Assembly (NCBI RefSeq): GCF_001542625.1
Contig: NZ_CP016279.1
Coordinates: 9,052,001-9,116,000 of the forward strand
Direction of reading: 5' to 3'
From: Streptomyces griseochromogenes
Lineage (GTDB): Bacteria; Actinomycetota; Actinomycetes; Streptomycetales; Streptomycetaceae
DNA: 64,000 bases
Positions 1-64,000 of this stretch are shown piece after piece. How positions within the stretch are numbered: the stretch's first letter is position 1; each line of letters opens with the position of its first letter. A program made the position numbers and the translations under genes. Below the pieces are notes generated by a model. That model saw only the letters and a program-made list of their open reading frames with translations, was not told the origin of the DNA and ran no database searches.

Positions 1-1
1 G

Positions 2-1714
2 ACCTATCTCAGGCCCTACAAGAAACCCATAGCCGTCCTGGTGCTGCTGCAGTTCCTGCAGACCTGCGCCACCCTCTATCTGCCCACTCTGAACGCGCAC
101 ATCATCGACAAGGGTGTCGTGAAGGGCGACACGGGTTACATCCTGTCCTTCGGCGGCCTGATGATCGCCATCTCGCTGGTACAGGTCGTGTGCAACATCG
201 GCGCCGTGTACTACGGCGCCCGGACCGCCTCGGCACTCGGCCGGGACGTGCGCGCCGCCGTCTTCGACCGGGTGCAGTCCTTCTCCTCCCGTGAGGTGGG
301 CCACTTCGGGGCGCCCTCGCTCATCACCCGTACGACGAACGACGTACAGCAGGTCCAGATGCTGGCCCTGATGACCTTCACCCTGATGGTGTCGGCGCCC
401 ATCATGTGCGTCGGCGGGATCGTGCTGGCGCTCGGCCTGGATGTGCCGCTGTCCGGGGTGCTGGTCGCGGTGGTGCCGGTGCTCGGCATCTCCGTGACGC
501 TGATCGTGCGCCGGCTGCGGCCGCTGTTCCGGTCCATGCAGGTCCGCCTCGACACGGTGAACCGGGTGCTGCGCGAGCAGATCACCGGCAACCGGGTGAT
601 CCGCGCCTTCGTCCGGGACGAGTACGAGATGGGCCGGTTCGGCAAGGCGAACGCCGATCTGACCGAGATGCAGCTTGCCACCGGCCGGATGCTCGCGCTG
701 ATGTTCCCGATCGTCATGACCGTGGTGAACGTGTCGTCGATCGCGGTGGTGTGGTTCGGCGCACACCGCATCGACAGCGGCGAGATGCAGATCGGTGACC
801 TGACCGCGTTCCTCGCCTATCTGATGCAGATCGTCATGTCCGTGATGATGGCCACCTTCATGTTCATGATGGTGCCGCGCGCGGAGGTGTGCGCCGAGCG
901 CATCCAGGAGGTCCTGGGGACCGACTCCAGCGTGGTGCCGCCGCTTTCGCCGGTCATCGAGCTGCGCCGGCACGGGCATCTGGAGATCCGGGGCGTGGGC
1001 TTCCGCTATCCGGGTGCCGAGGAGCCGGTGCTGAAGTCCATCGACCTGACGGCCCGGCCGGGCGAGACGACCGCCGTGATCGGCTCGACCGGCAGCGGCA
1101 AGTCGACACTGCTCGGGCTGGTCCCGCGGCTCTTCGACGCCACCGAGGGCGAGGTGCTCGTCGACGGCGTGGACGTCCAGGAGGTCGAGCCGCTGCTGCT
1201 CGCCAAGACCGTCGGACTCGTACCGCAGAAGCCGTATCTGTTCGCGGGCACCGTCGCGACCAATCTGCGCTACGGCAATCCGGACGCCACCGACGAGGAG
1301 TTGTGGCACGCGCTGGAGGTGGCACAGGCCAAGGGCTTCGTGCAGAAGCTGGAGGGCGGGCTGAACGCGCCGATCTCGCAGGGCGGCACCAACGTTTCCG
1401 GCGGCCAGCGCCAGCGCCTGGCCATCGCCCGCACCCTCGTCCAGCGTCCCGAGATCTACCTCTTCGACGACTCCTTCTCCGCGCTCGACTACGCCACCGA
1501 CGCGGCGCTGCGCTCCGCGCTCGCCGAGGAGACCGCCGAGGCCACCGTGGTGATCGTCGCCCAGCGGGTGGCGACCATCCGGGACGCCGACCGGATCGTC
1601 GTCCTGGACGAGGGCCGGGTGGTCGGCTCCGGCCGGCACCACGAGCTGATGGCGGCCAATGAAACCTACCGGGAGATCGTGCTCTCCCAGCTGACGGAAG
1701 CGGAGGCTGCCTGA
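2..1714 (+). CDS. ABC exporter subunit 1, permease fused to ATPase (5' end outside window)
   Basis: Half of a type IV ABC exporter: an N-terminal six-helix transmembrane domain followed by a nucleotide-binding domain. The frame is open back to base 2, so the gene starts before the window; the GTG at 41 is only the first start codon visible. Counted from that GTG, Walker A (GSTGSGKST) is near residue 348, the signature NVSGGQRQR near 451 and Walker B (YLFDDSFSALD) near 473. The catalytic Glu after Walker B is Asp, and the H-loop His is Gln (AQRVATI), so this subunit's own ATP site looks degenerate. Its signature is intact and would complete the partner's site. The stop overlaps the next start (TGATG), so the two are translationally coupled. 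The substrate cannot be read from the sequence; a multidrug or lipid-like compound is a family-based guess. Confidence 0.93.
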   Translation, partial: TYLRPYKKPIAVLVLLQFLQTCATLYLPTLNAHIIDKGVVKGDTGYILSFGGLMIAISLVQVVCNIGAVYYGARTASALGRDVRAAVFDRVQSFSSREVGHFGAPSLITRTTNDVQQVQMLALMTFTLMVSAPIMCVGGIVLALGLDVPLSGVLVAVVPVLGISVTLIVRRLRPLFRSMQVRLDTVNRVLREQITGNRVIRAFVRDEYEMGRFGKANADLTEMQLATGRMLALMFPIVMTVVNVSSIAVVWFGAHRIDSGEMQIGDLTAFLAYLMQIVMSVMMATFMFMMVPRAEVCAERIQEVLGTDSSVVPPLSPVIELRRHGHLEIRGVGFRYPGAEEPVLKSIDLTARPGETTAVIGSTGSGKSTLLGLVPRLFDATEGEVLVDGVDVQEVEPLLLAKTVGLVPQKPYLFAGTVATNLRYGNPDATDEELWHALEVAQAKGFVQKLEGGLNAPISQGGTNVSGGQRQRLAIARTLVQRPEIYLFDDSFSALDYATDAALRSALAEETAEATVVIVAQRVATIRDADRIVVLDEGRVVGSGRHHELMAANETYREIVLSQLTEAEAA

Positions 1715-3642
1715 TGGCCGGGCCCATGGGACGCATGATGGCCGGGGGCGGACCCGACCAGCGCTCGATGGACTTCAAGGCGTCGGGCAAACGGCTCGTC
1801 GCCCGGTTCAAACCCGAACGGCTCACCATCTACGGCCTGCTGCTGTGCGTGGTCGTCAGCGTGACCCTGAGCGTGGTCGGCCCGAAGGTCCTCGGCCGCG
1901 CCACCGACCTGGTCTTCGCCGGCATCATCGGCAAGCGGATGCCGGCCGGGGCCACCAAGGAGCAGGTGCTCCGGTCGATGCACGACCGCGGCCAGGGCCA
2001 GATCGCGGACATGCTGAAGAGCACCGACTTCACCCCCGGCAAGGGCATCGACTTCGATGCCGTCGGGAACGTGCTGCTGCTCGCGCTCGGCACCTTCCTG
2101 GTCGCCGGTCTGCTGATGGCGGTCGCCACCCGGCTGGTCAACCGGGCCGTGAACCGCACGATGTACCGGATGCGCGAGGACGTGCAGGCGAAGCTGTCCC
2201 GTCTTCCGCTGTCGTACTTCGACAAGGCCCAGCGCGGCGAGGTGCTCTCCCGTGCCACCAACGACATCGACAACATCGGGCAGACGCTGCAGCAGTCGAT
2301 GGGCCAGCTGATCAACTCGGTACTGACCATCATCGGCGTGCTCGTGATGATGTTCTACGTCTCCTGGCTGCTCGCGCTGGTCGCGCTGGTGACCGTGCCG
2401 CTGTCGTTCCTCGTCGCCACCCGGGTCGGCAAGCGGTCGCAGCCGCACTTCGTGCAGCAGTGGCGCTCCACCGGCACGCTGAACGCGCACGTCGAGGAGA
2501 TGTACACCGGGCACACCCTGGTGAAGGTGTTCGGTCGGCAGGAGGAGTCGGCGCGGCAGTTCGCCGAGCAGAACCAGGCGCTGTACGAGGCCGGGTTCAA
2601 GGCGCAGTTCAACAGCGGTGTGATGCAGCCGCTGATGATGTTCATATCGAACCTGAACTATGTGCTGGTGGCCGTGGTCGGCGGTCTGCGGGTCGCCTCC
2701 GGCGCGCTCTCCATCGGTGACGTACAGGCCTTCATCCAGTACTCGCGGCAGTTCTCGATGCCGCTGACGCAGGTCGCGTCGATGGCGAACCTGGTGCAGT
2801 CGGGCGTCGCCTCGGCCGAGCGGATCTTCGAACTCCTGGACGCGGAGGAGCAGGAGGCGGATCCGGTGCCGGGCGAGCGGCCGGCCGAGCTGCGCGGGCG
2901 GGTGCGCCTCGAACACGTCTCGTTCCGGTACGACCCGGAGAAGCCGCTGATCGAGGATCTGTCGCTGACGGTGGAGCCCGGGCAGACGGTGGCCATCGTC
3001 GGCCCGACCGGCGCGGGCAAGACCACCCTGGTCAACCTGCTGATGCGGTTCTACGACGTGTCCGGCGGGCACATCGCCCTCGACGGCGTGGACATCCGCA
3101 AGATGTCCCGGGACGAACTGCGGGCCGGAATCGGCATGGTGCTCCAGGACACCTGGCTGTTCGGCGGCACCATCGCGGAGAACATCGCGTACGGCGCCGC
3201 GCGTGAGGTCACCCGGGGCGAGATCGAGGAGGCGGCGCGGGCGGCCCACGCGGACCGGTTCATCCGCACCCTGCCCGAGGGCTACGACACGGTGATCGAC
3301 GACGAGGGCACGGGGGTCAGCGCCGGTGAGAAGCAGCTCATCACCATCGCGCGGGCGTTCCTGTCCGATCCGACGATCCTGGTGCTCGACGAGGCGACCA
3401 GCTCCGTCGACACCCGCACCGAGGTGCTGATCCAGAAGGCGATGGCCAAACTCGCCGACGGGCGGACGTCGTTCGTCATCGCGCACCGGCTGTCGACGAT
3501 CCGGGACGCCGACACGATCCTCGTCATGGAGAACGGCTCGATCGTCGAACAGGGCGCGCACACGGAGCTGCTGGCGGCCGACGGGGCGTACGCCCGGCTG
3601 TACAAGGCACAGTTCGCGGAGGCGGTGGCCGAGGTGGACTGA
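1714..3642 (+). CDS. ABC exporter subunit 2, permease fused to ATPase
   Basis: Partner of the preceding subunit, 642 aa, beginning at the ATG inside the TGATG overlap. It carries an N-terminal transmembrane domain with an insertion of about 60 residues between the first two helices, then a nucleotide-binding domain. Walker A (GPTGAGKTT), Walker B (ILVLDEATSSVD, with the catalytic Glu) and the H-loop (IAHRLSTI) are canonical. The signature is altered to GVSAGEKQL instead of LSGGQ. In the heterodimer the working site would use these Walker motifs with subunit 1's signature. The complementary site is degenerate on both sides, the pattern known for heterodimeric exporters such as TM287/288 and TmrAB. 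A stem-loop follows the stop codon. Function as an exporter is confident; cargo is unknown. Confidence 0.95.
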   Translation: MAGPMGRMMAGGGPDQRSMDFKASGKRLVARFKPERLTIYGLLLCVVVSVTLSVVGPKVLGRATDLVFAGIIGKRMPAGATKEQVLRSMHDRGQGQIADMLKSTDFTPGKGIDFDAVGNVLLLALGTFLVAGLLMAVATRLVNRAVNRTMYRMREDVQAKLSRLPLSYFDKAQRGEVLSRATNDIDNIGQTLQQSMGQLINSVLTIIGVLVMMFYVSWLLALVALVTVPLSFLVATRVGKRSQPHFVQQWRSTGTLNAHVEEMYTGHTLVKVFGRQEESARQFAEQNQALYEAGFKAQFNSGVMQPLMMFISNLNYVLVAVVGGLRVASGALSIGDVQAFIQYSRQFSMPLTQVASMANLVQSGVASAERIFELLDAEEQEADPVPGERPAELRGRVRLEHVSFRYDPEKPLIEDLSLTVEPGQTVAIVGPTGAGKTTLVNLLMRFYDVSGGHIALDGVDIRKMSRDELRAGIGMVLQDTWLFGGTIAENIAYGAAREVTRGEIEEAARAAHADRFIRTLPEGYDTVIDDEGTGVSAGEKQLITIARAFLSDPTILVLDEATSSVDTRTEVLIQKAMAKLADGRTSFVIAHRLSTIRDADTILVMENGSIVEQGAHTELLAADGAYARLYKAQFAEAVAEVD

Positions 3643-3659
3643 GTCCGTCGCCGGAGTCC

Positions 3660-3691
3660 GGCGCGGGCGGGGGGGTTCGCTCGCCCGCGCC
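3660..3691. terminator. Stem-loop between convergent ABC exporter and hrdA
   Basis: A perfect 10-bp inverted repeat (GGCGCGGGCG at 3660-3669 and CGCCCGCGCC at 3682-3691) with a 12-nt loop lies between two convergent stop codons. It has no U-tract on the plus strand, which is common for Streptomyces terminators, and could act in both directions. Confidence 0.6.
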
Positions 3692-3760
3692 GACGGGCCG
3701 CAAACGCCCCGAACGCGGGGACGGCCCGCGGTCCAACGACGCAGACCGCCCCAAGCCCGG

Positions 3761-4966
3761 TCAGTCCAGATAACCCCGCAACTGGTCGGCGAAGGCATGA
3801 TCCCGGAGCTTGTTGAGAGTCTTGGACTCGATCTGCCGTATCCGCTCCCGGGTCACGCCGAACAGGCGGCCTATCTCCTCCAGGGTGCGGGGGCGGCCGT
3901 CGGCCAGGCCGTACCGGAGCTGGACCACCTTGCGCTCGCGTTCGCCGAGGGTGGAGAGCACGGCCTCCAGGTGCTCCCGCAGCAGCAGGAAGGCGGCCGA
4001 CTCGACGGGGCTCGCGGCGTCGCCGTCCTCGATGAGGTCGCCGAGGGCCACATCGTCCTCCTCGCCGACCGGAGCGTGCAGGGACACCGGCTCCTGGGCC
4101 AGTCGCAGCACCTCCGAGACCCGCTCGGGCGGCAGATCGAGGTGGGCGGCGACCTCGTCGTGCGTCGGCTCGTACCCGCGTTCCTGCAGCATGCGCCGCT
4201 GGACGCGCACGACCCGGTTGATGAGTTCCACGACGTGCACGGGGACGCGGATGGTGCGGGCCTGGTCGGCCAGGGCGCGGGACATGGCCTGGCGGATCCA
4301 CCAGGTGGCGTAGGTGGAGAACTTGTAGCCGCGGGCGTAGTCGAACTTCTCCACCGCCCGGATGAGCCCGAGGTTTCCTTCCTGGACCAGGTCGAGCATG
4401 GTCAGCCCGCGGCCGACGTACCGCTTGGCGACGGACACGACGAGGCGCAGGTTGGCCTCGATGAGCCGGCGCTTGGCCATCCGGCCCAGGACGACGAGCC
4501 GGTCCAGGTCGAGCGCCAGCCGGCTGTCCAGGTCCGGGGCGCCGCTCAGCTTCTCCTCGGCGAACAGCCCGGCCTCCACCCGGCGGGCCAGTTCCACCTC
4601 CTCGGCCGCGGTGAGCAGCGGGATGCGGCCGATCTCGCGCAGGTACTGGCGGAACAGGTCCGAGGAGGGGCTGCCGGTTTCGGCCCGGGCGGCGGCCGGG
4701 ACCTCGGCGGGCTCGGCGGCCTCCTCGGGCGCGTCGGGCTCGTCCGGTTCCTCCGTGAGTGCCTCGGCGGGCGGCTCCGCCGGTTCACCGGCCGCCTCGG
4801 GGCGCGCCTCCGTGGTCCCCTCCGCCGGCGCTTCCGGTGTCGTCTCCGGATGGCGGAGGGCACGGCTCTGCGGGGGCACGGCCACGAGGACGTCGCTCTC
4901 GGCGTCCGCCTCGTCGGCCGTGGCGCCGGTACTGCTGTCGGTCTGGGTGAGGGTCTGGGTCTGCAC
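3761..4966 (-). CDS. hrdA: RNA polymerase sigma factor, HrdA-type (group 2 sigma-70)
   Basis: Sigma-70 family protein with regions 1.2, 2, 3 and 4. Region 1.2 starts near [16 protein letters not shown]. Region 2 contains [16 protein letters not shown] and the -10-recognition stretch [14 protein letters not shown]. Region 4 ends in the helix-turn-helix [20 protein letters not shown] chose the GTG at 4966 (401 aa): a GGAGG sits 9 nt upstream, whereas the open frame to 5086 would add 40 unlike residues. The first ~100 residues are an acidic Ala/Glu/Pro-rich tail, shorter than the N-terminal extension of the principal sigma HrdB. The position directly downstream of dnaG is the one I remember for hrdA in S. 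coelicolor, so the paralogue name rests partly on synteny. It directs RNA polymerase to promoters resembling those of the housekeeping sigma. Confidence 0.9.
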
Positions 4967-5152
4967 GGGGGGCGACCTCCAGGATGATCGCTGCTCCAGG
5001 CGTACGGCAGCGGTACTTCGGGAGCGGAGAGTCGACGGCCTGCGCTCCGCGGACTCGGGCACCGCCCCCAGTGTGGGGTAAGACACATCCCCGCCACGAG
5101 GGGCGTGCGGTGACTTTTTGCATCCGGTCCGTGACCGACTGGTGACCGGGAC

Positions 5153-5185
5153 CGGAAAAGACGCCCCGCGGGGGCCCCGGGACGC
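5153..5185 (-). terminator. Possible dnaG terminator
   Basis: On the minus strand the dnaG stop is followed by a G+C-rich imperfect inverted repeat (GCGTCCCGGGG / CCGCGGGGCGTC) and then a TTTT run (AAAA on the plus strand at about 5155-5159). It would separate dnaG from hrdA transcription. The stem has mismatches, so this is tentative. Confidence 0.45.
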
Positions 5186-7096
5186 CTAGAGCGCTTCCGC
5201 GCCCCGCACGCGCAGCGCCTGGTCGTACTGCTGCAGGACCCACATCTCGTTCTGCACGGCGGCCAGCTGGGCGGGGTCGCCGCCGGTGGACAGGCGGGTC
5301 AGCTGTGACTGGATGTCGTGGATACGGCGCTCCACCGCGCGGCGCCGGATCTGCACCAGGACCGTGCCGGCATACGTCTCGTCGACGGTGCGGCGCAGGA
5401 TCGGCTCGACGGCCAGCTCGGTGACCATCGCGCGGACGGTGTCGTCGGGCGCCGCCTCGCGGACGCGGACCAGGTACTCCTGCGCGTCCTGGACGCCGTA
5501 CTCGGCGCCGCCCGCCTCCGCGATCGTCTGGCGTACGGCGGCGTAGGGAGGGGCGGTGAACTCGTCGACGCCGTACGCGTCGAAGGCCGGGGAGACCAGT
5601 TCGGGCCGCTGGAGGCCGAGTTTGAGGAGCTCGCGTTCGGCGGCGTAGACGGGGTTGCGCAGGGTGAGGGCCGGGCCAGAGGCCGTGGGGCGCGGGCCGG
5701 TCTCCCACTGCGGCTGGGGGGCGCCGGGCTGCTGCTGCGGGCCGCCGCCCTTGCCGCCGCGCTCGCGGGCCCAGCGGGCCAGCTGGGCCACCCGCTTGAC
5801 CACGAACTGGGTGTCGAGGATGCCGAGCATGCCGGCCAGCTCGACGGCGACCTCGTGCTGGGCGCCGCTGTTCTTGATGCGGGCGACGATCGGGGCGGCC
5901 TCGTCCAGGGCGGCCGCGCGGCCCGCGGGGGTGTCCAGGTCGTAGCGGGCGACGATCTGGCGCAGCGCGAACTCGAAGAGCGGGGTGCGGGGTTCGGCCA
6001 GGTCGGCGACCGCCTCGTCGCCCTTGGCCAGGCGCAGCTCGCACGGGTCCATGCCGTCCGGGGCGATGGCGATGTACGTCTCGGCGGCGAACTTCTGGTC
6101 GTCCTCGAAAGCGCGCAGGGCCGCCTTCTGGCCGGCCGCGTCGCCGTCGAAGGTGAAGATCACACGGGCGGAGCCGTTGTCCATGAGGAGCCGGCGCAGG
6201 ATCCTGATGTGCTCGCCGCCGAAGGCCGTACCGCAGGTCGCGATGGCCGTGGTGACACCGGCGAGGTGGCAGGCCATGACGTCCGTGTAGCCCTCGACGA
6301 CGACCGCCCGGCTGCTCTTGGCGATGTGCTGCTTGGCGAGGTCGATGCCGTAGAGGACCTGGCTCTTCTTGTAGATCGCCGTCTCGGGGGTGTTCAGGTA
6401 CTTCGGGCCGTTGTCCGCCTCGTAGAGCTTGCGGGCGCCGAAGCCGACGACCTCGCCGCCGATGTCCCGGATGGGCCACATCAGCCGGCCCCGGAACCGG
6501 TCGATGGGGCCGCGGCGGCCCTCCTGGGACAGCCCGGAGACGATCAGCTCCTTGTCGCTGAAGCCCTTGCCGCGCAGGTAACGGGTGAGGTGGTCCCAGC
6601 CCTGGGGGCTGTAGCCGACGCCGAAGTGGACGGCGGCGGCCTGGTCGAAGCCGCGCTCGGCGAGGAAGATCCGGCCGGTCTCGGCCTCGGGGCCGGTGGC
6701 GAGCTGCTCGGCGTACCACTGAGCGGCGATCTTGTGCGCCTCGACCAGGCGGATGCGCTCGCCGCGCTGGTGGGCCGGGTTGTACCCGCCCTCCTCGTAC
6801 CGCAGGGTGATGCCGGCCTGGGCGGCCAGCCGCTCGACCGCCTCCGAGAAGGAGAGGTGGTCCACCTTCATGACGAAGGTGATCGTGTCGCCGCCCTCCT
6901 GGCAGCCGAAGCAGTGGAAGAGTCCCTTGCTCGGGCTGACCTGGAAGGACGGCGACTTCTCGTCGTGGAAGGGGCACAGCCCCTTGAGATTTCCGCCACC
7001 GGCGTTACGCAGCTGGAGGTACTCGGAGACCACGGCGTCGATCGGAACCGCGTCCCGAACCGCCTTCACGTCCTCGTCGTTGATCCGTCCTGCCAC
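5186..7096 (-). CDS. dnaG: DNA primase DnaG
   Basis: Synthesises RNA primers at the replication fork. The 636-aa length is normal for the family. An N-terminal CHC2 zinc-binding domain is clear: C41-x2-H44 (CPFH) pairs with CFGC about 20 residues later. The Toprim domain follows, with the catalytic Glu in VVVEGYTDVMA and the metal-binding acidic motif FDGDAAGQ. The C-terminal part resembles the helicase-binding domain. A Gln/Pro-rich linker (GGPQQQPGAPQPQ) separates the core from it. Translation starts at GTG 7096, which places the usual AGRINDEDV beginning of actinobacterial primases at the N-terminus. Downstream on the same strand lies hrdA, recalling the dnaG-rpoD linkage of other bacteria. 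Confidence 0.97.
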   Translation of the reverse strand: MAGRINDEDVKAVRDAVPIDAVVSEYLQLRNAGGGNLKGLCPFHDEKSPSFQVSPSKGLFHCFGCQEGGDTITFVMKVDHLSFSEAVERLAAQAGITLRYEEGGYNPAHQRGERIRLVEAHKIAAQWYAEQLATGPEAETGRIFLAERGFDQAAAVHFGVGYSPQGWDHLTRYLRGKGFSDKELIVSGLSQEGRRGPIDRFRGRLMWPIRDIGGEVVGFGARKLYEADNGPKYLNTPETAIYKKSQVLYGIDLAKQHIAKSSRAVVVEGYTDVMACHLAGVTTAIATCGTAFGGEHIRILRRLLMDNGSARVIFTFDGDAAGQKAALRAFEDDQKFAAETYIAIAPDGMDPCELRLAKGDEAVADLAEPRTPLFEFALRQIVARYDLDTPAGRAAALDEAAPIVARIKNSGAQHEVAVELAGMLGILDTQFVVKRVAQLARWARERGGKGGGPQQQPGAPQPQWETGPRPTASGPALTLRNPVYAAERELLKLGLQRPELVSPAFDAYGVDEFTAPPYAAVRQTIAEAGGAEYGVQDAQEYLVRVREAAPDDTVRAMVTELAVEPILRRTVDETYAGTVLVQIRRRAVERRIHDIQSQLTRLSTGGDPAQLAAVQNEMWVLQQYDQALRVRGAEAL

Positions 7097-7222
7097 GAGG
7101 TGATTCTACGGGGGCGGACTGACAGAGACGGGGCACGTGCGGCGTCCCGGAGGGGGCGCGGGGAACTGCGCGACCGGCCGCAGACGCCCCGCACCCGCGA
7201 AACGGCGGACGAGCGCAGACGC

Positions 7223-8488
7223 CTAGGCGACCAGCGACTCCAACGGCACATGGGGATCGGCCAACGCCTCGAGGTCCACCGGCGCCGCGGAACGGATCAG
7301 GTTCTGGATCGGCTCTGTGACATCCCACACGTTCACGTTCATCCCGGCCAGCACCCTCCCCTCCTTCACCCAGAACGCGATGAACTCCCGCTTGCCCGCG
7401 TCCCCCCGGATGACCACCTCGTCGTACGACCCCGGAGGTGCCCACCCGCTGTACTCCATCCCGAGGTCGTACTGGTCCGTGAAGAAGTACGGCACCCGGT
7501 CGTAGGTCACCTCCTTGCCGAGCATCGCGCGGGCGGCGGCCGGGCCGCTGTTCAGGGCGTTGGCCCAGTGGTCGACCCTGATGCGCGTGCCGAAGAGGGC
7601 GAACGGGAAGGAGGCGACGTCACCGGCCGCGTGGATGTCGGGGTCGGAGGTGCGCAGCCGCTCGTCGACCACGATGCCTCCGCCGTACGCCCGGTCGGCG
7701 ATCTCCAGTCCCGACGCCTCCGCGAGGCCGGTGCGGGGCGCCGCGCCGATCGCCGCGAGGACGGCGTGCGCGGGGTGCTCCTCGCCGTCGTCGGTGCGCA
7801 CCGCGAGGACCATGCCGTCCTGGCCGACGATCTCGGTGAGCCGGGTGCCGAAGCTGAAGCGGACGCCATGCTCGCGGTGCAGCTCACCGAAGACGTTGCC
7901 CAGCTCCGGGCCGAGAACGCTGTGCAGCGGGGTCGGCCGCGTCCCGATGACCGTGACCTCGGCGCCGTACGTACGGGCCGCCGCCGCGACCTCCAGGCCG
8001 ATCCAGCCGGCGCCCGCGATCACGATGTGCCCGTTGTCCCGGCCGAGAGCGCCGAGAACGCCCTTGAGGCGCTCGGCGTGGGCGAGGCGGCGCAGGTGGT
8101 GGACGCCCGCCAGGTCGGTGCCGGGGATGTCCAGGCGGCGGGGCTCCGCGCCGGTGGCCAGAAGAAGTTTGTCGTAGTGGACGAGGGTGCCGTCGTCGCC
8201 GAAGCGCACGGTCTTCGCGGTGCGGTCGATCCGGTCGACGGTCTGGCCGAGGTGCAGCTCGACGTCGTTCTGCGCGTACCAGGCGGGCTCGTGCACGAAG
8301 ACGCTGTCGCGCTCCTCCTTGCCGAGCAGATAGCCCTTGGACAACGGCGGGCGCTCGTACGGGTGGTCGCGTTCGTCGCAGATCAGTATCACCCGGCCGC
8401 TGAAGCCCTCCGCACGGAGCGTCTCGGCCGCCTTCGCGCCGGCGAGACCGCCTCCGACGATGACGAATGTCTGATCCGCGTCGACCAC
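7223..8488 (-). CDS. FAD/NAD(P)-dependent oxidoreductase, ferredoxin-reductase-like
   Basis: A 421-aa flavoprotein of the pyridine nucleotide-disulfide oxidoreductase class I type, resembling rubredoxin, putidaredoxin and ferredoxin reductases. The N-terminal FAD dinucleotide fold is FVIVGGGLAGAKAAETL and the NAD(P) fold is IVIAGAGWIGLEVAAAA. ATGAEPRRL and HAAGDVASF are the usual second and third FAD contacts. There is no redox-active CxxxxC disulfide, so it is not a thioredoxin or lipoamide dehydrogenase type. The GTG start at 8488 is preceded by GAGGAGG at 6-nt spacing, which fixes it. No electron-transfer partner is adjacent, so its acceptor (a ferredoxin or P450 system elsewhere, or a quinone) cannot be named. 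Confidence 0.88.
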   Translation of the reverse strand: MVDADQTFVIVGGGLAGAKAAETLRAEGFSGRVILICDERDHPYERPPLSKGYLLGKEERDSVFVHEPAWYAQNDVELHLGQTVDRIDRTAKTVRFGDDGTLVHYDKLLLATGAEPRRLDIPGTDLAGVHHLRRLAHAERLKGVLGALGRDNGHIVIAGAGWIGLEVAAAARTYGAEVTVIGTRPTPLHSVLGPELGNVFGELHREHGVRFSFGTRLTEIVGQDGMVLAVRTDDGEEHPAHAVLAAIGAAPRTGLAEASGLEIADRAYGGGIVVDERLRTSDPDIHAAGDVASFPFALFGTRIRVDHWANALNSGPAAARAMLGKEVTYDRVPYFFTDQYDLGMEYSGWAPPGSYDEVVIRGDAGKREFIAFWVKEGRVLAGMNVNVWDVTEPIQNLIRSAAPVDLEALADPHVPLESLVA

Positions 8489-8526
8489 TTGATGCCTCCT
8501 CTTAAGGGTGCCGCCATATGCGAGCG

Positions 8527-8550
8527 TCCCGCACGCGGCGTGCTGCGGGA
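8527..8550. terminator. Weak stem-loop between dGTPase and flavoprotein genes
   Basis: Arms TCCCGCA (8527-8533) and TGCGGGA (8544-8550) form a 7-bp stem in the 103-bp gap downstream of the dGTPase stop. It could terminate dGTPase transcription before the flavoprotein, whose ribosome-binding site lies just beyond. The stem is short and lacks a U-run. Confidence 0.35.
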
Positions 8551-8591
8551 AGAGGGAGTGACCCGATCAGGCCACCCGGGTCACTTTCCTT

Positions 8592-9869
8592 TCACATATG
8601 CCCGGTCAGTCTCTCGTGCAGCGAGCGCGCGGAAGCATCCGTGAGGGAAGCGATCTGATCGACGATCACCCGCTTGCGTGCGCTGTCGTCGGGCGCCTGG
8701 TCGAACAGCGCCCGGAACTGCGGGTCCAGTCCGTCGGGCGCGCGGGCGGTGAGCGCCTCGGCCAGTTCGGCGACGACCACCCGCTGGTCGGCACGGAGCC
8801 GCTCCTGCTCGGCGCGCTGCATCACATACCGGTCGGCGACCGCCTTGAGCACCGCGCACTCCAGGCGGGTCTCGTGGGGTACGACGAGTTCGGCGCCGTA
8901 GCGGGTGAGCCGGCCGTCGCCGTGGGCGGCGCGGGTGGCGACCTCGGCGGCCAGGCAGAACCGGCCGATGAGCTGGCTGGTGGCGTCCTTGAGGCGGGCC
9001 TGGGCGACCGCCGTGCCGTCGTAGCCGTGCGGCCACCACTCCTCGTCCAGGAGGCGGTCCAGGGCGGCGGCGAGTTCGGCCGGGTCGGTGTCCGCGGGGA
9101 CGTACCGGCCGATGGCCACCTCGAACACCGCCTGCCGTTCGGGGTCCGCGTGCAGGCAGTTGGGGTCGATGTGGCCGGCGTGCAGACCGTCCTCCACATC
9201 GTGCACCGAATAGGCCACGTCGTCCGACCAGTCCATGACCTGGGCCTCGAAGCAGGTGCGGGTGCCGGGGGCGGCCTTGCGGACCCAGTCGAACACCGGG
9301 CGGTCGTCCTCGTACACACCGAACTTCCGGGACGCCGGGTCGGTGGGGTGGGCGCCGCGCGGCCAGGGGTACTTGGTGGCGGCGTCGAGGGCGGCGCGGG
9401 TGAGGTTGAGGCCGACGGAGCCCTCGGGGGTGAACCGCTTGGGCTCGATGCGGGTGAGGAGTCTGAGGGACTGGGCGTTGCCCTCGAAGCCGCCGCAGTC
9501 GTCGGCGAACTCGTTCAGGGCGTGTTCGCCGTTGTGCCCGAAGGGCGGGTGGCCGAGGTCGTGGGAGAGACAGGCGGCCTCGACCAGGTCGGGGTCACAG
9601 CCGAGGGCCGCGCCCAGCTCTCGGCCCACCTGGGCGCACTCCAGGGAGTGGGTGAGGCGGGTGCGGGGGCTGGCGTCCCATGCGTGGGCGCTGCGCTCGC
9701 CCGGCGTGACGACCTGGGTCTTGCCGGCGAGGCGTCGTAGGGCGGCTGAGTGGAGGATGCGGGCGCGGTCGCGTTGGAAGGCTGTGCGACCTGCTCGTTT
9801 GTCGGGTTCGGGGGCCCAGCGTTCGACTGACGTCGGGTCGTAGGCGATCTCGGGTGCGGTGCCTTCCAT
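8592..9869 (-). CDS. dgt: Deoxyguanosinetriphosphate triphosphohydrolase-like protein
   Basis: HD-domain phosphohydrolase (425 aa) that hydrolyses dGTP or other dNTPs to the nucleoside and triphosphate, helping to set dNTP pools. The metal-binding H...HD...D set is visible: [17 protein letters not shown] supplies the first His, and [18 protein letters not shown] supplies the HD pair and following histidines. A later Asp lies in [16 protein letters not shown]. Cytoplasmic, with no membrane segment. The ATG at 9869 follows a TACTGT hexamer by exactly six bases, so the message is probably leaderless. Substrate range within the dGTPase family varies, so preference for dGTP is assumed from the family. 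Confidence 0.93.
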
Positions 9870-9875
9870 GAGTCG

Positions 9876-9881
9876 ACAGTA
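9876..9881 (-). promoter_or_regulatory. -10 element of a leaderless dgt transcript
   Basis: TACTGT (minus strand) ends six bases before the dgt ATG. No Shine-Dalgarno sequence is present. This TAnnnT-N6-start arrangement is the usual signature of leaderless genes in Streptomyces. Confidence 0.5.
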
Positions 9882-10016
9882 AGCGTCGGCAGTGACAATT
9901 GGGTGGCGCCGGGCGCCTGCTCATCCGCCGGGTGCTGTGTTCGGGCGAGTGCGGGTGGTGTGTGGCTGGTCGCGCCCACGCGGCGGAGCCGCACATCGAC
10001 AACAGCCCCGCGCCCC

Positions 10017-10871
10017 TCAGGCGGCCTCAGTGGACCTTGCTGACGAGCTCTGGTCGTAGCGGTGCAGGATCAGGCGGGCCATCGCCTCGTGGGCCCCCAG
10101 GGGAGCGGAGGCGATCCAGGGGGCCTGCTGTGCGCACTGTGTCGCGAAACGTCCCGGGGCCGCGAAGTAAGAGGCCACTGCCACTCTGTGCCGGCCCCTC
10201 GCCGCCAGGGCGTGCAGCGCCGTCTCGACCGTCGGAGTCGCCGCCGAGGCGTACGCGGGGACGACCGGGACGCCCAGGCGGGCGGCCAGGAGGCGGGCCG
10301 TGCGGCGGGTGTCGGTGGCCGAGTCGGGGTCGCGGGAGCCCGCTGCCGCGAGGACGACCGCGGTCGAGCGGCGGGCGGTGTCGTCCATGGTGGCCGGCCA
10401 GCCGGCCTCGGTCAGCCGGGTGTGCAGGGCCTGCGCGAGCAGCGGGTGCGGGCCGAGCGGTGCGGCCGAGCGGGTGTCGGCGGACGCGGCGGCGGCCATC
10501 TCGGGGATGTCCTGCTTGACGTGGTACCCGCGGCCGAGGAGCAGCGGGACGAGGACGGCGGGGGTCTGCCCGAGCGCGGCGAGGGCGTCGGGGAGCAGGG
10601 GCTCGTTCAGCTCGATGTGGCCCAGGTGGAGAGGGACGGCGGGGCGCAGGTGCCGTACCCGGTCCATCAGGGCCCGGACGGTGTGCAGTGCGCGCGGGTC
10701 GCGGCTGCCGTGGGCGACCAGGACGAGGGCGGGCGCGGCCGGGCTGCGGTGTCCGCGGAGCGTGACCAGCCGGAGCCGGCCGGCGAGCCGGCTGCCGATG
10801 TCGTTCATGATCTGCGCCGTGCTGTCGAGGTGGATGAGGGACTCGTCGTGCGGAGGATGCGACGCCGTCAT
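10017..10871 (-). CDS. Sirohydrochlorin chelatase family protein (CbiX-like)
   Basis: A 284-aa protein with two CbiX domains in tandem. The first begins LVLVAHGSRDPRALHTVRAL and includes the conserved H-x-E pair region (LHLGHIELNEP) and LLLGRGYHVKQDIP. The second begins VVLAAAGSRDPDSATDTRR. The His of the first domain's HGSRD is replaced by Ala-Gly in the second, so the C-terminal half probably does not bind metal. The family inserts ferrous iron or cobalt into sirohydrochlorin, on the way to siroheme or cobalamin. Siroheme is needed by the NirB enzyme encoded 13 kb away, so siroheme supply is a reasonable job but is inferred. The start ATG at 10871 follows AGGA by 7 nt. Confidence 0.85.
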   Translation of the reverse strand: MTASHPPHDESLIHLDSTAQIMNDIGSRLAGRLRLVTLRGHRSPAAPALVLVAHGSRDPRALHTVRALMDRVRHLRPAVPLHLGHIELNEPLLPDALAALGQTPAVLVPLLLGRGYHVKQDIPEMAAAASADTRSAAPLGPHPLLAQALHTRLTEAGWPATMDDTARRSTAVVLAAAGSRDPDSATDTRRTARLLAARLGVPVVPAYASAATPTVETALHALAARGRHRVAVASYFAAPGRFATQCAQQAPWIASAPLGAHEAMARLILHRYDQSSSARSTEAA

Positions 10872-11025
10872 GGAAGGATCCTGGCCCCGGGAGGTTGCGT
10901 CGCCGTTGCGGGGCCGTCACGGGTATTTTCCGTGGGTTCACGTCGCACTGATGCGCGATGTGAGGCGAACCGGACCGCGGTCCCTCGCGTCCTCCATGGT
11001 CGGAACCGAACACATGGGGGACCGG

Positions 11026-11706
11026 ATGAGGATCCGTCGACCACGGCTGCCGCGCACCCGAACCGGACAGCGGCGGCTGGTGCAGGCCCTGATGGCCGGG
11101 TGTGTGCTGGCTCTGCTGCCGGCCACCTGGCTGTTCGTGTCGACGGCGGACCGGCTGCGGACGACGGCGGACGCGCCGCACACCGATGTCGCCGTCGTCT
11201 TCGGGGCCGGGCTGTGGGACGGGGAGCCGTCGCCGTACCTCGCGCACCGGCTGGACGCGGCGGCGAAGCTGTACCGGGCGGGCCGGATCAAGGTGGTGCT
11301 GGTCACCGGGGACAACAGCCGCAAGGACTACGACGAGCCGGACGCCATGCGCACCTATCTGACCAGGCACGGCGTGCCGGACGCGCGGATCGTCAGCGAC
11401 TACGCCGGTTTCGACACCTGGGACTCCTGTGTGCGGGCCAAGAAGATCTTCGGGGTGGACCGGGCGGTGCTGATCAGCCAGGGCTTCCACATCCGGCGGG
11501 CGGTGGCGCTGTGCGAGGCCGCGGGCGTCGAGTCGTACGGGGTCGGGGTCGAGGCGAAGCACGACGCGACCTGGTACTACGGCGGCACGCGGGAGGTGTT
11601 CGCGGCGGGCAAGGCCGCGCTGGACGCGGTGTTCCATCCCGATCCGACCTTCCTGGGCCCGCGGGAACGCGGGGTCACCAAGGCGCTGGCGGGGGCGCGG
11701 GACTGA
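11026..11706 (+). CDS. SanA/YdcF-like DUF218 membrane protein
   Basis: A 226-aa protein with one N-terminal membrane helix (LVQALMAGCVLALLPATWLF) followed by a DUF218 domain. The domain hallmarks are VAVVFGAGLWDGEPSPYLAHRLD, VVLVTGDNS and the Cys in FDTWDSCVRAKKIFG. Relatives include E. coli SanA, linked to vancomycin tolerance and envelope integrity, and YdcF. The biochemical activity is unproven. Three in-frame ATGs (10996, 11014, 11026) are possible. I chose 11026 because GGGGGA lies just upstream; 11014 would add four residues. It is divergent from the chelatase gene. Confidence 0.82.
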   Translation: MRIRRPRLPRTRTGQRRLVQALMAGCVLALLPATWLFVSTADRLRTTADAPHTDVAVVFGAGLWDGEPSPYLAHRLDAAAKLYRAGRIKVVLVTGDNSRKDYDEPDAMRTYLTRHGVPDARIVSDYAGFDTWDSCVRAKKIFGVDRAVLISQGFHIRRAVALCEAAGVESYGVGVEAKHDATWYYGGTREVFAAGKAALDAVFHPDPTFLGPRERGVTKALAGARD

Positions 11707-11777
11707 GTGACTCCGAGGAACGGCCCCGGGACCTCACGCCGCCCGCGGCCCGGCGGGGAGGTCGCCGTGCCGGGCGT

Positions 11778-11821
11778 GTAACCGGAGGCGGCCCGGGGCC
11801 GTAACACGCCCGAAGCACGCT
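11778..11821 (+). promoter_or_regulatory. nasA promoter region with GTAAC repeats
   Basis: GTAAC occurs at 11778-11782 and 11801-11805. The second is followed after six bases by GAAGC, which matches the GlnR half-site pattern gTnAC-n6-GAAAC with one mismatch. CACGCT (11816-11821) ends six bases before the nasA ATG, so the transcript is probably leaderless. GTAAC-n10-CACGCT recurs with identical spacing before the nirB operon. The first GTAAC is one base off the ideal 22-base phasing, so GlnR binding here is plausible rather than clear. Confidence 0.5.
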
Positions 11822-11827
11822 GGTCGC

Positions 11828-13984
11828 ATGGAGACCACCTCGACGCCCACCCACTGCCCGTACTGCGCCCTGCAGTGCGGGATGAACATCACGCCCCTGC
11901 CGCAGGGGGGCGTCGAGGTGACCGAGCGCGCGGACTTCCCGGTGAACCGGGGTGCCCTGTGCGGCAAGGGACGGACGGCGTCCGCGGTGCTCTCGCCCGC
12001 GGTGCGGCTGACCTCGCCGCTGGTGCGGTCGGGCGGCCGGCTGGTGCCCGCCTCCTGGCAGGAGGCGCTGGACCGGGTCGCCGAGCGGCTCGAAACGACA
12101 CGGGAGCGCTACGGCCCCGACGCGCTCGGGGTGTTCGGCGGGGGCGGCCTGACGAACGAGAAGGCGTACGCGCTCGGGAAGTTCGCGCGGGTGGTGCTGG
12201 GCACCTCGCAGATCGACTACAACGGCCGCTTCTGCATGTCGTCGGCGGCGGCCGCCGGCACCAAGGCGTTCGGTCTGGACCGGGGGCTGCCGTTCCCGCT
12301 GGAGGACATACCGAGGACCGGGTGCGTGATCCTCGTCGGCTCGAACCTCGCCGAGACCATGCCGCCGTCGCTGCGCTTCTTCGGCGAGCTGCGGGAGAAC
12401 GGCGGCACGCTGATCGTCGTCGACCCGCGCCGCACGAAGACCGCCGAGCAGGCCGACCTGCACCTGGCGCCCCGCCCGGGCACCGATCTCGCCCTGGCGC
12501 TGGGTCTGTTGCACCTGGTGGTGGCCGAGGGCCGCACCGACGAGGACTTCATCGCTGAGCGCACGAGCGGGTGGGAGGAGGCCCGGGCGGCGGCGATGGG
12601 GCACTGGCCGGAGTACGTGGAGCGGATCACGGGGGTGTCCGTGCCGCAGCTGCGCGAGGCGGTACGGATGTTCTGCGCGCCCGAGGCGGCGATGGTGCTG
12701 ACGGCGCGCGGGCCGGAACAGCAGTCCAAGGGGACGGACACGGTGGGCGCGTGGATCGACCTGTGCCTGGCGACCGGCCGCGCGGGCCGTCCGCTGTCCG
12801 GGTACGGCTGTCTGACCGGGCAGGGCAACGGCCAGGGCGGGCGTGAACACGGCCAGAAGGCCGACCAGTTGCCCGGCTACCGCAAGCTGGACGACCCGGC
12901 GGCGCGGCGGCACGTGGCTCAGGTGTGGGGGGTGGACCCGGACAGCCTGCCCGGTCCGGGCCGCAGCGCCTACGAGCTGCTCGACGCGCTCGGCACGGAC
13001 GTCCGCTCGCTGCTGCTGATGGGATCCAACCCGGTGGTGTCGGCGCCCCGCGCGGCCCACGTCGAGGAGCGGCTGCGCTCGCTGGACTTCCTGGCCGTGT
13101 GCGATGTCGTCCTCTCGGAGACGGCGGAGCTGGCGGACGTGGTGCTGCCGGTCACGCAGTGGGCCGAGGAGTCGGGGACGACGACCAGCCTGGAGGGCAG
13201 GGTGCTGCTGCGCCGGCAGGCCGTCACCGCGCCGCCGGGCGTCCGCAGCGATCTGTACGTGCTGGGCGAACTGGCCGCCCGGCTGGGCGTGGAGAAGGGT
13301 TTCCCGGCCGACCCCGAGGAGGTCTTCGAGGAACTGCGCCGGGCGAGCGCGGGCGGCCCGGCGGACTACTCGGGGATCACCTACCGGCGGCTGGCGGAGG
13401 AGAACGGGGTGTTCTGGCCGTGTCCGGCACCCCCTGTGACGGACGAGGACGGCGAGGACTCGGTGTGCGACGCCCTGCCCGACGATCCCGTCCACGACGC
13501 CGAGACCGACGTACACCCCGGAACCCCCCGTCTCTTCCTCGACCGGTTCGCCACCGAGGACGGGCGAGCGCGGTTCGCGGCCGTGACGCATCGGGCCAGT
13601 GCCGAGGAACCGGACGCCGAGTACCCGCTGCTGCTGACCACCGGCCGTGTGGTGTCGCAGTACCAGTCGGGGGCGCAGACGCGGCGGGTGGCGGAGCTGA
13701 ACGCGGCCGCACCCGGCCCGTTCGTGGAGCTGCACCCGCGCCTGGCGGCCCGTCTCGGGGCGGCCGACGGGGATCCGCTGGCGGTGATCTCCCGGCGGGG
13801 CCGGGCCGTGGCCCCCGCCCGCGTCACCGCCGCCATCCGCCCCGACACCGTCTTCATGCCCTTCCACTGGCCGGGCGAGGGCCGCGTCAACACCCTCACC
13901 AATCCGGCCCTGGACCCGACCTCGCGGATGCCGGAGTTCAAGACGTGCGCGGTGCGGGTGGAGGCCCTAGGACCACAGGAGTAG
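11828..13984 (+). CDS. nasA: Assimilatory nitrate reductase, molybdopterin catalytic subunit
   Basis: A 718-aa member of the DMSO-reductase molybdopterin family that reduces nitrate to nitrite in the cytoplasm. The N-terminal [4Fe-4S] ligands are C10-x2-C13-x3-C17-x27-C45 followed by GKG. The molybdopterin domain contains YNGRFCMSS, with a Cys placed as the Mo ligand, and VGSNLAETMP. The C-terminal MGD-binding domain ends in FHWPGEGRVNTLTNPALDP. There is no signal peptide and no C-terminal [2Fe-2S] domain as in Klebsiella NasA, so electrons must come from a separate ferredoxin or flavoprotein. The start is fixed because the Cys cluster begins at residue 10. Its product would feed NirBD at 24.0-27.0 kb. 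Formate dehydrogenase is the main alternative; the NirBD linkage and the domain layout favour nitrate reductase. Confidence 0.87.
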   Translation: METTSTPTHCPYCALQCGMNITPLPQGGVEVTERADFPVNRGALCGKGRTASAVLSPAVRLTSPLVRSGGRLVPASWQEALDRVAERLETTRERYGPDALGVFGGGGLTNEKAYALGKFARVVLGTSQIDYNGRFCMSSAAAAGTKAFGLDRGLPFPLEDIPRTGCVILVGSNLAETMPPSLRFFGELRENGGTLIVVDPRRTKTAEQADLHLAPRPGTDLALALGLLHLVVAEGRTDEDFIAERTSGWEEARAAAMGHWPEYVERITGVSVPQLREAVRMFCAPEAAMVLTARGPEQQSKGTDTVGAWIDLCLATGRAGRPLSGYGCLTGQGNGQGGREHGQKADQLPGYRKLDDPAARRHVAQVWGVDPDSLPGPGRSAYELLDALGTDVRSLLLMGSNPVVSAPRAAHVEERLRSLDFLAVCDVVLSETAELADVVLPVTQWAEESGTTTSLEGRVLLRRQAVTAPPGVRSDLYVLGELAARLGVEKGFPADPEEVFEELRRASAGGPADYSGITYRRLAEENGVFWPCPAPPVTDEDGEDSVCDALPDDPVHDAETDVHPGTPRLFLDRFATEDGRARFAAVTHRASAEEPDAEYPLLLTTGRVVSQYQSGAQTRRVAELNAAAPGPFVELHPRLAARLGAADGDPLAVISRRGRAVAPARVTAAIRPDTVFMPFHWPGEGRVNTLTNPALDPTSRMPEFKTCAVRVEALGPQE

Positions 13985-14029
13985 CGGTGTTCCGCCCGTG
14001 GGCCGCGGCCGGGGCGGGCGGGGGTCGCG

Positions 14030-14035
14030 TAGCGT
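14030..14035 (+). promoter_or_regulatory. -10 element of leaderless N-acetyltransferase transcript
   Basis: TAGCGT is followed by six bases and then the ATG at 14042. No ribosome-binding site is present. Confidence 0.5.
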
Positions 14036-14041
14036 CGGGGT

Positions 14042-14872
14042 ATGTCCGACACCGAGCAGTTCGACCTCGACGCCTATCTGGAGCGCATCGGGTGGGCGGG
14101 CGGCAGGCGGGCCGACCCGGCGACCCTGCGGGGTGTGCATCTGGCCCATGCGCTGTCCATCCCCTTCGAGAATCTGGACCCTGTGTCCGGCAGGGCTCCG
14201 TCGCTGGCTCCTGCCGATCTGATGGCCAAGATGGTCCGCGGCCGTCGCGGGGGCTACTGCTACGAGCACAACACCCTGCTCAGGCTGGCCCTTGAGGCGC
14301 TCGGCCTCCGGGTGAGCGGGCTGGCCGGCCGCGTGGTGCTGGGCGCGGAGACGGTGGAGAGCCGGCCGCGTACGCACATGATGCTGCGGGTCCAGGTGCC
14401 GGGCGATCCACAGCCGTATCTCGCGGACGTCGGGTTCGGGGCGGCCGGTGCGCTGCTGGCACCGGTACCGCTGACCGTCGGCACGGAGTTCGAGGGCGGC
14501 GGACGCCGGCACCGGCTCGTGCATCTGCCGCACGGCGGGCCGCTGGAGCTGTGGGCGCTGCAGGCGTACGTCCGGGAAGCGCGGGGGTTCGTGAGCCAGT
14601 ACGCGTTCACGCTGGAGCCGTTCGCCGCGCCCGACTACGAGGTGTTCAACTGGCACATCGGCACCAACCCCCGTTCCCCCTTCACCCAGCGCCCCTATCT
14701 CCAGCGCACCACCCCCGAACGGCACCTCGCCCTCGACGGCGCCCGGCTGGTCGAGACCCGCGCCGACGGCACGGTGACCGAGCGGAAGCTGACCGAGGAG
14801 GCCGAGGCACGGCGCGTGGTGGAGGAGGAGTTCGGGATCGTCGTGCCCGAGGGGCTCAGGCTGCTCGGCTGA
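14042..14872 (+). CDS. nat: Arylamine N-acetyltransferase
   Basis: A 276-aa NAT-fold enzyme that moves an acetyl group from acetyl-CoA to arylamines, hydrazines or similar amines. The complete catalytic triad is visible: Cys73 in RGGYCYEHN, His112 in RPRTHMML and Asp129 in YLADVGFG. Length matches bacterial NATs (about 275-285 aa). It is cytoplasmic with no membrane segment. Some actinobacterial relatives act as amide synthases in natural-product pathways, but no biosynthetic cluster surrounds this gene, so a detoxification or general role is likelier. It lies 57 bases behind nasA and seems to have its own leaderless promoter. It converges almost directly with the following gene. Confidence 0.95.
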   Translation: MSDTEQFDLDAYLERIGWAGGRRADPATLRGVHLAHALSIPFENLDPVSGRAPSLAPADLMAKMVRGRRGGYCYEHNTLLRLALEALGLRVSGLAGRVVLGAETVESRPRTHMMLRVQVPGDPQPYLADVGFGAAGALLAPVPLTVGTEFEGGGRRHRLVHLPHGGPLELWALQAYVREARGFVSQYAFTLEPFAAPDYEVFNWHIGTNPRSPFTQRPYLQRTTPERHLALDGARLVETRADGTVTERKLTEEAEARRVVEEEFGIVVPEGLRLLG

Positions 14873-14873
14873 T

Positions 14874-15308
14874 TCAGCGCCGAGCCGGCCAGTCGCCGCC
14901 CTCGATCGGCCGTCCCCGGGCCCGGAGCCGGGCGGCGACCGCCGGGGCGGCGAGGTACACCCAGGCCCGTACGGCGGTGCCGTCGCCGCGTACGACGTCC
15001 CGGGCGACGCGCTCGTACAGGTTGCGCGGGTCGCCCGGCGCGTACTCCTCCAGCCGGTCGAGTTCCGTGAGCAAGGAGCCGTACGACTCCGGGCGTGCGG
15101 TGACCAGTTCGCCGCTGACCGCCCCCGCCCCGGGTTCCTCGACGGCGTACGGATAGCCGGGTCCGTCGTAGAGCAGCGCGCCCGGAAGGCGGCCGGGCTC
15201 CTCGGTCCGGATGCGGCCCCGCAGGAACAGGTCATGGTTCGCCCCGCCGGGGCGGAGCGTGCCGTAGACGAAGAAGGGCAGCGGGTCTCGGGGCTCCGGA
15301 GTGATCAC
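14874..15308 (-). CDS. Gamma-glutamylcyclotransferase (AIG2-like) family protein
   Basis: A 144-aa protein with the GGCT/AIG2 fold. The substrate-loop signature is near the N-terminus (FFVYGTLRPGGANHDLF), and the conserved acidic region LTELDRLEEYAPGDPRNLYERV contains the Glu expected for catalysis. The family includes gamma-glutamyl and gamma-glutamylamine cyclotransferases, but many bacterial members have no known substrate. The GTG start at 15308 is the one detected. Its stop lies one base from the N-acetyltransferase stop (convergent, no room for a terminator). Confidence 0.85.
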   Translation of the reverse strand: MITPEPRDPLPFFVYGTLRPGGANHDLFLRGRIRTEEPGRLPGALLYDGPGYPYAVEEPGAGAVSGELVTARPESYGSLLTELDRLEEYAPGDPRNLYERVARDVVRGDGTAVRAWVYLAAPAVAARLRARGRPIEGGDWPARR

Positions 15309-15460
15309 AGAAACGATTCTTCACCCCCGCCGGCCTCTCACACATCCCCATGCACATCTCCATGCGAATGCTATGGACATGACATGACGGCTGCCCTTAA
15401 ATCGCGGTCGGTACCCGCGCCACCCCCATACCTCACAGGCGCCTCCCCCCAAGGAGACAG

Positions 15461-17110
15461 ATGAGCCGGATACGTCCGCACGTCCGAGGATCCCGTCGTC
15501 TCGCCGCCGCCGGCGTCACCGCCACCACCGCCGCCCTGCTCGCCGCCGGACTCTCCCCCGCCGCCCACGCCGACGGCAGACCCACCCGGGCCACCGCCGT
15601 CGAGAACGCCGCGTCGGCCCTCGTGGCGCACGCCACGAGTCTGGGCCTGACCGCCGCCGAGGGCACCAGCGTCCGGGACGTGATCGTCGACAAGGACGGC
15701 ACCCAGCACGTCCGCTACGACCGCACCTACCACCGACTGCCGGTACTCGGCGGCGACTTCGTGGTCCACCTGGCCCCGAACGGCGCCTACCGCAGCGCCG
15801 ACCGGGCGACCAGGAGTCCCCTGTCCCTGTCCTCGGTCATCCCCGAGGTGACCGGCCCGAAGGCCGCCGGCCTCGCGGTCAACGCCCTGCGCGCCGCCAA
15901 CCTCGGCGAGCGGCTGAAGAACGTCAAGGCCAAGCCGGAGCTGGTCGTCGACGCCCTGCACGGCACCCCGAAGCTGGCCTGGCGCACCAACGTCGCCGGC
16001 CAGGACTCGCTCGGCAACCCGGTCGCCCGCACCGTGCTGACCGACGCCCGCACCGGCGCCCAGATCGACGCCTGGGACAGCATCGAGACCGCCACCGGCG
16101 ACGGCAAGTCGCTCTACAGCGGGACCGTGCCGCTGGAGACGACCCAGTCCGGTTCGTCGTACCAGCTGAAGGACCCGACGCGCGGCAACACCTACACCGG
16201 TGACGCGGAGAACAAGACCGACCTGTGCTTCTTCGGCATCTGCTTCGTCCGGGCCCCCGCGACCCTGTTCACGGACGCCGACAACCACTGGGGCTCGGGC
16301 AGCAACTCCGACCGCTCCTCGGCCGCCGTCGACGCCCAGTACGGCACCAACGAGACCTGGGACTACTACAAGAACGTCCAGGGCCGCAGCGGCATCGCCG
16401 GCGACGGCAAAGGCTCGTACAACCGGGTCCACTACGGCAGCAACTACAACAACGCGTTCTGGGACGACAGTTGCTTCTGCATGACGTACGGCGACGGCGA
16501 CGGGACCACCTTCGGTCCGCTGGTCGCGCTGGACGTGGCCGGGCACGAGATGACGCACGGGGTGACCTCGAAGACGGCCGCGCTGACCTACTCGGGCGAG
16601 TCCGGCGGGCTCAACGAGGCCACCTCGGACATCCTCGGCACGATGGTCGAGTGGTACGCGAACAACCCCTCCGACCCCGGTGACTACCTCATCGGCGAGA
16701 AGATCGTGAAGCCCGGCTTCGGCAAGCCCGCCCTGCGCTTCATGGACAAGCCCTCCAAGGACGGCAACTCGGCGGACTACTGGAGCAGTTCGGTCGGCAA
16801 CCTCGACGTCCACTACTCCTCGGGCGTCGCCAACCACTTCGCGTACCTGCTCGCGGAGGGCAGCGGCGCGAAGACCATCAACGGGGTCAGCTACGACTCG
16901 CCGACCTCCAACGGCTCGACGGTCACCGGCATCGGCCGGGACAAGGTCGGCAGGATCTGGTACCGGGCGCTGACGGTCTACATGACGTCCTCCACGAACT
17001 ACAAGGGCGCCCGCACCGCCACCCTCAGCGCGGCCAAGGACCTCTACGGCGCGGGGAGCACGGAGTACAACGCGGTGGCCGCGGCCTGGAGCGCGGTCAA
17101 CGTGAACTGA
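15461..17110 (+). CDS. Secreted M4-family neutral metalloprotease (thermolysin-like)
   Basis: A 549-aa prepro-enzyme. A Sec signal peptide (basic start, Ala-rich core, likely cleavage after AAHADG) precedes an FTP/PepSY-type propeptide to about residue 210. The catalytic domain carries the zinc motif HEMTH near residue 362 and the third ligand Glu in GGLNEATSD about 20 residues on. A His in the C-terminal helical part (LDVHYSSGVANHFAYLL) is the usual transition-state residue. Two Cys pairs (DLCFFGICF and DSCFCMTYG) are suited to extracellular disulfides. AAGGAG lies 4 nt before the ATG. It would degrade extracellular protein during growth or differentiation. Confidence 0.95.
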   Translation: MSRIRPHVRGSRRLAAAGVTATTAALLAAGLSPAAHADGRPTRATAVENAASALVAHATSLGLTAAEGTSVRDVIVDKDGTQHVRYDRTYHRLPVLGGDFVVHLAPNGAYRSADRATRSPLSLSSVIPEVTGPKAAGLAVNALRAANLGERLKNVKAKPELVVDALHGTPKLAWRTNVAGQDSLGNPVARTVLTDARTGAQIDAWDSIETATGDGKSLYSGTVPLETTQSGSSYQLKDPTRGNTYTGDAENKTDLCFFGICFVRAPATLFTDADNHWGSGSNSDRSSAAVDAQYGTNETWDYYKNVQGRSGIAGDGKGSYNRVHYGSNYNNAFWDDSCFCMTYGDGDGTTFGPLVALDVAGHEMTHGVTSKTAALTYSGESGGLNEATSDILGTMVEWYANNPSDPGDYLIGEKIVKPGFGKPALRFMDKPSKDGNSADYWSSSVGNLDVHYSSGVANHFAYLLAEGSGAKTINGVSYDSPTSNGSTVTGIGRDKVGRIWYRALTVYMTSSTNYKGARTATLSAAKDLYGAGSTEYNAVAAAWSAVNVN

Positions 17111-17124
17111 GCCCCTGAAACGCC

Positions 17125-17158
17125 CGAAGGCCGGCGCCCGTTCGGGCACCGGCCTTCG
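17125..17158. terminator. Bidirectional terminator, metalloprotease / MFS exporter
   Basis: CGAAGGCCGG (17125-17134) pairs perfectly with CCGGCCTTCG (17149-17158), and an inner GCCC/GGGC extends the stem. It sits between convergent stops. Confidence 0.8.
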
Positions 17159-17171
17159 GTGTGCGCTCCGG

Positions 17172-18668
17172 TCAGCCGACCGGCTCCGGCTCCGGGGCCG
17201 GGGACTCGGCGGGCTGCTCCGGCCTGGTGTCCCGCATCACCAGGGTCGCCAGGACCGCCGCCGCGAGGACGCCGGCGGCGCTGACGGCGAAGGTGGTGGA
17301 CATCGACGAGGCGAAGGCCTCGCGGGCCGCGCCGGCGAGGCCCGGGTGAGCCGTGGCGACCGCCTGGGCGATGGACCGGCGGGCCTCGGCGGGGGCGTCG
17401 GCGGGCATCCGGTGCGTGTAGCCGCTGGTGAGCAGCGAGCCGAGGATGGCGATGCCGAGGGCGGTGCCCGACTGCTGGATGGTGTCGTTCAGGGCCGAGC
17501 CGACGCCCGCCTTCTCGGGCGGGATCGTGCTCATGAGGGCGCCGACCGCCGCCGGCATGGCCGCGCCGGCACCGAGACCGAGGAGCCCCAGGGCGATCGC
17601 CGGGACGGTGAAGCCGGAGCCGGCGTCGACCGTGGTGAGCAGGGCGAAGCAGGCCACCATGATCAGCATGCCGGTCAGGACCACGAAGCGGTTGCCGATC
17701 TTCGCGGCCAGCTGCGCGCCGCCCGCGTTCCCGATGATCGCGGTCACGGCCAGCGGCAGGAAGGCCAGGCCCGCCTTGATCGGCGAGTAGCCGAGGACGA
17801 ACTGCAGGTACTGGGTGAGGACCAGCAGCAGGCCGCCGTTGCCGATCTGGACCAGGGCCAGGGAGAGCGAACCGCCGCTGAAGTTGCGGTGCTTGAACAG
17901 GACCAGCGGGACCATCGGGGAGTCGGTGACGTTCTCCCAGATCACGAAGGCGGCGAGCGAGACGACCGCGACCGCGAGGCCGATCACGGCCCGGCCGCCG
18001 AAGGCACCGTGCTGCGGGATCTCGGTGATCCACCAGACCAGGGCGGTCATCCCGGCCGCGGACAGCACCGCGCCCAGCGGGTCGGCCTTCTGCCACGGCG
18101 CCTTCGACTCCGGCATCAGGGTCAGGCCCGCGACGACGGCCAGCGCGACCACGGGGACGTTGAGGAAGAAGATCGAGTGCCAGGAGAAGTGGTCGATCAG
18201 CACACCGCCCAGCACCGGGCTGCCCACCAGGCCGAGCATCGACACCGAGCCCCAGGCCGCCATCGCCCTGCCGCGCTCCTTCTCGTCGAAGACGGTGATG
18301 AGGATGGACAGGGTGGACGGCATGATCAGCGCGCCGCCGACGCCCATCGCCACCCGTATGGCGATCACTTGGCCCGGGTCGGCGGCGAATGTGCCGACCA
18401 GTGAGGCCGCACCGAACAGCAGCAGGCCGGTCAGCATCACCTTCCGGCGGCCGAAGCGGTCGCCGAGGCTGCCGGAGGTGAGCAACAGGCCGGCGAAGAC
18501 CAGGATGTAGGAGTCGAGGATCCACTGGACGTCCTGGGCGCTCGCGCCGAGGTCCTCGGTCATCGAGGGCACGGCCACGGTGAGCGCCATGGTGTCGATC
18601 GTCAGGACCAGCGAGCTCAGGCAGAGCACGACGAGGATCCACCAGCGACGTGGGTTGCGGGTTTCCAT
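17172..18668 (-). CDS. MFS drug exporter, DHA2 (EmrB/QacA) type
   Basis: A 498-aa proton-driven efflux pump, long enough for 14 transmembrane helices. Helix 1 contains LVLTIDTMALTVAVPSM. Motif A between helices 2 and 3 is GSLGDRFGRRKVM, and motif C in helix 5 is GLVGSPVLGGVLID. A long open frame extends to 19181, but the ATG at 18668 is the right start: an AAAGGA lies 8 nt upstream and the product begins METRNPRRWW as in relatives. It is divergent from the TetR gene at 18883, and the shared 214-bp gap contains a 13-bp inverted repeat, so the pump is probably repressed by that TetR. Its drug substrate is unknown. Confidence 0.92.
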   Translation of the reverse strand: METRNPRRWWILVVLCLSSLVLTIDTMALTVAVPSMTEDLGASAQDVQWILDSYILVFAGLLLTSGSLGDRFGRRKVMLTGLLLFGAASLVGTFAADPGQVIAIRVAMGVGGALIMPSTLSILITVFDEKERGRAMAAWGSVSMLGLVGSPVLGGVLIDHFSWHSIFFLNVPVVALAVVAGLTLMPESKAPWQKADPLGAVLSAAGMTALVWWITEIPQHGAFGGRAVIGLAVAVVSLAAFVIWENVTDSPMVPLVLFKHRNFSGGSLSLALVQIGNGGLLLVLTQYLQFVLGYSPIKAGLAFLPLAVTAIIGNAGGAQLAAKIGNRFVVLTGMLIMVACFALLTTVDAGSGFTVPAIALGLLGLGAGAAMPAAVGALMSTIPPEKAGVGSALNDTIQQSGTALGIAILGSLLTSGYTHRMPADAPAEARRSIAQAVATAHPGLAGAAREAFASSMSTTFAVSAAGVLAAAVLATLVMRDTRPEQPAESPAPEPEPVG

Positions 18669-18758
18669 CAGGGTTTTCCTTTCGGCTTCACCGGGCTGAG
18701 CACGCTGGACGCGAACGATGCGAACACTGCTCCCGTGATGCGTACACCGTTCCGTCCG

Positions 18759-18796
18759 TTGCGCACACTGTACGCACGGCGGAACAGTGTGCGCAA
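18759..18796. promoter_or_regulatory. Operator-like inverted repeat between MFS exporter and tetR
   Basis: TTGCGCACACTGT (18759-18771) and its exact reverse complement ACAGTGTGCGCAA (18784-18796) flank 12 bases in the divergent intergenic region. Related GTACGC/GCGTAC words recur nearby (18740, 18770, 18808, 18828). It probably overlaps the promoters of one or both genes. Confidence 0.65.
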
Positions 18797-18882
18797 CCCA
18801 AAGCGCTGTACGCTGACTGCGCACGATGTACGCACGCAGGCACCGGAGAACCCCGATCACTCCGAGCACCCCGAGGAGCGCC

Positions 18883-19608
18883 ATGGCCGCCAAGGCGAAG
18901 CCGAACCCGATCCCCTCCGTATGGGCGCGGCAGAAGCAGGAACCGGAGCAGCCGGCGCTCAGCCGGGCCGCGATCGTCCGCGAGGCGATCGCCATGCTGG
19001 ACGCGGACGGCGTCGAGGCGCTGAGCATGCGCAAGCTCGCCGCCCGTCTGAACGCCGGCGCGACCTCTCTGTACCGGCACGTCGCCACCAAGGACGAGCT
19101 GATGGAGCTGGCCGTGGACGAGGCCGCCGCCGAGATCCGCGTGCCGCCCGCGGACAGCCCCGACTGGCGGGCCGCCGTCACCGAGGCGGCGGGATCCTTC
19201 CGCGCGACCGCCCTCCGGCACCCCTGGGTGTCGTCCGTGATGGGCCAGGCGGGCCTCGTCTACCTGGGCCCCAACCTGATGTCGTTCTCCGAGCGGCTCG
19301 CCTCGCTGTTCATCGCGGCCGGTTTCCCCGAGCCCGATCAGGCGATCAGCACCCTGCTGGCGTACACGCTCGGCATGAGCACCACCGAGGCCGCCTGGCT
19401 CACCACGGTCGCCCGGTCCGGCCAGACGGAGGCCGAGTTCATCGCCCGGCTGATGCCCGCCGCCCAGGAGGCCGCGGCCGACCACACCAACCTCGCCGCC
19501 GCCTACGCCGCGTCCGAACGCCGGGACCCCGCGCGGGACCGGGACGCCAAGTTCGCCCACGGTCTGGACGTCGTCCTGGACGGACTGGCCCTGCGGCTGC
19601 CGCGGTAG
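18883..19608 (+). CDS. TetR-family regulator with TetR-type C-terminal domain
   Basis: A 241-aa repressor. The DNA-binding helix-turn-helix is MRKLAARLNAGATSLYRHVATKDEL at about residues 50-75, and the remainder is an all-helical ligand and dimerisation domain typical of TetR_C members that control efflux pumps. A 30-residue polar extension (KAKPNPIPSVWARQKQEPEQ) precedes the fold. The ATG at 18883 has GAGGAG four bases upstream; the frame runs further back but without better start signals. The divergent MFS exporter gene is the obvious target, and autoregulation is likely because the inverted repeat lies between them. Confidence 0.9.
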   Translation: MAAKAKPNPIPSVWARQKQEPEQPALSRAAIVREAIAMLDADGVEALSMRKLAARLNAGATSLYRHVATKDELMELAVDEAAAEIRVPPADSPDWRAAVTEAAGSFRATALRHPWVSSVMGQAGLVYLGPNLMSFSERLASLFIAAGFPEPDQAISTLLAYTLGMSTTEAAWLTTVARSGQTEAEFIARLMPAAQEAAADHTNLAAAYAASERRDPARDRDAKFAHGLDVVLDGLALRLPR

Positions 19609-19920
19609 GAACGGGACTCTCGCCGCCCAGGGCTGACGGCCCCTCGGGCGGGGCGAGTACGGCGCGCGCGGGGGTCACCCGTTCACCGCCGGCCGGCGCT
19701 CCATTCGTGTTCTTTTCGCGGGCGCCCCCAGGCACGCCCATGACCTGCCCGAACTCGGCGCCGCTAGGCCGTGCGGGTGCCGTGGGCGCCACCCGTTCAG
19801 CACGTTTCTGACGGACTTTCAGGAAGCGGTCCGGGCCGAGTGCCACTTACCTCGGTAGGGCAGGGGACGCGCCCCCTGAACGAGTCGGATGAACGAGTCG
19901 GACAAGCTCTGGGGAGCACC
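19609..19920. other. 312-bp intergenic region with leader hairpin and tandem repeat
   Basis: No gene is seen. The last 60 bases hold a hairpin, CAGGGG (19861-19866) with CCCCTG (19873-19878), and a perfect 13-bp tandem repeat TGAACGAGTCGGA (19877-19889 and 19890-19902) just upstream of the next gene's GGGGAG ribosome-binding site. The earlier part probably carries the promoter, but I cannot assign its elements. Confidence 0.5.
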
Positions 19921-20442
19921 ATGCGACGCACCGCCCGCCTGCTGACCGGTACCGCACTCGCCGTGGCCGCGGCGGGTCTCGCCGCGGCACCGGCCTACGG
20001 CGGCGGCACCGGCGTCCTGCAGGTGTACCCGTCCAGCGTGGTGCCGGGCGGCCAGGTCACGGTGAACACGGCCGCGTGCGGGGACAAGGGCACGGCGACG
20101 GGGGACGCGGGCGCGGTCGGCGCCGGGACCTTCACGCTGGCGCCCAGCACCCACCAGGGCGAGGCGATCGGCCAGTTCCGGGTGCCGGCGAGCGCGCAGC
20201 CGGGGACGTACGAGATCGTCGCCAAGTGCGCGGAGGGCACCAAGCAGGTCACGGGGGACCTGGTGGTGGCGTTGAGCGCGGCGCACGAGCAGGTGCAGCC
20301 GCGGGGAAGCGTGAAGACGGGGGTCGGCGGCGCACTCGGCCCCGGCCCCGTCCAGACCGCGGCGGGTGTGACGGCGCTGGCCGTCGCCGCCGCGGGCGGT
20401 ACCTGGCTCCTGCATCGCCGGGCGAGAGGCGACGGGATCTGA
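19921..20442 (+). CDS. Secreted, C-terminally membrane-anchored surface protein
   Basis: A 173-aa protein I cannot assign to a named family. It has a clear Sec signal peptide (RRTARLLTGTALAVAAAGLAAAPAYG), an Ig-like beta-rich body (LQVYPSSVVPGGQVTVNTAACGDKG ... AQPGTYEIVAKCAEGTKQVTG) with two Cys able to form a disulfide, then a hydrophobic helix (GVTALAVAAAGGTWLL) and a basic tail (HRRARGDG). This is the layout of a sortase substrate, and a class F sortase gene lies 228 bp downstream. However, I see no LPxTG or LAxTG motif before the helix; the nearest stretch is GGALGPGPVQTAAG. ATG 19921 follows GGGGAG by four bases. Confidence 0.8.
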   Translation: MRRTARLLTGTALAVAAAGLAAAPAYGGGTGVLQVYPSSVVPGGQVTVNTAACGDKGTATGDAGAVGAGTFTLAPSTHQGEAIGQFRVPASAQPGTYEIVAKCAEGTKQVTGDLVVALSAAHEQVQPRGSVKTGVGGALGPGPVQTAAGVTALAVAAAGGTWLLHRRARGDGI

Positions 20443-20484
20443 CGGACACCCTCCGCTGTCCGTCCGCCGGTACCGCATTGCCCC

Positions 20485-20525
20485 GCCCCCTCCGGGTCCG
20501 ACGCCCCTCGCGGCCCGGAGGGGGC
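20485..20525 (+). terminator. Strong stem-loop between surface protein and sortase genes
   Basis: GCCCCCTCCGGG (20485-20496) and CCCGGAGGGGGC (20514-20525) form a perfect 12-bp stem with a 17-nt loop. It could end the surface-protein transcript or attenuate read-through into the sortase gene. Confidence 0.7.
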
Positions 20526-20670
20526 AGAGGGTCGGCCCGTCGGGGACCCGGGGCGGCCCGTCCGCCCCGGTGACCCGCCGGAATCCGCCCCGAGGATCCA
20601 CCGAGTTCCGCCTCAGGGACCCGCCCCAGGTCCCGCCTCGCAGGAGTCCGTCTCCGGGAGAGGGGTTCGT

Positions 20671-21288
20671 ATGCGCAGGATCGGGGACACCGCCATAGCC
20701 GCAGTGACCGTCGTCGCCCTCGGCTCGGGGGTGTGGCTGCTCGGCTCCGGGACGCATGCGCCACCGCAGCCGTCGGCCGCCGAGGGCCGGCCCGAGCCGG
20801 GCGAGGAGCGGCTCGCGGCCCCCGCTCTGGAGCCGTCGGCGCCCACCCGCATCCGGATCCCCGCGATCCGTGTGAACGCCCCTCTGATGGGCCTCGCCCT
20901 CACCCGCAGCGGGAGCCTGGACGTGCCGCCCGCCAAGGAGAAGAACCTCGCCGGCTGGTACGAGGCCGGCACCATGCCCGGCGAGACGGGCACCGCGATC
21001 ATCGCGGGCCATGTCGACAACACCGAGGGCCCGGCCGTCTTCTACGACCTCGGCGCCCTGAAGCGGGGCGCCGTCATCGAGATCGGCCGCCAGGACGGCT
21101 CCGTGGCCGTGTTCACCGTGGACGCGGTGGAGGTGTACGCGGCCCGGGACTTCCCCGACGAGAAGGTGTACGGGGCGGCGACCCGTCCCGAGCTGCGGGT
21201 CATCACCTGCGGCGGCGGTTACTCGAAGGCCACCGGCTACCAGGGCAACGTGGTGGTCTTCGCGCATCTCACCGGCGGCCGCCGCTGA
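20671..21288 (+). CDS. Class F sortase
   Basis: A 205-aa membrane-anchored transpeptidase. One N-terminal membrane helix (IAAVTVVALGSGVWLLG) is followed by a Pro/Glu-rich linker and a sortase barrel. The catalytic residues are His in IIAGHVDN (about residue 114) and Cys in VITCGGGY (about 180), with a nearby Arg in RPELRV. The class F label follows from the family motif and the association of this type with actinobacteria. It presumably cuts and attaches the neighbouring surface protein or others, although no canonical sorting signal is visible there. GGAGAGGGG precedes the ATG. Confidence 0.9.
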   Translation: MRRIGDTAIAAVTVVALGSGVWLLGSGTHAPPQPSAAEGRPEPGEERLAAPALEPSAPTRIRIPAIRVNAPLMGLALTRSGSLDVPPAKEKNLAGWYEAGTMPGETGTAIIAGHVDNTEGPAVFYDLGALKRGAVIEIGRQDGSVAVFTVDAVEVYAARDFPDEKVYGAATRPELRVITCGGGYSKATGYQGNVVVFAHLTGGRR

Positions 21289-21290
21289 CC

Positions 21291-21635
21291 TCAGTGTGCG
21301 GGCACCTCCCCGCCGAGGACGTGTTCCCTCCCCCACGCGCCGAGCGGCGCCAGCGCCTCGTTCAGCAGCGCGCCCTTCCCGGTCAGCGAGTACTCGACGC
21401 GGGGCGGCACCTCGTCGTACACCTCGCGGTGCACGATCCCGTCGGCCTCCAGTTCCCGCAGCTGCGCGGCGAGCACCTTCTCCGTCACGCCGGGCAGCTG
21501 CCGGCGCAGCTCCCCGAAGCGGTGCGGGCGCTCGTACAGCGCCCACAGGATCAGCACCTTCCACTTGCCGCCGATGACGTCCATCGCCGCGTCGATCCCG
21601 CAGACGTACGCCCCCGGCCGCCGCCCGATCGGCAT
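21291..21635 (-). CDS. HxlR-family transcriptional regulator
   Basis: A 114-aa winged-helix regulator. The HxlR signature is intact: an N-terminal Cys (AYVCGIDAAMDVIGGKWKVLILWAL), the recognition region RFGELRRQLPGVTEKVLAAQLRELEADG and the wing VEYSLTGKG. Such proteins often respond to aldehydes, quinones or thiol stress through the Cys. The ATG at 21635 with GGGGGAG upstream is preferred. A GTG about 27 codons earlier would add a Gly/Lys-rich repeat tail encoded by a 12-bp tandem repeat. It is divergent from the oxidoreductase at 21781, with palindromes between. Confidence 0.88.
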   Translation of the reverse strand: MPIGRRPGAYVCGIDAAMDVIGGKWKVLILWALYERPHRFGELRRQLPGVTEKVLAAQLRELEADGIVHREVYDEVPPRVEYSLTGKGALLNEALAPLGAWGREHVLGGEVPAH

Positions 21636-21642
21636 CCGCTCC

Positions 21643-21684
21643 CCCTTCGCCGAACCCTTCACCGAGCCCTTCACCGAGCCCTTC
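21643..21684. repeat. 12-bp tandem repeat in the hxlR leader
   Basis: Three and a half copies of CCCTTC(A/G)CCGA(A/G) stand at 21643-21654, 21655-21666, 21667-21678 and 21679-21684. On the hxlR strand this gives four GAAGGG words spaced 12 bases apart, the last merging with the ribosome-binding site. Confidence 0.8.
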
Positions 21685-21728
21685 GTTGGCTCTTCCCCAC
21701 CCGCGCCCTTCCCCACAGGTAACCACCC

Positions 21729-21746
21729 ACTTCGAAGTAGGTACTT
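21729..21746. promoter_or_regulatory. HxlR-type operator
   Basis: ACTTCGAAGT (21729-21738) is a perfect 10-bp palindrome and overlaps a second dyad, AAGTA-gg-TACTT (21735-21746). AAGTA/TACTT dyads are typical HxlR-family operators. The site lies between the divergent hxlR and oxidoreductase genes. Confidence 0.65.
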
Positions 21747-21780
21747 ACGCCGGGCGCTCCTCGGGACGAGCCTAGTCGTC

Positions 21781-22671
21781 ATGACCGACAACTCCCTTTC
21801 CCCAAGCCCCCGTACGCCCGTCTCCCTGCTCGGCACCGGCGCCATGGGCACCGCGCTCGGCCGCGCCTGGCTCGCCGCCGGACATCCGCTGACCGTCTGG
21901 AACCGCACGCCCGGGCGGACCACGGCCCTGGCCGCCGAGGGCGCCACGGTCGCCCGGAGCGCGGCGGAGGCGGTCGCGGCCGGCCGGCTCGTCGTGGTGT
22001 GCCTGCTGGACGACGCGTCGGTGGGCGAGGCACTGGCGCGGGCCGAGCTCACCGGCCGGGACCTGGTGAACCTCACGACCGGCACCCCCGGCGAGGCCCG
22101 GACACGCGCCGCCTGGGCGAAGGAGCGCGGCGCCCGCTTCCTGGACGGCGGGATCATGGCCGTACCGCCGATGATCGGCGCGCCCGGCGCCTTTGTCCTC
22201 TACAGCGGCGACAGCGACCTGTTCGAGGAGCACGGGGACGTGCTGGCCGCGCCGGCCGGCACCGAGTACGTCGGCGCCGACCCGGGACTCGCCGCACTGC
22301 ACGACGTGGCGCTGCTGAGCGGGATGTACGGCATGTTCGCCGGGATCACGCACGCCTTCGCGCTGGTGCGCGACGAGGACGTGGCGCCGAAGGAGTTCGC
22401 CGCGCTGCTCGTGCCGTGGCTGAACGCGATGGCGGCCATGGCCCACGGGACGGCCGGGCGGCTGGCGAGCGGCGATCTGACGACCGGGGTGGTTTCCAGC
22501 CTGGCCATGCAGGTCGCGGGCGCCGGGACGCTGCTGCGCGCGGCCGAGGAGCAGGGCGTGAGCAGCGAACTGCTGACCCCGTTCCTGGACCTGATGCGCC
22601 GCCGTCTGGCCGACGGGCACGGGGACGAGGACACCACGGGTCTGGTCGGCCTGCTGCGCGCACGGCCCTGA
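21781..22671 (+). CDS. NAD(P)-dependent oxidoreductase, imine reductase / 6-phosphogluconate dehydrogenase-like
   Basis: A 296-aa protein with an N-terminal Rossmann fold (VSLLGTGAMGTALGRAWLAAGH) ending in the NADP-preferring WNRTPGRT, and a helical C-terminal domain of the 6-phosphogluconate dehydrogenase type. The hydroxyisobutyrate-dehydrogenase lysine position is not obvious; the DGGIMAVPPMIG region and the C-terminal HGDEDTTGLV resemble imine reductases. Substrate unknown. The frame runs back to 21565, but the ATG at 21781 gives the normal Rossmann start and leaves room for the operator. It is divergent from, and probably controlled by, the HxlR regulator. Confidence 0.85.
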   Translation: MTDNSLSPSPRTPVSLLGTGAMGTALGRAWLAAGHPLTVWNRTPGRTTALAAEGATVARSAAEAVAAGRLVVVCLLDDASVGEALARAELTGRDLVNLTTGTPGEARTRAAWAKERGARFLDGGIMAVPPMIGAPGAFVLYSGDSDLFEEHGDVLAAPAGTEYVGADPGLAALHDVALLSGMYGMFAGITHAFALVRDEDVAPKEFAALLVPWLNAMAAMAHGTAGRLASGDLTTGVVSSLAMQVAGAGTLLRAAEEQGVSSELLTPFLDLMRRRLADGHGDEDTTGLVGLLRARP

Positions 22672-22747
22672 CTCCTCGCACCTCACAGCCCTGCCCGGCG
22701 GGCGCCCGGACCCCTCACACCCCCGCCCCGCCCCCGCTGAGGGCAGC

Positions 22748-22801
22748 GTTCCTCGTGGGAAACAGGAGTGATGCGGCCGGGTAACCTCGGGGCCGCACGC
22801 T
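22748..22801 (+). promoter_or_regulatory. GlnR-like box and promoter of the nirB operon
   Basis: GTTCC-n6-GAAAC (22748-22763), n6-GATGC and n6-GTAAC (22781-22785) follow the 5-6-5-6 spacing of GlnR boxes; GAAAC and GTAAC are perfect half-sites. CACGCT (22796-22801) lies seven bases before the ATG at 22809. GlnR activation of nirB and nasA under nitrogen limitation is established for S. coelicolor. Confidence 0.65.
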
Positions 22802-22808
22802 GCGATGC

Positions 22809-24032
22809 ATGACCTCGAAAACGCGTGTGGTGGTGATCGGCGCCGGCCTCGCGGGCGTACGACTCGCCCGGCGGCTCGGCGAGCTGGGCACGCCCGCGCT
22901 GCTCGTCGGCGAGGAGGAGCACCGGCCCTACAACCGGGTCCTGCTCGCCGAGGTGCTGGCCGGCCGGTACGCCCCGGAGGTGATCGCCCTGCCCGCGCCC
23001 GGCGGCCTGGTGCGCACCCGGGTCACCGGCATCGACCGCGCGGCACGGCGCCTCGACTGCGCCGACGGCTCGTCGATCGCATACGACACGCTGGTGCTGG
23101 CCACCGGCTCCAACCCCGTGCTGCCGCCGCTGCGCGGCCTGTTCACCCCGGACCACCTGCTCCCGGAGGGCGTCCACGCGTTCCGCACGATGGACGACTG
23201 CCTGGGCCTGTCCAAGGCGGTACGGCCCGGTGTGCGGGCGGTCGTCATCGGCGGCGGGCTGCTCGGGGTCTCCTCCGCCCGCGCGCTCGCGGTGCGCGGC
23301 GCGCAGGTGGTGCTCGCCCAGCAGGCCGAGCGGCTCATGGAGCGCCAGCTCGACCCGAGCGCCTCCCGGCTGGTGCTGCGGCACCTGAGGGACCTCGGTG
23401 TCGAGGTGCACACCGAGTGCCGGGTGCGGGACGTGCGCTCGGTCGGCGGCGCGGTCCGCTCGGTGGAGCTGGCCGACGGGTACGCCCTCGACGCCGATCT
23501 CGTGGTGCTCGCCTGCGGGGTGCGACCGCGCTCCGGTCTGGCCGAACAGGCGGGACTCGCCGTCCGTAGGGGCGTCCTCGTCGACGACGAGCTGCGCACC
23601 TCGGACCCGCACATCCACGCCGTCGGCGACTGCGCCGAGCACGACGGCACGGTGTACGGCCTCGCCGCCCCGGCTCTCGAACAGGCCGACGCCCTCGCCG
23701 GACTCCTCGCGGGCGACGCCGAAAGCCCGGCGGCTCGCTACACCGGCACCCGTTCGCTGACCCGGCTGACCCTCACCGGTCCCGGATCCCCCTTCGACCT
23801 CGCCGCGTTCGGCGAGACCGAGGCCCGCCCCGGCGACGACGTCGTGCAGCTCGCCGACGCCACCCGGGGCACGTACCGCAAGGTCGTCGTCCGCGACGAC
23901 CGCCTGGTCGGCGGGGTCCTGGTCGGCGAACTCGGCACCGTGGGCGCGCTCGCCCGCGCCTGGGAGGGAGCGGAGCCGCTCCCCGACGACGGCCCCCTGC
24001 TCCACCTGCTCACCAACGACGGAGGCTCCTGA
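22809..24032 (+). CDS. FAD-dependent oxidoreductase of the nitrite reductase operon
   Basis: A 407-aa flavoprotein that resembles the N-terminal NADH:FAD half of NirB. The FAD fold is VVVIGAGLAGVRLARRLGEL, the NAD fold VIGGGLLGVSSARALAVRGA, and HAVGDCAEH is the flavin-contact motif. It ends in a C-terminal domain of the nitrite-reductase flavoprotein type (FDLAAFGETEARPGDDVVQ). It lacks the iron-sulfur and siroheme domains. Its stop overlaps the nirB start (TGATG), so it is co-translated with NirBD. It may deliver electrons to NirB or, since NasA has no reductase of its own, to nitrate reductase; the latter is an inference. No Shine-Dalgarno is visible. Confidence 0.87.
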   Translation: MTSKTRVVVIGAGLAGVRLARRLGELGTPALLVGEEEHRPYNRVLLAEVLAGRYAPEVIALPAPGGLVRTRVTGIDRAARRLDCADGSSIAYDTLVLATGSNPVLPPLRGLFTPDHLLPEGVHAFRTMDDCLGLSKAVRPGVRAVVIGGGLLGVSSARALAVRGAQVVLAQQAERLMERQLDPSASRLVLRHLRDLGVEVHTECRVRDVRSVGGAVRSVELADGYALDADLVVLACGVRPRSGLAEQAGLAVRRGVLVDDELRTSDPHIHAVGDCAEHDGTVYGLAAPALEQADALAGLLAGDAESPAARYTGTRSLTRLTLTGPGSPFDLAAFGETEARPGDDVVQLADATRGTYRKVVVRDDRLVGGVLVGELGTVGALARAWEGAEPLPDDGPLLHLLTNDGGS

Positions 24033-26641
24033 TGACCGCCACCCCGGGGGCCACCCCCACCATCGTGCTCGTCGGCCACGGCATGGTCGGCCAGCGCTTC
24101 CTCGAAGCGCTGGCCGAGCGCGGCCTGACCGCCACGCACCGCGTGGTCGTCCTGTGCGAGGAGCCGCGTCCGGCCTACGACCGCGTCGCCCTCACCTCGT
24201 ACTTCTCGGGCAAGACCGCCGAGGACCTCTCCATGACCGACATGGAGTTCATCGGCACGCACGGCATCGAGCTGTACGTCGGCGACCCGGCGCAGACGAT
24301 CGACCGCGAGGCGAAGCGGGTCACGGCGAGGTCGGGCCAGATCTTCGCGTACGACACCCTCGTCCTCGCCACCGGCTCGTACCCCTTCGTACCGCCGGTC
24401 CCGGGCAAGGACGCCGAGGGCTGCTTCGTCTACCGCACGATCGAGGACCTCCTCGCCATCGAGGCGTACGCGAAGACGAAGGCCCAGGTGGGCGCCGTCG
24501 TCGGCGGTGGACTGCTGGGACTTGAGGCGGCCGGTGCCCTCAAGGGCCTCGGACTCACCTCCCACATCGTGGAGTTCGCGCCGCGCCTGATGCCGGTGCA
24601 GGTCGACGAGGGCGGCGGCGCGGCCCTCCTGCGCACCATCGAGGAGATGGGCCTGAGCGTCCACACGGGCGTGGGCACGCAGGAGATCGTGGTCGGCCCG
24701 GACGGTGCCGTCACCGGCATGAAGCTGTCCGACGGCTCCGAACTCGCCGCCGACATGGTGGTGTTCAGCGCCGGTGTCCGCCCCCGCGACCAGCTGGCCC
24801 GCGACGCGGGCCTGGCGGTCGGCGAGCGCGGCGGCATCAGCGTCGACGAGCAGTGCCGTACGGTCACCGACCCGCATGTGTTCGCGATCGGCGAGTGCGC
24901 GCTGGCGGCGGACGGCCGGGTGTACGGCCTGGTGGCCCCGGGCTACGAGCAGGCGGAGACCGCCGCGGCCACCATCGCCGCCGACGAGGCCTCCTTCACG
25001 GGTGCCGACCTGTCCACCAAGCTGAAGCTGCTCGGCGTGGACGTGGCCTCCTTCGGCGACGCGCACGGCACGGCCGAGGACTGCCTGGACGTCGTCTACT
25101 CCGACTCCCGCGCCGGCCTGTACAAGAAGCTGGTCATCGGCCGGGACGGCACGCTGCTCGGCGGCATCCTGGTCGGTGACGCGGAGGCCTACGGCACCCT
25201 GCGCGCGCTGACCGGTTCGGTGCCCCCCGTCTCCCCCGAGTCGCTCGTCCTGCCCGCCGGAGCCGGCTCGGGGGACCGGCTCGGCCCGTCCGCCCTCCCG
25301 GACGAGGCGATCATCTGCTCCTGCCACAACGTCAGCAAGGGCACGATCCGCGGCGCGGTCAGCGAGCACCGGTGCACCACCGTGCCCGAGGTGAAGAAGT
25401 GCACCAAGGCCGGTACCGGCTGCGGAAGTTGTGTGAAGGTGCTCGGCCAGCTGGTCACCGCCGAGCTGGAGGCCTCCGGCGTCGAGGTCGACAAGGGCCT
25501 GTGCGGATGCTTCGCGCAGACCCGCGAGGAGCTGTACGAGATCGTCCTGGCCCTGCGCATCACCTCGTACCAGGACCTGCTGGACCGCCACGGCCGCGAG
25601 GATGCCCGGGGCGGCGACGGCTGCGAGGTCTGCAAGCCGGCCGTGGCCTCCGTCCTCGCCTCGCTCGCCCCGGCGATCGGCGCGAGCGGCTATGTCCTCG
25701 ACGGCGAGCAGGCGGCCCTCCAGGACACCAACGACCACTTCCTCGCCAACCTGCAGAAGAACGGCTCGTACTCGGTGGTGCCGCGCATTCCCGGCGGGGA
25801 GATCGCGCCCGAGAAGCTGATCGTGATCGGCGAGATCGCCCGGGACTTCGGCCTCTACACGAAGATCACCGGCGGCCAGCGGATCGACATGTTCGGCGCG
25901 CGCGTGGAACAGCTCCCGCTGATCTGGACGCGTCTGGTGGACGCCGGCTTCGAGTCCGGGCACGCCTACGGCAAGTCGCTGCGCACGGTGAAGTCCTGCG
26001 TCGGGCAGACCTGGTGCCGCTACGGCGTCCAGGACTCGGTGCGCATGGCGATCGACCTGGAGCTGCGCTACCGGGGGCTCAGGTCGCCCCACAAGCTCAA
26101 GTCCGCCGTCTCCGGCTGCGCCCGCGAGTGCGCGGAGGCCCAGTCGAAGGACTTCGGCGTCATCGCCACCGCGAGCGGCTGGAACCTGTACGTCGGCGGC
26201 AACGGCGGCGCCACCCCGCGACACGCGGACCTGCTGGCCCAGGACCTCTCCGATGCCGAACTGGTCCGCCTGATCGACCGGTTCCTGATGTTCTACATCC
26301 GCACCGCCGACCGGCTGGAGCGCACCTCCACCTGGCTGGAGCGGATCCCGGGCGGTCTCGACCATGTGCGCGAGGTGGTCGTGGCGGACTCCCTCGGCAT
26401 CTGCGAGGAGCTGGAGTCCCTGATGGCCGCGCACGTCGCGCACTACCGCGACGAGTGGGCCGAGACCATCAACGACCCCGAGAAGCTGGCCCGGTTCGTG
26501 TCCTTCGTGAACGCGCCGGACACCCCGGACCCGGTGGTCGCCTTCGTCCCCGAGCGGGACCAGATGAAGCCCGACCTGCCGCTGCTCGCCATCGGCCGCC
26601 GTCCCCTGGAAGACGCACTGGAAGGAAGCGCCCAGCGATGA
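24032..26641 (+). CDS. nirB: NADH-dependent nitrite reductase, large subunit
   Basis: An 869-aa siroheme enzyme that reduces nitrite to ammonium with six electrons in the cytoplasm. Domain order: FAD/NADH dehydrogenase (IVLVGHGMVGQRFLEAL; GAVVGGGLLGLEAAGALKGL; FAIGECALA), two BFD-like [2Fe-2S] segments (CSCHNVSKGTIRGAV with CGSCVK; a second ending in GCEVCKP), then the ferredoxin-like and siroheme/[4Fe-4S] domain. Cluster ligands are CVGQTWC and CARECAE. Full length for the family. ATG overlaps the previous stop; its own stop overlaps nirD's start (ATGA). Confidence 0.97.
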   Translation: MTATPGATPTIVLVGHGMVGQRFLEALAERGLTATHRVVVLCEEPRPAYDRVALTSYFSGKTAEDLSMTDMEFIGTHGIELYVGDPAQTIDREAKRVTARSGQIFAYDTLVLATGSYPFVPPVPGKDAEGCFVYRTIEDLLAIEAYAKTKAQVGAVVGGGLLGLEAAGALKGLGLTSHIVEFAPRLMPVQVDEGGGAALLRTIEEMGLSVHTGVGTQEIVVGPDGAVTGMKLSDGSELAADMVVFSAGVRPRDQLARDAGLAVGERGGISVDEQCRTVTDPHVFAIGECALAADGRVYGLVAPGYEQAETAAATIAADEASFTGADLSTKLKLLGVDVASFGDAHGTAEDCLDVVYSDSRAGLYKKLVIGRDGTLLGGILVGDAEAYGTLRALTGSVPPVSPESLVLPAGAGSGDRLGPSALPDEAIICSCHNVSKGTIRGAVSEHRCTTVPEVKKCTKAGTGCGSCVKVLGQLVTAELEASGVEVDKGLCGCFAQTREELYEIVLALRITSYQDLLDRHGREDARGGDGCEVCKPAVASVLASLAPAIGASGYVLDGEQAALQDTNDHFLANLQKNGSYSVVPRIPGGEIAPEKLIVIGEIARDFGLYTKITGGQRIDMFGARVEQLPLIWTRLVDAGFESGHAYGKSLRTVKSCVGQTWCRYGVQDSVRMAIDLELRYRGLRSPHKLKSAVSGCARECAEAQSKDFGVIATASGWNLYVGGNGGATPRHADLLAQDLSDAELVRLIDRFLMFYIRTADRLERTSTWLERIPGGLDHVREVVVADSLGICEELESLMAAHVAHYRDEWAETINDPEKLARFVSFVNAPDTPDPVVAFVPERDQMKPDLPLLAIGRRPLEDALEGSAQR

Positions 26642-26988
26642 CCCTGGCACCCGAGACGACCGATCTGTCGGTCCAGCTCCAGCTGGAGGACGGCTGGTTC
26701 ACGGTCTGCGACCTGAGCCGGCTGCTGCCCGGCCGGGGGATGGCGGCGCTGCTGCCCGACGGCCGCCAGGCCGCCCTGTTCCGCGACCGCAACGGCACCC
26801 TGTACGCGATCGACAACCGCGACCCCTTCTGCGGCGCGGCCGTTCTCTCCCGGGGCCTGACCGGCACCCGGCAGGGCCGCCCGTTCGTGGCGTCCCCGCT
26901 GCTCAAGCAGTGCTTCGACCTGGAGACCGGGCAGTGCCTGGACGACGAGTCGGTGCGTGTCGCCACCTACGAGGTGCGGGTGGCGTAA
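26638..26988 (+). CDS. nirD: Nitrite reductase small subunit
   Basis: A 116-aa Rieske-fold subunit without the Cys/His cluster ligands, as is normal for NirD. Recognisable features are WFTVCDLSRLLPGRGMAALLPDGRQAALF, YAIDNRDPFCGAAVLSRGL and the C-terminal FDLETGQCLDDESVRVATYEVRV. It begins at the ATG of the ATGA overlap with nirB, so the subunits are made together. The longer open frame upstream in this register is the shadow of nirB. Confidence 0.94.
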   Translation: MTLAPETTDLSVQLQLEDGWFTVCDLSRLLPGRGMAALLPDGRQAALFRDRNGTLYAIDNRDPFCGAAVLSRGLTGTRQGRPFVASPLLKQCFDLETGQCLDDESVRVATYEVRVA

Positions 26989-27000
26989 CCAGCGATCTTG

Positions 27001-27027
27001 ACCGATCGTTTCAGAAAGACCTAGGCT
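27001..27027 (+). promoter_or_regulatory. tetR promoter with operator ACCGATCGTT
   Basis: ACCGATCGTT (27001-27010) lies about 11 bases before TAGGCT (27022-27027), a -10 element seven bases from the GTG start at 27035. The operator therefore covers the -35 region. The same 10-mer precedes the SDR gene at 27663-27672. Confidence 0.55.
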
Positions 27028-27034
27028 GCACCCC

Positions 27035-27619
27035 GTGGCCAGGACCAAGGAATTCGACCCGGACGCCGCGCTGCAGTCAGCCCTGGAGCTGTTCTGGCGG
27101 CGCGGCTACGAGGCCACCTCGATGGCCGACCTGGTGGAGCACCTCGGCATCGGCAGAGCGAGCCTGTACGCGACCTTCGGGAGCAAGCACGAGCTGTATC
27201 TGAAGGCACTGGAGCGCTACGAGCGATCGGGCCTGACACGGATCGTGCGCGAGCTGTCCGGGCCAGGCCCCGCCCTGCCCGCCGTACGAGCGGTCGTGCG
27301 CCGGTACGCGGCGGAGGCGGCCCACGAGGAACTGCGCCACAACGGCTGCCTGATCACGAACGCGGCGACCGAGCTGGCCCCGCACGACCCGGCCGCCGCA
27401 CGGCAGGTCGAGCGCAACTGGGACCACGTGGAAACCCTGCTGCACTCGGCGCTCGTGCGCGCCCAGGCCCAGGGCGAGCTGGCCGAGATCCGCGATCCGC
27501 TCGCCCTCGCCCGCATGCTGCTGGTGCTGATGCAGGGCCTGCGGGTGGTCGGCAAGGCGTCCTCGGACCCGGCCCGGGTCCGGGACGCGGCGGACCAGGC
27601 ACTGGCACTGCTCGACTGA
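27035..27619 (+). CDS. TetR-family regulator
   Basis: A 194-aa repressor with the N-terminal helix-turn-helix TSMADLVEHLGIGRASLYATFGSKHELY and a C-terminal helical domain of the type seen in YxaF/AcrR-like members (ECO: GCLITNAATELAPHDPAAARQV). A GTG start without a ribosome-binding site is set seven bases from a TAGGCT -10 element, so it is probably leaderless. The shared operator word upstream suggests that it controls itself and the SDR gene downstream, from which it is separated by a strong terminator. The inducer is unknown. Confidence 0.9.
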   Translation: MARTKEFDPDAALQSALELFWRRGYEATSMADLVEHLGIGRASLYATFGSKHELYLKALERYERSGLTRIVRELSGPGPALPAVRAVVRRYAAEAAHEELRHNGCLITNAATELAPHDPAAARQVERNWDHVETLLHSALVRAQAQGELAEIRDPLALARMLLVLMQGLRVVGKASSDPARVRDAADQALALLD

Positions 27620-27620
27620 C

Positions 27621-27645
27621 ACGCCCCTCTCCCGAGGGGCGTTTT
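27621..27645 (+). terminator. Intrinsic terminator after tetR
   Basis: ACGCCCCTC (27621-27629) and GAGGGGCGT (27634-27642) form a perfect 9-bp stem with a 4-nt loop, followed by a T run to 27645. This is the most classical terminator in the window. Confidence 0.9.
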
Positions 27646-27662
27646 CCACACCCTCATACTGA

Positions 27663-27672
27663 ACCGATCGTT
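27663..27672. promoter_or_regulatory. Operator ACCGATCGTT before the SDR gene
   Basis: Second exact copy of the 10-mer found upstream of the tetR gene; here it lies 17 bases before the SDR ATG, within a near-palindrome GAACCGATCGTTC. TetR binding here would block SDR transcription. Confidence 0.6.
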
Positions 27673-27689
27673 CTACATAAGGGGAGATC

Positions 27690-28457
27690 ATGACCCTCAC
27701 CCGTTTCACCGGCAGGACCGCCCTCGTCACCGGCGCGGGCTCCGGCATCGGACGCGCCGTGGCGCTCGCCCTCGCGGCCGAGGGGGCCCGCGTGGTCGTG
27801 GCCGGGCGCCGTCCGGAGCCGCTGGACGAGACGGTCCGGCTGATCGAGGAGCAGGGCGGCGAGGCCCTCGCGGTGATCGCCGACGTCTCCCGCGCCGCCG
27901 ACGCCGAGGCGCTGGTCCAGGCCGCCGTGGAGCACTTCGGCTCGCTCGACGTGGCCGTCAACAACGCCGGCGTCCTGCGCGGCGGGCAGCCCCTCGCCGA
28001 CCTGCCCGAGGACGACTGGCACGCCCAGCTCGCCACCAACCTCACCGGCGTCTACCTGGCCCTGAAGGCCCAGGTCCGCCGGATGCGCACCCAGCCCTCG
28101 GGCGGCGCGATCGTCAACGTGTCCTCCAACCTCGGCCGGCACGCCGCCTTGGCCGGAGCCGCCGCCTACGCGGCGACCAAGGCCGCCGTGACCGCCCTCA
28201 GCCGGGGCGCCGCCCTGGACCACATCGGCGACGGCGTCCGTATCAACGTGGTCAGCCCCGGCGCCACCGCCACCTCCATGTCGCTGCGCCCCGGAGAGAC
28301 CGAGGAGGGCCGGGCCGACCGTGCCAAGGCCACCCTCCCGCTCGGCCGGATCTCCACCACCGAGGAGGTCGCCGCCGCCGTCCTCTACCTGGCCTCCGAC
28401 GCCGCGGCCTCGCTGGTCGGCACCGATCTGGTGGTGGACAGCGGCGCCTCCCTGTGA
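27690..28457 (+). CDS. Short-chain dehydrogenase/reductase
   Basis: A 255-aa classical SDR. The cofactor motif is TGxxxGIG (VTGAGSGIGRAVALAL), followed by GRRPEPLDE, which suggests NADP preference. NNAGVLRG, catalytic Ser in NVSSN and the YxxxK motif in AYAATKAAV are all present. The C-terminus VGTDLVVDSGASL is typical. Substrate not identifiable. AAGGGGAG precedes the ATG by three bases. It is likely repressed by the TetR protein encoded just upstream. Confidence 0.93.
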   Translation: MTLTRFTGRTALVTGAGSGIGRAVALALAAEGARVVVAGRRPEPLDETVRLIEEQGGEALAVIADVSRAADAEALVQAAVEHFGSLDVAVNNAGVLRGGQPLADLPEDDWHAQLATNLTGVYLALKAQVRRMRTQPSGGAIVNVSSNLGRHAALAGAAAYAATKAAVTALSRGAALDHIGDGVRINVVSPGATATSMSLRPGETEEGRADRAKATLPLGRISTTEEVAAAVLYLASDAAASLVGTDLVVDSGASL

Positions 28458-28467
28458 GCACGCGGGT

Positions 28468-28755
28468 TCACGGGCCGGGGCTGTCGGACCCGCCGTAGTG
28501 GTGCGGCTGGACCCCTTCGACATCGGTCAGGTCGTCGCCCACCGCGTCGAGCTGCTGTCGTTCGTACTCGTTGAGGAACGGAAACAGGGCTCCGCAGTCG
28601 CGACAGGCCCGCGCGAGGTCGGCGTCGAACGTCGGCCGGGGCTTCAGGATTCCCGGGCGGCGGAACCTCAGCCGCAAGCGTTCGTAGGCCCTCTCGCCCG
28701 ACGTGAGCTCCCCGACCGGACTGAGCCGGCCGGAGCCGCATATCCAGCAGCGCAT
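28468..28755 (-). CDS. Small zinc-ribbon protein, unknown function
   Basis: A 95-aa protein that I do not recognise beyond its two CxxC knuckles: MRCWICGSG at the very N-terminus and ARACRDCGALFPF about 50 residues later. The spacing is right for one zinc ribbon. The region between is basic (ERLRLRFRRPG) and the C-terminus acidic, ending in YGGSDSPGP. The ATG at 28755 has AGGG eight bases upstream. It lies 10 bases from the SDR stop (convergent) and just downstream of the sugar permease gene on the same strand. Confidence 0.75.
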   Translation of the reverse strand: MRCWICGSGRLSPVGELTSGERAYERLRLRFRRPGILKPRPTFDADLARACRDCGALFPFLNEYERQQLDAVGDDLTDVEGVQPHHYGGSDSPGP

Positions 28756-28775
28756 GCGGAAGACCCTACCGGTCC

Positions 28776-29609
28776 CTAGTCGATCCCCGACCGCTCCACC
28801 CCCGCCACGATCCACCGCTGGAAGCACAGGAAGACGAGCAGCAGCGGCAGGATCGACACGGCGGCGGCGACGAACAGCTCGTGCAGCCGGATCACCTGGG
28901 ACGTGGTGAAGGACGACAGCGCCACCTGCACCGTCCAGGCGTTCTGGTCCTGCCCGATGACCAGGGGCCACAGGAAGGAGTTCCACGCGCCGAGGAACAC
29001 GATGGTCCCGACGGCCGCGAACACCGGCCGCGCGTTCGGCACGACGACCAGCCAGTACGTGCGCCAGTACCCGAGCCCGTCGACCTGCGCCGCGTCCTCC
29101 AGCTCCCGGGGAAAGCCCAGGAAGTACTGCCGGAAGACGAAGCAGGCGAAGGCCGAGAACAGCGTCGGGACGATCAGTCCCCGCAGCGTGGAGATCCAGC
29201 CCAGCGACGACACCAGCACAAAGCTGGGCACGAACGTCACGGCGGCCGGGACCAGGAGGGTGCCGAGGATGCCGTAGAAGACCTTGTTCGCGTGCCGGTA
29301 GGGGATGCGGGCGAGGCCGTAGCCCGCGAGGGAGGCGAGCAGGAGGGTGCCGAGCGTGGTCGCGACGGCGATCAGCGCGCTGTTGAGGAGGGAGCGGGCG
29401 AAGGGGACGGAGGGGTCGTCGAACAGTTCCCGGACGTTCCCCCACCTCAACTCGCCCGGAAAGAAGGTCCATTCGGGCGAGGTGATGTCCCGCTCGCTCG
29501 ACAGACCGTTGCGGACCAGCAGATAGAAGGGGATCAGGAACAGCAGGGCGAGCGCGATCAGCAGCACCAGCCTGAGCGCCCGCCCGGCCCGCACCAGGGC
29601 GTCATCCAT
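28776..29609 (-). CDS. Sugar ABC transporter permease, MalG type
   Basis: A 277-aa inner-membrane permease of the CUT1 family with six predicted helices. The ATPase-coupling EAA loop reads ELEDAAQVDGLGYWRTYWLVVVPNARP. The start ATG lies inside the end of the upstream permease gene (8-bp overlap), so the three genes 31754-28776 form one operon: binding protein, MalF-type permease, MalG-type permease. No ATPase gene is present. The sugar is unknown; the family takes up oligosaccharides or glycosides. Confidence 0.93.
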   Translation of the reverse strand: MDDALVRAGRALRLVLLIALALLFLIPFYLLVRNGLSSERDITSPEWTFFPGELRWGNVRELFDDPSVPFARSLLNSALIAVATTLGTLLLASLAGYGLARIPYRHANKVFYGILGTLLVPAAVTFVPSFVLVSSLGWISTLRGLIVPTLFSAFACFVFRQYFLGFPRELEDAAQVDGLGYWRTYWLVVVPNARPVFAAVGTIVFLGAWNSFLWPLVIGQDQNAWTVQVALSSFTTSQVIRLHELFVAAAVSILPLLLVFLCFQRWIVAGVERSGID

Positions 29610-30504
29610 CGGTGTCCGTCCTTCCCAGCCTCAGCCACCGCGCCTGCCCGACCGTCACGACGGCGATGACCAGCGCGAGGATCACCGCCCCCGCGCTGCC
29701 GAGCCCCAGGTTCTGCCCCTGTCCCAGGGCGGTGTAGTAGAGGTAGACGAGCGGCGGCCGGGCGTAGGGCGGATAACCCCGCGCGTCGGACAGCAGGTTG
29801 TAGAACTCGTCGAAGGCCTGGAAGGCGTTGATGACGAGCAGCAGCACCACCGCGACCGAGGTGGCCCGCAGCTGGGGCAGGGTGATGTGCCGCAGCACGG
29901 TCCAGCCGGGCCGGGCCCCGTCCACGGCGGCCGCCTCGTAGAGCACCGGGTCGATCCGCTGGAGCCCGGCGAGGAAGAGGATCATGTAGAACCCGGCCTG
30001 CAGCCACAGCCGTACGGTGACGATGACCAGCCAGTACCAGGGCGGATCGGTGGTGGACAGCCAGGCGACGGGATCGCCGCCGAACCACCCCAGCACGGTG
30101 TTCGCGAGCCCGAACCGCACCCCGTTGAACAGCGACATCTTCCACACGAGCGCCGCGACGACGTAACTGCACGCGGCGGGCAGGAAGAACACGGACCGGA
30201 AGAAGGCCCGCGCCCGCCGGAGGCGGTTCACCATCAGGGCGAGGGAGAGCGAGAAGACGTAGGTGGCGGGCACGATGAACGCGGTGAAGACGAGGAAGGT
30301 CCTCAGGCTGTCGAGGAACGCGTCGTCCCTCAGCATCGCCGTGTAGTTGTGCAGCCCGACGAAGTGCGTGGGCGTGACGGTGTTGTGGGCGTCGAAGAAG
30401 CTGAGCGCCACGCTCCACAGCAACGGGACGTAGGTGAACAGGGCGAGCCCGAGGGCGAAGGGCCCGACGAAGACCCAGAACCAGAAGGCGTTCCGCCTGC
30501 TCAC
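29602..30504 (-). CDS. Sugar ABC transporter permease, MalF type
   Basis: A 300-aa CUT1 permease. Helix 1 is FWVFVGPFALGLALFTYVPLLW, and the EAA loop is YEAAAVDGARPGWTVLRHITLPQL. The GTG at 30504 overlaps the binding protein's TGA (GTGA), which identifies the true start inside a much longer open frame that reads back through the binding-protein gene. Pairs with the MalG-type subunit to form the membrane channel. Confidence 0.93.
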   Translation of the reverse strand: MSRRNAFWFWVFVGPFALGLALFTYVPLLWSVALSFFDAHNTVTPTHFVGLHNYTAMLRDDAFLDSLRTFLVFTAFIVPATYVFSLSLALMVNRLRRARAFFRSVFFLPAACSYVVAALVWKMSLFNGVRFGLANTVLGWFGGDPVAWLSTTDPPWYWLVIVTVRLWLQAGFYMILFLAGLQRIDPVLYEAAAVDGARPGWTVLRHITLPQLRATSVAVVLLLVINAFQAFDEFYNLLSDARGYPPYARPPLVYLYYTALGQGQNLGLGSAGAVILALVIAVVTVGQARWLRLGRTDTDG

Positions 30505-31754
30505 GGCTTCTTCTTTACGCGGTCGAGCTCGTCCGACACCTTCCGTACGACGGCCCGCAGCTCGCTCTCGGGACCGGCACCGCTCTTGATGATCCGGCTG
30601 AGCGCGTCCTGGTAGGCGGTCTGGGCGGCCGGGGTCCACAGCAGCGGCTGGGCGTAGCCGTACTCGGTGGTGAAGCGGACGGCGTCGGCGGCCGCGCCCG
30701 ACCTCAGCTTGGCGGCCCTCTTCGCGAGGGAGATCCGGGCCGGGATGTGGAAGCCGTAGGAGAGCGCGAAGTCCTCCTGGTAGTCGGTGCGTTCGACCCA
30801 CAGCCACTTCACGTACTCCTTGGCGGCCTGCCTGTGCCCGCCGCGCGCGCTGACGGCCGCGCCGTACGCGCCGACGGGAACCGAGGGCCGGCCGTGCGCG
30901 CCGTCCCGGGGGAAGGGAAGCACCCCGAAGTCGTCGCCGAGTTCCTTCCGCACCTGGGGCAGCGCCCACAGTCCGGACCACTGCATCGCGGTCAGGCCCT
31001 GGAGGAAGGCGGAGGGGTCGGACCAGTCGGCGGGGGCGCCGAGGAGGAGGGACTTGTCGGCGTACAGCTGGTGCAGCTTGCCGAGGGTGCGGGCGGCGGC
31101 GGGGTCGTCGAAGCCGACCTTGCCGTCGTCGGTGACGAGCTGGAGTCCGGCGGCGTAGAGGGGAGTTCCGCCGAGCACGCCGGCGCCCCCGTCGTTGCCG
31201 AGGAAGAGCCCCTTGGTCTTGCTGTCGGTGAGCTTCCGGGCGGCGTCGACGAGGGCGTCCAGGGTGGCGGGCGGCTCGACTCCCGCGTCCTTCAGCAGGC
31301 TCTTGCGGTAGTAGAGGAGCTGCGTGTCGATGACCTGGGGGATGGCCCAGATCTTCCCGTCGTACGTCTTCGGGGTGAGCACGGCCGGGTTGAAGTCGTC
31401 CTTGACCCCGTCGAGCAGCTCGGTGAGGTCGACGACCTGACCGGCCTGGATCTGGTCGAGCGTGGGCCCGTTGACCTCGAAGACATCGGGTCCGGAGCCG
31501 GTGAGCAGGGCGGCGGCGGTCTGCTGGTCGTAGTTGCCGGGCCGCCACTGAACGCTGATGTGCGCCTTCTTGTAGGCGCCGGCGTACCGCTCGACGGCCT
31601 GCTCGGCCCCCGTCTCTCCGTACTGGTGGTACCACTGCGACAGCCGAGGCCCGGAGCCCCCGCCGTCGCCCCGTCCGGTGTTCGATCCGCACGCGGTGAG
31701 CAGTCCGGCGCCCACGCCCGCTGCCAGCAGCGTCCTACGGTTGATGCTCGTCAT
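30501..31754 (-). CDS. Extracellular sugar-binding lipoprotein
   Basis: A 417-aa cluster-1 solute-binding protein. The N-terminus INRRTLLAAGVGAGLLTACGS combines a twin-arginine motif with a lipobox (LTAC), so the protein is probably Tat-exported and lipid-anchored at the Cys. Mature-domain features typical of the family are LSQWYHQYGETGAEQAVERY, GSGPDVFEVNGPTLDQIQAGQVVDLT and the aromatic-rich sugar pocket region MQWSGLWALPQV. Two adjacent ATGs (31757, 31754) follow AGGGGG; I chose the second for its 6-base spacing. Upstream is an 86-bp gap containing the operon promoter. Confidence 0.93.
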   Translation of the reverse strand: MTSINRRTLLAAGVGAGLLTACGSNTGRGDGGGSGPRLSQWYHQYGETGAEQAVERYAGAYKKAHISVQWRPGNYDQQTAAALLTGSGPDVFEVNGPTLDQIQAGQVVDLTELLDGVKDDFNPAVLTPKTYDGKIWAIPQVIDTQLLYYRKSLLKDAGVEPPATLDALVDAARKLTDSKTKGLFLGNDGGAGVLGGTPLYAAGLQLVTDDGKVGFDDPAAARTLGKLHQLYADKSLLLGAPADWSDPSAFLQGLTAMQWSGLWALPQVRKELGDDFGVLPFPRDGAHGRPSVPVGAYGAAVSARGGHRQAAKEYVKWLWVERTDYQEDFALSYGFHIPARISLAKRAAKLRSGAAADAVRFTTEYGYAQPLLWTPAAQTAYQDALSRIIKSGAGPESELRAVVRKVSDELDRVKKKP

Positions 31755-31840
31755 CATGTGCCCCCTGACGTCGGTCATCGATGCACGGCCCAACGATCAA
31801 CCCTGCACCGCGATTACGAAAGGGGAGTTGCGGCCGTGTG

Positions 31841-32764
31841 TCACACCTTGAGATCCGTGTGGTCCACGCCGGTCAGCCGCACGGAGGCGTCCCAGAGCCG
31901 GTTCGCCGCCCGGTCGTCGAGCGTCCACGGCGCCCGCCAGGACGGCGCGGGCGCACCCCGCCACATCGCGAAGGACGGCCCGTGGAAGGAGTCCGGCCGT
32001 ACCCCGGGCGCGGTCGCCGCGTACAGCGTGGGCAGGGCGCCCGCCTCCGCGGACTGGGCGAGGACCCGGTTGCCCAGCTCCATCAGCCGCTCGGCACCCC
32101 GCCGCCCCTCTGCGCGCGGCCCGGCGGTCTGGAGGTTGGTGGCGGCGTACCCCGGGTGCGCGGCGGCCGCGACGACATCGGCGCCGTGGGCGGCGAGCCT
32201 GCGGGCCAGCTCATGGGTGAAGAGGAGATTGGCGGTCTTGGACCGGGCGTAGGCGATCCAACGCCGGTAGCGCCGCTCGCCGTTGAGGTCGTTCAGGTCG
32301 ACGTTGGCGAGGACGTGCAGAAAGCTGGAGACGGTCACGACGCGGGCGCCCGGGGTGGCCAGCAGGGCGGGCAGCAGCAGCCCGGTGAGGGCGAAGTGGC
32401 CGAGGTGGTTGACCCCGAACTGCGTCTCGAACCCGTCCGCCGTCGTCCCGTACGGCGGCGCCATCACGCCCGCGTTGTTGACGAGCAGGTCGAGCCGGTC
32501 GTACGGCAACCGGTCCGCGAAGTCGCGCACGGACCCCAGGTCCCCGAGATCCAGCCGTGTGACCTCCACCTCGGCCCCCGGCACCTCCGCCGTGATCCGG
32601 TCCCCCGCATCCCGCCCGCGCGCCTCGCTCCGGCAGGCGAGCACCACCCGGGCCCCCTTACGGGCGAGCTCCCGCGCGGTGACGTACCCGAGCCCGCTGT
32701 TGGCACCGGTGACGACGGCGAGGCGGCCGCTCTGGTCGGGGATGTTCCGCGCTGTCCAGCCCAT
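31841..32764 (-). CDS. Short-chain dehydrogenase/reductase, retinol-dehydrogenase-like
   Basis: A 307-aa SDR. The cofactor site is VVTGANSGLGYVTAREL, and LACRSEARG follows, as in the RDH/WW-oxidoreductase-like group. NNAGVMAPPYG, VSSFLHVLA and catalytic Tyr-Lys in WIAYARSKTANLLF are present, and HPGYAATNLQ is characteristic. The frame continues to 32887, but the ATG at 32764 is preferred: TACGCT stands six bases before it, indicating a leaderless message. Substrate unknown. Confidence 0.92.
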   Translation of the reverse strand: MGWTARNIPDQSGRLAVVTGANSGLGYVTARELARKGARVVLACRSEARGRDAGDRITAEVPGAEVEVTRLDLGDLGSVRDFADRLPYDRLDLLVNNAGVMAPPYGTTADGFETQFGVNHLGHFALTGLLLPALLATPGARVVTVSSFLHVLANVDLNDLNGERRYRRWIAYARSKTANLLFTHELARRLAAHGADVVAAAAHPGYAATNLQTAGPRAEGRRGAERLMELGNRVLAQSAEAGALPTLYAATAPGVRPDSFHGPSFAMWRGAPAPSWRAPWTLDDRAANRLWDASVRLTGVDHTDLKV

Positions 32765-32770
32765 GGGCCC

Positions 32771-32776
32771 AGCGTA
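32771..32776 (-). promoter_or_regulatory. -10 element of leaderless SDR transcript
   Basis: TACGCT on the minus strand is followed by GGGCCC and the ATG at 32764. The same TA(C/T)GCT-GGGCCC arrangement precedes the tetR gene at 59019. Confidence 0.5.
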
Positions 32777-32789
32777 GGCGGCGGGAGCG

Positions 32790-33398
32790 TCAGCGCAGTG
32801 CGGCCTCGCCCGTGTGGACGGCACGCAGGGCGCGCTCGACCGTCTCCTGGCTCTCGCCGACCGGAGCCACGTAACCGAGGACGTCACGCGCGGCGTCCTC
32901 GCCGAGCGTGCGGGTGATCACCCACGTGGCGAGGTACTGGGAGGCCAGGCAGCCGCCCGCCGTGGCGATGTCCCCCTCGGCGTGGAACGGCGCGTCCAGC
33001 ACGGTGACGCCGCAGGCCTCGACAAAGGGCCGGCTCTTCATGTCCGTGCAGGCGGGCATGGACTCCAGCAGCCCGAGCCGAGCGAGCACCAGCGCGCCCG
33101 AACACTGCGCGCCGATCAGCTGTCGCGAAGGGTCGAGCGGCAGCCGGGAGATCAGCCGGTCGTCGGCGACCACGTCGCGCGTCTTCACCCCGCTGCCGAT
33201 CAGCACGACGTCGGCTTCGGTCACGAACTCCATCGGGCGCTGCCCGGACACCTCGACGCCGTTCATCGACGTGACCACCGGCGTCGGCGTCGTGATGAAG
33301 GCCTCCAGGCCGTCCTTCCGGCACCGGTTGATCAGCGCGGACGCGACGAAGCTGTCGAGCTCGTTGAATCCGTCAAAGGTGACCACGGCTACCTGCAC
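32790..33398 (-). CDS. DJ-1/PfpI family protein
   Basis: A 202-aa class I glutamine-amidotransferase-like protein. The nucleophile elbow contains Cys99 in IGAQCSGALVLARLG, and the conserved Glu-type pocket residue region is FDGFNELDSFV near the N-terminus. Family members include chaperone/glyoxalase-like stress proteins, isonitrile hydratases and amidases; I cannot choose among them. GAGGAG is five bases before the GTG. It ends 25 bases before the SDR gene, but that gene has its own -10 element. Confidence 0.88.
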   Translation of the reverse strand: MQVAVVTFDGFNELDSFVASALINRCRKDGLEAFITTPTPVVTSMNGVEVSGQRPMEFVTEADVVLIGSGVKTRDVVADDRLISRLPLDPSRQLIGAQCSGALVLARLGLLESMPACTDMKSRPFVEACGVTVLDAPFHAEGDIATAGGCLASQYLATWVITRTLGEDAARDVLGYVAPVGESQETVERALRAVHTGEAALR

Positions 33399-33506
33399 GG
33401 CATCTCCTCACGGTACGGGGTGAACGCGCACACAACTTTTTCCGACGGCGGCGCATCCAACATAGCGACCTCATCAATCCACCGGCTCGATGAAGGCGGA
33501 AGCGCC

Positions 33507-34070
33507 ATGTCTCTGAACACTCGGCTCCTCTCCCGGCACGGCCTGGCCGCCGCCCTGACCGCCGCCGCGGCACTCGCGACGGCGGGCGTCGCATGGAGCG
33601 CCACGACGACGTCGGCGGCGACAGCGACGACGACGACCGGCACGACGGTTCGGGCGTCCGCCGCTCCGCGCACCTGCGCCTTGAACGACCTGTACGTTTC
33701 CATGGGCCACAAGGAGGGCGCGGCCGGATCGCTGTACTGGTCCGTCCAGTTCACCAACACCAGCACCACCCCGTGCGCCCTGCGCGGCTACCCGGGCGTC
33801 AGCGTCCTGGACACCGCGCACCGGCAGATAGGACCGGCCGCCGCCCACAGCGGCACGTCGTACTCCACCGTCGCCCTCGGCCCCGGGCACTCCGCGTCCG
33901 CGGTCGCGCGCACCACCAACGGCCCGATCGGCGGCCCCTGCCTGCGCACCGGCTCCTACCTGAGGATCTACCCGCCGGCCTCGCACACCGCCGTCCTCGT
34001 CCCCGCACGCTGGACGACGTGTTCGAATAGCTTCCAGGTCGGCCCGATCAACACGGAGGGCACCTTCTGA
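33507..34070 (+). CDS. Secreted DUF4232 protein
   Basis: A 187-aa secreted protein. A signal peptide (LAAALTAAAALATAGVAWSA) is followed by a Thr/Ala-rich linker and a DUF4232 domain: CALNDLYVSMGHKEGAAG, LYWSVQFTNTSTTPCALRGYPGVSVLD and a Cys near the end (WTTCSNSF). Four Cys could make two disulfides. This domain is very common in Streptomyces secretomes and has no established activity. GGCGGA lies six bases before the ATG. The frame further upstream belongs to the opposite strand's shadow. Confidence 0.87.
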   Translation: MSLNTRLLSRHGLAAALTAAAALATAGVAWSATTTSAATATTTTGTTVRASAAPRTCALNDLYVSMGHKEGAAGSLYWSVQFTNTSTTPCALRGYPGVSVLDTAHRQIGPAAAHSGTSYSTVALGPGHSASAVARTTNGPIGGPCLRTGSYLRIYPPASHTAVLVPARWTTCSNSFQVGPINTEGTF

Positions 34071-34191
34071 GCCGCTGACCGCACAACGTACGCCGGAAGG
34101 GCGGCGCCCCGGGCGTGGTGCCGCGCCAGCGGCGTGCGTACGCCGCCTCCTCAGTCCTGGCGCACTTGATCATAGAAACGAGGCCGCAGCA

Positions 34192-34548
34192 TCACGCACT
34201 CTGCTCGATGGCCTCGAAAATGTCGGCGTCGGTTTCACGCTGCCATTCGGGGAGGTCTCCCCAACCGGCGACGTACCCCGGCTTCGGGTCCTCGAAGTGC
34301 TGGTACATCTGGGCCGTCCAGCACACCGCGACGAACTGCCCCTTCTGTTCGCGGCTCAGGCGTGCGGAGCACCCTGCGCTGACGCGGATGAAGTCCCGGA
34401 CCTGACCGCAGACGGCAGCGGCGGCTGCGCGCTCCCACGCGGGCGTCTCCTCCCAAGGGGTGACGTAGCTGGGCTTCGGCTCGCCGGGGAAGTGCTTGTG
34501 CACGCCGGCGATCCATGCCTCGCGGAAGATCCGGCCGTCCTCACTCAT
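34192..34548 (-). CDS. Duplicated-repeat protein paired with XRE regulator, unknown function
   Basis: A 118-aa soluble protein that I do not recognise. It contains two copies of one ~45-residue unit. Unit 1 (residues ~10-50) has HFPGEPKPSYVTPWEETPAW; unit 2 (residues ~73-116) has HFEDPKPGYVAGWGDLPEWQ. Shared positions are W..(H/Q)HF..PKP.YV..W...P.W(E/Q)R. Cys residues occur in VCGQV, AGCSA and AVCWT. ATG 34548 with AAGGGG is 13 bases behind the XRE gene on the same strand, so the two are co-transcribed. A role with that regulator, for example as a partner or sensor, is inferred only from position. Confidence 0.75.
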   Translation of the reverse strand: MSEDGRIFREAWIAGVHKHFPGEPKPSYVTPWEETPAWERAAAAAVCGQVRDFIRVSAGCSARLSREQKGQFVAVCWTAQMYQHFEDPKPGYVAGWGDLPEWQRETDADIFEAIEQSA

Positions 34549-34561
34549 GAAGTCCCCTTCT

Positions 34562-35812
34562 TCAGGCGGCACTCGGCAGTGCCGCGATCTTCTCGTGCAG
34601 CTCAGAGATTCGGGTATCGGCAGGCAGCCCGGCAAGACGGGAGCGAAGGCCGTGGAGTTTGGCGCCCACGTATCCCGAGTGCGTCTGTCCGGCCACGGTC
34701 AGAGCCTGGTCGGCGTAGTGGACGAGCTGGTCGATGTCACCTCGGTGGGCACCCAGCGTGGCGAGATCAGCGAGAACAGCACCCCGTCGACGAGGACTCA
34801 ATTCCTGTGCGAGTGCGGACGCCAGCGCCTCCTCGGCAAGATCGGGGCGGCCGAGTGTCACGTAGCAGGCTCCGCGTTCCTCGCAGAGGCGGGATCCGTC
34901 GAAGCGGAGCCATCCTCCGTGGTGGAGCTGGCCATCGAGGGTGTGTACCTCCTCTGCGGTGTCGAGGGCGCGGGAACAAGCGTCGACGTCACCCAGAGCG
35001 GCATGGACCTCGGCCTGTACGGCTGACACCCAGTAGCGGGTGGAAAGAGCGCTGTCGCCCCGCCGAGCGATGTTCGACGCGGCCGACAGCAGCGGGGCCG
35101 CCGACGCGGCCCGGTCCGCGTACAACTCGACGTAGGCGTGCCGTGTCATCGCGCAAGCCCAGAGGTCGTACATCCGTGCCTCCTTCGCCGCGTTCGCAGC
35201 GAGGGTGTAGCAGTGGGCGGACAGGGCGTCGTCGCGCGCGTCGAAAAACAGCTCACCGGCCAACTGGTAGAGATTGCCAACCTGCATGAGGAGGCGCTTG
35301 CGGTCGATCTCACTACGGACTTCCACCAGGCTCTTTGCCAGCAGCGCGAGTTGATGACGGATAACCGGGTAAACCGTGCTCTTGTCGTCGGTGAGGCCGT
35401 AGACCTGCCACAAGTGCTCGATCATCGCCTCTCCCGTCTCGAACACCGTGGCGGACTCCTGCCTCGCGGAAGCGGAGGCCAAGGGTTCGGGCAGGGTGAT
35501 GAGCGCACCCGTGGCGGCGAGCAGTCCGAGAAGGTCGCGGCGTCTCATGTCGTCAGGATCGCCGAGCGAAGCGGGAATCGGGATGTCCTGCGGGGTGACC
35601 GTCGTCACGGCGACGAGGAATCCGTCCAGATCCGCCGCTGTCACACCCAAGAGCTTCGCGATCTTGGGACGCTGGTACGGCCGGGGTGTGGAATGCCCGC
35701 CCTCCCAGCGTACGACCGTGGATGTGGCGACTCCGAGAAGGGCGGCGAACTCCTCTTGGGAGTAGCCACGTGCCGCGCGTTGCTCCGCGAGCCCTCGGCG
35801 TTTGGCCGTCAT
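34562..35812 (-). CDS. XRE-family regulator with TPR-like sensor domain
   Basis: A 416-aa protein. Residues 1-60 form a lambda-repressor-type helix-turn-helix (YSQEEFAALLGVATSTVVRWEGGHSTPRPYQRPKIAKLLGV). A linker with DDMRRRDLLGLLAATGALITLP follows, the phrase that recurs in a large Streptomyces regulator group, then about 270 residues of helical TPR-like repeats with alternating Ala-rich helices. The latter resemble sensor domains of peptide- or partner-responsive regulators. The frame is open to 35992, but the ATG at 35812 has GGAGG five bases upstream. It is divergent from the HATPase/radical-SAM operon, with 212 bp between, and is its likely regulator. Confidence 0.87.
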   Translation of the reverse strand: MTAKRRGLAEQRAARGYSQEEFAALLGVATSTVVRWEGGHSTPRPYQRPKIAKLLGVTAADLDGFLVAVTTVTPQDIPIPASLGDPDDMRRRDLLGLLAATGALITLPEPLASASARQESATVFETGEAMIEHLWQVYGLTDDKSTVYPVIRHQLALLAKSLVEVRSEIDRKRLLMQVGNLYQLAGELFFDARDDALSAHCYTLAANAAKEARMYDLWACAMTRHAYVELYADRAASAAPLLSAASNIARRGDSALSTRYWVSAVQAEVHAALGDVDACSRALDTAEEVHTLDGQLHHGGWLRFDGSRLCEERGACYVTLGRPDLAEEALASALAQELSPRRRGAVLADLATLGAHRGDIDQLVHYADQALTVAGQTHSGYVGAKLHGLRSRLAGLPADTRISELHEKIAALPSAA

Positions 35813-36024
35813 CGACGCCTCCGCATGTCTAGCATCACCCCAGGTCACAGCCCCAACGCACGGGAAACGCCTGGACAATGCCTTGGCCCTGCTCTGGGAC
35901 ACGGTAACGCAATGCAGTTCCCTGATCACAGCCGTCGAGAACGCGTGGTTCCCCGTCGGCGGCAGTGGAGGAGAGGGCCGTCCGCACCCCATTGCGGGCG
36001 GCCACGCTTGGAGGGATCAAGTCC

Positions 36025-36447
36025 GTGCTCAAGGCCGTTGGCAGACCTACCACAACCGGCATTCCCAGCTACTCGGAAACGATGCCGTGCAAGCCCGAGT
36101 CCGCGCGGCGAGCCCGGTTGCTCGTCACCGCCGCCCTGAGCACTTGGGGCATAGAGGAGCTGGTGGACGCGGCGAAGCTGGTCGTCGACGAACTGCTGAC
36201 GAACGCGATCGACCACACCCGCTGTCGCACGGCGCGGATCGCCATCCGGCGCATCGCCGACGACCGCGTACGGATCAGCGTCGCCGACACGTCCCGCGAT
36301 GTCCCCGACATGAGTAACCCCCGTCAGGACTCGGAGGATGGCCGTGGCCTGGTCCTGGTCGACGCTCTCTCCGACCAATGGGGCTACGACCGGCACCGGA
36401 CCTGGAAGGTCGTGTGGGCCGAACTCCGCACGGGGGCCAGCCGGTGA
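36025..36447 (+). CDS. Anti-sigma-factor-like ATP-binding protein (HATPase_c_2)
   Basis: A 140-aa GHKL-type ATP-binding domain of the SpoIIAB/RsbW-like group. The N-box is LVVDELLTNAIDHT (Glu and Asn for Mg-ATP), and later boxes are ISVADTSRDVP and DGRGLVLVDALSDQWGY. It has no histidine phosphorylation site, so it is a serine-kinase-like anti-sigma or partner-switch protein rather than a sensor kinase; no cognate sigma is adjacent. I chose GTG 36025 because GGAGGG stands nine bases upstream; a GTG at 35965 would add 20 residues. Its TGA overlaps the next GTG. Confidence 0.83.
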   Translation: MLKAVGRPTTTGIPSYSETMPCKPESARRARLLVTAALSTWGIEELVDAAKLVVDELLTNAIDHTRCRTARIAIRRIADDRVRISVADTSRDVPDMSNPRQDSEDGRGLVLVDALSDQWGYDRHRTWKVVWAELRTGASR

Positions 36448-36599
36448 GGCAGCGGATCACGGTCGTTGTCCTCTACGTCACCGTCCTCGTGGTCCTGGTC
36501 CTCTCCATGCTGCGGTACGCCGAATCCGGCCCCTCAGGAGCCGCACACGTGACGAAGGGAGGGGACGGTGCACAAGCTGATCGCGAGCCCGTTCCTTGA
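36444..36599 (+). CDS. Small single-pass membrane protein, unknown function
   Basis: A 51-aa peptide with one hydrophobic helix (ITVVVLYVTVLVVLVLSML) after a short basic start and a polar C-terminal tail (RYAESGPSGAAHVTKGGDG). The GTG overlaps the HATPase stop as GTGA, the same coupling as at two later junctions of the operon. The tail overlaps the next start by 32 bases. It is too short for family assignment; the evidence that it is real is the overlap and the clean helix. Confidence 0.6.
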   Translation: MRQRITVVVLYVTVLVVLVLSMLRYAESGPSGAAHVTKGGDGAQADREPVP

Positions 36600-36750
36600 T
36601 CAGTACTTGCTCGTACGCCCAGGCAGCCGGGGCGGAGTTCTCCTGCCTCGCAGCCATTACGAGGAACTGCGAGCCCATGCGGCTCCACTCAGGCAGCACC
36701 TTCATGGCTCGCGGACGTCGTACAGGAGCAGTGGCCCGGCCTGGAAGTGA
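36568..36750 (+). CDS. N-terminal fragment associated with radical SAM enzyme (probable frameshift)
   Basis: A 60-aa reading frame beginning at GTG with GGGAGGGG just upstream. Its first ~45 residues (IASPFLDQYLLVRPGSRGG ... HYEELRAHAAPL) read like an N-terminal domain, but after about 36690 the frame turns into unlikely sequence and ends in a GTGA overlap with the radical SAM gene. In the radical SAM frame the DNA upstream of the annotated GTG already reads as APSWLADVVQEQWPGLEV with strong third-position G+C. The simplest explanation is one original gene starting at 36568 that has lost one base near 36685-36700, a sequencing error, or a programmed -1 shift. Confidence 0.6.
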   Translation: MHKLIASPFLDQYLLVRPGSRGGVLLPRSHYEELRAHAAPLRQHLHGSRTSYRSSGPAWK

Positions 36751-37688
36751 CCGGACGGTCGACGGCTGAATTCCTCCTGGTCAGGCACCTGTCGAAGTGG
36801 GGCTACGCACGGGCGAGCTTTGAAATCAACCTCGGCTGCAACCTCAGGTGCAAGCACTGCTACCTCGGACTCAAGGTGAACTCGGGCATGCCGCTCGCCG
36901 ACAAGCTGCGCTGCCTTCGGATCATGACCGAGGCCGGGGTGCTGTGGCTCCAGATCACCGGCGGCGAACCGACCATCGACAAGGACTTCCCTGCCACCTA
37001 CCGGGCCGCGTTCGAGCTGGGCATGATGATCAGTGTCTCGACGAACGGATCACTGCTGTGGCGGGAGAATCTGCTGACACTGTTCCGTGCGTGTCCGCCG
37101 TACCGCGTGACCGTGTCCATGTACGGGGCGACGAAAGCCACCTACGACGAACTCACGCAACGGGAAGGCGCCTGGGACCTGTTCGTACAGGGCATGAACG
37201 CTGCTCGCGCCGCCAGGTTGCCGCTGCGGATGAGCATCATCGTCACCGAGGACACCGCCCACGAGGAACAGGCAATGCTCGACCTGTGCGAGAGGTGGGG
37301 CGTCGAGTACAACGTCTTCACCAACGTGACCCCGACGATCTATGGCGGAGGCGAAGTACTGACCGCGCAGTCCAAGGAACACTTGCGCATGCGCAAGCAG
37401 TTCACCGGCTGCAACGCGGGACACACGTTCTTCCACACCGACCCTCACGGCCTGGTGTCCATCTGCAAGATCGGCCGTGACGAGCAGATCAGCCTTCCGT
37501 TGGAGGGCATCGACGGCCTCTCCCGGCTCGGCGCCATCGCCGACCGGCTCATGCTTCGCACTGGTGGCTGCTCCGGTTGCAAGCTGTCCGGCACGTGCAC
37601 GGTGTGCCGGCCGCTGGCCAAGCACTATCAGGAAGCGAAGGCACCACTGGAAAGTTACTGCCAGCACGGAATCAGGAAGGCAGGGTGA
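36747..37688 (+). CDS. Radical SAM/SPASM peptide-modifying enzyme
   Basis: A 313-aa enzyme from the GTG at 36747. C31-x3-C35-x2-C38 (GCNLRCKHCYLG) binds the SAM-cleaving [4Fe-4S] cluster, and ITGGEPT is the SAM-contact GGE motif. The C-terminal third is a SPASM domain for auxiliary clusters: TGCNAGHTFF, SICKIG, then C-x2-C-x5-C-x2-C (GGCSGCKLSGTCTVC) and YCQHG. SPASM enzymes commonly modify small peptides (PqqE, MftC, sactionine and cyclophane synthases). The stop overlaps the peptide gene's upstream GTG (GTGA). The true N-terminus may include the preceding small frame. The reaction is unknown. Confidence 0.9.
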   Translation: MTGRSTAEFLLVRHLSKWGYARASFEINLGCNLRCKHCYLGLKVNSGMPLADKLRCLRIMTEAGVLWLQITGGEPTIDKDFPATYRAAFELGMMISVSTNGSLLWRENLLTLFRACPPYRVTVSMYGATKATYDELTQREGAWDLFVQGMNAARAARLPLRMSIIVTEDTAHEEQAMLDLCERWGVEYNVFTNVTPTIYGGGEVLTAQSKEHLRMRKQFTGCNAGHTFFHTDPHGLVSICKIGRDEQISLPLEGIDGLSRLGAIADRLMLRTGGCSGCKLSGTCTVCRPLAKHYQEAKAPLESYCQHGIRKAG

Positions 37689-37879
37689 ACAGCATGACCG
37701 CTGTCGCTGTCGAAATCTCCCCGAAGCGTCCGCTGCCAGGCGGTGGGCTGCCGTACTTCACGCGGCCCGTCGAGCCCGGCCCGGCACCAGTCACCGTGAT
37801 GACGGCTGTCGCCGACCTCGACGAGATCATGGACAGCATCAAGTGCTCGTGCAACGCGGGCGATGACAACCCCCACTGA
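37685..37879 (+). CDS. Candidate precursor peptide of the radical SAM system
   Basis: A 64-aa peptide from the overlapping GTG, or 61 aa from the ATG at 37694; AGGAAGG lies four bases before the GTG. The N-terminal part is Pro/Gly-rich (SPKRPLPGGGLPYFTRP), and a short acidic helix-like stretch (VADLDEIMDS) leads to the C-terminus IKCSCNAGDDNPH. That leader/core layout, with the only two Cys of the peptide in a CxC and polar Asn/Asp residues at the end, and its place right behind a SPASM enzyme, mark it as the likely substrate. A perfect 18-bp palindrome begins just before its stop codon. Nothing shows where cleavage would occur. Confidence 0.78.
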   Translation: MNSMTAVAVEISPKRPLPGGGLPYFTRPVEPGPAPVTVMTAVADLDEIMDSIKCSCNAGDDNPH

Positions 37880-37893
37880 TCACATGTGATCAG
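37876..37893. promoter_or_regulatory. 18-bp perfect palindrome over the precursor stop codon
   Basis: CTGATCACATGTGATCAG is fully self-complementary and includes the TGA stop (37877-37879). It may be an operator controlling the GNAT gene, whose -10 element lies 59 bases downstream, or a small hairpin that stabilises or terminates the precursor message. Confidence 0.7.
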
Positions 37894-37951
37894 CGACGCT
37901 CAGGCCCTGGCACGATCTGCGTCGGGGCCTGAGCCCGGCGTGGCACACCGG

Positions 37952-37957
37952 TACCGT
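37952..37957 (+). promoter_or_regulatory. -10 element of leaderless GNAT transcript
   Basis: TACCGT stands six bases before the ATG at 37964, with no ribosome-binding site. Confidence 0.45.
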
Positions 37958-37963
37958 GCATGC

Positions 37964-38836
37964 ATGGGATTCGACTGGGACGCTCTACGCCCCTATCTCA
38001 CCGTGCCGTACATCCCTACCATCGGCCCCGTCCATCCCTCCGTACTCGCCCAGGAGCGCTTCGAGGACATCCTCACCGCCGCTGGCAGTGGACGATTCCT
38101 GCCTTACGACAAGGACCGTCGCTGGTCGCCGATGAAACAAGAGCGCGTCCTCGTCGAGGACATCGAGCAGACTCCCGGTAAGACCCTGGTCCCGACCCTG
38201 ACCCGACACGGCCACGACACCGTCAAAGTCCATGTCTACAGCTGCGAACCCGACGCTCTCACCACCGCAGCGGTCCATGCGAAGAAGCTGTGCGCTGCCC
38301 ACGACGCGAAAGTGGCCCGCGTCGTATGGTTCCTTGGTCCTGAGCAGCCGGAGCACTACGTCCGGGGGACACGCGTCCAACTCAAGGACTTCGCTGCGGG
38401 AGCCGGTGCCGACCCAGGCGCAGGCGTCCAGGAGTACGAAGAGTTGCCTGGCGAGGCACGGGCAGGGTTCGCGGAATTCGCGGAGCGCATGGCCGACGAC
38501 GGGTTCGCGTTCCTGTACCAGCGAATGAAGCTCGGCCACGTCGGTTCCATCCTCACCGTCTCACACGAAGGCAAGGTGGCGGGAGCGATCGGCCCCATGG
38601 AGACCATGGTGGACGCCATCGGCCAGACTCAGCTCCTGCCGCAGTACTTCGGCGTGCTCCCCGAGTTCCGAGGACACGGCTACGGGCGTGCTTTGTGGCG
38701 TGCAGCGATGCATTGGGGACACCGGCATGGCGCCGCCTACCAGCTTCTCCAGACAGAAGTCGGAGGAGCATCCGACCGCCTGTGTGCAGCCGAGGGACTC
38801 GCTTCTCTCGGGTTCGTCTGCTCAGTGAAGGCATGA
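37964..38836 (+). CDS. GNAT-family N-acetyltransferase
   Basis: A 290-aa protein. The C-terminal ~100 residues form a GNAT domain with the acetyl-CoA loop VLPEFRGHGYGRALWRAAMHWG. The N-terminal ~180 residues (FDWDALRPYLTVPYIPTIGPVHPS ...) match nothing I know and could be a second degenerate GNAT fold or a substrate domain. The frame is open to 37886, but the ATG at 37964 has a TACCGT -10 element six bases upstream. It follows the precursor peptide gene by 84 bases on the same strand; acetylation of the modified peptide or a self-resistance role is possible but inferred. Confidence 0.82.
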   Translation: MGFDWDALRPYLTVPYIPTIGPVHPSVLAQERFEDILTAAGSGRFLPYDKDRRWSPMKQERVLVEDIEQTPGKTLVPTLTRHGHDTVKVHVYSCEPDALTTAAVHAKKLCAAHDAKVARVVWFLGPEQPEHYVRGTRVQLKDFAAGAGADPGAGVQEYEELPGEARAGFAEFAERMADDGFAFLYQRMKLGHVGSILTVSHEGKVAGAIGPMETMVDAIGQTQLLPQYFGVLPEFRGHGYGRALWRAAMHWGHRHGAAYQLLQTEVGGASDRLCAAEGLASLGFVCSVKA

Positions 38837-39145
38837 CGGGGACATACGTCCACGCCCCCGCGCACGCGAAGGGGCGGCACCCCGCACAGGATGTATGGCC
38901 GACTCCCTGACCTGCGAAGTCGCGTCCATCGGTGCCCTGGAGGTCGAGAGCGGCGCGGTTAGGCGTGCGGCGCGACCGTCGATCCGGCACACCCTCGACC
39001 GATGGACTATTCGGGTCATATGCCAATCGCAACTCCGGAAATGTAACGCACAGTCACCATCCCGGGGGCGGACTGTCGCTCTGCGTGTAACCGTGGAGAG
39101 GCGGGCAGGAGTGCCCGCCCCGAACCCGTCCCATGAGGAGTATCA
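38837..39145. other. 309-bp intergenic region with terminator-like and leader hairpins
   Basis: I see no convincing gene. At 38866-38890 is a sequence almost identical to the left arm of the 39.8-kb terminator (GCGAAGGGGCGGCACCCCGC), with GGGG/CCCC able to form a weak hairpin after the GNAT gene. GGCGGGCA (39100-39107) and TGCCCGCC (39112-39119) form a perfect 8-bp hairpin in the leader of the next gene, just before its GAGGAG site. Base composition is more A+T-rich around 38995-39060, where a promoter may lie. Confidence 0.5.
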
Positions 39146-39649
39146 GTGACGCAGCAGCCCTACGCGCCGCCCCAGCCGTACCAGTACCCGCCGCAGTCCC
39201 AGCCGGCGTGGTACCCGTACCCGCCGCAGTCCCAGCCGTACCCGTACCCCCCGCAGCAGGCGTACCCGTACCCGCCGCAGTTCCAGCCGTACCCGTACCC
39301 GCCGCAGACCAACGGGTCGACCGAGAAGGAATACCCGCAGCTCACCGCGGCGACGGTGAAGGGCACTGTGATGGGCCAGGCGCAGGCTCAGATCAGCGCG
39401 AAGCTGATCGACAGCGACGGCGAGCCCATCAAGGGCGTGCCGATCACCTTCACCGTCGGTGCGGGCCGGCAGATCGGTATCGGGGTAACGGACGCCACTG
39501 GCGTCGCGCACCTCGACAGTGGCTCCAACCTCCTCGACCCCCTGCTGTGGGCCCAGGCGATCGGCTCTGGCTACGAGGTGCAGTTCCAGGGCAACAAGAA
39601 GTACATGCCCGCGCTCGCGCACGGCAAGATCGAACCCGGAATCGGCTGA
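39146..39649 (+). CDS. Pro/Tyr-repeat protein with C-terminal Ig-like domain
   Basis: A 167-aa protein. Residues 1-55 are low complexity, made of repeated PYPYPPQ-like units (QPYQYPPQSQPAWYPYPPQ and so on). Residues ~65-160 look like a bacterial Ig-like domain (TVKGTVMGQAQAQISAKLID, GEPIKGVPITFTVGAG, VTDATGVAHLDSG). There is no signal peptide or membrane helix. GAGGAG lies six bases before the GTG. Similar domains occur in surface adhesins, but this one appears cytoplasmic unless exported by a non-classical route. Function unknown. Confidence 0.8.
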   Translation: MTQQPYAPPQPYQYPPQSQPAWYPYPPQSQPYPYPPQQAYPYPPQFQPYPYPPQTNGSTEKEYPQLTAATVKGTVMGQAQAQISAKLIDSDGEPIKGVPITFTVGAGRQIGIGVTDATGVAHLDSGSNLLDPLLWAQAIGSGYEVQFQGNKKYMPALAHGKIEPGIG

Positions 39650-39793
39650 ACCGATCGAAACCGCGGGCCATGCACGCGGCCCAACGCGGGCCGCAGCCAT
39701 GTTCTTCGGCAAGCGCGGCTCCAGCCGGGCCCACTCCTGATGAGCGCTGAGGCATAGAAGTGCCGCAGATCATGCGGAGCAGGTCATGCGCGA

Positions 39794-39833
39794 AGGGGCG
39801 CCACCCCCGCACAGGGTGGCGCCCCTCCTCTTT
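39794..39833. terminator. Bidirectional terminator downstream of ppdK
   Basis: AGGGGCGCCACCC (39794-39806) and GGGTGGCGCCCCT (39814-39826) form a perfect 13-bp stem with a 7-nt loop, followed by a pyrimidine/T-rich tail on the plus strand. It lies between the convergent 39146 gene and ppdK. Confidence 0.85.
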
Positions 39834-39922
39834 CGTGCGCCGGAGCCGCCGCCGATCGGTCTTGAGGGTCGGGGACCGACGACGGCTCCGGGGTCCGGGC
39901 GGGCGGCGGTGCCGCCCTCGGC

Positions 39923-42643
39923 TCAGCGGTGGTCGCTGCCCGCCGACTGGGTGGCCGCGCGGCCCGCCTCCAGGCGGGCGACCGGGATGCGGAACGGGGA
40001 GCAGGAGACGTAGTCCAGACCCACCTCGTGGAAGAAGTGGACCGACTCGGGGTCGCCGCCGTGCTCGCCGCAGACGCCGAGCTTGAGGTCGGGACGGGTC
40101 TCGCGGCCCGCCTTGACCGCCGCCTTCACCAGGGAGCCGACGCCGTCCTTGTCGATCGTCTCGAAGGGCGACACTCCGAAGATGCCCTTCTCCAAGTACG
40201 CCGTGAAGAACGAAGCCTCGACGTCGTCGCGGGAGAAGCCCCAGACCGTCTGCGTCAGGTCGTTCGTGCCGAAGGAGAAGAACTCCGCCGCCTCGGCGAT
40301 CTGGTCCGCCGTCAGCGCGGCGCGCGGCAGCTCGATCATCGTGCCGATCGCCAGCTTCAGCTGTGTGCCGGTGGCCGCCTGGACCTCGGCGATGACCTGG
40401 TCGGCCTCCTCGCGGACGATCTCCAGCTCCTGGACGGTGCCGACGAGCGGGATCATGATCTCGGCGCGCGGGTCGCCCTTGGCGTTCTTGCGTTCGGCCG
40501 CGGCCTCGGCGATGGCGCGGACCTGCATGGTGAACAGACCGGGGATGGCCAGGCCGAGGCGCACGCCGCGCAGGCCCAGCATCGGGTTCTGCTCGTGCAG
40601 CCGGTGCACGGCCTGCAGCAGGCGCAGGTCGTTCTCGTGCGGCTCCTGGCGGGACTCGGCGAGCGCCACGCGGACGGAGAGTTCCGTGATGTCGGGCAGG
40701 AACTCGTGCAGCGGCGGGTCCAGGAGGCGGACGGTGACCGGGAGGCCGTCCATCGCCTCGAAGAGTTCGACGAAGTCCTTCTTCTGCAGCGGAAGAAGCT
40801 GCTTGAGGGACTCCTCGCGCTCCGCCTCGGTGTCGGCGAGGATCAGGCGCTCGACCAGCTCACGGCGGTCGCCGAGGAACATGTGCTCGGTGCGGCACAG
40901 ACCGATGCCCTGGGCGCCGAAGCGGCGGGCGCGCAGCGCGTCCTCGGCGTTGTCCGCGTTGGCACGCACCCTGAGGCGGCGCTTGCGGTCGGCGAAGGCC
41001 ATCATGCGGTGCACGGCCTCGACCAGTTCGTCCGCGTCGTCGGCGCCCGGGTGCATGCGGCCCTCGAAGTACTCCACGACCGGGGAGGGGACCACCGGGA
41101 CCTCGCCCAGGTAGACCTTGCCGGAGGAGCCGTCGATGGAGATCAGGTCGCCTTCCTCCACCACGTGGCCGCCGGGGACCGTCATACGACGGCGCTTGGT
41201 GTCGACCTCGAGCTCCTCGGCGCCGCAGACACAGGTCTTGCCCATGCCGCGCGCGACGACGGCCGCGTGGGAGGTCTTGCCGCCGCGCGAGGTCAGGATG
41301 CCCTCGGCCGCGATCATGCCGTCCAGGTCGTCGGGGTTGGTCTCCCGGCGCACCAGGATGACCTTCTCGCCCGAGCGGGACCACTTCACGGCGGTGTAGG
41401 AGTCGAAGACGGCCTTGCCGACCGCCGCGCCCGGCGAGGCGGCGATGCCCCGGCCGACCCGCTCGACCTTCGCGTCCTCGTCGAAGCGCGGGAACATGAG
41501 CTGCGCCAGCTGGGCGCCGGTGACGCGCTGGAGGGCCTCCGTCTCGTCGATCAGGCCCTGGTCGACGAGCTGGGTGGCGATGCGGAAGGCGGCACCGGCG
41601 GTGCGCTTGCCGACGCGGGTCTGCAGCATCCACAGCTGGCCGCGCTCGATGGTGAACTCGATGTCGCAGAGATCCTTGTAGTGGTTCTCCAGGGTCTCCA
41701 TGATCTGCATCAGCTGGTCGTACGACTTCTTGTCGATCGACTCCAGCTCCGCGAGCGGGACCGTGTTGCGGATGCCCGCCACCACGTCCTCGCCCTGGGC
41801 GTTCTGCAGGTAGTCGCCGTAGACGCCCTGGTGGCCGGAGGCGGGGTCGCGGGTGAAGGCGACGCCGGTGCCGGAGTCGGGGCCGAGGTTGCCGAAGACC
41901 ATCGAGCAGACGTTGACGGCCGTGCCCAGGTCGTGCGGGATGCGCTCCTGGCGGCGGTAGAGCTTTGCGCGGTCGCCGTTCCAGGAGTCGAAGACCGCCT
42001 TGATGGCGAGGTCCATCTGCTCGCGCGGGTCCTGCGGGAAGTCCCGGCCGGCCTCGGCCTTGACGATCTTCTTGAACTTGGTGACCAGCTTCTTCAGGTC
42101 GGCCGCTTCGAGGTCCGTGTCGACGGTGACCTTCTTGGCCGCCTTGGCCGCGTCGAGAGCCTCCTCGAACAGCTCGCCGTCCACGCCGAGGACGGTCTTG
42201 CCGAACATCTGGATGAGGCGGCGGTAGGAGTCCCAGGCGAACCGGTCGTCGCCGGCCTGCTTGGCCAGGCCCTGCACCGACTTGTCGGAGAGGCCGATGT
42301 TCAGGACGGTGTCCATCATGCCGGGCATGGAGAACTTCGCGCCGGAGCGGACGGAGACCAGCAGCGGGTCGTCGGCCTGGCCGAGCTTCTTGCCCATCTT
42401 CTGCTCGAGGGCGTCGAGGTGCGCACTCACCTCGTCACGCAGTGCCAGGGGCTCCTCGCCGCTCTCCAGGTAGACCTTGCAGGCCTCCGTGGTGATGGTG
42501 AAGCCGGGAGGGACCGGCAGACCGAGGTTGGTCATCTCGGCGAGGTTGGCACCCTTGCCGCCGAGGAGGTCCTTGAGGTCCTTGTTGCCCTCGGTGAAGT
42601 CGTAAACGAACTTCGCTACGTGGGGTTCTTTGTTTTCCGACAC
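39923..42643 (-). CDS. ppdK: Pyruvate, phosphate dikinase
   Basis: A 906-aa enzyme that interconverts pyruvate + ATP + Pi and phosphoenolpyruvate + AMP + PPi, linking glycolysis and gluconeogenesis. Domain order: N-terminal ATP-grasp domain (GGKGANLAEMTNLGLPVPPGF), the phosphohistidine swivelling domain (LTSRGGKTSHAAVVARGMG, His as phosphocarrier) and the C-terminal PEP/pyruvate barrel with LGVCGEHGGDP near the end. I chose GTG 42643, with AAGGAG nine bases upstream; the open frame to 42775 adds unrelated residues. Length fits the family. Expression may be influenced by palindromes in the 407-bp upstream region. Confidence 0.96.
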   Translation of the reverse strand: MSENKEPHVAKFVYDFTEGNKDLKDLLGGKGANLAEMTNLGLPVPPGFTITTEACKVYLESGEEPLALRDEVSAHLDALEQKMGKKLGQADDPLLVSVRSGAKFSMPGMMDTVLNIGLSDKSVQGLAKQAGDDRFAWDSYRRLIQMFGKTVLGVDGELFEEALDAAKAAKKVTVDTDLEAADLKKLVTKFKKIVKAEAGRDFPQDPREQMDLAIKAVFDSWNGDRAKLYRRQERIPHDLGTAVNVCSMVFGNLGPDSGTGVAFTRDPASGHQGVYGDYLQNAQGEDVVAGIRNTVPLAELESIDKKSYDQLMQIMETLENHYKDLCDIEFTIERGQLWMLQTRVGKRTAGAAFRIATQLVDQGLIDETEALQRVTGAQLAQLMFPRFDEDAKVERVGRGIAASPGAAVGKAVFDSYTAVKWSRSGEKVILVRRETNPDDLDGMIAAEGILTSRGGKTSHAAVVARGMGKTCVCGAEELEVDTKRRRMTVPGGHVVEEGDLISIDGSSGKVYLGEVPVVPSPVVEYFEGRMHPGADDADELVEAVHRMMAFADRKRRLRVRANADNAEDALRARRFGAQGIGLCRTEHMFLGDRRELVERLILADTEAEREESLKQLLPLQKKDFVELFEAMDGLPVTVRLLDPPLHEFLPDITELSVRVALAESRQEPHENDLRLLQAVHRLHEQNPMLGLRGVRLGLAIPGLFTMQVRAIAEAAAERKNAKGDPRAEIMIPLVGTVQELEIVREEADQVIAEVQAATGTQLKLAIGTMIELPRAALTADQIAEAAEFFSFGTNDLTQTVWGFSRDDVEASFFTAYLEKGIFGVSPFETIDKDGVGSLVKAAVKAGRETRPDLKLGVCGEHGGDPESVHFFHEVGLDYVSCSPFRIPVARLEAGRAATQSAGSDHR

Positions 42644-43050
42644 GGGTCTCGACTCCTTGAGGCCGCGGTGGCTGCCCTGACGGCGAGGAACATACCCAGA
42701 TCGAAGGTTCCTGGGTACGTCCACTTGTGCGTCATGCGCCTGTAACCAGTCGTCCGCCAGCGGATCGAAAGTCAAGGCTTGGCAAGCAGCGAAACAGTTA
42801 TGTGTTCACTTCTTGAACGCAACTAGGTCCATAGGCGCGGTTTTCCGCTCAGATGAGCGGCTATCAGCACGTCTGATTTCGATCGATGAACGATCAAGGG
42901 GTGGCACTGAGTGCCACCCCTTGGAGAAGTGCAGCCGCGCAAGATCCGCTCATCTGAGCGCAACCCTTATCAAGGGTGGCGAGAATCACGCTGCCACAGA
43001 GCGCTTGGTTTCACCATGCGGACCCGCTCCGGGACGGAGAAACACCTACG
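42644..43050. other. 407-bp non-coding region upstream of ppdK with palindromes
   Basis: No gene is evident. It holds two mirror-image 14-bp dyads, CGCTCAGATGAGCG (42846-42859) and its reverse complement CGCTCATCTGAGCG (42947-42960), on either side of a strong hairpin (42895-42923). The part nearest ppdK (42660-42830) is relatively A+T-rich and should contain the ppdK promoter. Confidence 0.6.
42895..42923. terminator. Strong hairpin in the ppdK upstream region
   Basis: CAAGGGGTGGCAC (42895-42907) and GTGCCACCCCTTG (42911-42923) form a perfect 13-bp stem with a 3-nt loop. It probably ends transcription of the ROK gene, which reads towards it, but could also be part of a small RNA. Confidence 0.7.
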
Positions 43051-44277
43051 TCACACGCCCAGCGCGAGGAGCCGTTCCTCCACCCGCTCCGGTGCGTACA
43101 GGTGCTCCACGACCAGCGCGCCCGCACCGATCAGCCCCGCCCGCTCCCCCAGCCGCGAGGTCACGACCTCCAGGTGGGCCGTCGAGCGGGGCAGCGCCCG
43201 TTGGTAGAGCAGTTCCCGGACGCCGGTGAGGAAGGGCGTTCCGGCCAGATCGCCCGCGATCATCAGCACGCCGGGGTTGAGCAGGGTCACGACCGTCGCC
43301 AGCACGTCGCCGACCGTGCGCCCGGCCTCCCGGGCCAGCGCGGCCGCCTCCGGGTGCCCGGCGGCGAGCAGGTCCCGTACGTCCGAGCCGGAGGCGGCAG
43401 GCACCCCGGCCTCCACCAGCCGCCGGGCCACGGCGCCACCGCTGGCGACGGCGGCGAGACAGCCGTACGACCCGCACCGGCACAGCGCCTTGGCGCCCAC
43501 CCGGATGTGCCCGATGTCGCCCGCGCCGCCGTCGACGCCCCGGTAGATCGAGCCGTCGACCACGACCCCGGCGCCGATGCCCGTGGACACCTTGACCAGC
43601 ACGAAGGCCGAGCAGTCCGGGAATGCGGTGCGCTGTTCGCCGTAGGCCATGAGGTTGGCGTCGTTGTCCACCAGGACCGGGACCGCGGGGGCGCCCGTGT
43701 GCTCGGTGAAGGCGCGGGCGAGGCGGCCTCGTATGTCGTAGCCGTCCCAGCCCGGCATGATCGGCGGCTGGACCACCCGGCCCGTCGCGCTGTCGACCGG
43801 GCCCGGCACCGCGAGCCCGATCCCGCAGACCTCCTGCGCCCGATGCCCGGCCTTCTCCAGCAACTCGGCGAACCAGTGGCCGAGTTCCCCAAGGACCGCC
43901 TCCGGTCCGTCCTGGATGGCGAGGGTCCCCGAGTGCTCGGCGAGGAGCTCGCCGGTCAGGGTCAGGACGGCCGCCCGGGCGTGCCGGGTCTCCAGGTCGG
44001 CGGCGAGGACCACGGCGTGGGAGTCGTCGAACTCCAGGGTGATGGAGGGGCGGCCGCCGAGCGGGGAGTCGACCGGGCCGCCGGCGCCCTCGCGCAGCCA
44101 GCCCGCCCGGAACAGCCGGTCCAGGCGCTGTCCGACGGTGGCCCGGGACAGCCCGGTGGCCTGCTGGAGCGCGCCGCGCGTGACGGCTCGCCCGCTGCGC
44201 ACGAGTTCGAGCAGATCGCCCGCGCTCGTCTGGCTTCCGCTCCGTCCGGCCCTGCCGCGCCGTCCCGTCATGCGCAC
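43051..44277 (-). CDS. ROK-family transcriptional regulator
   Basis: A 408-aa repressor of the NagC/XylR type. The N-terminal winged helix-turn-helix is SGRAVTRGALQQATGLSRAT followed by VGQRLDRLFRAGWL. The ROK domain has the ATP/sugar motifs IGLAVPGPVDSATGRVVQPP, VDNDANLMAYGE and GIGAGVVVDGSIYRG, and the zinc motif CRCGSYGCLAAVASG. AAGGGGG is five bases before the ATG. It is divergent from the glycosidase pair, separated by a 114-bp A+T-rich promoter region, so it most likely controls those genes in response to a sugar. Confidence 0.93.
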   Translation of the reverse strand: MRMTGRRGRAGRSGSQTSAGDLLELVRSGRAVTRGALQQATGLSRATVGQRLDRLFRAGWLREGAGGPVDSPLGGRPSITLEFDDSHAVVLAADLETRHARAAVLTLTGELLAEHSGTLAIQDGPEAVLGELGHWFAELLEKAGHRAQEVCGIGLAVPGPVDSATGRVVQPPIMPGWDGYDIRGRLARAFTEHTGAPAVPVLVDNDANLMAYGEQRTAFPDCSAFVLVKVSTGIGAGVVVDGSIYRGVDGGAGDIGHIRVGAKALCRCGSYGCLAAVASGGAVARRLVEAGVPAASGSDVRDLLAAGHPEAAALAREAGRTVGDVLATVVTLLNPGVLMIAGDLAGTPFLTGVRELLYQRALPRSTAHLEVVTSRLGERAGLIGAGALVVEHLYAPERVEERLLALGV

Positions 44278-44391
44278 CCCCTTGTGTTTCTCAAGCTTGC
44301 ATTACATATTGGGTTTTGCGTGTTAAATAGACGTAACCCTACGGTAGCCACAGCCAAACCCGGCCGGCCGAACGTCTTCGGGGAGCCCCGA

Positions 44392-45822
44392 GTGGATCGC
44401 ACTGCCCAGCTCACCGCCTCCCTCCCGGAACGGGAGATCGCATACGATCCGCCGGCATCGGCGTCGTCGCTGCACGTCAGGGCCGCACAGGTGCTCGACG
44501 CCAACTGGACGGGCAACTCGACGGTCCCCTCCCGGAGTCTGTATCCGCACCAGTGGTCCTGGGACTCGGCGTTCGTCGCGATCGGCCTCAGGCACCTCTC
44601 GCCGCTGCGCGCGCAGACGGAGCTGGAGACGCTGCTGGCGGCCCAGTGGGGCGACGGGCGCGTCCCGCACATCGTCTTCAGCCCTTCCGTACCGCTCGAC
44701 GCGTACTTCCCGAGCCCCGACTTCTGGCGCTCCTCGACCGCGGGGCGCGCCGCGGGCGCCCCGCGCACCGTGCAGACGTCCGGCATCGTGCAGCCACCGG
44801 TGCACGCGCTGGCCACCTGGCTGGTGCACCGCGCCGACCCCGGGCTGTCGCGGGCCCGCGGCTTCCTCTCCGGGGTGTACCCGCGGCTCGCCGCCTGGCA
44901 CCGGTATCTGCTGCACCGCCGGGACCTGGGCGGCGGCGGTCTGGTGTCCGTCGTGCACCCCTGGGAACAGGGTATGGACAACAGCCCCTGCTGGGACGCC
45001 CCGCTCTCCCGTGTCACCCCGGCCCCGGCCCGCTCCTTCCGCCGCGCCGACCTCGACCACGGCGCCCCCGAGGACCGGCCGACGGACCTGGACTACGGGC
45101 GGTACGTGCGGCTGGCCACGGACTATCGCGACCGTGGGTATGCCGACGGGGAGGGGGAGTTCGCCGTCGAGGACCCGGCGTTCAACGCGCTGCTGATCGC
45201 GTCCGAGCACGCGCTGGCGCGGATCGCCACGGAGCTGGGCGCGCCCGGTACCGCCCGCCACGCGCGCGCCGAGCGGCTGACGGCGGCCCTGGTGGAGCGG
45301 CTGTGGGACGCGGCGAGCGGGATGTTCCTGTGCCGGGATCTGCGCGGCGGCGCCCTCGTCCCCGAGCGGAGTGTCTCCGGCCTGGTCCCGTTGCTGCTGC
45401 CGGGGCTGCCCCGGGAGATCGCCGCCGCCCTCGTCGGCACGCTGTGCGGCCCGCACTTCGGGCTGGGCGACACCACGGCGCTGGTCCCGAGCTACGACCT
45501 CCTCGGCGAGGCCTTCGACCCGCACCGGTACTGGCGGGGCCCCGCCTGGTTCAACACGAGCTGGCTGGTGGAGCGGGGGCTGCGCGCGCACGGTGAGCGA
45601 GAGCGGGCCGACGCGCTGCGCGAGGCGGTGCTGAGCCTCGCCGCGGCCACCGATTTCGCCGAGTACGTCGACCCGTACACCGGCGAGGCGTGCGGCGCGA
45701 CCGGCTTCGGCTGGACGGCCGCGCTCGCGCTGGATCTGCTTCATGAGCGCCCCGGAGACACCGTGTCCCCCACGACCGCGGGCGCGTTCGACACGAGTGA
45801 CAAGGGAGGGGACCGGGGATGA
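44392..45822 (+). CDS. Glycoside hydrolase, GH63/MGH1-like
   Basis: A 476-aa (alpha/alpha)6-barrel enzyme resembling mannosylglycerate hydrolase/GH63 proteins. Characteristic stretches are SLYPHQWSWDSAFVAIGLRH, VVHPWEQGMDNSPCWD, RYWRGPAWFNTSWLVERGL and EYVDPYTGEACGATGFGWT; acidic residues in the second and last are positioned as catalytic candidates. No signal peptide, so it acts on an intracellular or imported sugar. GTG 44392 has GGGGAG six bases upstream. Its stop overlaps the following start (ATGA). The substrate is probably an alpha-glucoside or alpha-mannoside, not resolvable here. Confidence 0.85.
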   Translation: MDRTAQLTASLPEREIAYDPPASASSLHVRAAQVLDANWTGNSTVPSRSLYPHQWSWDSAFVAIGLRHLSPLRAQTELETLLAAQWGDGRVPHIVFSPSVPLDAYFPSPDFWRSSTAGRAAGAPRTVQTSGIVQPPVHALATWLVHRADPGLSRARGFLSGVYPRLAAWHRYLLHRRDLGGGGLVSVVHPWEQGMDNSPCWDAPLSRVTPAPARSFRRADLDHGAPEDRPTDLDYGRYVRLATDYRDRGYADGEGEFAVEDPAFNALLIASEHALARIATELGAPGTARHARAERLTAALVERLWDAASGMFLCRDLRGGALVPERSVSGLVPLLLPGLPREIAAALVGTLCGPHFGLGDTTALVPSYDLLGEAFDPHRYWRGPAWFNTSWLVERGLRAHGERERADALREAVLSLAAATDFAEYVDPYTGEACGATGFGWTAALALDLLHERPGDTVSPTTAGAFDTSDKGGDRG

Positions 45823-47756
45823 CAGACCGGCATCATCTGCTCGTGCACGGGGCGACCTTCGCCGCCGTGGGCGACCGGGGCGACATCAGCGGGGTGCGGC
45901 GGGGCAGCTCCCCGGACGGGTTATTCGTCCGCGACGCCCGGCATCTCAGCCGCTGGCAGCTCACCGTCGACGGCGCGGTGCCCGAGGTGCTCACCCCGGT
46001 CGCGGACGGCGACGCGGCCCGCTGTGTGCTGGTGCCGCGCGGCGGCCGGCAGGAGCCGCCCGCCCACACCCTCTTCAGGGAACAGGCCGTCGGCGACAGC
46101 TCGTTCGTCGAGTCCGTGCGGGTGACCAGCAACCGCCCGGTGCCCACCACCCTCCGCCTCGCCATCACCGCCGACGCCGACTTCACCGACCAGTTCGAAC
46201 TCCGCTCCGACCACCGCACCTACGTCAAGGCGGGCGCCGTGCGCTCTCGCCAGGTCATGGACGACGGCATCGAGTTCGCCTACCGGCGCGCGGAGTGGCG
46301 CTCCTGCACGACCATCACGGCCGACCCCGCCCCGGAGGCCGTCGAGGAGACCGGCACCGGCGCCCGCCGCCTGGTGTGGACCCTGGACCTGGAACCCCAC
46401 GGCACGACCGAGCTTGTGCTGCGCGTGATGGCCCGCCCGCACGGCGACAAACGCGCCCTGCGCGTACCGCGCTCGCCCGCCTCGGTGAACGAGCAGCTCC
46501 TCGCGCTGGAGGGCGGTTTCGTGGAGGGCGTGGCCTTCCCGACCGGCTGGCCCGAGCTGGCGGCGGCCTGCGCCCGGGGCCTGGCCGACCTGGCCGCGCT
46601 GCAGGTGGCGGCGACCGGACCGGACGGCGAGGAACTGCGCGTACCGGCCGCCGGCGCCCCCTGGTTCCTCACCCTGCTGGGCCGGGACGCCCTGCTCACC
46701 GCCCTGTTCGCGCTGCCGTACCGGCCTCAGCTGGCCGCGGCCACGCTCCCCGCGCTGGCCGCGACCCAGGCGACGCGGGCCGGGGTGTCCTCCGTCGCCC
46801 AGCCCGGCAAGATCGTGCACGAGGTGCGCCACGGCGAGCTGGCGCACTTCGGCCAGGTGCCGTTCCGGCGGTACTACGGCTCGGTCGACGCGACCCCGCT
46901 GTTCCTGATCCTGCTCGGCGCGTACGTCGAGCAGAGCGCCGACGCCGGCCTCGCCCGCCGTCTGGAACCGCACGCCCGCGCGGCAATCGGCTGGATGCTG
47001 GACCACGGCGGGCTGACCTCGCGCGGCTATCTGGTCTACCGCGCCGACGAGGGCGGCCTCGCCAACCAGAACTGGAAGGACTCCCCCGGCGCCATCTGCT
47101 GGTCCGACGGCACCCGGCCCACCGGCGCGGTGATGGCGGCGGGCGCCCAGGGCTACGCGTACGACGCGCTGCGCCGCACGGCGTGGCTGGCGCGCACGGC
47201 GTGGGCCGACGAGACGTACGCCGCCCTGCTGGAACAGGCGGCGGCCGACCTGCGGGACCGCTTCCAGCGGGACTTCTGGATGGAGGGGCGCTCCTTCCCG
47301 GCGCTCGCCCTGGACGGGGAGGGCCGCCAGGTCGACGCGCTGGCCTCCGATGCCGGGCATCTGCTGTGGTCGGGGCTGCTGGACAAGGAGTACGGGGAAG
47401 TTGTCGGCCGGCGCCTCCTTGAACCGGACTTCTTCTCCGGCTGGGGAGTACGCACGCTTGCCTCCGGTCAGTCGGCGTATCACCCGTTGTCGTACCACCG
47501 GGGCTCGGTCTGGCCCCATGACAACGCGCTGATCACGCTCGGCCTGGCCCGCTACGGCCTGCACGACGAGGCTCGTACGGTGGCGCACGCCCTGGTCGAC
47601 GCGGCGACGGCGGCGGGCCATCGGCTGCCGGAGGTGCTGGCGGGGTACGGCCGCGGCACGCATCCGGAGCCGGTGCCCTATCCGCACGCGTGCGTGCGCG
47701 AGTCCCGCTCGGCGGCGGCGCCGCTCGCGTTGCTGACGGCAGTCGGCGGGGCGTAG
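45819..47756 (+). CDS. Amylo-alpha-1,6-glucosidase / glycogen-debranching-like protein
   Basis: A 645-aa protein. The N-terminal ~200 residues are the glycogen-debranching N-terminal domain (LVHGATFAAVGDRGDISG ... GLFVRDARHLSRWQLTVDG). The C-terminal (alpha/alpha)6 barrel includes APWFLTLLGRDALLTALFAL, GGLANQNWKDSPGAICWSDG and SYHRGSVWPHDNALITLGL. Coupled to the previous gene by ATGA. Codon 35 (45921-45923) is TTA, the rare Leu codon read by the bldA tRNA, so production may be limited until bldA tRNA is active. Likely degrades a branched alpha-glucan or storage oligosaccharide. Confidence 0.88.
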   Translation: MTDRHHLLVHGATFAAVGDRGDISGVRRGSSPDGLFVRDARHLSRWQLTVDGAVPEVLTPVADGDAARCVLVPRGGRQEPPAHTLFREQAVGDSSFVESVRVTSNRPVPTTLRLAITADADFTDQFELRSDHRTYVKAGAVRSRQVMDDGIEFAYRRAEWRSCTTITADPAPEAVEETGTGARRLVWTLDLEPHGTTELVLRVMARPHGDKRALRVPRSPASVNEQLLALEGGFVEGVAFPTGWPELAAACARGLADLAALQVAATGPDGEELRVPAAGAPWFLTLLGRDALLTALFALPYRPQLAAATLPALAATQATRAGVSSVAQPGKIVHEVRHGELAHFGQVPFRRYYGSVDATPLFLILLGAYVEQSADAGLARRLEPHARAAIGWMLDHGGLTSRGYLVYRADEGGLANQNWKDSPGAICWSDGTRPTGAVMAAGAQGYAYDALRRTAWLARTAWADETYAALLEQAAADLRDRFQRDFWMEGRSFPALALDGEGRQVDALASDAGHLLWSGLLDKEYGEVVGRRLLEPDFFSGWGVRTLASGQSAYHPLSYHRGSVWPHDNALITLGLARYGLHDEARTVAHALVDAATAAGHRLPEVLAGYGRGTHPEPVPYPHACVRESRSAAAPLALLTAVGGA

Positions 47757-47964
47757 CGCTCTGTGCGGGCCGTAGCGCGCCGCATGTTCAAAAGAAGGGT
47801 TGGCGAGGCATTTGCCGGGTGTTTGCCCAGTGCTGTGAACAGGGGTGACGGTGCGGCCGTAGGAGATGATGGCGGGCCGGGCGGGTCCGGGTGCGGGTCC
47901 GTCCTTGCCTCCCCAGCATGGCCCGCCGCCTCTGTCACGGGTCTCGCACGGAAGGACCTCCGGG

Positions 47965-49950
47965 TTGCCTCAGCACACGAGCACGAGCCAGTCACCGGGT
48001 ACGGCCGGGGGCGCCGAGGCTGTCCTCGACGAACGGGACGAGGAGGAGACGGCGACCCCGGAGGCCGAGGAGGAGACCACCGAGAAGGAGACCACCGAGA
48101 AGGCCGTCCGCGGGGAATCCACCGGCGAGGAGCCCGCCGCCGAGAAGAGCGCCGCCCCCGAGGAACCCGCCGCCGCGACGGCCGAAGCCCCCGCGGAACC
48201 CGCCGAAGAAGCCACCCCCCAAGAAGCCCCGGCTCCCGCCACTCCCCGCCCCGCCCGGCGCACTTGGACCGGCTGGTCCGCGTGGAGCCGGCGTTGGCGG
48301 GAAGCGCACCCGGAGCTCTCGCAGGCCTTCTCCGTGACCCTGACCGTGCTCGCCGCCGTTCTTGTCGTCGCCGCGCTCGTGCTGCCGAACTCCGTGGTCG
48401 GGCTCGGGCCCGCGAAGTTCGTGCGGATACCGGGGGAGGCGGTCATCGGGGCCGCGGTGATTCTCGCGCTGCCGCGCCGGCCGCGGATCGTGCTGGCCGC
48501 CGTGTCCGGGGTCGCGCTGGCCGCGCTGACCGTGCTGAACCTGCTCGACATGGGCTTCAACCAGTACCTCGGCCGAGGCTTCAACCCCGTCCTCGACTGG
48601 AGCCTGCTCGGCGACGCGCAGTCGTATCTGGAGGACTCACTGGGCCGTACGACCACCCTCGCCGTCACGGCCGCTGTCATCGCCCTCGTCCTGCTGGTGT
48701 TCGTGCTGCTGGCCCTGTCGACGGTCCGGCTGAGCAATGTGCTCGCCCGGCACACCGCCACCGCGACCCGGGGCACCCTGATCGCCGGGGTCGTCTGGAT
48801 CACCTGCTCCTCCCTCGGCCTGCAGATATCCGGCGTGCCGATCGCCTCCGACCGGGCCGCCACCGCGCTGAGGTGGCAGGTGCGGCAGGCGCGCAACACC
48901 CTGCGGGACGAGGCGGAGTTCCAGAAGGTGGCCAAGGTGGACGCGTTCGGGAACACCCCGGGCAGTCAGCTGGTCCCCGCTCTGCGCGGCAAGGACATGG
49001 TCTTCACGTTCATCGAGAGCTACGGCCGCAGTGCCGTCGAGGACCCGATCATGGCGCCCGGCGTCGACAAGACCCTGGACGAGCGCACCCAGGCACTGGC
49101 GAAGGCGGGTTTCCACGCCAAGAGCGGCTGGCTGACCTCGGCGACCTACGGCGGCAGCAGCTGGCTCGGCCACTCCACCACCATGTCGGGCCTGTGGATC
49201 AGCAACCAGCAGCGTTACCGCACCGTCATGGCCAGCGACCACATGAGCCTGACGGACGCGTTCAAGAAGACCGGCGCGTTCGACACGGTCGGCGTGATGC
49301 CGGGCGTGCAGAAGGGGTGGCCGGAGCAGAAGTGGTACGGCCTCGACAAGGTCTACAACGCCTTCCAGCTCGGCTACAAGGGCCCGAAGTTCAGCTGGTC
49401 GACCATGCCGGACCAGTACGCGCTGCAGCAGTACCAGGACCGGGTGCACAGCAAGAAGCCCGCCGACGGCAAGGCGCGGATGTCGCTGCTCATCCTGACC
49501 TCCAGCCACCAGCCGTGGGCACCGATCCCGAAGATGGTCGGCTGGGACCAGCTCGGTGACGGCTCGGTCTTCAAGGGCATCCAGGCGGCGGGCAACCAGC
49601 CGGCCGACGTCATCGCCGACACCACCAAGTCCCGCCAGGAGTACGGCAAGTCGATCCAGTACTCGGTGACCGCGCTGACCCAGTGGCTGGAGCGCTACGG
49701 CAGCAAGGACACCGTGCTCGTCTTCCTCGGCGACCACCAGCCGATCGCCCGGGTCAGCGGCAACCACGCCAGCCGTGACGTGCCGATCTCGATCGTCGCG
49801 AAGGACCCGAAGGTCCTCGACAAGATCGACGGGTGGGGGTGGACGGACGGTCTGCGTCCTGCCCACAACGCCCCGGTCTGGAAGATGAGCGCCTTCCGCG
49901 ACCGCTTCCTGACGGCGTACGGCTCGACCCCACACCCGAAGAAGGGCTGA
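47965..49950 (+). CDS. LTA-synthase-like membrane sulfatase
   Basis: A 661-aa membrane protein. An N-terminal cytoplasmic tail of ~90 residues is acidic and repetitive (EEETTEKETTEKAV, then AAAEKSAAPEEPAAA-like stretches). Four to five membrane helices follow, then an extracellular alkaline-phosphatase-fold domain: FTFIESYGRSAVEDP (metal ligand Glu), SATYGGSSWLGHSTTMSGL (nucleophile region) and LVFLGDHQPIARVSGNHAS (Asp-His ligands). Relatives transfer or hydrolyse phosphoglycerol on cell-envelope polymers. I propose TTG 47965, with GAAGGA eight bases upstream; ATG 47866 or 47869 are alternatives. Converges with the Dus gene. Confidence 0.87.
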   Translation: MPQHTSTSQSPGTAGGAEAVLDERDEEETATPEAEEETTEKETTEKAVRGESTGEEPAAEKSAAPEEPAAATAEAPAEPAEEATPQEAPAPATPRPARRTWTGWSAWSRRWREAHPELSQAFSVTLTVLAAVLVVAALVLPNSVVGLGPAKFVRIPGEAVIGAAVILALPRRPRIVLAAVSGVALAALTVLNLLDMGFNQYLGRGFNPVLDWSLLGDAQSYLEDSLGRTTTLAVTAAVIALVLLVFVLLALSTVRLSNVLARHTATATRGTLIAGVVWITCSSLGLQISGVPIASDRAATALRWQVRQARNTLRDEAEFQKVAKVDAFGNTPGSQLVPALRGKDMVFTFIESYGRSAVEDPIMAPGVDKTLDERTQALAKAGFHAKSGWLTSATYGGSSWLGHSTTMSGLWISNQQRYRTVMASDHMSLTDAFKKTGAFDTVGVMPGVQKGWPEQKWYGLDKVYNAFQLGYKGPKFSWSTMPDQYALQQYQDRVHSKKPADGKARMSLLILTSSHQPWAPIPKMVGWDQLGDGSVFKGIQAAGNQPADVIADTTKSRQEYGKSIQYSVTALTQWLERYGSKDTVLVFLGDHQPIARVSGNHASRDVPISIVAKDPKVLDKIDGWGWTDGLRPAHNAPVWKMSAFRDRFLTAYGSTPHPKKG

Positions 49951-49951
49951 C

Positions 49952-49986
49952 CCGCCCCGGGGCCCGGGGCGGAGCCCCGGGGGCGG
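49952..49986. terminator. Stem-loop between sulfatase and dus genes
   Basis: CCGCCCCGGGGC (49952-49963) and GCCCCGGGGGCGG (49974-49986) pair with a single-base bulge. They fill the gap between convergent stops. Confidence 0.7.
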
Positions 49987-51120
49987 TCAGCCGCCCGACG
50001 TGTCGAGCTCCGCGTCCTCGCCGAGGCCCGCGCAGTCGTACGGGTCCTTCAGCCAGCCGTCCGGCAGCACCACCCGGTTGTTGCCGGACGTACGGCCGCG
50101 CGGCCCGTCGGCGCCGGTGGGCCAGGGCTGGTCGAGGTCCAGCTCGTCCAGGCCGGCCCGCAGCTCCTCCAGCGAGGAGGTGATCGCGAGCCGCCCCCGC
50201 ATCTCGGAGCCGACCGCGAAGCCCTTCAGGTACCAGGCCACGTGCTTGCGGAAGTCGATGACGCCCCGCGACTCGTCGCCGATCCATTCGCCGAGCAGCG
50301 TCGCGTGCCGGACCATGACGTCGGCCACCTCACGAAGAGCCGGCCGCGCGATGTCCTGCGTACGCCCCTCGAAAGCCGCCACCAGATCCGCGAACAGCCA
50401 CGGCCGCCCCAGGCAGCCGCGGCCCACGACGACCCCGTCGCAGCCGGTCTCCCGCACCATCCGCAGCGCGTCCTCGGCCGACCAGATGTCGCCGTTGCCG
50501 AGCACGGGGATCTCCGGCACGTGCTCCTTGAGGCGGGCGATGGCGTCCCAGTCGGCCGTGCCACCGTAGTGCTGTGCGGCCGTGCGGCCGTGCAGCGCGA
50601 TCGCCGTGACCCCCTCCTCGACGGCGATGCGGCCGGCATCCAGGTAGGTGATGTGGTCGTCGTCGATGCCCTTGCGCATCTTCATCGTCACCGGGAGGTC
50701 GCCGGCGCCGGAGACCGCCTCGCGCAGGATCGCGCGCAGCAGGTTGCGCTTGTAGGGGAGGGCCGAGCCGCCGCCCTTGCGTGTGACCTTGGGGACCGGG
50801 CAGCCGAAGTTCAGGTCGATGTGGTCGGCGAGGTCCTCCTCCGCGATCATGCGGACGGCCTTGCCGACGGTCGCCGGGTCGACGCCGTACAGCTGGATCG
50901 AGCGCGGCTTCTCGGTCGCGTCGAAGTGGATCAGCTGCATGGTCTTCTCGTTGCGCTCGACCAGCGCCCGGGTCGTGATCATCTCGCTGACGAACAGCCC
51001 CTTGCCGCCGCTGAACTCCCGGCACAGGGTGCGGAAGGGCGCGTTGGTGATCCCCGCCATGGGTGCGAGCACGACGGGCGGAGCGACGGCGTGCGGGCCG
51101 ATGGAGAGCGGGTGGGTCAT
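49987..51120 (-). CDS. dusB: tRNA-dihydrouridine synthase, DusB type
   Basis: A 377-aa FMN enzyme that reduces uridine to dihydrouridine in tRNA D-loops. FMN-barrel start: VVLAPMAGITNAPFRTLCRE. The catalytic Cys lies in HIDLNFGCPVPKVTRKGGG, and further motifs are VTMKMRKGIDDDH, AIALHGRTAAQHYGG, VLGNGDIWSAEDA and VVVGRGCLGRPW. The C-terminal helical tRNA-binding domain follows. ATG 51120 with GGAG seven bases upstream is correct; the same frame is open to 53601 without a gene beyond. I recall its position near ppdK as conserved in Streptomyces. Confidence 0.95.
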   Translation of the reverse strand: MTHPLSIGPHAVAPPVVLAPMAGITNAPFRTLCREFSGGKGLFVSEMITTRALVERNEKTMQLIHFDATEKPRSIQLYGVDPATVGKAVRMIAEEDLADHIDLNFGCPVPKVTRKGGGSALPYKRNLLRAILREAVSGAGDLPVTMKMRKGIDDDHITYLDAGRIAVEEGVTAIALHGRTAAQHYGGTADWDAIARLKEHVPEIPVLGNGDIWSAEDALRMVRETGCDGVVVGRGCLGRPWLFADLVAAFEGRTQDIARPALREVADVMVRHATLLGEWIGDESRGVIDFRKHVAWYLKGFAVGSEMRGRLAITSSLEELRAGLDELDLDQPWPTGADGPRGRTSGNNRVVLPDGWLKDPYDCAGLGEDAELDTSGG

Positions 51121-51170
51121 CAGAGGGCTCCGGGACGGATGTACGACAGCAGACAAGGATCCATTGTCCC

Positions 51171-52070
51171 TCACCCGTGGGACAGCTCCGCCAGCCGCTC
51201 CAGGCGCTCCTCGCTGTCCTCGTCGGCGGGGACGTAGGCGACCACCCGGTGGGCCGGTGCCTGCGGGGCCAGCCACATGTTGCGGTGCTCCAGACGGATC
51301 AGGCCGACCACGGGGTGGAGGTAGCGCTTGACGTGCGGGGTCGTCGGCGCGACCTCGTGCCGCTCCCACAGCCCGCGGAACTCCTCGGAGACCTCCAGCA
51401 GCCCGTTCAGCCGCTCCTTCCAGGCGGGCTCGGCCATGTGCTCGGCCATGCCCGCCCGGTACTTGGCGATCAGGTCCCGCAGCATCTCGTCCCGGTCGAG
51501 GCAGTCCCGCATCCAGCGCTCGCTGGTGGTCAGCAGCCACAGACAGTTGCGCTCGGCCGGGTGCAGCTCGGCGGGGTCGCCGAAGACCTGGGCGAAGGGA
51601 CGGTTGGCGGCGAGGATGTCGTAGCGGGCGTTCTGCAGGGTGGCCGGGTAGGGCGCAAGACGCTCGACGATCTTCAGCGCGGACTTCGGGGCGAGGGTGC
51701 ACTCGGCCTCGGTGCGCGGGTCGGCGGTCCCGGCGAGCGCGAAGAGATGGGCGCGCTCGGTCGGGTCCATCAGCAGGGTACGGGCGACCGCGTCCAGCAC
51801 CTGGGCGGAGACATGGGTGGCGCGGGCCTGCTCGATCCAGGTGTACCAGGTGACGCCGACCGCGGAGAGGTGCGCGACCTCCTCCCGGCGCAGGCCGGGC
51901 GTACGGCGGCGGGGGCCGCGCGGCAGGCCGACCTGCTCGGGGGTGACGCGCTCGCGGCGGCTGCGCAGAAACGCGGCCAGCTCGCGCCGGCGGATGTGCC
52001 GCTCCCCCGGCCGGCCCCCGTGCCGCTCCTCGTCCTGCTCCCTCGGCTGTTCCGGCGCTGCGATGGTCAT
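51171..52070 (-). CDS. XRE regulator with MmyB-like ligand domain (copy 1)
   Basis: A 299-aa regulator. The helix-turn-helix lies around residues 30-80 (ELAAFLRSRRERVTPEQVGL, then GLRREEVAHLSAVGVTWYTW). The C-terminal MmyB/PAS-like ligand-binding domain contains YDILAANRPFAQVFGD, RNCLWLLTTSERW and RHEVAPTTPHVKRYLHPVVG. Members of this group control nearby oxidoreductases or exporters and are thought to bind fatty-acid-like ligands. It is divergent from an MFS exporter, and the 103-bp gap contains a bipartite operator shared with two other loci here. No ribosome-binding site; probably leaderless. Clearly paralogous to the gene at 55103. Confidence 0.9.
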   Translation of the reverse strand: MTIAAPEQPREQDEERHGGRPGERHIRRRELAAFLRSRRERVTPEQVGLPRGPRRRTPGLRREEVAHLSAVGVTWYTWIEQARATHVSAQVLDAVARTLLMDPTERAHLFALAGTADPRTEAECTLAPKSALKIVERLAPYPATLQNARYDILAANRPFAQVFGDPAELHPAERNCLWLLTTSERWMRDCLDRDEMLRDLIAKYRAGMAEHMAEPAWKERLNGLLEVSEEFRGLWERHEVAPTTPHVKRYLHPVVGLIRLEHRNMWLAPQAPAHRVVAYVPADEDSEERLERLAELSHG

Positions 52071-52101
52071 GACACCAAGGGTGCCGTCCGCCCGTAGCCC
52101 G

Positions 52102-52147
52102 GTTCCAGTTGGTGCCGATACCTGGATGAGCACCGACTGGTACCCGG
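52102..52147. promoter_or_regulatory. Bipartite operator, site A (XRE copy 1 / MFS exporter)
   Basis: A 25-bp element beginning GTTCCAGTTGGTGCC and ending GATACCTGGA (52102-52126) is followed nine bases later by ACTGGTACCCGG (52136-52147). Matching elements occur at 56046 and 59284. Confidence 0.65.
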
Positions 52148-52173
52148 CTGGGGGCTCCCGCAGGGTCGACAGC

Positions 52174-53586
52174 GTGACCACGACAACGACTTGTGTCCCG
52201 ACCGCTGCCCCACCCCGCTCCCTCACTCCCCTGGGCCTGCTCACCCTCATGCTCGGCACGGCACTGCCGATGATCGACTTCTTCATCGTCAACGTGGCCC
52301 TGCCGACGATCGAGCGCGATCTGCACGCTCCCGCGGCGACCCTGGAGATGGTCGTGGCCGGTTACGCGGTCGCGTACGCCGTGCTCCTCGTGCTCGGCGG
52401 GCGGCTCGGCGACACCTACGGCCGGCGGCGGCTGTTCCTGTGGGGCGTGACCGGTTTCGGGCTGACCTCGCTGGCCTGCGGGCTCGCGCCCGACGCCTGG
52501 TGGCTGGTGGGCGCGCGGGTGGCGCAGGGTGCCGCGTCGGCGGCGCTGCTGCCCCAGGTGCTGGCCACCATCCACGCCACGACGAACGGCGAACGGCGCT
52601 CCCGTGCGGTGGCCCTGTACGGCTCGGTCGGCGGGGTGTCCGTGGTGCTCGGGCAGGTGCTGGGCGGCGTCCTGGTCGCCGCCGATCCCGCGGGCACCGG
52701 CTGGCGCGCGGTGTTCCTGGTGAACGTGCCGGTCGCGGTGGCGGCCTTCGGCCTCGCGATGCGGTCGGTGCCGGACAGCCGGGCCGAGCGGCCCGCCCGC
52801 GGCGACCTGGCCGGTACGGCCCTGCTGGCGGCGACGCTGACGGCCCTGCTGCTGCCGCTGACCGAGGGCCGGGCGGCGGGCTGGCCGCTGTGGTCGGTGC
52901 TGCTGCTGTGCGCGGCCCCGCTGCTCGCGTACGCCTTCCACGCGGTGGAACGGCACGGCGAGCGGACCGGCGGCGGCCCGCTCCTGCCGCCGTCCCTGCT
53001 GGCCGACCCCGGTGTCCGGCGCGGCCTGCTCCTCGGCCTGCCGGTGTTCATCGGTTTCGCGGGCTGGATGTTCGTGAGCGCGGTCACCCTGCAACAGGGC
53101 CTGGGCTACGGCGCGTTGACGGCAGGGCTGACGCTGGTGCCGATGGGGGTGGCGCAGTTCGCCGCGTCGATGCTGGCGCCGTATGCCGTACGACGGCTCG
53201 GCGGGCGGGCGGTGGTGCCGGCCGCGGTGGTGCACATCGCGGGCCTGGCGACGGTGACGGCGACCGTACTGCTCGGCCCGTGGCCGCATCTGAGCCCGCT
53301 CGCCCTGGCTCCGGGTCTCGCCCTGTGCGGTGTGGGCCAGGGCCTGGAGCTGCCCCTGTACTTCCGGAACCTGCTGGCCGCGGTCCCGGCGCGGCTGGCG
53401 GGCACGGGCAGCGGTCTCGCGGCCACGCTCCAGCAGTCCTGCCTGGCCGTCGGCGTGGCCACACTCGGCTCGCTGTTCCTGTCCCTGATTCCCGGCCTCG
53501 GCATGCGGGAGGCCCTCGCGGTGGTGCTGGCGTTGCAGGCGGCGGGGCTGGCGGGGCTCGGGGTGCTCGGTTTTCGAATGCCGTGA
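52174..53586 (+). CDS. MFS drug exporter, 14-helix DHA2 type (copy 1)
   Basis: A 470-aa efflux pump. Helix 1 is MIDFFIVNVALPTIERDLHAP; motif A is GGRLGDTYGRRRLF; motif C region is GQVLGGVLVAADPAGTGWRAVF. The GTG at 52174 is the best start given the operator just upstream; an ATG at 52126 would begin inside that operator. It is divergent from, and presumably controlled by, the XRE/MmyB regulator at 51171. Its sequence is close to the MFS protein at 59357, which also shares the operator. Confidence 0.9.
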   Translation: MTTTTTCVPTAAPPRSLTPLGLLTLMLGTALPMIDFFIVNVALPTIERDLHAPAATLEMVVAGYAVAYAVLLVLGGRLGDTYGRRRLFLWGVTGFGLTSLACGLAPDAWWLVGARVAQGAASAALLPQVLATIHATTNGERRSRAVALYGSVGGVSVVLGQVLGGVLVAADPAGTGWRAVFLVNVPVAVAAFGLAMRSVPDSRAERPARGDLAGTALLAATLTALLLPLTEGRAAGWPLWSVLLLCAAPLLAYAFHAVERHGERTGGGPLLPPSLLADPGVRRGLLLGLPVFIGFAGWMFVSAVTLQQGLGYGALTAGLTLVPMGVAQFAASMLAPYAVRRLGGRAVVPAAVVHIAGLATVTATVLLGPWPHLSPLALAPGLALCGVGQGLELPLYFRNLLAAVPARLAGTGSGLAATLQQSCLAVGVATLGSLFLSLIPGLGMREALAVVLALQAAGLAGLGVLGFRMP

Positions 53587-53601
53587 CCATGTAGCGGTCA
53601 T

Positions 53602-53634
53602 TAGTTAGACACACTATTGAAGTCGGCGTACGCT
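53602..53634 (+). promoter_or_regulatory. Leaderless promoter and dyad of the MFS gene at 53641
   Basis: TAGACA (-35, 53606-53611), 17 bases, TACGCT (-10, 53629-53634), six bases, ATG. The -35 is embedded in an imperfect dyad TAGT-n7-ACTA (53602-53616) that could be a repressor site. Confidence 0.6.
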
Positions 53635-53640
53635 GCTGAC

Positions 53641-55095
53641 ATGCCCGAGCTGAGCCACCGCCGACGCCTGCTCGTGCTCGCGATCTGCTGCATGAGCCTG
53701 CTGATCGTGAGCCTCGACAACACCGTGCTGAACGTCGCGCTGCCCTCGATGCAGCGCGACCTGCACGCCACCACCTCCGGCCTGCAATGGACCATCGACG
53801 CATACACGCTGGTGCTGGCCTCGCTGCTGATGCTGGCGGGCTCCACGGCCGACCGCGTCGGCCGCAAGCGGGTCTTCATGGCGGGTCTGATCGTCTTCTC
53901 GATCGGCTCGCTGCTGTGCTCGCTCGCGCCCAGCCTCGATCTGCTGATCGTGTTCCGCATGGTCCAGGCGGTCGGCGGCTCGATGCTCAACCCGGTCGCC
54001 ATGTCGATCATCACCAACACCTTCACCGACGCGCGCGAGCGCGCCCGCGCGATCGGCGCCTGGGGTGCGGTGGTCGGCATCTCCATGGCGGCCGGCCCGC
54101 TGGTCGGCGGCCTGCTGGTGGAGTCGGTCGGCTGGCGTTCGATCTTCTGGCTCAACCTCCCGGTCGGCGCGGCGGCCCTGCTGCTCACCCTGCGGTTCGT
54201 CCCCGAGTCCCGCGCTCCCCGGGCGCGCCGCCCCGACCCGGTCGGCCAGCTGCTGGTGATCGCCCTGTTCGGCTCGCTGACGTACGCGATCATCGAGGCG
54301 CCGGACTCGGGGTTCCAGGCGGTCCTCCCCTTCGGCGTGGTGGCGTGCGCCGCTCTGCTGGGGTTGCTCTGGTACGAGCCCCGGCGCGACGAACCCCTCA
54401 TCGACCTGCGCTTCTTCCGGTCCGCACCGTTCAGCGGGGCGACCGTGATAGCGGTCAGCGCGTTCGCGGCGCTGGGCGGGTTCCTGTTCCTGTCCACGCT
54501 GTACCTGCAGAACGTGCGCGGTCTCGACGCCCGGCACGCGGGCCTGTGGATGCTGCCGCTGGCCGCGCCCACGTTCCTGTGCGCGCCGCTGTCCGGGCGG
54601 CTGGTGGGAAGCCGGGGGCCGCGCGTGCCGTTGCTGGTCGCCGGGTGCGCGATGACGGCGAGCGCGGTGCTGTTCGCGGCGTTCGGGGCCGAGACGTCCG
54701 ACGTCACGCTGTTCCTCGGTTACGTGCTGTTCGGTGTCGGCTTCGGGTTCGTGAACGCGCCGATCACCAATACGGCGGTCTCGGGCATGCCGAGGGCTCA
54801 GGCCGGGGTCGCGGCCGCCGTCGCCTCCACGAGCAGACAGCTGGGGCAGACGCTGGGCGTGGCGATCGTGGGATCCGTACTCGCGTCCGGGATCGGCTCG
54901 TCACCGTACAAGGACGCGTTCGTCTCGGCCGCCCGGCCCGGATGGTGGATCCTCACGGCGTGCGGGGTGGCCGTGCTCGTCCTCGGGCTGGTGAGCAGCG
55001 GGCGGTGGGCGCGCGGGACTGCCGAGCGGACGGCTGAGCAGTTGGAGTCGGCCGAGGTCAAGGAGGCCGCCGTGGAGGCCGGGGCTCGTCGTTGA
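53641..55095 (+). CDS. MFS drug exporter, EmrB/QacA type
   Basis: A 484-aa pump with 14 predicted helices. Helix 1 carries VSLDNTVLNVALPSM with the acidic residue typical of DHA2 exporters; motif A is AGSTADRVGRKRVF; the motif C region is MAAGPLVGGLLVESVGWRSIF. The C-terminal tail is charged (TAERTAEQLESAEVKEAAVE). The ATG at 53641 follows a textbook leaderless promoter. It is only distantly similar to the other two MFS proteins of this region. It converges with the XRE gene at 55103 with 7 bases between stops, so that regulator is less obviously its controller. Confidence 0.92.
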   Translation: MPELSHRRRLLVLAICCMSLLIVSLDNTVLNVALPSMQRDLHATTSGLQWTIDAYTLVLASLLMLAGSTADRVGRKRVFMAGLIVFSIGSLLCSLAPSLDLLIVFRMVQAVGGSMLNPVAMSIITNTFTDARERARAIGAWGAVVGISMAAGPLVGGLLVESVGWRSIFWLNLPVGAAALLLTLRFVPESRAPRARRPDPVGQLLVIALFGSLTYAIIEAPDSGFQAVLPFGVVACAALLGLLWYEPRRDEPLIDLRFFRSAPFSGATVIAVSAFAALGGFLFLSTLYLQNVRGLDARHAGLWMLPLAAPTFLCAPLSGRLVGSRGPRVPLLVAGCAMTASAVLFAAFGAETSDVTLFLGYVLFGVGFGFVNAPITNTAVSGMPRAQAGVAAAVASTSRQLGQTLGVAIVGSVLASGIGSSPYKDAFVSAARPGWWILTACGVAVLVLGLVSSGRWARGTAERTAEQLESAEVKEAAVEAGARR

Positions 55096-55102
55096 CCGCG
55101 GG

Positions 55103-56017
55103 TCATTCGTGGCTGGTCGCGCAGTTCCCCGCGCCCCTCAGGGCGATGTCGTGCAGCTTCTCCAGACGCTCCCTCGACTCCTCGTCCGCCGGTGTGTACG
55201 TCACCATGCGCGGGCCCGGGTCCGGGGTCAGCCACAGGTCGGTGTGGTCCACGGTGACGCGGCCGACGTAGCGGTTGCGGAACTCCTTGCGCCGGGTGCT
55301 GGCGCCCACGACCTCGTGGCGGTCCCAGATGTCGCGGAACTCCGGGGACTGCGTGCGCAGCCGCTTGAGGAGCATCTTCCAGCCGGGCTCGGCGAGATGA
55401 CCGGCCATCGAGGCGCGGAAGCGTGCGGCCATGAGGCGGTGGGTCTCCTCCAGGTGCACGATCGAGGAGCGCCACTGCTCGTGCGTGTACGAGAGGATCA
55501 GGCAGTTGCGGTCCTCCGCGGGCACCTCGTCCAGGTCGCACAGGAGCAGCGCGTAGGTGCGGTTGTAGGCGAGGATGTCGTACTTGCTGTTCTGCACACA
55601 GGCCGGGAACGGCTCTACCTGCTCCAGCAAGGCCCGCAGGGCGGGCGTGATCGACGGGCACCTCGTGGCCGGCGTCGGGTCGGTGGCCCCGGCCAGCTGG
55701 AAGAGATGGGCGCGCTCGGTGCCGTCCAGCATCAGGGTGCGGGCGAGGGCGTCGAGGACCTGCACCGAGACCTGGATGTTGCGGGCCTGTTCGAGCCAGG
55801 TGTACCAGGTGACGCCCACCGCGGACAGCTGGGCGACCTCCTCCCTGCGCAGGCCGGGCGTGCGGCGCCGTACGCCGCGCGGCAGCCCCACCTGCTCGGG
55901 GGTGATCCGCTCGCGCCGGCTGCGCAGAAAGGCGGCCAGCTCGTGCCGGCGGATCTCCGAGCCCCGCATCGCCGGCGCGGCGGCCTCCTGGGTCGTCGTC
56001 TGGGCCGTCGTCGTCAT
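55103..56017 (-). CDS. XRE regulator with MmyB-like ligand domain (copy 2)
   Basis: A 304-aa paralogue of the 51171 regulator with the same layout: helix-turn-helix (ELAAFLRSRRERITPEQVGL, GLRREEVAQLSAVGVTWYTW) and MmyB domain (YDILAYNRTYALLLCDLDE, RNCLILSYTHEQW, NRYVGRVTVDHTDLWLTPDP). The N-terminus is Thr/Ala-rich. ATG 56017 lies close behind GGAG and six bases from a CACCCT hexamer, so a leaderless start is possible. The operator element at 56046-56071 is directly upstream. The MFS gene at 59357 carries the same operator and may be its real partner. Confidence 0.9.
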   Translation of the reverse strand: MTTTAQTTTQEAAAPAMRGSEIRRHELAAFLRSRRERITPEQVGLPRGVRRRTPGLRREEVAQLSAVGVTWYTWLEQARNIQVSVQVLDALARTLMLDGTERAHLFQLAGATDPTPATRCPSITPALRALLEQVEPFPACVQNSKYDILAYNRTYALLLCDLDEVPAEDRNCLILSYTHEQWRSSIVHLEETHRLMAARFRASMAGHLAEPGWKMLLKRLRTQSPEFRDIWDRHEVVGASTRRKEFRNRYVGRVTVDHTDLWLTPDPGPRMVTYTPADEESRERLEKLHDIALRGAGNCATSHE

Positions 56018-56045
56018 GTCTCCAGGGTGAGGCCGGGCGCAGACT

Positions 56046-56071
56046 GTTTCCAGGTGGTTCTGGTACCAGGA
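56046..56071. promoter_or_regulatory. Operator, site B (XRE copy 2)
   Basis: A 26-bp element starting GTTTCCAGGTGGTTC and ending TGGTACCAGGA. The 11-bp CTGGTACCAGG end is itself palindromic. It corresponds to the first part of sites A and C. Confidence 0.65.
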
Positions 56072-56133
56072 TGCGGGGACTCGACTACCCGTTTACCGGC
56101 TCTCGGGACGAGGCCGGGCAGCGGCGCGATCGA

Positions 56134-56955
56134 TCAGCCCCGGGTCACCGGTGCCTGCAGTTCCGTCACCCAGTCGTCGCGGTTCTGGGGGCACTCCAGA
56201 TTGATCTCGCGGGGGTATCCGGCCGACCGGTAGCCGTTGGCGTCGATCCAGCGGTCCAGGGTCTGGGCGGTGGGAAGCACGGTGTCCATCGAACCGTGGT
56301 GCACGATGGTCGCCGCCTCGTCGAGGGACGGCAGGTCGAGAATCCGGAGGGTGCCCTCCCGCAGAGGGGCGGACACCTGGACGGCGGCGTGGACGCTGAT
56401 CCTGCCGCCGCCCTCCGGGGCGTCCTCGTAGTAGGCGACGCCGGGGCCGGTGGGGGTGATGCCCGCCGAGTCCAGGCGCCGGAACAGCTCGTCGTAGAGC
56501 GGCCCGATGACCGGGCCGATGTCCTCGGGCCCGAAACTCGCGGCGGTCGCGGTCAGCTCGGCCACCCGCACGGCGGGGACGTTCTTGATGACGACGTCGT
56601 TCGTGGGCATGTGCCCCTCGCTCTCGATCGCTCGGAGCCTCGCCTCGACCTGGACCAGCCGTGCCCCCGCGGCCGCCATGGCGGTCTCCAGTTCGGCCCG
56701 CCGCAGCCGCAGCATGCCGCGCAGTTCCTCGGCGCCGACCATCTCGTCCACGATGTCCCGGACCTGCCGGAGGGTGAATCCGAGGTCCTTGAGCGCGATG
56801 ATCCGGTTGAGGCGGGCGAGCTGGGCGGCGGTGTAGTGGCGGTAGCCGCTGACGGGGTCGACATGGGCGGGCCGCAGCAGGCCGGTCGCGTCGTAGTGAC
56901 GCAGCATCCGGACCGAGACGCGGCCGAGCCGGGCGAAGTCTCCGATGGTGAACAT
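56134..56955 (-). CDS. MerR-family regulator with GyrI-like effector domain
   Basis: A 273-aa regulator. The MerR winged helix is MFTIGDFARLGRVSVRMLRH ... GYRHYTAAQLARLNRI at residues 1-50, followed by a long coiled-coil (LRGMLRLRRAELETAMAAAG). Residues ~125-273 resemble the GyrI/BmrR effector-binding fold (VRVAELTATAASFGPEDIGPV, GVAYYEDAPEGGGRISV, REINLECPQNRDDWVTELQ). The ATG at 56955 has GGAG five bases upstream. Members sense drugs or hydrophobic cations and activate efflux genes by remodelling the promoter. Its target is not obvious here. Confidence 0.9.
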   Translation of the reverse strand: MFTIGDFARLGRVSVRMLRHYDATGLLRPAHVDPVSGYRHYTAAQLARLNRIIALKDLGFTLRQVRDIVDEMVGAEELRGMLRLRRAELETAMAAAGARLVQVEARLRAIESEGHMPTNDVVIKNVPAVRVAELTATAASFGPEDIGPVIGPLYDELFRRLDSAGITPTGPGVAYYEDAPEGGGRISVHAAVQVSAPLREGTLRILDLPSLDEAATIVHHGSMDTVLPTAQTLDRWIDANGYRSAGYPREINLECPQNRDDWVTELQAPVTRG

Positions 56956-57030
56956 GATGTCTCCGAGCTGACCGCCTGACACGGTGTGAGGGTCAAGAAG
57001 CCCCGCGGGGCCGCGAGCGACGCGTGCCCG

Positions 57031-57324
57031 TCACGTCTGGAGACGGACGGTCATCTCCACCGTCACATCGTCGCCGGCCGACAGCCCCTGCGGCCCCCGC
57101 ACAGCGGTCTTGAGCGGCAGCAGGTAACCGCCCTCCTTGGGGAAGAGCGACGTCCGGAAGCTCACCTCGCCGATCCGGGCCTGGACCGGGATCACGCCCC
57201 AGCCGTAGCTGGCCATCGTGGCCACCTCACGGATGTCCGCGGACTCCTCCTCCGGCACGGGAACGAAGAAGTACGGTGACGGGCCGCGCCATTCGATCAC
57301 CTGACCGGAAAAGACGAGTTCCAT
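57031..57324 (-). CDS. DUF1905-domain protein
   Basis: A 97-aa beta-rich protein matching DUF1905: FSGQVIEWRGPSPYFFVPVP, GWGVIPVQARIGEVSFRTSLFPKEGGYLLPLK and GDDVTVEMTVRL. Cytoplasmic; activity unknown. AAGGAG is nine bases before the ATG. It lies between the MerR and SDR genes, all on the minus strand, with 75 and 58 bases between. Confidence 0.88.
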   Translation of the reverse strand: MELVFSGQVIEWRGPSPYFFVPVPEEESADIREVATMASYGWGVIPVQARIGEVSFRTSLFPKEGGYLLPLKTAVRGPQGLSAGDDVTVEMTVRLQT

Positions 57325-57382
57325 GACGTCGATCTCCTTGTTCGGGACGGCCGACCGTGGACTCTATCGGCTCAAACCTCAC

Positions 57383-58264
57383 TCACCGGCCGTCCCCGAC
57401 AGGAGCCAGCTGCCGGCTGAGCCGGAGCACGTCGTCCACCGTCCGGCGGTCGGTGCTTGCGGGGAAGACGGGGACGGGGACGGCCTCGGGGCCGATGAAC
57501 AGGCCGGTCCGCCCGTCGAGTGAGGCGTCGGTGGCGGCGGCGACGGACGAGCGGGCGGCCACGGACGCCGGGCCGGCGGTCGAGCGTTCGAACTTCCGCC
57601 GGACCAGCGGCCACATCAGGCGCAGCACCGGGGAGACGATCCTGGGCGAGGTCATGGTGCCGTTGGTCATGTCGGTCGCCGCGCCGCCGGGGTCGGCCGC
57701 GAAGACCGTGATGCCGCTGCCGCGCAGACGCTCGGCCAGGTCCAGGGTGTAGGCGAGGTTGGCGAGCTTGGCCCGGCCGTACCAGTGGAAGCCGTAGTAG
57801 CCGCCGGGCGGTTCGACGGTGTCGAAGGTGCGCTTGGCGAGCCGGACCGCACCGGAGGTGACGTTCACGATCCGGCTCGGCCCGCCGGCCACGAGCCGGT
57901 CGAGCAGCAGCTCGGTCAGCAGGTACGGCGAGAGGTGGTTGACGGCGAACGTGGCCTCGATCCCGTCGACGGTCCGCTGCCGGTCCGCGAACATCGCACC
58001 CACGTTGTTGACCAGAATCTTCAGCGGCCCCTCGGCCGCCAGCCGGGCGGCGAGCGCCCGGACCTCGTCGAGCGAGGCGAGGTCGGCCGCCATGAACCGC
58101 GGCTCGCCCCCGGTCGCGACCTCGCCGATCCGCTCGACCGCGCGGGCGCCGCGTCCGGCGTCTCGGCCGACCACGGTGACGGCGAGCCCACGCGCCGCCA
58201 GTCCCCTCGCGGTCTCCAGTCCGATGCCCCCGGTCCCCGCCGTCACTACCGCCCGCTGCTCCAT
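57383..58264 (-). CDS. Short-chain dehydrogenase/reductase
   Basis: A 293-aa SDR of the retinol-dehydrogenase-like group. Cofactor site: VVTAGTGGIGLETARGLAARG (the first Gly position reads TAGTGGIG, a slight variant of TGxxxGIG), then VVGRDAGRG. NNVGAMFADR replaces the usual NNAG. NVTSGAVRLA has the Ser, and FHWYGRAKLANLAY has the Tyr-Lys. ATG 58264 has GGAGGG seven bases upstream. Two TetR-type dyads lie just upstream, so the tetR gene at 58441 on the same strand probably regulates it. Confidence 0.92.
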   Translation of the reverse strand: MEQRAVVTAGTGGIGLETARGLAARGLAVTVVGRDAGRGARAVERIGEVATGGEPRFMAADLASLDEVRALAARLAAEGPLKILVNNVGAMFADRQRTVDGIEATFAVNHLSPYLLTELLLDRLVAGGPSRIVNVTSGAVRLAKRTFDTVEPPGGYYGFHWYGRAKLANLAYTLDLAERLRGSGITVFAADPGGAATDMTNGTMTSPRIVSPVLRLMWPLVRRKFERSTAGPASVAARSSVAAATDASLDGRTGLFIGPEAVPVPVFPASTDRRTVDDVLRLSRQLAPVGDGR

Positions 58265-58313
58265 GGGTCTGCCCTCCGTCGGCATGCCTCGTCGATGAGA
58301 TCGGACAGCTAAT

Positions 58314-58327
58314 CGGATAGCAATCCG
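58314..58327. promoter_or_regulatory. TetR-type operator 1
   Basis: CGGAT-agca-ATCCG, 50 bases upstream of the SDR start. Same 4-base spacer and core as operator 2. Confidence 0.65.
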
Positions 58328-58350
58328 TTTCGATGCGGGCACGCTAGCAC

Positions 58351-58370
58351 AACCGGATTACTATCCGGTT
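58351..58370. promoter_or_regulatory. TetR-type operator 2
   Basis: AACCGGATTACTATCCGGTT has perfect 8-bp arms around TACT. It lies between the tetR stop and the SDR start, 37 bases centre to centre from operator 1. Confidence 0.75.
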
Positions 58371-58440
58371 CGGGGAGGTGGCGGGGGTAGGGGCGCTGCC
58401 CGGTGTTCCGGTGTCGCTCGTGCCGGTCGCCGAACCGCCG

Positions 58441-59019
58441 TCAGCGCGGCGGGCGCAGGCCTTCGATGAGGACGTCGAGGTAGATGTCGGTGCGCGTCGG
58501 GCCGCTGCCGCCGGAGCGCACGGCGTGCTCGATGCCGCACAGCAGGCGGCGCAGGTCGCCGGCCTCGATGTCGCGCCGGATGGCGCGGACCCGGCGGGCG
58601 CGGTCGAGCAGGTGCGCGACGGCCCGGTCGAGCTCGGCCTTCAGCGCCGAGGTCCGCGCATCGGTGTCGCTGGCCGATTCGAGCACGGCGGCGAACCCGG
58701 TGTCCTCCAGCGCGTGCGTGAGGGTGAACCGCAGCAGGCGGTGCAATCCCGCGAGGGCGTCCTCGTCGTCGGCCGCGACCTGGGCCTCGTCGACCAGCTC
58801 CCGGAAGCGCTCGGCCGACAGCGCTTCCCACAGCGCGTGGCGGCTGGGGAAGTGCCGGTACACGGTTCCCACGCCCACGCCGGCGAGCCGGGCGATGGTG
58901 TTCAGCTGAAGTGAGTCGTCACCGGCGGCCAGTTGCTCGCGGGCGACCTGCAACACCCGGGCACGATTGCGTGCGGCGTCCGCTCGCAGCGCCGGCCCCT
59001 GCTCGCCCTTCGGTGTCAC
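58441..59019 (-). CDS. TetR-family regulator
   Basis: A 192-aa repressor. The helix-turn-helix is LNTIARLAGVGVGTVYRHFPSRHALWEAL and the C-terminal part is a helical ligand domain with the acidic stretch VAADDEDALAGLHRLLRF. The GTG at 59019 is six bases from TATGCT, so the transcript is leaderless. Downstream on the same strand is the SDR gene with two dyad operators in its promoter, the likely target. Confidence 0.9.
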   Translation of the reverse strand: MTPKGEQGPALRADAARNRARVLQVAREQLAAGDDSLQLNTIARLAGVGVGTVYRHFPSRHALWEALSAERFRELVDEAQVAADDEDALAGLHRLLRFTLTHALEDTGFAAVLESASDTDARTSALKAELDRAVAHLLDRARRVRAIRRDIEAGDLRRLLCGIEHAVRSGGSGPTRTDIYLDVLIEGLRPPR

Positions 59020-59025
59020 GGGCCC

Positions 59026-59031
59026 AGCATA
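59026..59031 (-). promoter_or_regulatory. -10 element of leaderless tetR transcript
   Basis: TATGCT on the minus strand, then GGGCCC, then GTG at 59019. Confidence 0.5.
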
Positions 59032-59283
59032 CGGGGCGGCTGGTCAGGGCCCGATGCTCCCCGACGGCGGGCGGGCTCGAAGCGACGGCCTGCGGAATCG
59101 GACGTTCCCGTGCGGAAGGCTTCCGGGAAGGCCGGGGGTGGGAGGCCGGGCGGATCCACGACGGCAAGGGCGGCCGCGCCTTGCGGATCGGGAAACCGGG
59201 GATCGAGCGGGACACGGGTCCGGACGTCGACACGGCCCGCCCCGACGCGGGTGCCCGGCTCCCGCGCGGCCCAACGGGAGCCT

Positions 59284-59329
59284 GTTTCCGGGTAGTTCTC
59301 CTACCAGGATCAGAACACTCTGGTACCAG
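59284..59329. promoter_or_regulatory. Bipartite operator, site C (MFS copy 2)
   Basis: A 26-bp element from GTTTCCGGGTAGTTC to CCTACCAGGA (59284-59309), then the perfect palindrome CTGGTACCAG (59320-59329). Order and spacing repeat site A at 52102, which suggests control by one of the two XRE/MmyB regulators. Confidence 0.65.
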
Positions 59330-59356
59330 TCTGAGGGCGGGCGCAGGCTCGGGGGC

Positions 59357-60784
59357 ATGACACAGATCGTTTCGACTCCCGCCGTGCGTGCCCCGGTGGC
59401 GGCGCCCGCGCTGAGCGGGCCGGGGCTGTTCACCGTTCTGCTGGCCGCGGCGCTGCCGCTGGTCGACTTCTTCATCGTCAATGTCGCCCTGCCGGCCATC
59501 GGCACCGATCTCGCCGCGGGCGAGGCCGTGCTGGAGCTGGTGGTGGCCGGGTACGGCGTCGCCTACGCCGTACTGCTCGTGCTCGGCGGGCGGCTCGGGG
59601 ACCTGTTCGGGCGGCGACGGCTGTTCCTCGGCGGCATGGCCGCCTTCGGGCTGACCTCGCTGGCCTGCGGGCTGGCCCCGGGTGCCTGGAGCCTGGTCGC
59701 GGCCCGGATCGCGCAGGGGGCGTCGGCCGCGGCCATGCTGCCGCAGGTGCTCGCCACCATCCAGGCCGCCACGAGCGGCACCCGCCGGGCCCGGGCCATG
59801 AGCCTGTACGGCGCGACGGCCGGGCTGTCCATGGTGGCGGGGCAGATCCTGGGCGGCGTGCTCGTCGCCGCCGATGTGGCCGGCAGCGGATGGCGGGCGA
59901 TCTTCCTCGTCAATGTGCCGGTCGTCCTGCTGGGGCTGGTGCTGGCCGTGCGGTACGTGCCGGAGACCCGCTCGCAGCACCCGGAACCCGTCGACGGGCC
60001 CGGCACGGTCCTGCTCGCGGCGTCCCTGCTGACGCTGCTCGTCCCGCTCACCGAGGGCCGCGCGGCGGGCTGGCCGCTGTGGACCTGGCTGTCGCTGGCC
60101 GCGTTCCCCTTCGTGGCGGGCGCGTTCTACGCGGTGGAGCGGCGGGCGGACCGGCAGGGCCGGACTCCGCTGGTGCCGCCGAGCCTGTTCGCGGTGGCCT
60201 CGCTGCGGCGGGGGCTGGTGCTGATACTGCCGTTCTCGATCGGCTTCAGCGGATTCATGTTCGTCATCGCGCTGGTGCTGCAGCGGGGCGCCGGACTCGG
60301 GCCGGTGCCCGCGGGGCTCGCCCTCGCGCCGATGGCCGTGGCGTTTCTCTTCACGTCCCTCGCCGGACCGCGGCTGATCGCCCGCTACGGCACCCGGGTG
60401 ATCGCCGTCGGGTCCGTCCTGCAGGGCGTGGGCATCCTGCTGATCGTCCTGGCCGTCTGGCGCGAGTGGCCGCACCTGGGCTTCGGCTCGCTGCTGCCGG
60501 GCGCCGCCGTCGCCGGGGCCGGGCAGGCGCTCCAACTCCCCAATCTGATGCGGATCGTGATGTCCGAGGTGCCGCCGGCCCGGGCAGGCGTCGGCAGCGG
60601 TGTGATGGTCACCACCCAGCAGTCCGCGCTCGCCCTGGGCGTGGCCACCCTCGGCACCCTCTTCCTCTCCCTCGTCCCGCACCAGGGCATGCGCGACGCC
60701 CTGGTCATCACGCTGCTGGCGCAGCTGGCGGGGATCGTGCTGACCGGGCTGCTCAGCCTGCGGCTGCCCCGCACGGTCGGCTGA
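59357..60784 (+). CDS. MFS drug exporter, 14-helix DHA2 type (copy 2)
   Basis: A 475-aa pump closely resembling the one at 52174: LVDFFIVNVALPAIGTDLAA, GGRLGDLFGRRRLF, FGLTSLACGLAPGAW and LPQVLATIQAATSG recur in both. Motif C region: GQILGGVLVAADVAGSGWRAIF. The ATG at 59357 has no strong ribosome-binding site and is seven bases from CAGGCT. The neighbouring tetR gene is divergent, but the operator upstream is the XRE/MmyB type. Confidence 0.92.
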   Translation: MTQIVSTPAVRAPVAAPALSGPGLFTVLLAAALPLVDFFIVNVALPAIGTDLAAGEAVLELVVAGYGVAYAVLLVLGGRLGDLFGRRRLFLGGMAAFGLTSLACGLAPGAWSLVAARIAQGASAAAMLPQVLATIQAATSGTRRARAMSLYGATAGLSMVAGQILGGVLVAADVAGSGWRAIFLVNVPVVLLGLVLAVRYVPETRSQHPEPVDGPGTVLLAASLLTLLVPLTEGRAAGWPLWTWLSLAAFPFVAGAFYAVERRADRQGRTPLVPPSLFAVASLRRGLVLILPFSIGFSGFMFVIALVLQRGAGLGPVPAGLALAPMAVAFLFTSLAGPRLIARYGTRVIAVGSVLQGVGILLIVLAVWREWPHLGFGSLLPGAAVAGAGQALQLPNLMRIVMSEVPPARAGVGSGVMVTTQQSALALGVATLGTLFLSLVPHQGMRDALVITLLAQLAGIVLTGLLSLRLPRTVG

Positions 60785-60903
60785 CCCGAGGAGCCAAGGG
60801 CACGGCTTGGCCAACACGCAGTGAACCACTCCCTGTTGATATTGGTCCTGCTGCACACTCCTTGCGGTCGGCGTGTGCGGGACTTCAGGAGGAGTGAGGC
60901 GTC

Positions 60904-61128
60904 ATGCCGCAGGACAACAGCACGAGCAAGGTCAGCCGCTGGGACCAGCACGGCCGCGAGCATGTGGTCCGGGTGCAGCGCACGGGTGTACAGCGCACGA
61001 TCAGATGCGACACCTGCGGCTGGCGCAAGGGGGCCCAGTTCCTGCCCTGGCTCAAGGCGGAGGAGCATCTGGCCGAGGCCCACCAGGCGACGGTGGATCC
61101 GGCCGGTGCCCGGCAGCCGTCCCGCTGA
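60904..61128 (+). CDS. Small zinc-finger-like protein, unknown function
   Basis: A 74-aa protein with one CxxC (IRCDTCGWRKGAQF) and, about 20 residues on, a pair of histidines in EEHLAEAHQAT, giving a possible C2H2-type zinc site. The rest is basic and polar (SKVSRWDQHGREHVVRVQRTG). GGAGGAG followed by GTGAGGCGTC precedes the ATG. No family assigned. It may bind DNA or RNA, but that is a guess. Confidence 0.7.
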   Translation: MPQDNSTSKVSRWDQHGREHVVRVQRTGVQRTIRCDTCGWRKGAQFLPWLKAEEHLAEAHQATVDPAGARQPSR

Positions 61129-61209
61129 GTGCGGCCCGGCCGATGACTTCCGGCGGCAACAGGGGTCGTAGGGAGCACGACGACGGTCGACCGGAAGGTG
61201 CCGAGGACG

Positions 61210-62349
61210 ATGACCGCTCTGCATGAGACCCTGCGCCGGTACGTGGCGGACCGAGCCGTGCCGGGCGCGGTGGCCCTTCTCGCCCGCGGGGACGACGTCG
61301 AGGTGGTGACCGTCGGCCACGTGGACGCCGACGGCTCGGCCCCGATGGCCCGCGACTCACTGTTCCGGATCGCCTCGATCACCAAGCCGGTGACCGCGGC
61401 GGCGGTGCTGATGCTGGTGGAGGAGGGCCTGGCCGGCCTCGACGATCCGGTGGACACGTGGCTGCCGGAGCTGGCGAAGCCGATGGCCGTACGGACGCCG
61501 TCCGGCCCGCTGGACGATCTGGTGCCGGCGGCCCGCCCGATCACGGTCGAGGACCTGCTCTCCTCCCGGACCGGCTGGGGCTTCCCCTCGGACTTCTCAC
61601 TGCCGGCGGTACAGGCCCTGTTCGCGGTGCAGAAGGACGGCCGGTATCCGCAGGCCTACCCGGCGCCGGACGTCTGGCTGGCCGGGCTGGCCCAAGTGCC
61701 GCTGCTGTACCAGCCGGGCGAGGCCTGGCTCTACGGCACCTCCTCCGACCTCCAGGGTGTGCTGGTCGCGCGGGCCTCGGGCCGTACCCTCCCGGAGTTC
61801 CTGGCCGAGCGGGTCTTCGAACCGCTCGGCATGAAGGACACGGCGTTCGAGGTGCCGGCCGACCGCCGGGACCGGTTCACGACCAGCTACCGGCCGGGCC
61901 CCGACGGCACGTTGGAGGTCGCGGACACCCCCGACGGCGAGTGGAGCCGGCTGCCCGCCTTCCCGTCGGGCGGCGGGGGTCTCGTCTCGACGGCGGACGA
62001 CTGGCTGGCGTTCGCCCGCATGCTGCTGGGCGCCGGCGAGGCGAACGGCCGCCGCCTGCTGTCGCCCACCTCGGTGAGCCGGATGACCAGCAACCATCTC
62101 AGCGCCCGCCAGCGGGAGATCGGCCGACTCTTCCTGGGGGGCCAGGGCTGGGGCTACGGCGCCCAGGTCGATGTCACCCCGGCCGAGCCCTGGAACGTGC
62201 CCGGCCGCTACGGCTGGGTCGGCGGCACCGGCACCACCGCGCATCTCGTCCCGGCCACCGGCACGGTCGCGCTGCTGCTCACCCAGGTGGCCATGGCCGA
62301 TCCGACGCCGACGCCCCTGATGCGGGACTTCTGGCGGGTCACGGCGTAG
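61210..62349 (+). CDS. Serine hydrolase, class C beta-lactamase-like
   Basis: A 379-aa protein of the beta-lactamase/EstB group. The nucleophile is Ser56 in the SxxK motif SITK, followed by PVTAAAVLMLVEEGL. The second-motif Tyr lies in WLYGTSSDLQGVL, and the region WVGGTGTTAHLVP stands where the third motif (KTG/HxG) is expected. There is no signal peptide, so it is more likely an esterase or peptidase-like enzyme than a secreted beta-lactamase. ATG 61210 is preferred; a GTG at 61198 would add four residues. Confidence 0.88.
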   Translation: MTALHETLRRYVADRAVPGAVALLARGDDVEVVTVGHVDADGSAPMARDSLFRIASITKPVTAAAVLMLVEEGLAGLDDPVDTWLPELAKPMAVRTPSGPLDDLVPAARPITVEDLLSSRTGWGFPSDFSLPAVQALFAVQKDGRYPQAYPAPDVWLAGLAQVPLLYQPGEAWLYGTSSDLQGVLVARASGRTLPEFLAERVFEPLGMKDTAFEVPADRRDRFTTSYRPGPDGTLEVADTPDGEWSRLPAFPSGGGGLVSTADDWLAFARMLLGAGEANGRRLLSPTSVSRMTSNHLSARQREIGRLFLGGQGWGYGAQVDVTPAEPWNVPGRYGWVGGTGTTAHLVPATGTVALLLTQVAMADPTPTPLMRDFWRVTA

Positions 62350-62509
62350 GGGCGGCCAGGAACGGGTGCGCGGGCCGAGACTCGCTCACCCGTGCCGACC
62401 TGCGGCTTCTACCGGAACAGGAGGCTGTTGCGGCCTCGTTCGAGTGGCCGCTTCCGGGAGTCGGCACCACCCTGGGAGGGTCCATCGAGCGACAGGACGG
62501 GAGACACAC

Positions 62510-62914
62510 ATGACCTCCGTACTCCGCTGCGGCCGTGCGCTCGGCGCCGCTGCCCTGTCCGTGGCCCTGCTCTCCGGCGGGACGGCCGGAGCCTTCGCCG
62601 CCGGCCACGCGGCCGGCCCCGCGAGCACCACGGCCTCGATCAGCGTCATGGCCTCCAAGACCTCGGTGACGGCCGGTGACACGGTGACGTTCACCGGGCT
62701 CACCAAGGGCCTGAAAGTCGGCTCCCCGCTGGTGCTCCAGCACGAGAAGTCCGGCACGTGGATCCCCATGAAGGCCACCGCCAAGGTCAAGAACGGCAGC
62801 CTGTACGCCCTCTCCGCACAGCTCAACACGAAGGGCACCGAGAAGCTGAGGGTCGCGAGCGCGACCATGTCCGGAAAGGTCTACTCGCCCACCGTCACCG
62901 TGAAGGTGAGCTGA
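62510..62914 (+). CDS. Small secreted Ig-like protein
   Basis: A 134-aa exported protein. The signal peptide is MTSVLRCGRALGAAALSVAL with likely cleavage after AGAFAAG. The mature part is a beta-sandwich-like repeat (SKTSVTAGDTVTFTGLTKGLKVGSPLVL; SAQLNTKGTEKLRVASATMSGKVYSPTVTVKV) similar to the single-domain Ig-like proteins common in Streptomyces secretomes. GGGAG is six bases before the ATG. Its 3' end overlaps the convergent tetR gene by 20 bases. Function unknown. Confidence 0.82.
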   Translation: MTSVLRCGRALGAAALSVALLSGGTAGAFAAGHAAGPASTTASISVMASKTSVTAGDTVTFTGLTKGLKVGSPLVLQHEKSGTWIPMKATAKVKNGSLYALSAQLNTKGTEKLRVASATMSGKVYSPTVTVKVS

Positions 62915-63494
62915 GTCCCCGTAGCAGCAGGTCCACGACGGCCGTGAACTCCTCCTCGACGCCGGGGCGGGTCCACTCCCGGGCGTAGCCGGGGTCGTGG
63001 AAACGGCCGGTGGCCTGGAAGACGGCCCGGGCCGCGGCGGCCGGGTCGGGCACCGCGAAGGTGCCCGACCCGGCCCCGTCCGCGATGATCCGGGTCAGCT
63101 GTCCGGTCAGATCGGCAAGGTGCTCGCCGACCACCGTGCCCATCTCGTCGGCCAGCACCGTGTAGGTCGCGAACAGTTCGGGATCGTCGCCCGCCTTGTG
63201 CCGCTTGGCCTCGAACAGCGCGGCGAGCCAGTCCCGCAGCCGGGTCTCCGGGGCGCCCTCCTCGGCGGCGACGATGCCGGCGAGCATGTGCGACGTCCGG
63301 TCCAGCCAGCGCTTGGTGACGGCCTCGCGCAGGGCGGCCTTGGTGCGGAAGTGCCGGTAGACGCTGCCATGACTGACACCCAGCGCGCGGGCCACGTCGA
63401 CCACGGTGGCCTTGGCCGGGCCGTGGCGGCGCAGCACCTCCTCGGTCGCTTCGAGGATGCGCTCGGCGGTCAGGGTCTCGCTGGTCGGTGCCAT
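62895..63494 (-). CDS. TetR-family regulator
   Basis: A 199-aa repressor: helix-turn-helix ATVVDVARALGVSHGSVYRHFRTKAALREAV and a C-terminal helical domain of the TetR_C type (HKAGDDPELFATYTVLADEMG). The ATG at 63494 is seven bases from TACGGT (63502-63507), so the message is probably leaderless. It lies 26 bases downstream of the aldo/keto reductase gene on the same strand, and the pair probably forms a regulator/enzyme unit. Confidence 0.9.
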   Translation of the reverse strand: MAPTSETLTAERILEATEEVLRRHGPAKATVVDVARALGVSHGSVYRHFRTKAALREAVTKRWLDRTSHMLAGIVAAEEGAPETRLRDWLAALFEAKRHKAGDDPELFATYTVLADEMGTVVGEHLADLTGQLTRIIADGAGSGTFAVPDPAAAARAVFQATGRFHDPGYAREWTRPGVEEEFTAVVDLLLRGLSSPSR

Positions 63495-63501
63495 GCTCTA
63501 G

Positions 63502-63507
63502 ACCGTA
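63502..63507 (-). promoter_or_regulatory. -10 element of leaderless tetR transcript
   Basis: TACGGT on the minus strand, seven bases before the ATG at 63494; it lies within the gap after the aldo/keto reductase gene. Confidence 0.45.
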
Positions 63508-63520
63508 CCGGCAGCCGGGA

Positions 63521-64000
63521 TCAGCGTTCGCTGTCCAGGTGTGCCATCTGCGCGGCCGGGTAGCGGTCGCCCGCCGCCGCGTCCGCCGGGACGGCCTCCT
63601 CGACGGCCGCCAGGTCGGCCTCGTCCAGGGTCACGTCCAGGGCGCCGAGCGACTCGGTGAGCCGGTCGCGGGTGCGGGCGCCGATCAGCGGCACGATGTC
63701 CTCGCCGCGGGAGAGCACCCAGGCGATGGCGATCTGGGCGACGGAGACGCCCTTCTGCTCGGCGATCTTCCGCAGCGCGTCGACCAGGTTCAGGTTGTGC
63801 CGGAGGTTGTCGCCCTGGAAGCGGGGCGTGTGGGCGCGCCAGTCGTCCGCGGCCAGCCGCCGGTCGCGGGAGAAGTGGCCGGAGATCAGGCCGCGGGCGA
63901 GCACGCCGTAGGCGGTGATGGAGATGCCCAGCTCGCGGGTGGTCGGCAGGATCTCCCGCTCGATACCGCGGGAGATGAGCGCGTACTCGATCTGGACGTC
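63521..64000 (-). CDS. Aldo/keto reductase (N-terminal part outside window)
   Basis: The C-terminal ~159 residues of a NADPH-dependent aldo/keto reductase. The frame is open to the window edge; the GTG at 63904 is internal. Visible hallmarks are QIEYALISRGIEREILPTTR, ITAYGVLARGLISGHF, VAQIAIAWVLSRGEDIVPLIG and the NADPH-binding ARTRDRLTESLGAL. The catalytic Asp-Tyr-Lys-His lie beyond the window. Resembles the general-stress/YhdN-type group. Confidence 0.92.
   Translation of the reverse strand, partial: DVQIEYALISRGIEREILPTTRELGISITAYGVLARGLISGHFSRDRRLAADDWRAHTPRFQGDNLRHNLNLVDALRKIAEQKGVSVAQIAIAWVLSRGEDIVPLIGARTRDRLTESLGALDVTLDEADLAAVEEAVPADAAAGDRYPAAQMAHLDSER

Follow-up and report, generated by a model that had tools for sequence, protein, structure and literature searches.

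In the window, a stretch of 64,000 nucleotides of the Streptomyces griseochromogenes genome, the gene for a radical SAM (rSAM) enzyme of the SPASM subfamily and the gene for a small peptide ending in CSCNAGDDNPH are real and belong together. They belong to a real, widespread RiPP-like family in Streptomyces and relatives, of which no description was found in the literature searched. The next gene downstream, encoding either a GNAT acetyltransferase or an APH-like kinase, is part of the cassette. The strongest new point is that this third gene goes with the residue after the tail proline, a pattern that rests on three to four independent switches. We consider it reasonably probable that this is a RiPP-type cassette, in which an RRE-bearing rSAM/SPASM enzyme modifies the peptide tail and the third gene acts on the same peptide. 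The first-pass annotation had proposed a candidate RiPP system here, and the gene pairing and tail conservation described below support that reading.

The precursor gene lies at 37694..37879 on the + strand. It encodes 61 aa from its ATG, or 64 aa from GTG 37685, a start that overlaps the rSAM stop; the coupled peptide of 61-64 aa described earlier was thus recovered at both lengths. The peptide carries the leader start MTAVAVEI, a DLDEIMDS stretch and the tail CSCNAGDDNPH, its likely core (37844..37876, + strand), and its C-terminus is IKCSCNAGDDNPH. The third cassette gene encodes a tandem-GNAT acetyltransferase of 290 aa (37964..38836, + strand), the start of which is ATG 37964 according to the family alignment, not GTG 37886. 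Upstream of the cassette are a co-directional RsbW-like HATPase gene (35965..36447, + strand) and a divergent gene for an NsdA-family XRE/TPR regulator (34562..35992, - strand; NF053720, 151 bits against a cut-off of 75). The GNAT, HATPase and XRE neighbours were all as previously annotated.

The rSAM gene of the window is split over two frames. Its 5' part (36568..36681, + strand, frame 1 from GTG 36568) encodes residues 1-38 of a 373-aa allele, and the rest (36681..37688, + strand, frame 3) encodes residues 39-373 with the rSAM CxxxCxxC motif and seven SPASM cysteines (PF04055, E 2e-15). The first start in frame 3 is GTG 36747, which gives an ORF of 313 aa (36747-37688). The best database match, P0001, is an intact 373-aa allele that is identical to the window across the whole 313-aa ORF. 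P0001 reads straight through the place where the window changes frame, which indicates a one-base shift near 36.68 kb in the window copy. In the predicted model of the intact allele, residues 1-38 form the first three strands and the first helix of an RRE-like domain. The break falls between its first and second helix, so a protein made from the 313-aa ORF would be missing most of the region that binds the leader. Because the frame breaks in the RRE, the window copy, judged from its sequence, is probably non-functional or carries an assembly error. A sequencing or assembly error, with an intact gene in the strain, is a serious possibility that falls somewhat short of probable. P0001 is intact and agrees with every residue of the 313-aa ORF, leaving a difference of one base; however, the host genome (10.76 Mb) is a single contig with a completeness of 100%, and broken rSAM genes are common in this family (10 broken and 7 absent among 79 loci), one of them through a stop in the same RRE. 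This is the S. kronopolitis locus L034, where an in-frame stop at rSAM codon 52, in the RRE region, leaves a downstream ORF of 313 aa, like that of the window. A shared hot spot for rSAM breaks was rejected, since the breaks lie at residues 38, 52, 109, 217, about 270 and 293.

The SPASM motif consists of CxxxCxxC followed by C-x9-15-G-x4-C, C-x2-C-x5-C-x2/3-C and a final C. The enzyme has this arrangement, with C282-x12-G-x4-C300, C335-x2-C338-x5-C344-x2-C347 and C365 as its SPASM set (P0001 numbering). In a 43-row alignment of relatives, C91, C95, C98, C282, C335, C338, C344, C347 and C365 were invariant, and C300 was present in at least 90% of the rows. The earlier reading of a SPASM enzyme had been based on C31-x3-C35-x2-C38 and a late C-x2-C-x5-C-x2-C. 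Both motifs are present in the 313-aa ORF, but the gene is split over two frames and the SPASM set is larger than had been stated. The earlier reader had left unmentioned an N-terminal RRE-like domain, which appears in the predicted model. An RRE is a bbb-aaa winged helix, according to the portion of text available for PMC12710340. Such a fold was seen ahead of the barrel solely in the model predicted for the intact allele; the window copy is not in one frame. The Pfam matches of the rSAM protein included no RRE or PqqD model. The AF2 model of an intact relative had a mean pLDDT of 83.9, with block means of 89-94 in the first 90 residues and lower values in the SPASM part. Its closest solved folds, aligned from residues 1-3 onward, were SkfB and SuiB. 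These SPASM RiPP maturases have the same order of RRE, rSAM barrel and SPASM, but identity is 16-17% and the precursor differs. Among the intact rSAM homologues is that of S. alanosinicus (L033), with 87% identity.

An NCBIfam scan of the 313-aa ORF gave weak, sub-cut-off matches to many rSAM families (best 25 of 51). The model of the StsB sactipeptide maturase family, likewise a RiPP SPASM enzyme, scored 45 bits against a cut-off of 625 (NF045574), and the mycofactocin rSAM model scored 55 bits against a cut-off of 265 (TIGR03962, E 7e-15). We rejected the assignment of the peptide to any known NCBIfam or Pfam family, and of the enzyme to a specific one; among the matches listed, no cut-off was reached except that of the general PF04055. 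A 304-aa rSAM protein of S. viridosporus (P0040) has a C-terminus continuing directly into SGAGDENPH, which looks like the result of a deletion fusing the enzyme and the peptide tail.

Seventy-seven distinct rSAM sequences, the window's included, were gathered without using the peptide. A tail was defined as C, 1-6 residues, D-[N/Q]-P, 0-2 residues and a stop. The results showed that 76 of the 77 had a tail-bearing small ORF directly downstream, so that the conserved peptide does stand beside homologous rSAM genes in other genomes. The sole exception (L296) has a broken rSAM gene and no tail-bearing ORF. Two more rSAM places outside the 77 (G290:C1:290687 and G153:C17) also have tails (L012 and L031). 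For the peptide-found set, a scan of genome contigs yielded 143 matches to the pattern and 115 relatives, and 80 loci were kept, of which L039, on a duplicate contig of the same genome, was left out. An rSAM gene or remnant lay directly upstream in 72 of the remaining 79 loci; the gene was intact in 61, broken in 10, cut by the contig end in one and absent in seven. Many genomes are common to the rSAM-found and peptide-found sets, as the collections share species. The arrangement of a RiPP, a small encoded precursor beside a modifying enzyme and conserved together with it, was found in both (76/77 and 72/79).

The rSAM family was present in 56 of 295 Streptomyces genomes and in 71 of 392 in a larger, overlapping draw from the genus. 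Peptide matches at E<=0.01 occurred in 39 of the 295, some of them due to chance. A phylum-wide draw gave six positive genomes out of 396, all of them Streptomyces. Outside Streptomyces, the contig scan found the family in Kitasatospora, and it gave single occurrences in Amycolatopsis, Nocardiopsis, Glycomyces, Rhizohabitans, Frankia, Actinophytocola and others. The earlier impression that similar CSCxAGDDNP ends recur in Streptomyces was therefore borne out, and it extends to other actinobacterial genera. Among the ORF clusters read around the cassette loci there was no recurring protease, and transporter-like genes occurred at scattered positions in at most 10 of 80 loci.

Three stretches recur in an alignment of 24 diverse peptides, namely an initial MTAVxVEIxP, a central DLD and the terminal tail. 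A profile built from these peptides retrieved 569 protein clusters at E<=1e-3, and the names that the sources supply for the 120 relatives listed are all 'hypothetical' or 'uncharacterized' protein. The first tail class is CSCxAGDD[N/Q]P followed by H, Y, F or N. Further classes are GCSCQADDDQPY, GC[N/G/S]DDNPY[N/R/K], GCG[N/E]DNPY[Q/N] and GCGNDNP[Y/F], and CSC is replaced by CFC, CAC and CNC in single loci (L021, L298 and L285, respectively). In the alignment of 24, which spans all classes, the only unchanging residues are a single Cys, a single Asp and a single Pro. A strictly CxC core was rejected, since tails of the GCxDNPY kind have a single Cys (e.g. GCNDDNPYR); the constant part is therefore one Cys plus D-[N/Q]-P. 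Of the earlier expectation that C-termini would be non-random with a conserved CxC, the first half holds, as the ends are conserved across classes, but CxC is not universal. L029, a chance peptide match without the tail, was rejected as a family member.

In 86 CSC-type peptides, the tail Ser and Ala were unchanged in all 86, while their codons vary. The script used for these peptides left Ser free and Ala free (Ala or Gly) but demanded Cys, Asp and Pro, so the constancy of the latter three among the 86 is uninformative. For these peptides, pN/pS came to 0.73 over the first eight codons and 0.24 over the tail; the tail value is biased low, because the loci were found with CSCxA[GS]DD[NQ] and the script required the same three residues once more. 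A text search of the literature, covering few subscription journals and no supplements, did not find CSCNAGDDNP, CSCDAGDDNP, CSCSAGDDQP, CSCAAGDDNP, AGDDNPH or AGDDNPY. Seven matches to DDNPY, NDNPY, DDNPH and two longer strings were unrelated by title.

Based on established families, we infer that the enzyme acts on the adjacent peptide: the N-terminal RRE would bind its leader start, MTAVxVEI, and the rSAM/SPASM enzyme would modify the short, nearly invariant tail. Less surely, the most likely bond would be a thioether from the invariant Cys to the Asp/Asn of D-[N/Q]-P. PapB, the SPASM-type enzyme of the ranthipeptide freyrasin, accepts Cys-Asp spacing like C-x3-D, as stated in the available part of PMC9413430, and the C-x3-D in CSCNAGD is a spacing that PapB would accept. 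Unlike freyrasin with its six CX3D motifs, each peptide here has no more than two Cys and just one short tail; a thioether would be compatible with the spacing. For the ranthipeptide and sactipeptide classes (Cys thioether to the beta/gamma or alpha carbon), the agreement is likewise one of compatible spacing.

The end of the tail offers another site. Of 123 distinct rSAM loci, all but four have Tyr, His or Phe directly after [N/Q]P, which would suit a C-C or C-O link to the terminal aromatic residue in the style of triceptides, streptide or mycofactocin, in place of a Cys thioether. We regard this as quite unlikely: the four exceptions (L111, L299, L300 and L303) have Asn in that place with an rSAM gene of full length in tblastn, and the aromatic residue stands at the final or penultimate position of the tail, whereas in triceptides it comes first. 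An aromatic end as a strict requirement was rejected because of the same Asn-ended tails.

The mycofactocin system, in which the actinobacterial SPASM enzyme MftC is encoded beside MftA, a small peptide with a conserved C-terminus, resembles the present cassette in general form, but the tail is different, the enzyme here scores far below the cut-off of the mycofactocin model, and no mft partner gene was recognised. The tail could be the source of a small cofactor-like molecule, as for PQQ or mycofactocin. A near-invariant tail across genera suits one fixed use rather than an antibiotic; it is almost fixed in Streptomyces, Amycolatopsis, Nocardiopsis, Glycomyces and Frankia, although the search pattern itself fixes part of it, and the mycofactocin maturase is among the weak NCBIfam matches. 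However, no dehydrogenase or other user gene was recognised among the ORF clusters read. The patchy distribution (71 of 392 genomes in a larger draw overlapping the 295) and the frequent loss also argue against it. We consider the cofactor reading unlikely.

The third gene was compared with the tail in the 123 distinct rSAM loci. The kinase was present in 63 of 66 loci with a Tyr tail and in none of 57 loci with a His, Phe or Asn tail. The association comprises three supported independent switches, or four when all branches are counted; the pairings went in the same direction in 2.9 of 3 and never in reverse (sign test, p 0.25). The Tyr loci with a usable rSAM gene but no kinase are L066, L097 and L110; L066 and the Phe locus L152 have neither GNAT nor kinase. 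The GNAT reached the Pfam gathering score of PF00583 (20.7). The one kinase scored against PF01636, the APH phosphotransferase family, gave 19.2 bits against a gathering score of 23.2 (L098); the HTDxxxxN loop and the DW motif were present in 11 of 11 aligned rows. Searched against solved structures, the kinase profile matched the corramycin phosphotransferase first, weakly (E 0.0019), and then casein kinases (0.0026). At G292:C1:67742-69404 there are two tandem matches of this kinase family, one with an internal stop.

It may be, with less certainty than for the tail modification itself, that the APH-like kinase phosphorylates the tail Tyr where this is present and/or that, in the CSC class, the tandem GNAT acts on the same peptide. 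The role of GNAT and kinase could be either tailoring or protection. We rejected the idea that the GNAT acts on the Ser of CSC, since loci with CAC (L298) and CFC (L021) keep the GNAT. In lasso clusters such as those of paeninodin (PadeK) and albusnodin (AlbT), the presence of an extra kinase or acetyltransferase likewise goes together with a conserved precursor residue as its target, and PadeK acts on the C-terminal Ser, according to the accessible section of PMC9266682. Here, in contrast, the kinase is APH-like and goes with Tyr, and no lasso genes were recognised. A PF01636 phosphotransferase gene also occurs in a Streptomyces lanthipeptide cluster, where the text available for PMC7794033 proposes a role in dehydration/cyclization. 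An unannotated peptide becomes a defined family with a testable prediction, namely that changing the tail Tyr to Phe should deprive the kinase of its substrate. If the proposal is true, it adds a common actinobacterial peptide class and a kinase for a tail Tyr, and provides a natural series of single-residue variants for work on the SPASM mechanism.

The rSAM gene is often lost where the peptide or the GNAT remains. The GNAT was intact with a broken or absent rSAM gene in 11 of 79 loci and the reverse held in three (L037, L065 and L075), so the GNAT may work independently of what the rSAM enzyme makes. These counts leave out self-matches of kinases and GNATs. A significant retention bias was dropped (p 0.057 when even odds are expected, 0.11 once gene length is taken into account). 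A full-length GNAT match was found in 29 of 295 genomes, of which that in G237 is interrupted, its rSAM gene being broken too. Of the other 28, which include G264 because its stop is only a few residues early, 19 have an intact rSAM gene and nine do not (G000, G014, G067, G107, G148, G176, G202, G251 and G290). In three of these (G014, G176 and G107; L246, L247 and L248), a full-length GNAT stands in a 16-kb stretch with neither rSAM gene nor peptide tail. The pattern of GNAT without rSAM fits immunity, or a GNAT function outside the cassette. G237 carries two separate decayed copies (L047/L253 and L178), with peptide matches on contigs C65 (with a stop) and C70 and a broken GNAT on both.

One tentative explanation, which we hold to be possible without calling it probable, is self-protection: the GNAT or kinase would acetylate or phosphorylate the finished product and so inactivate it, as happens in antibiotic producers, and immunity would be kept after rSAM loss. 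Two unrelated group-transfer enzymes occupy the same place, uninterrupted kinases stand beside rSAM remnants (L311 and L312), and the weak corramycin phosphotransferase match and the GNAT counts above point the same way. However, the retention bias has p values of 0.06-0.11, and the kinase counts are three against two, too few to use, as both of the two (L043 and L104) are over-long-query artefacts. Orphan kinases may also be paralogues with other jobs: nine of the ten loci L312-L321 have no rSAM match and one has a 29-residue remnant. No conserved exporter was recognised. L313-L321 carry cassette-family kinases with neither rSAM gene nor peptide tail within 7-9 kb. Joined to the favoured RiPP reading, these ideas give a fuller picture, rather unlikely in all its parts: an undescribed RiPP family, widespread in Streptomyces, with a Cys-to-DNP crosslinked tail made by one SPASM enzyme, in which the post-Pro residue would select the partner (Tyr an APH-fold kinase, giving a radical-SAM peptide with phosphotyrosine, other ends a tandem GNAT) and the caps would be self-protection outliving the biosynthetic gene.

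The regulator suggests one further role for the modified peptide, as an intracellular signal for the divergent XRE/TPR protein. ORFs of four regulator clusters lay upstream in 75 of 117 contexts, the window's cluster alone having been scanned against family models and the others named from one example sequence each; the window's own cluster accounted for 50 of the 117. However, several different clusters fill this place, and XRE/TPR-type regulators are common in Streptomyces, so we think a signal of this kind very improbable. The HATPase cluster was found in 17 of the 117 contexts. A NUDIX-like hydrolase gene, named from its sequence without a family scan, lay about 3.9 kb upstream of the cassette in 16. 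A small protein gene (34192..34635, - strand), possibly linked to the cassette, had its ORF cluster in seven of the 117 contexts. The Pfam scan of this protein gave no match; it shows a repeated pattern (YVTPWEETPAWER, YVAGWGDLPEWQR) and adjoins the XRE regulator in several cassette loci.
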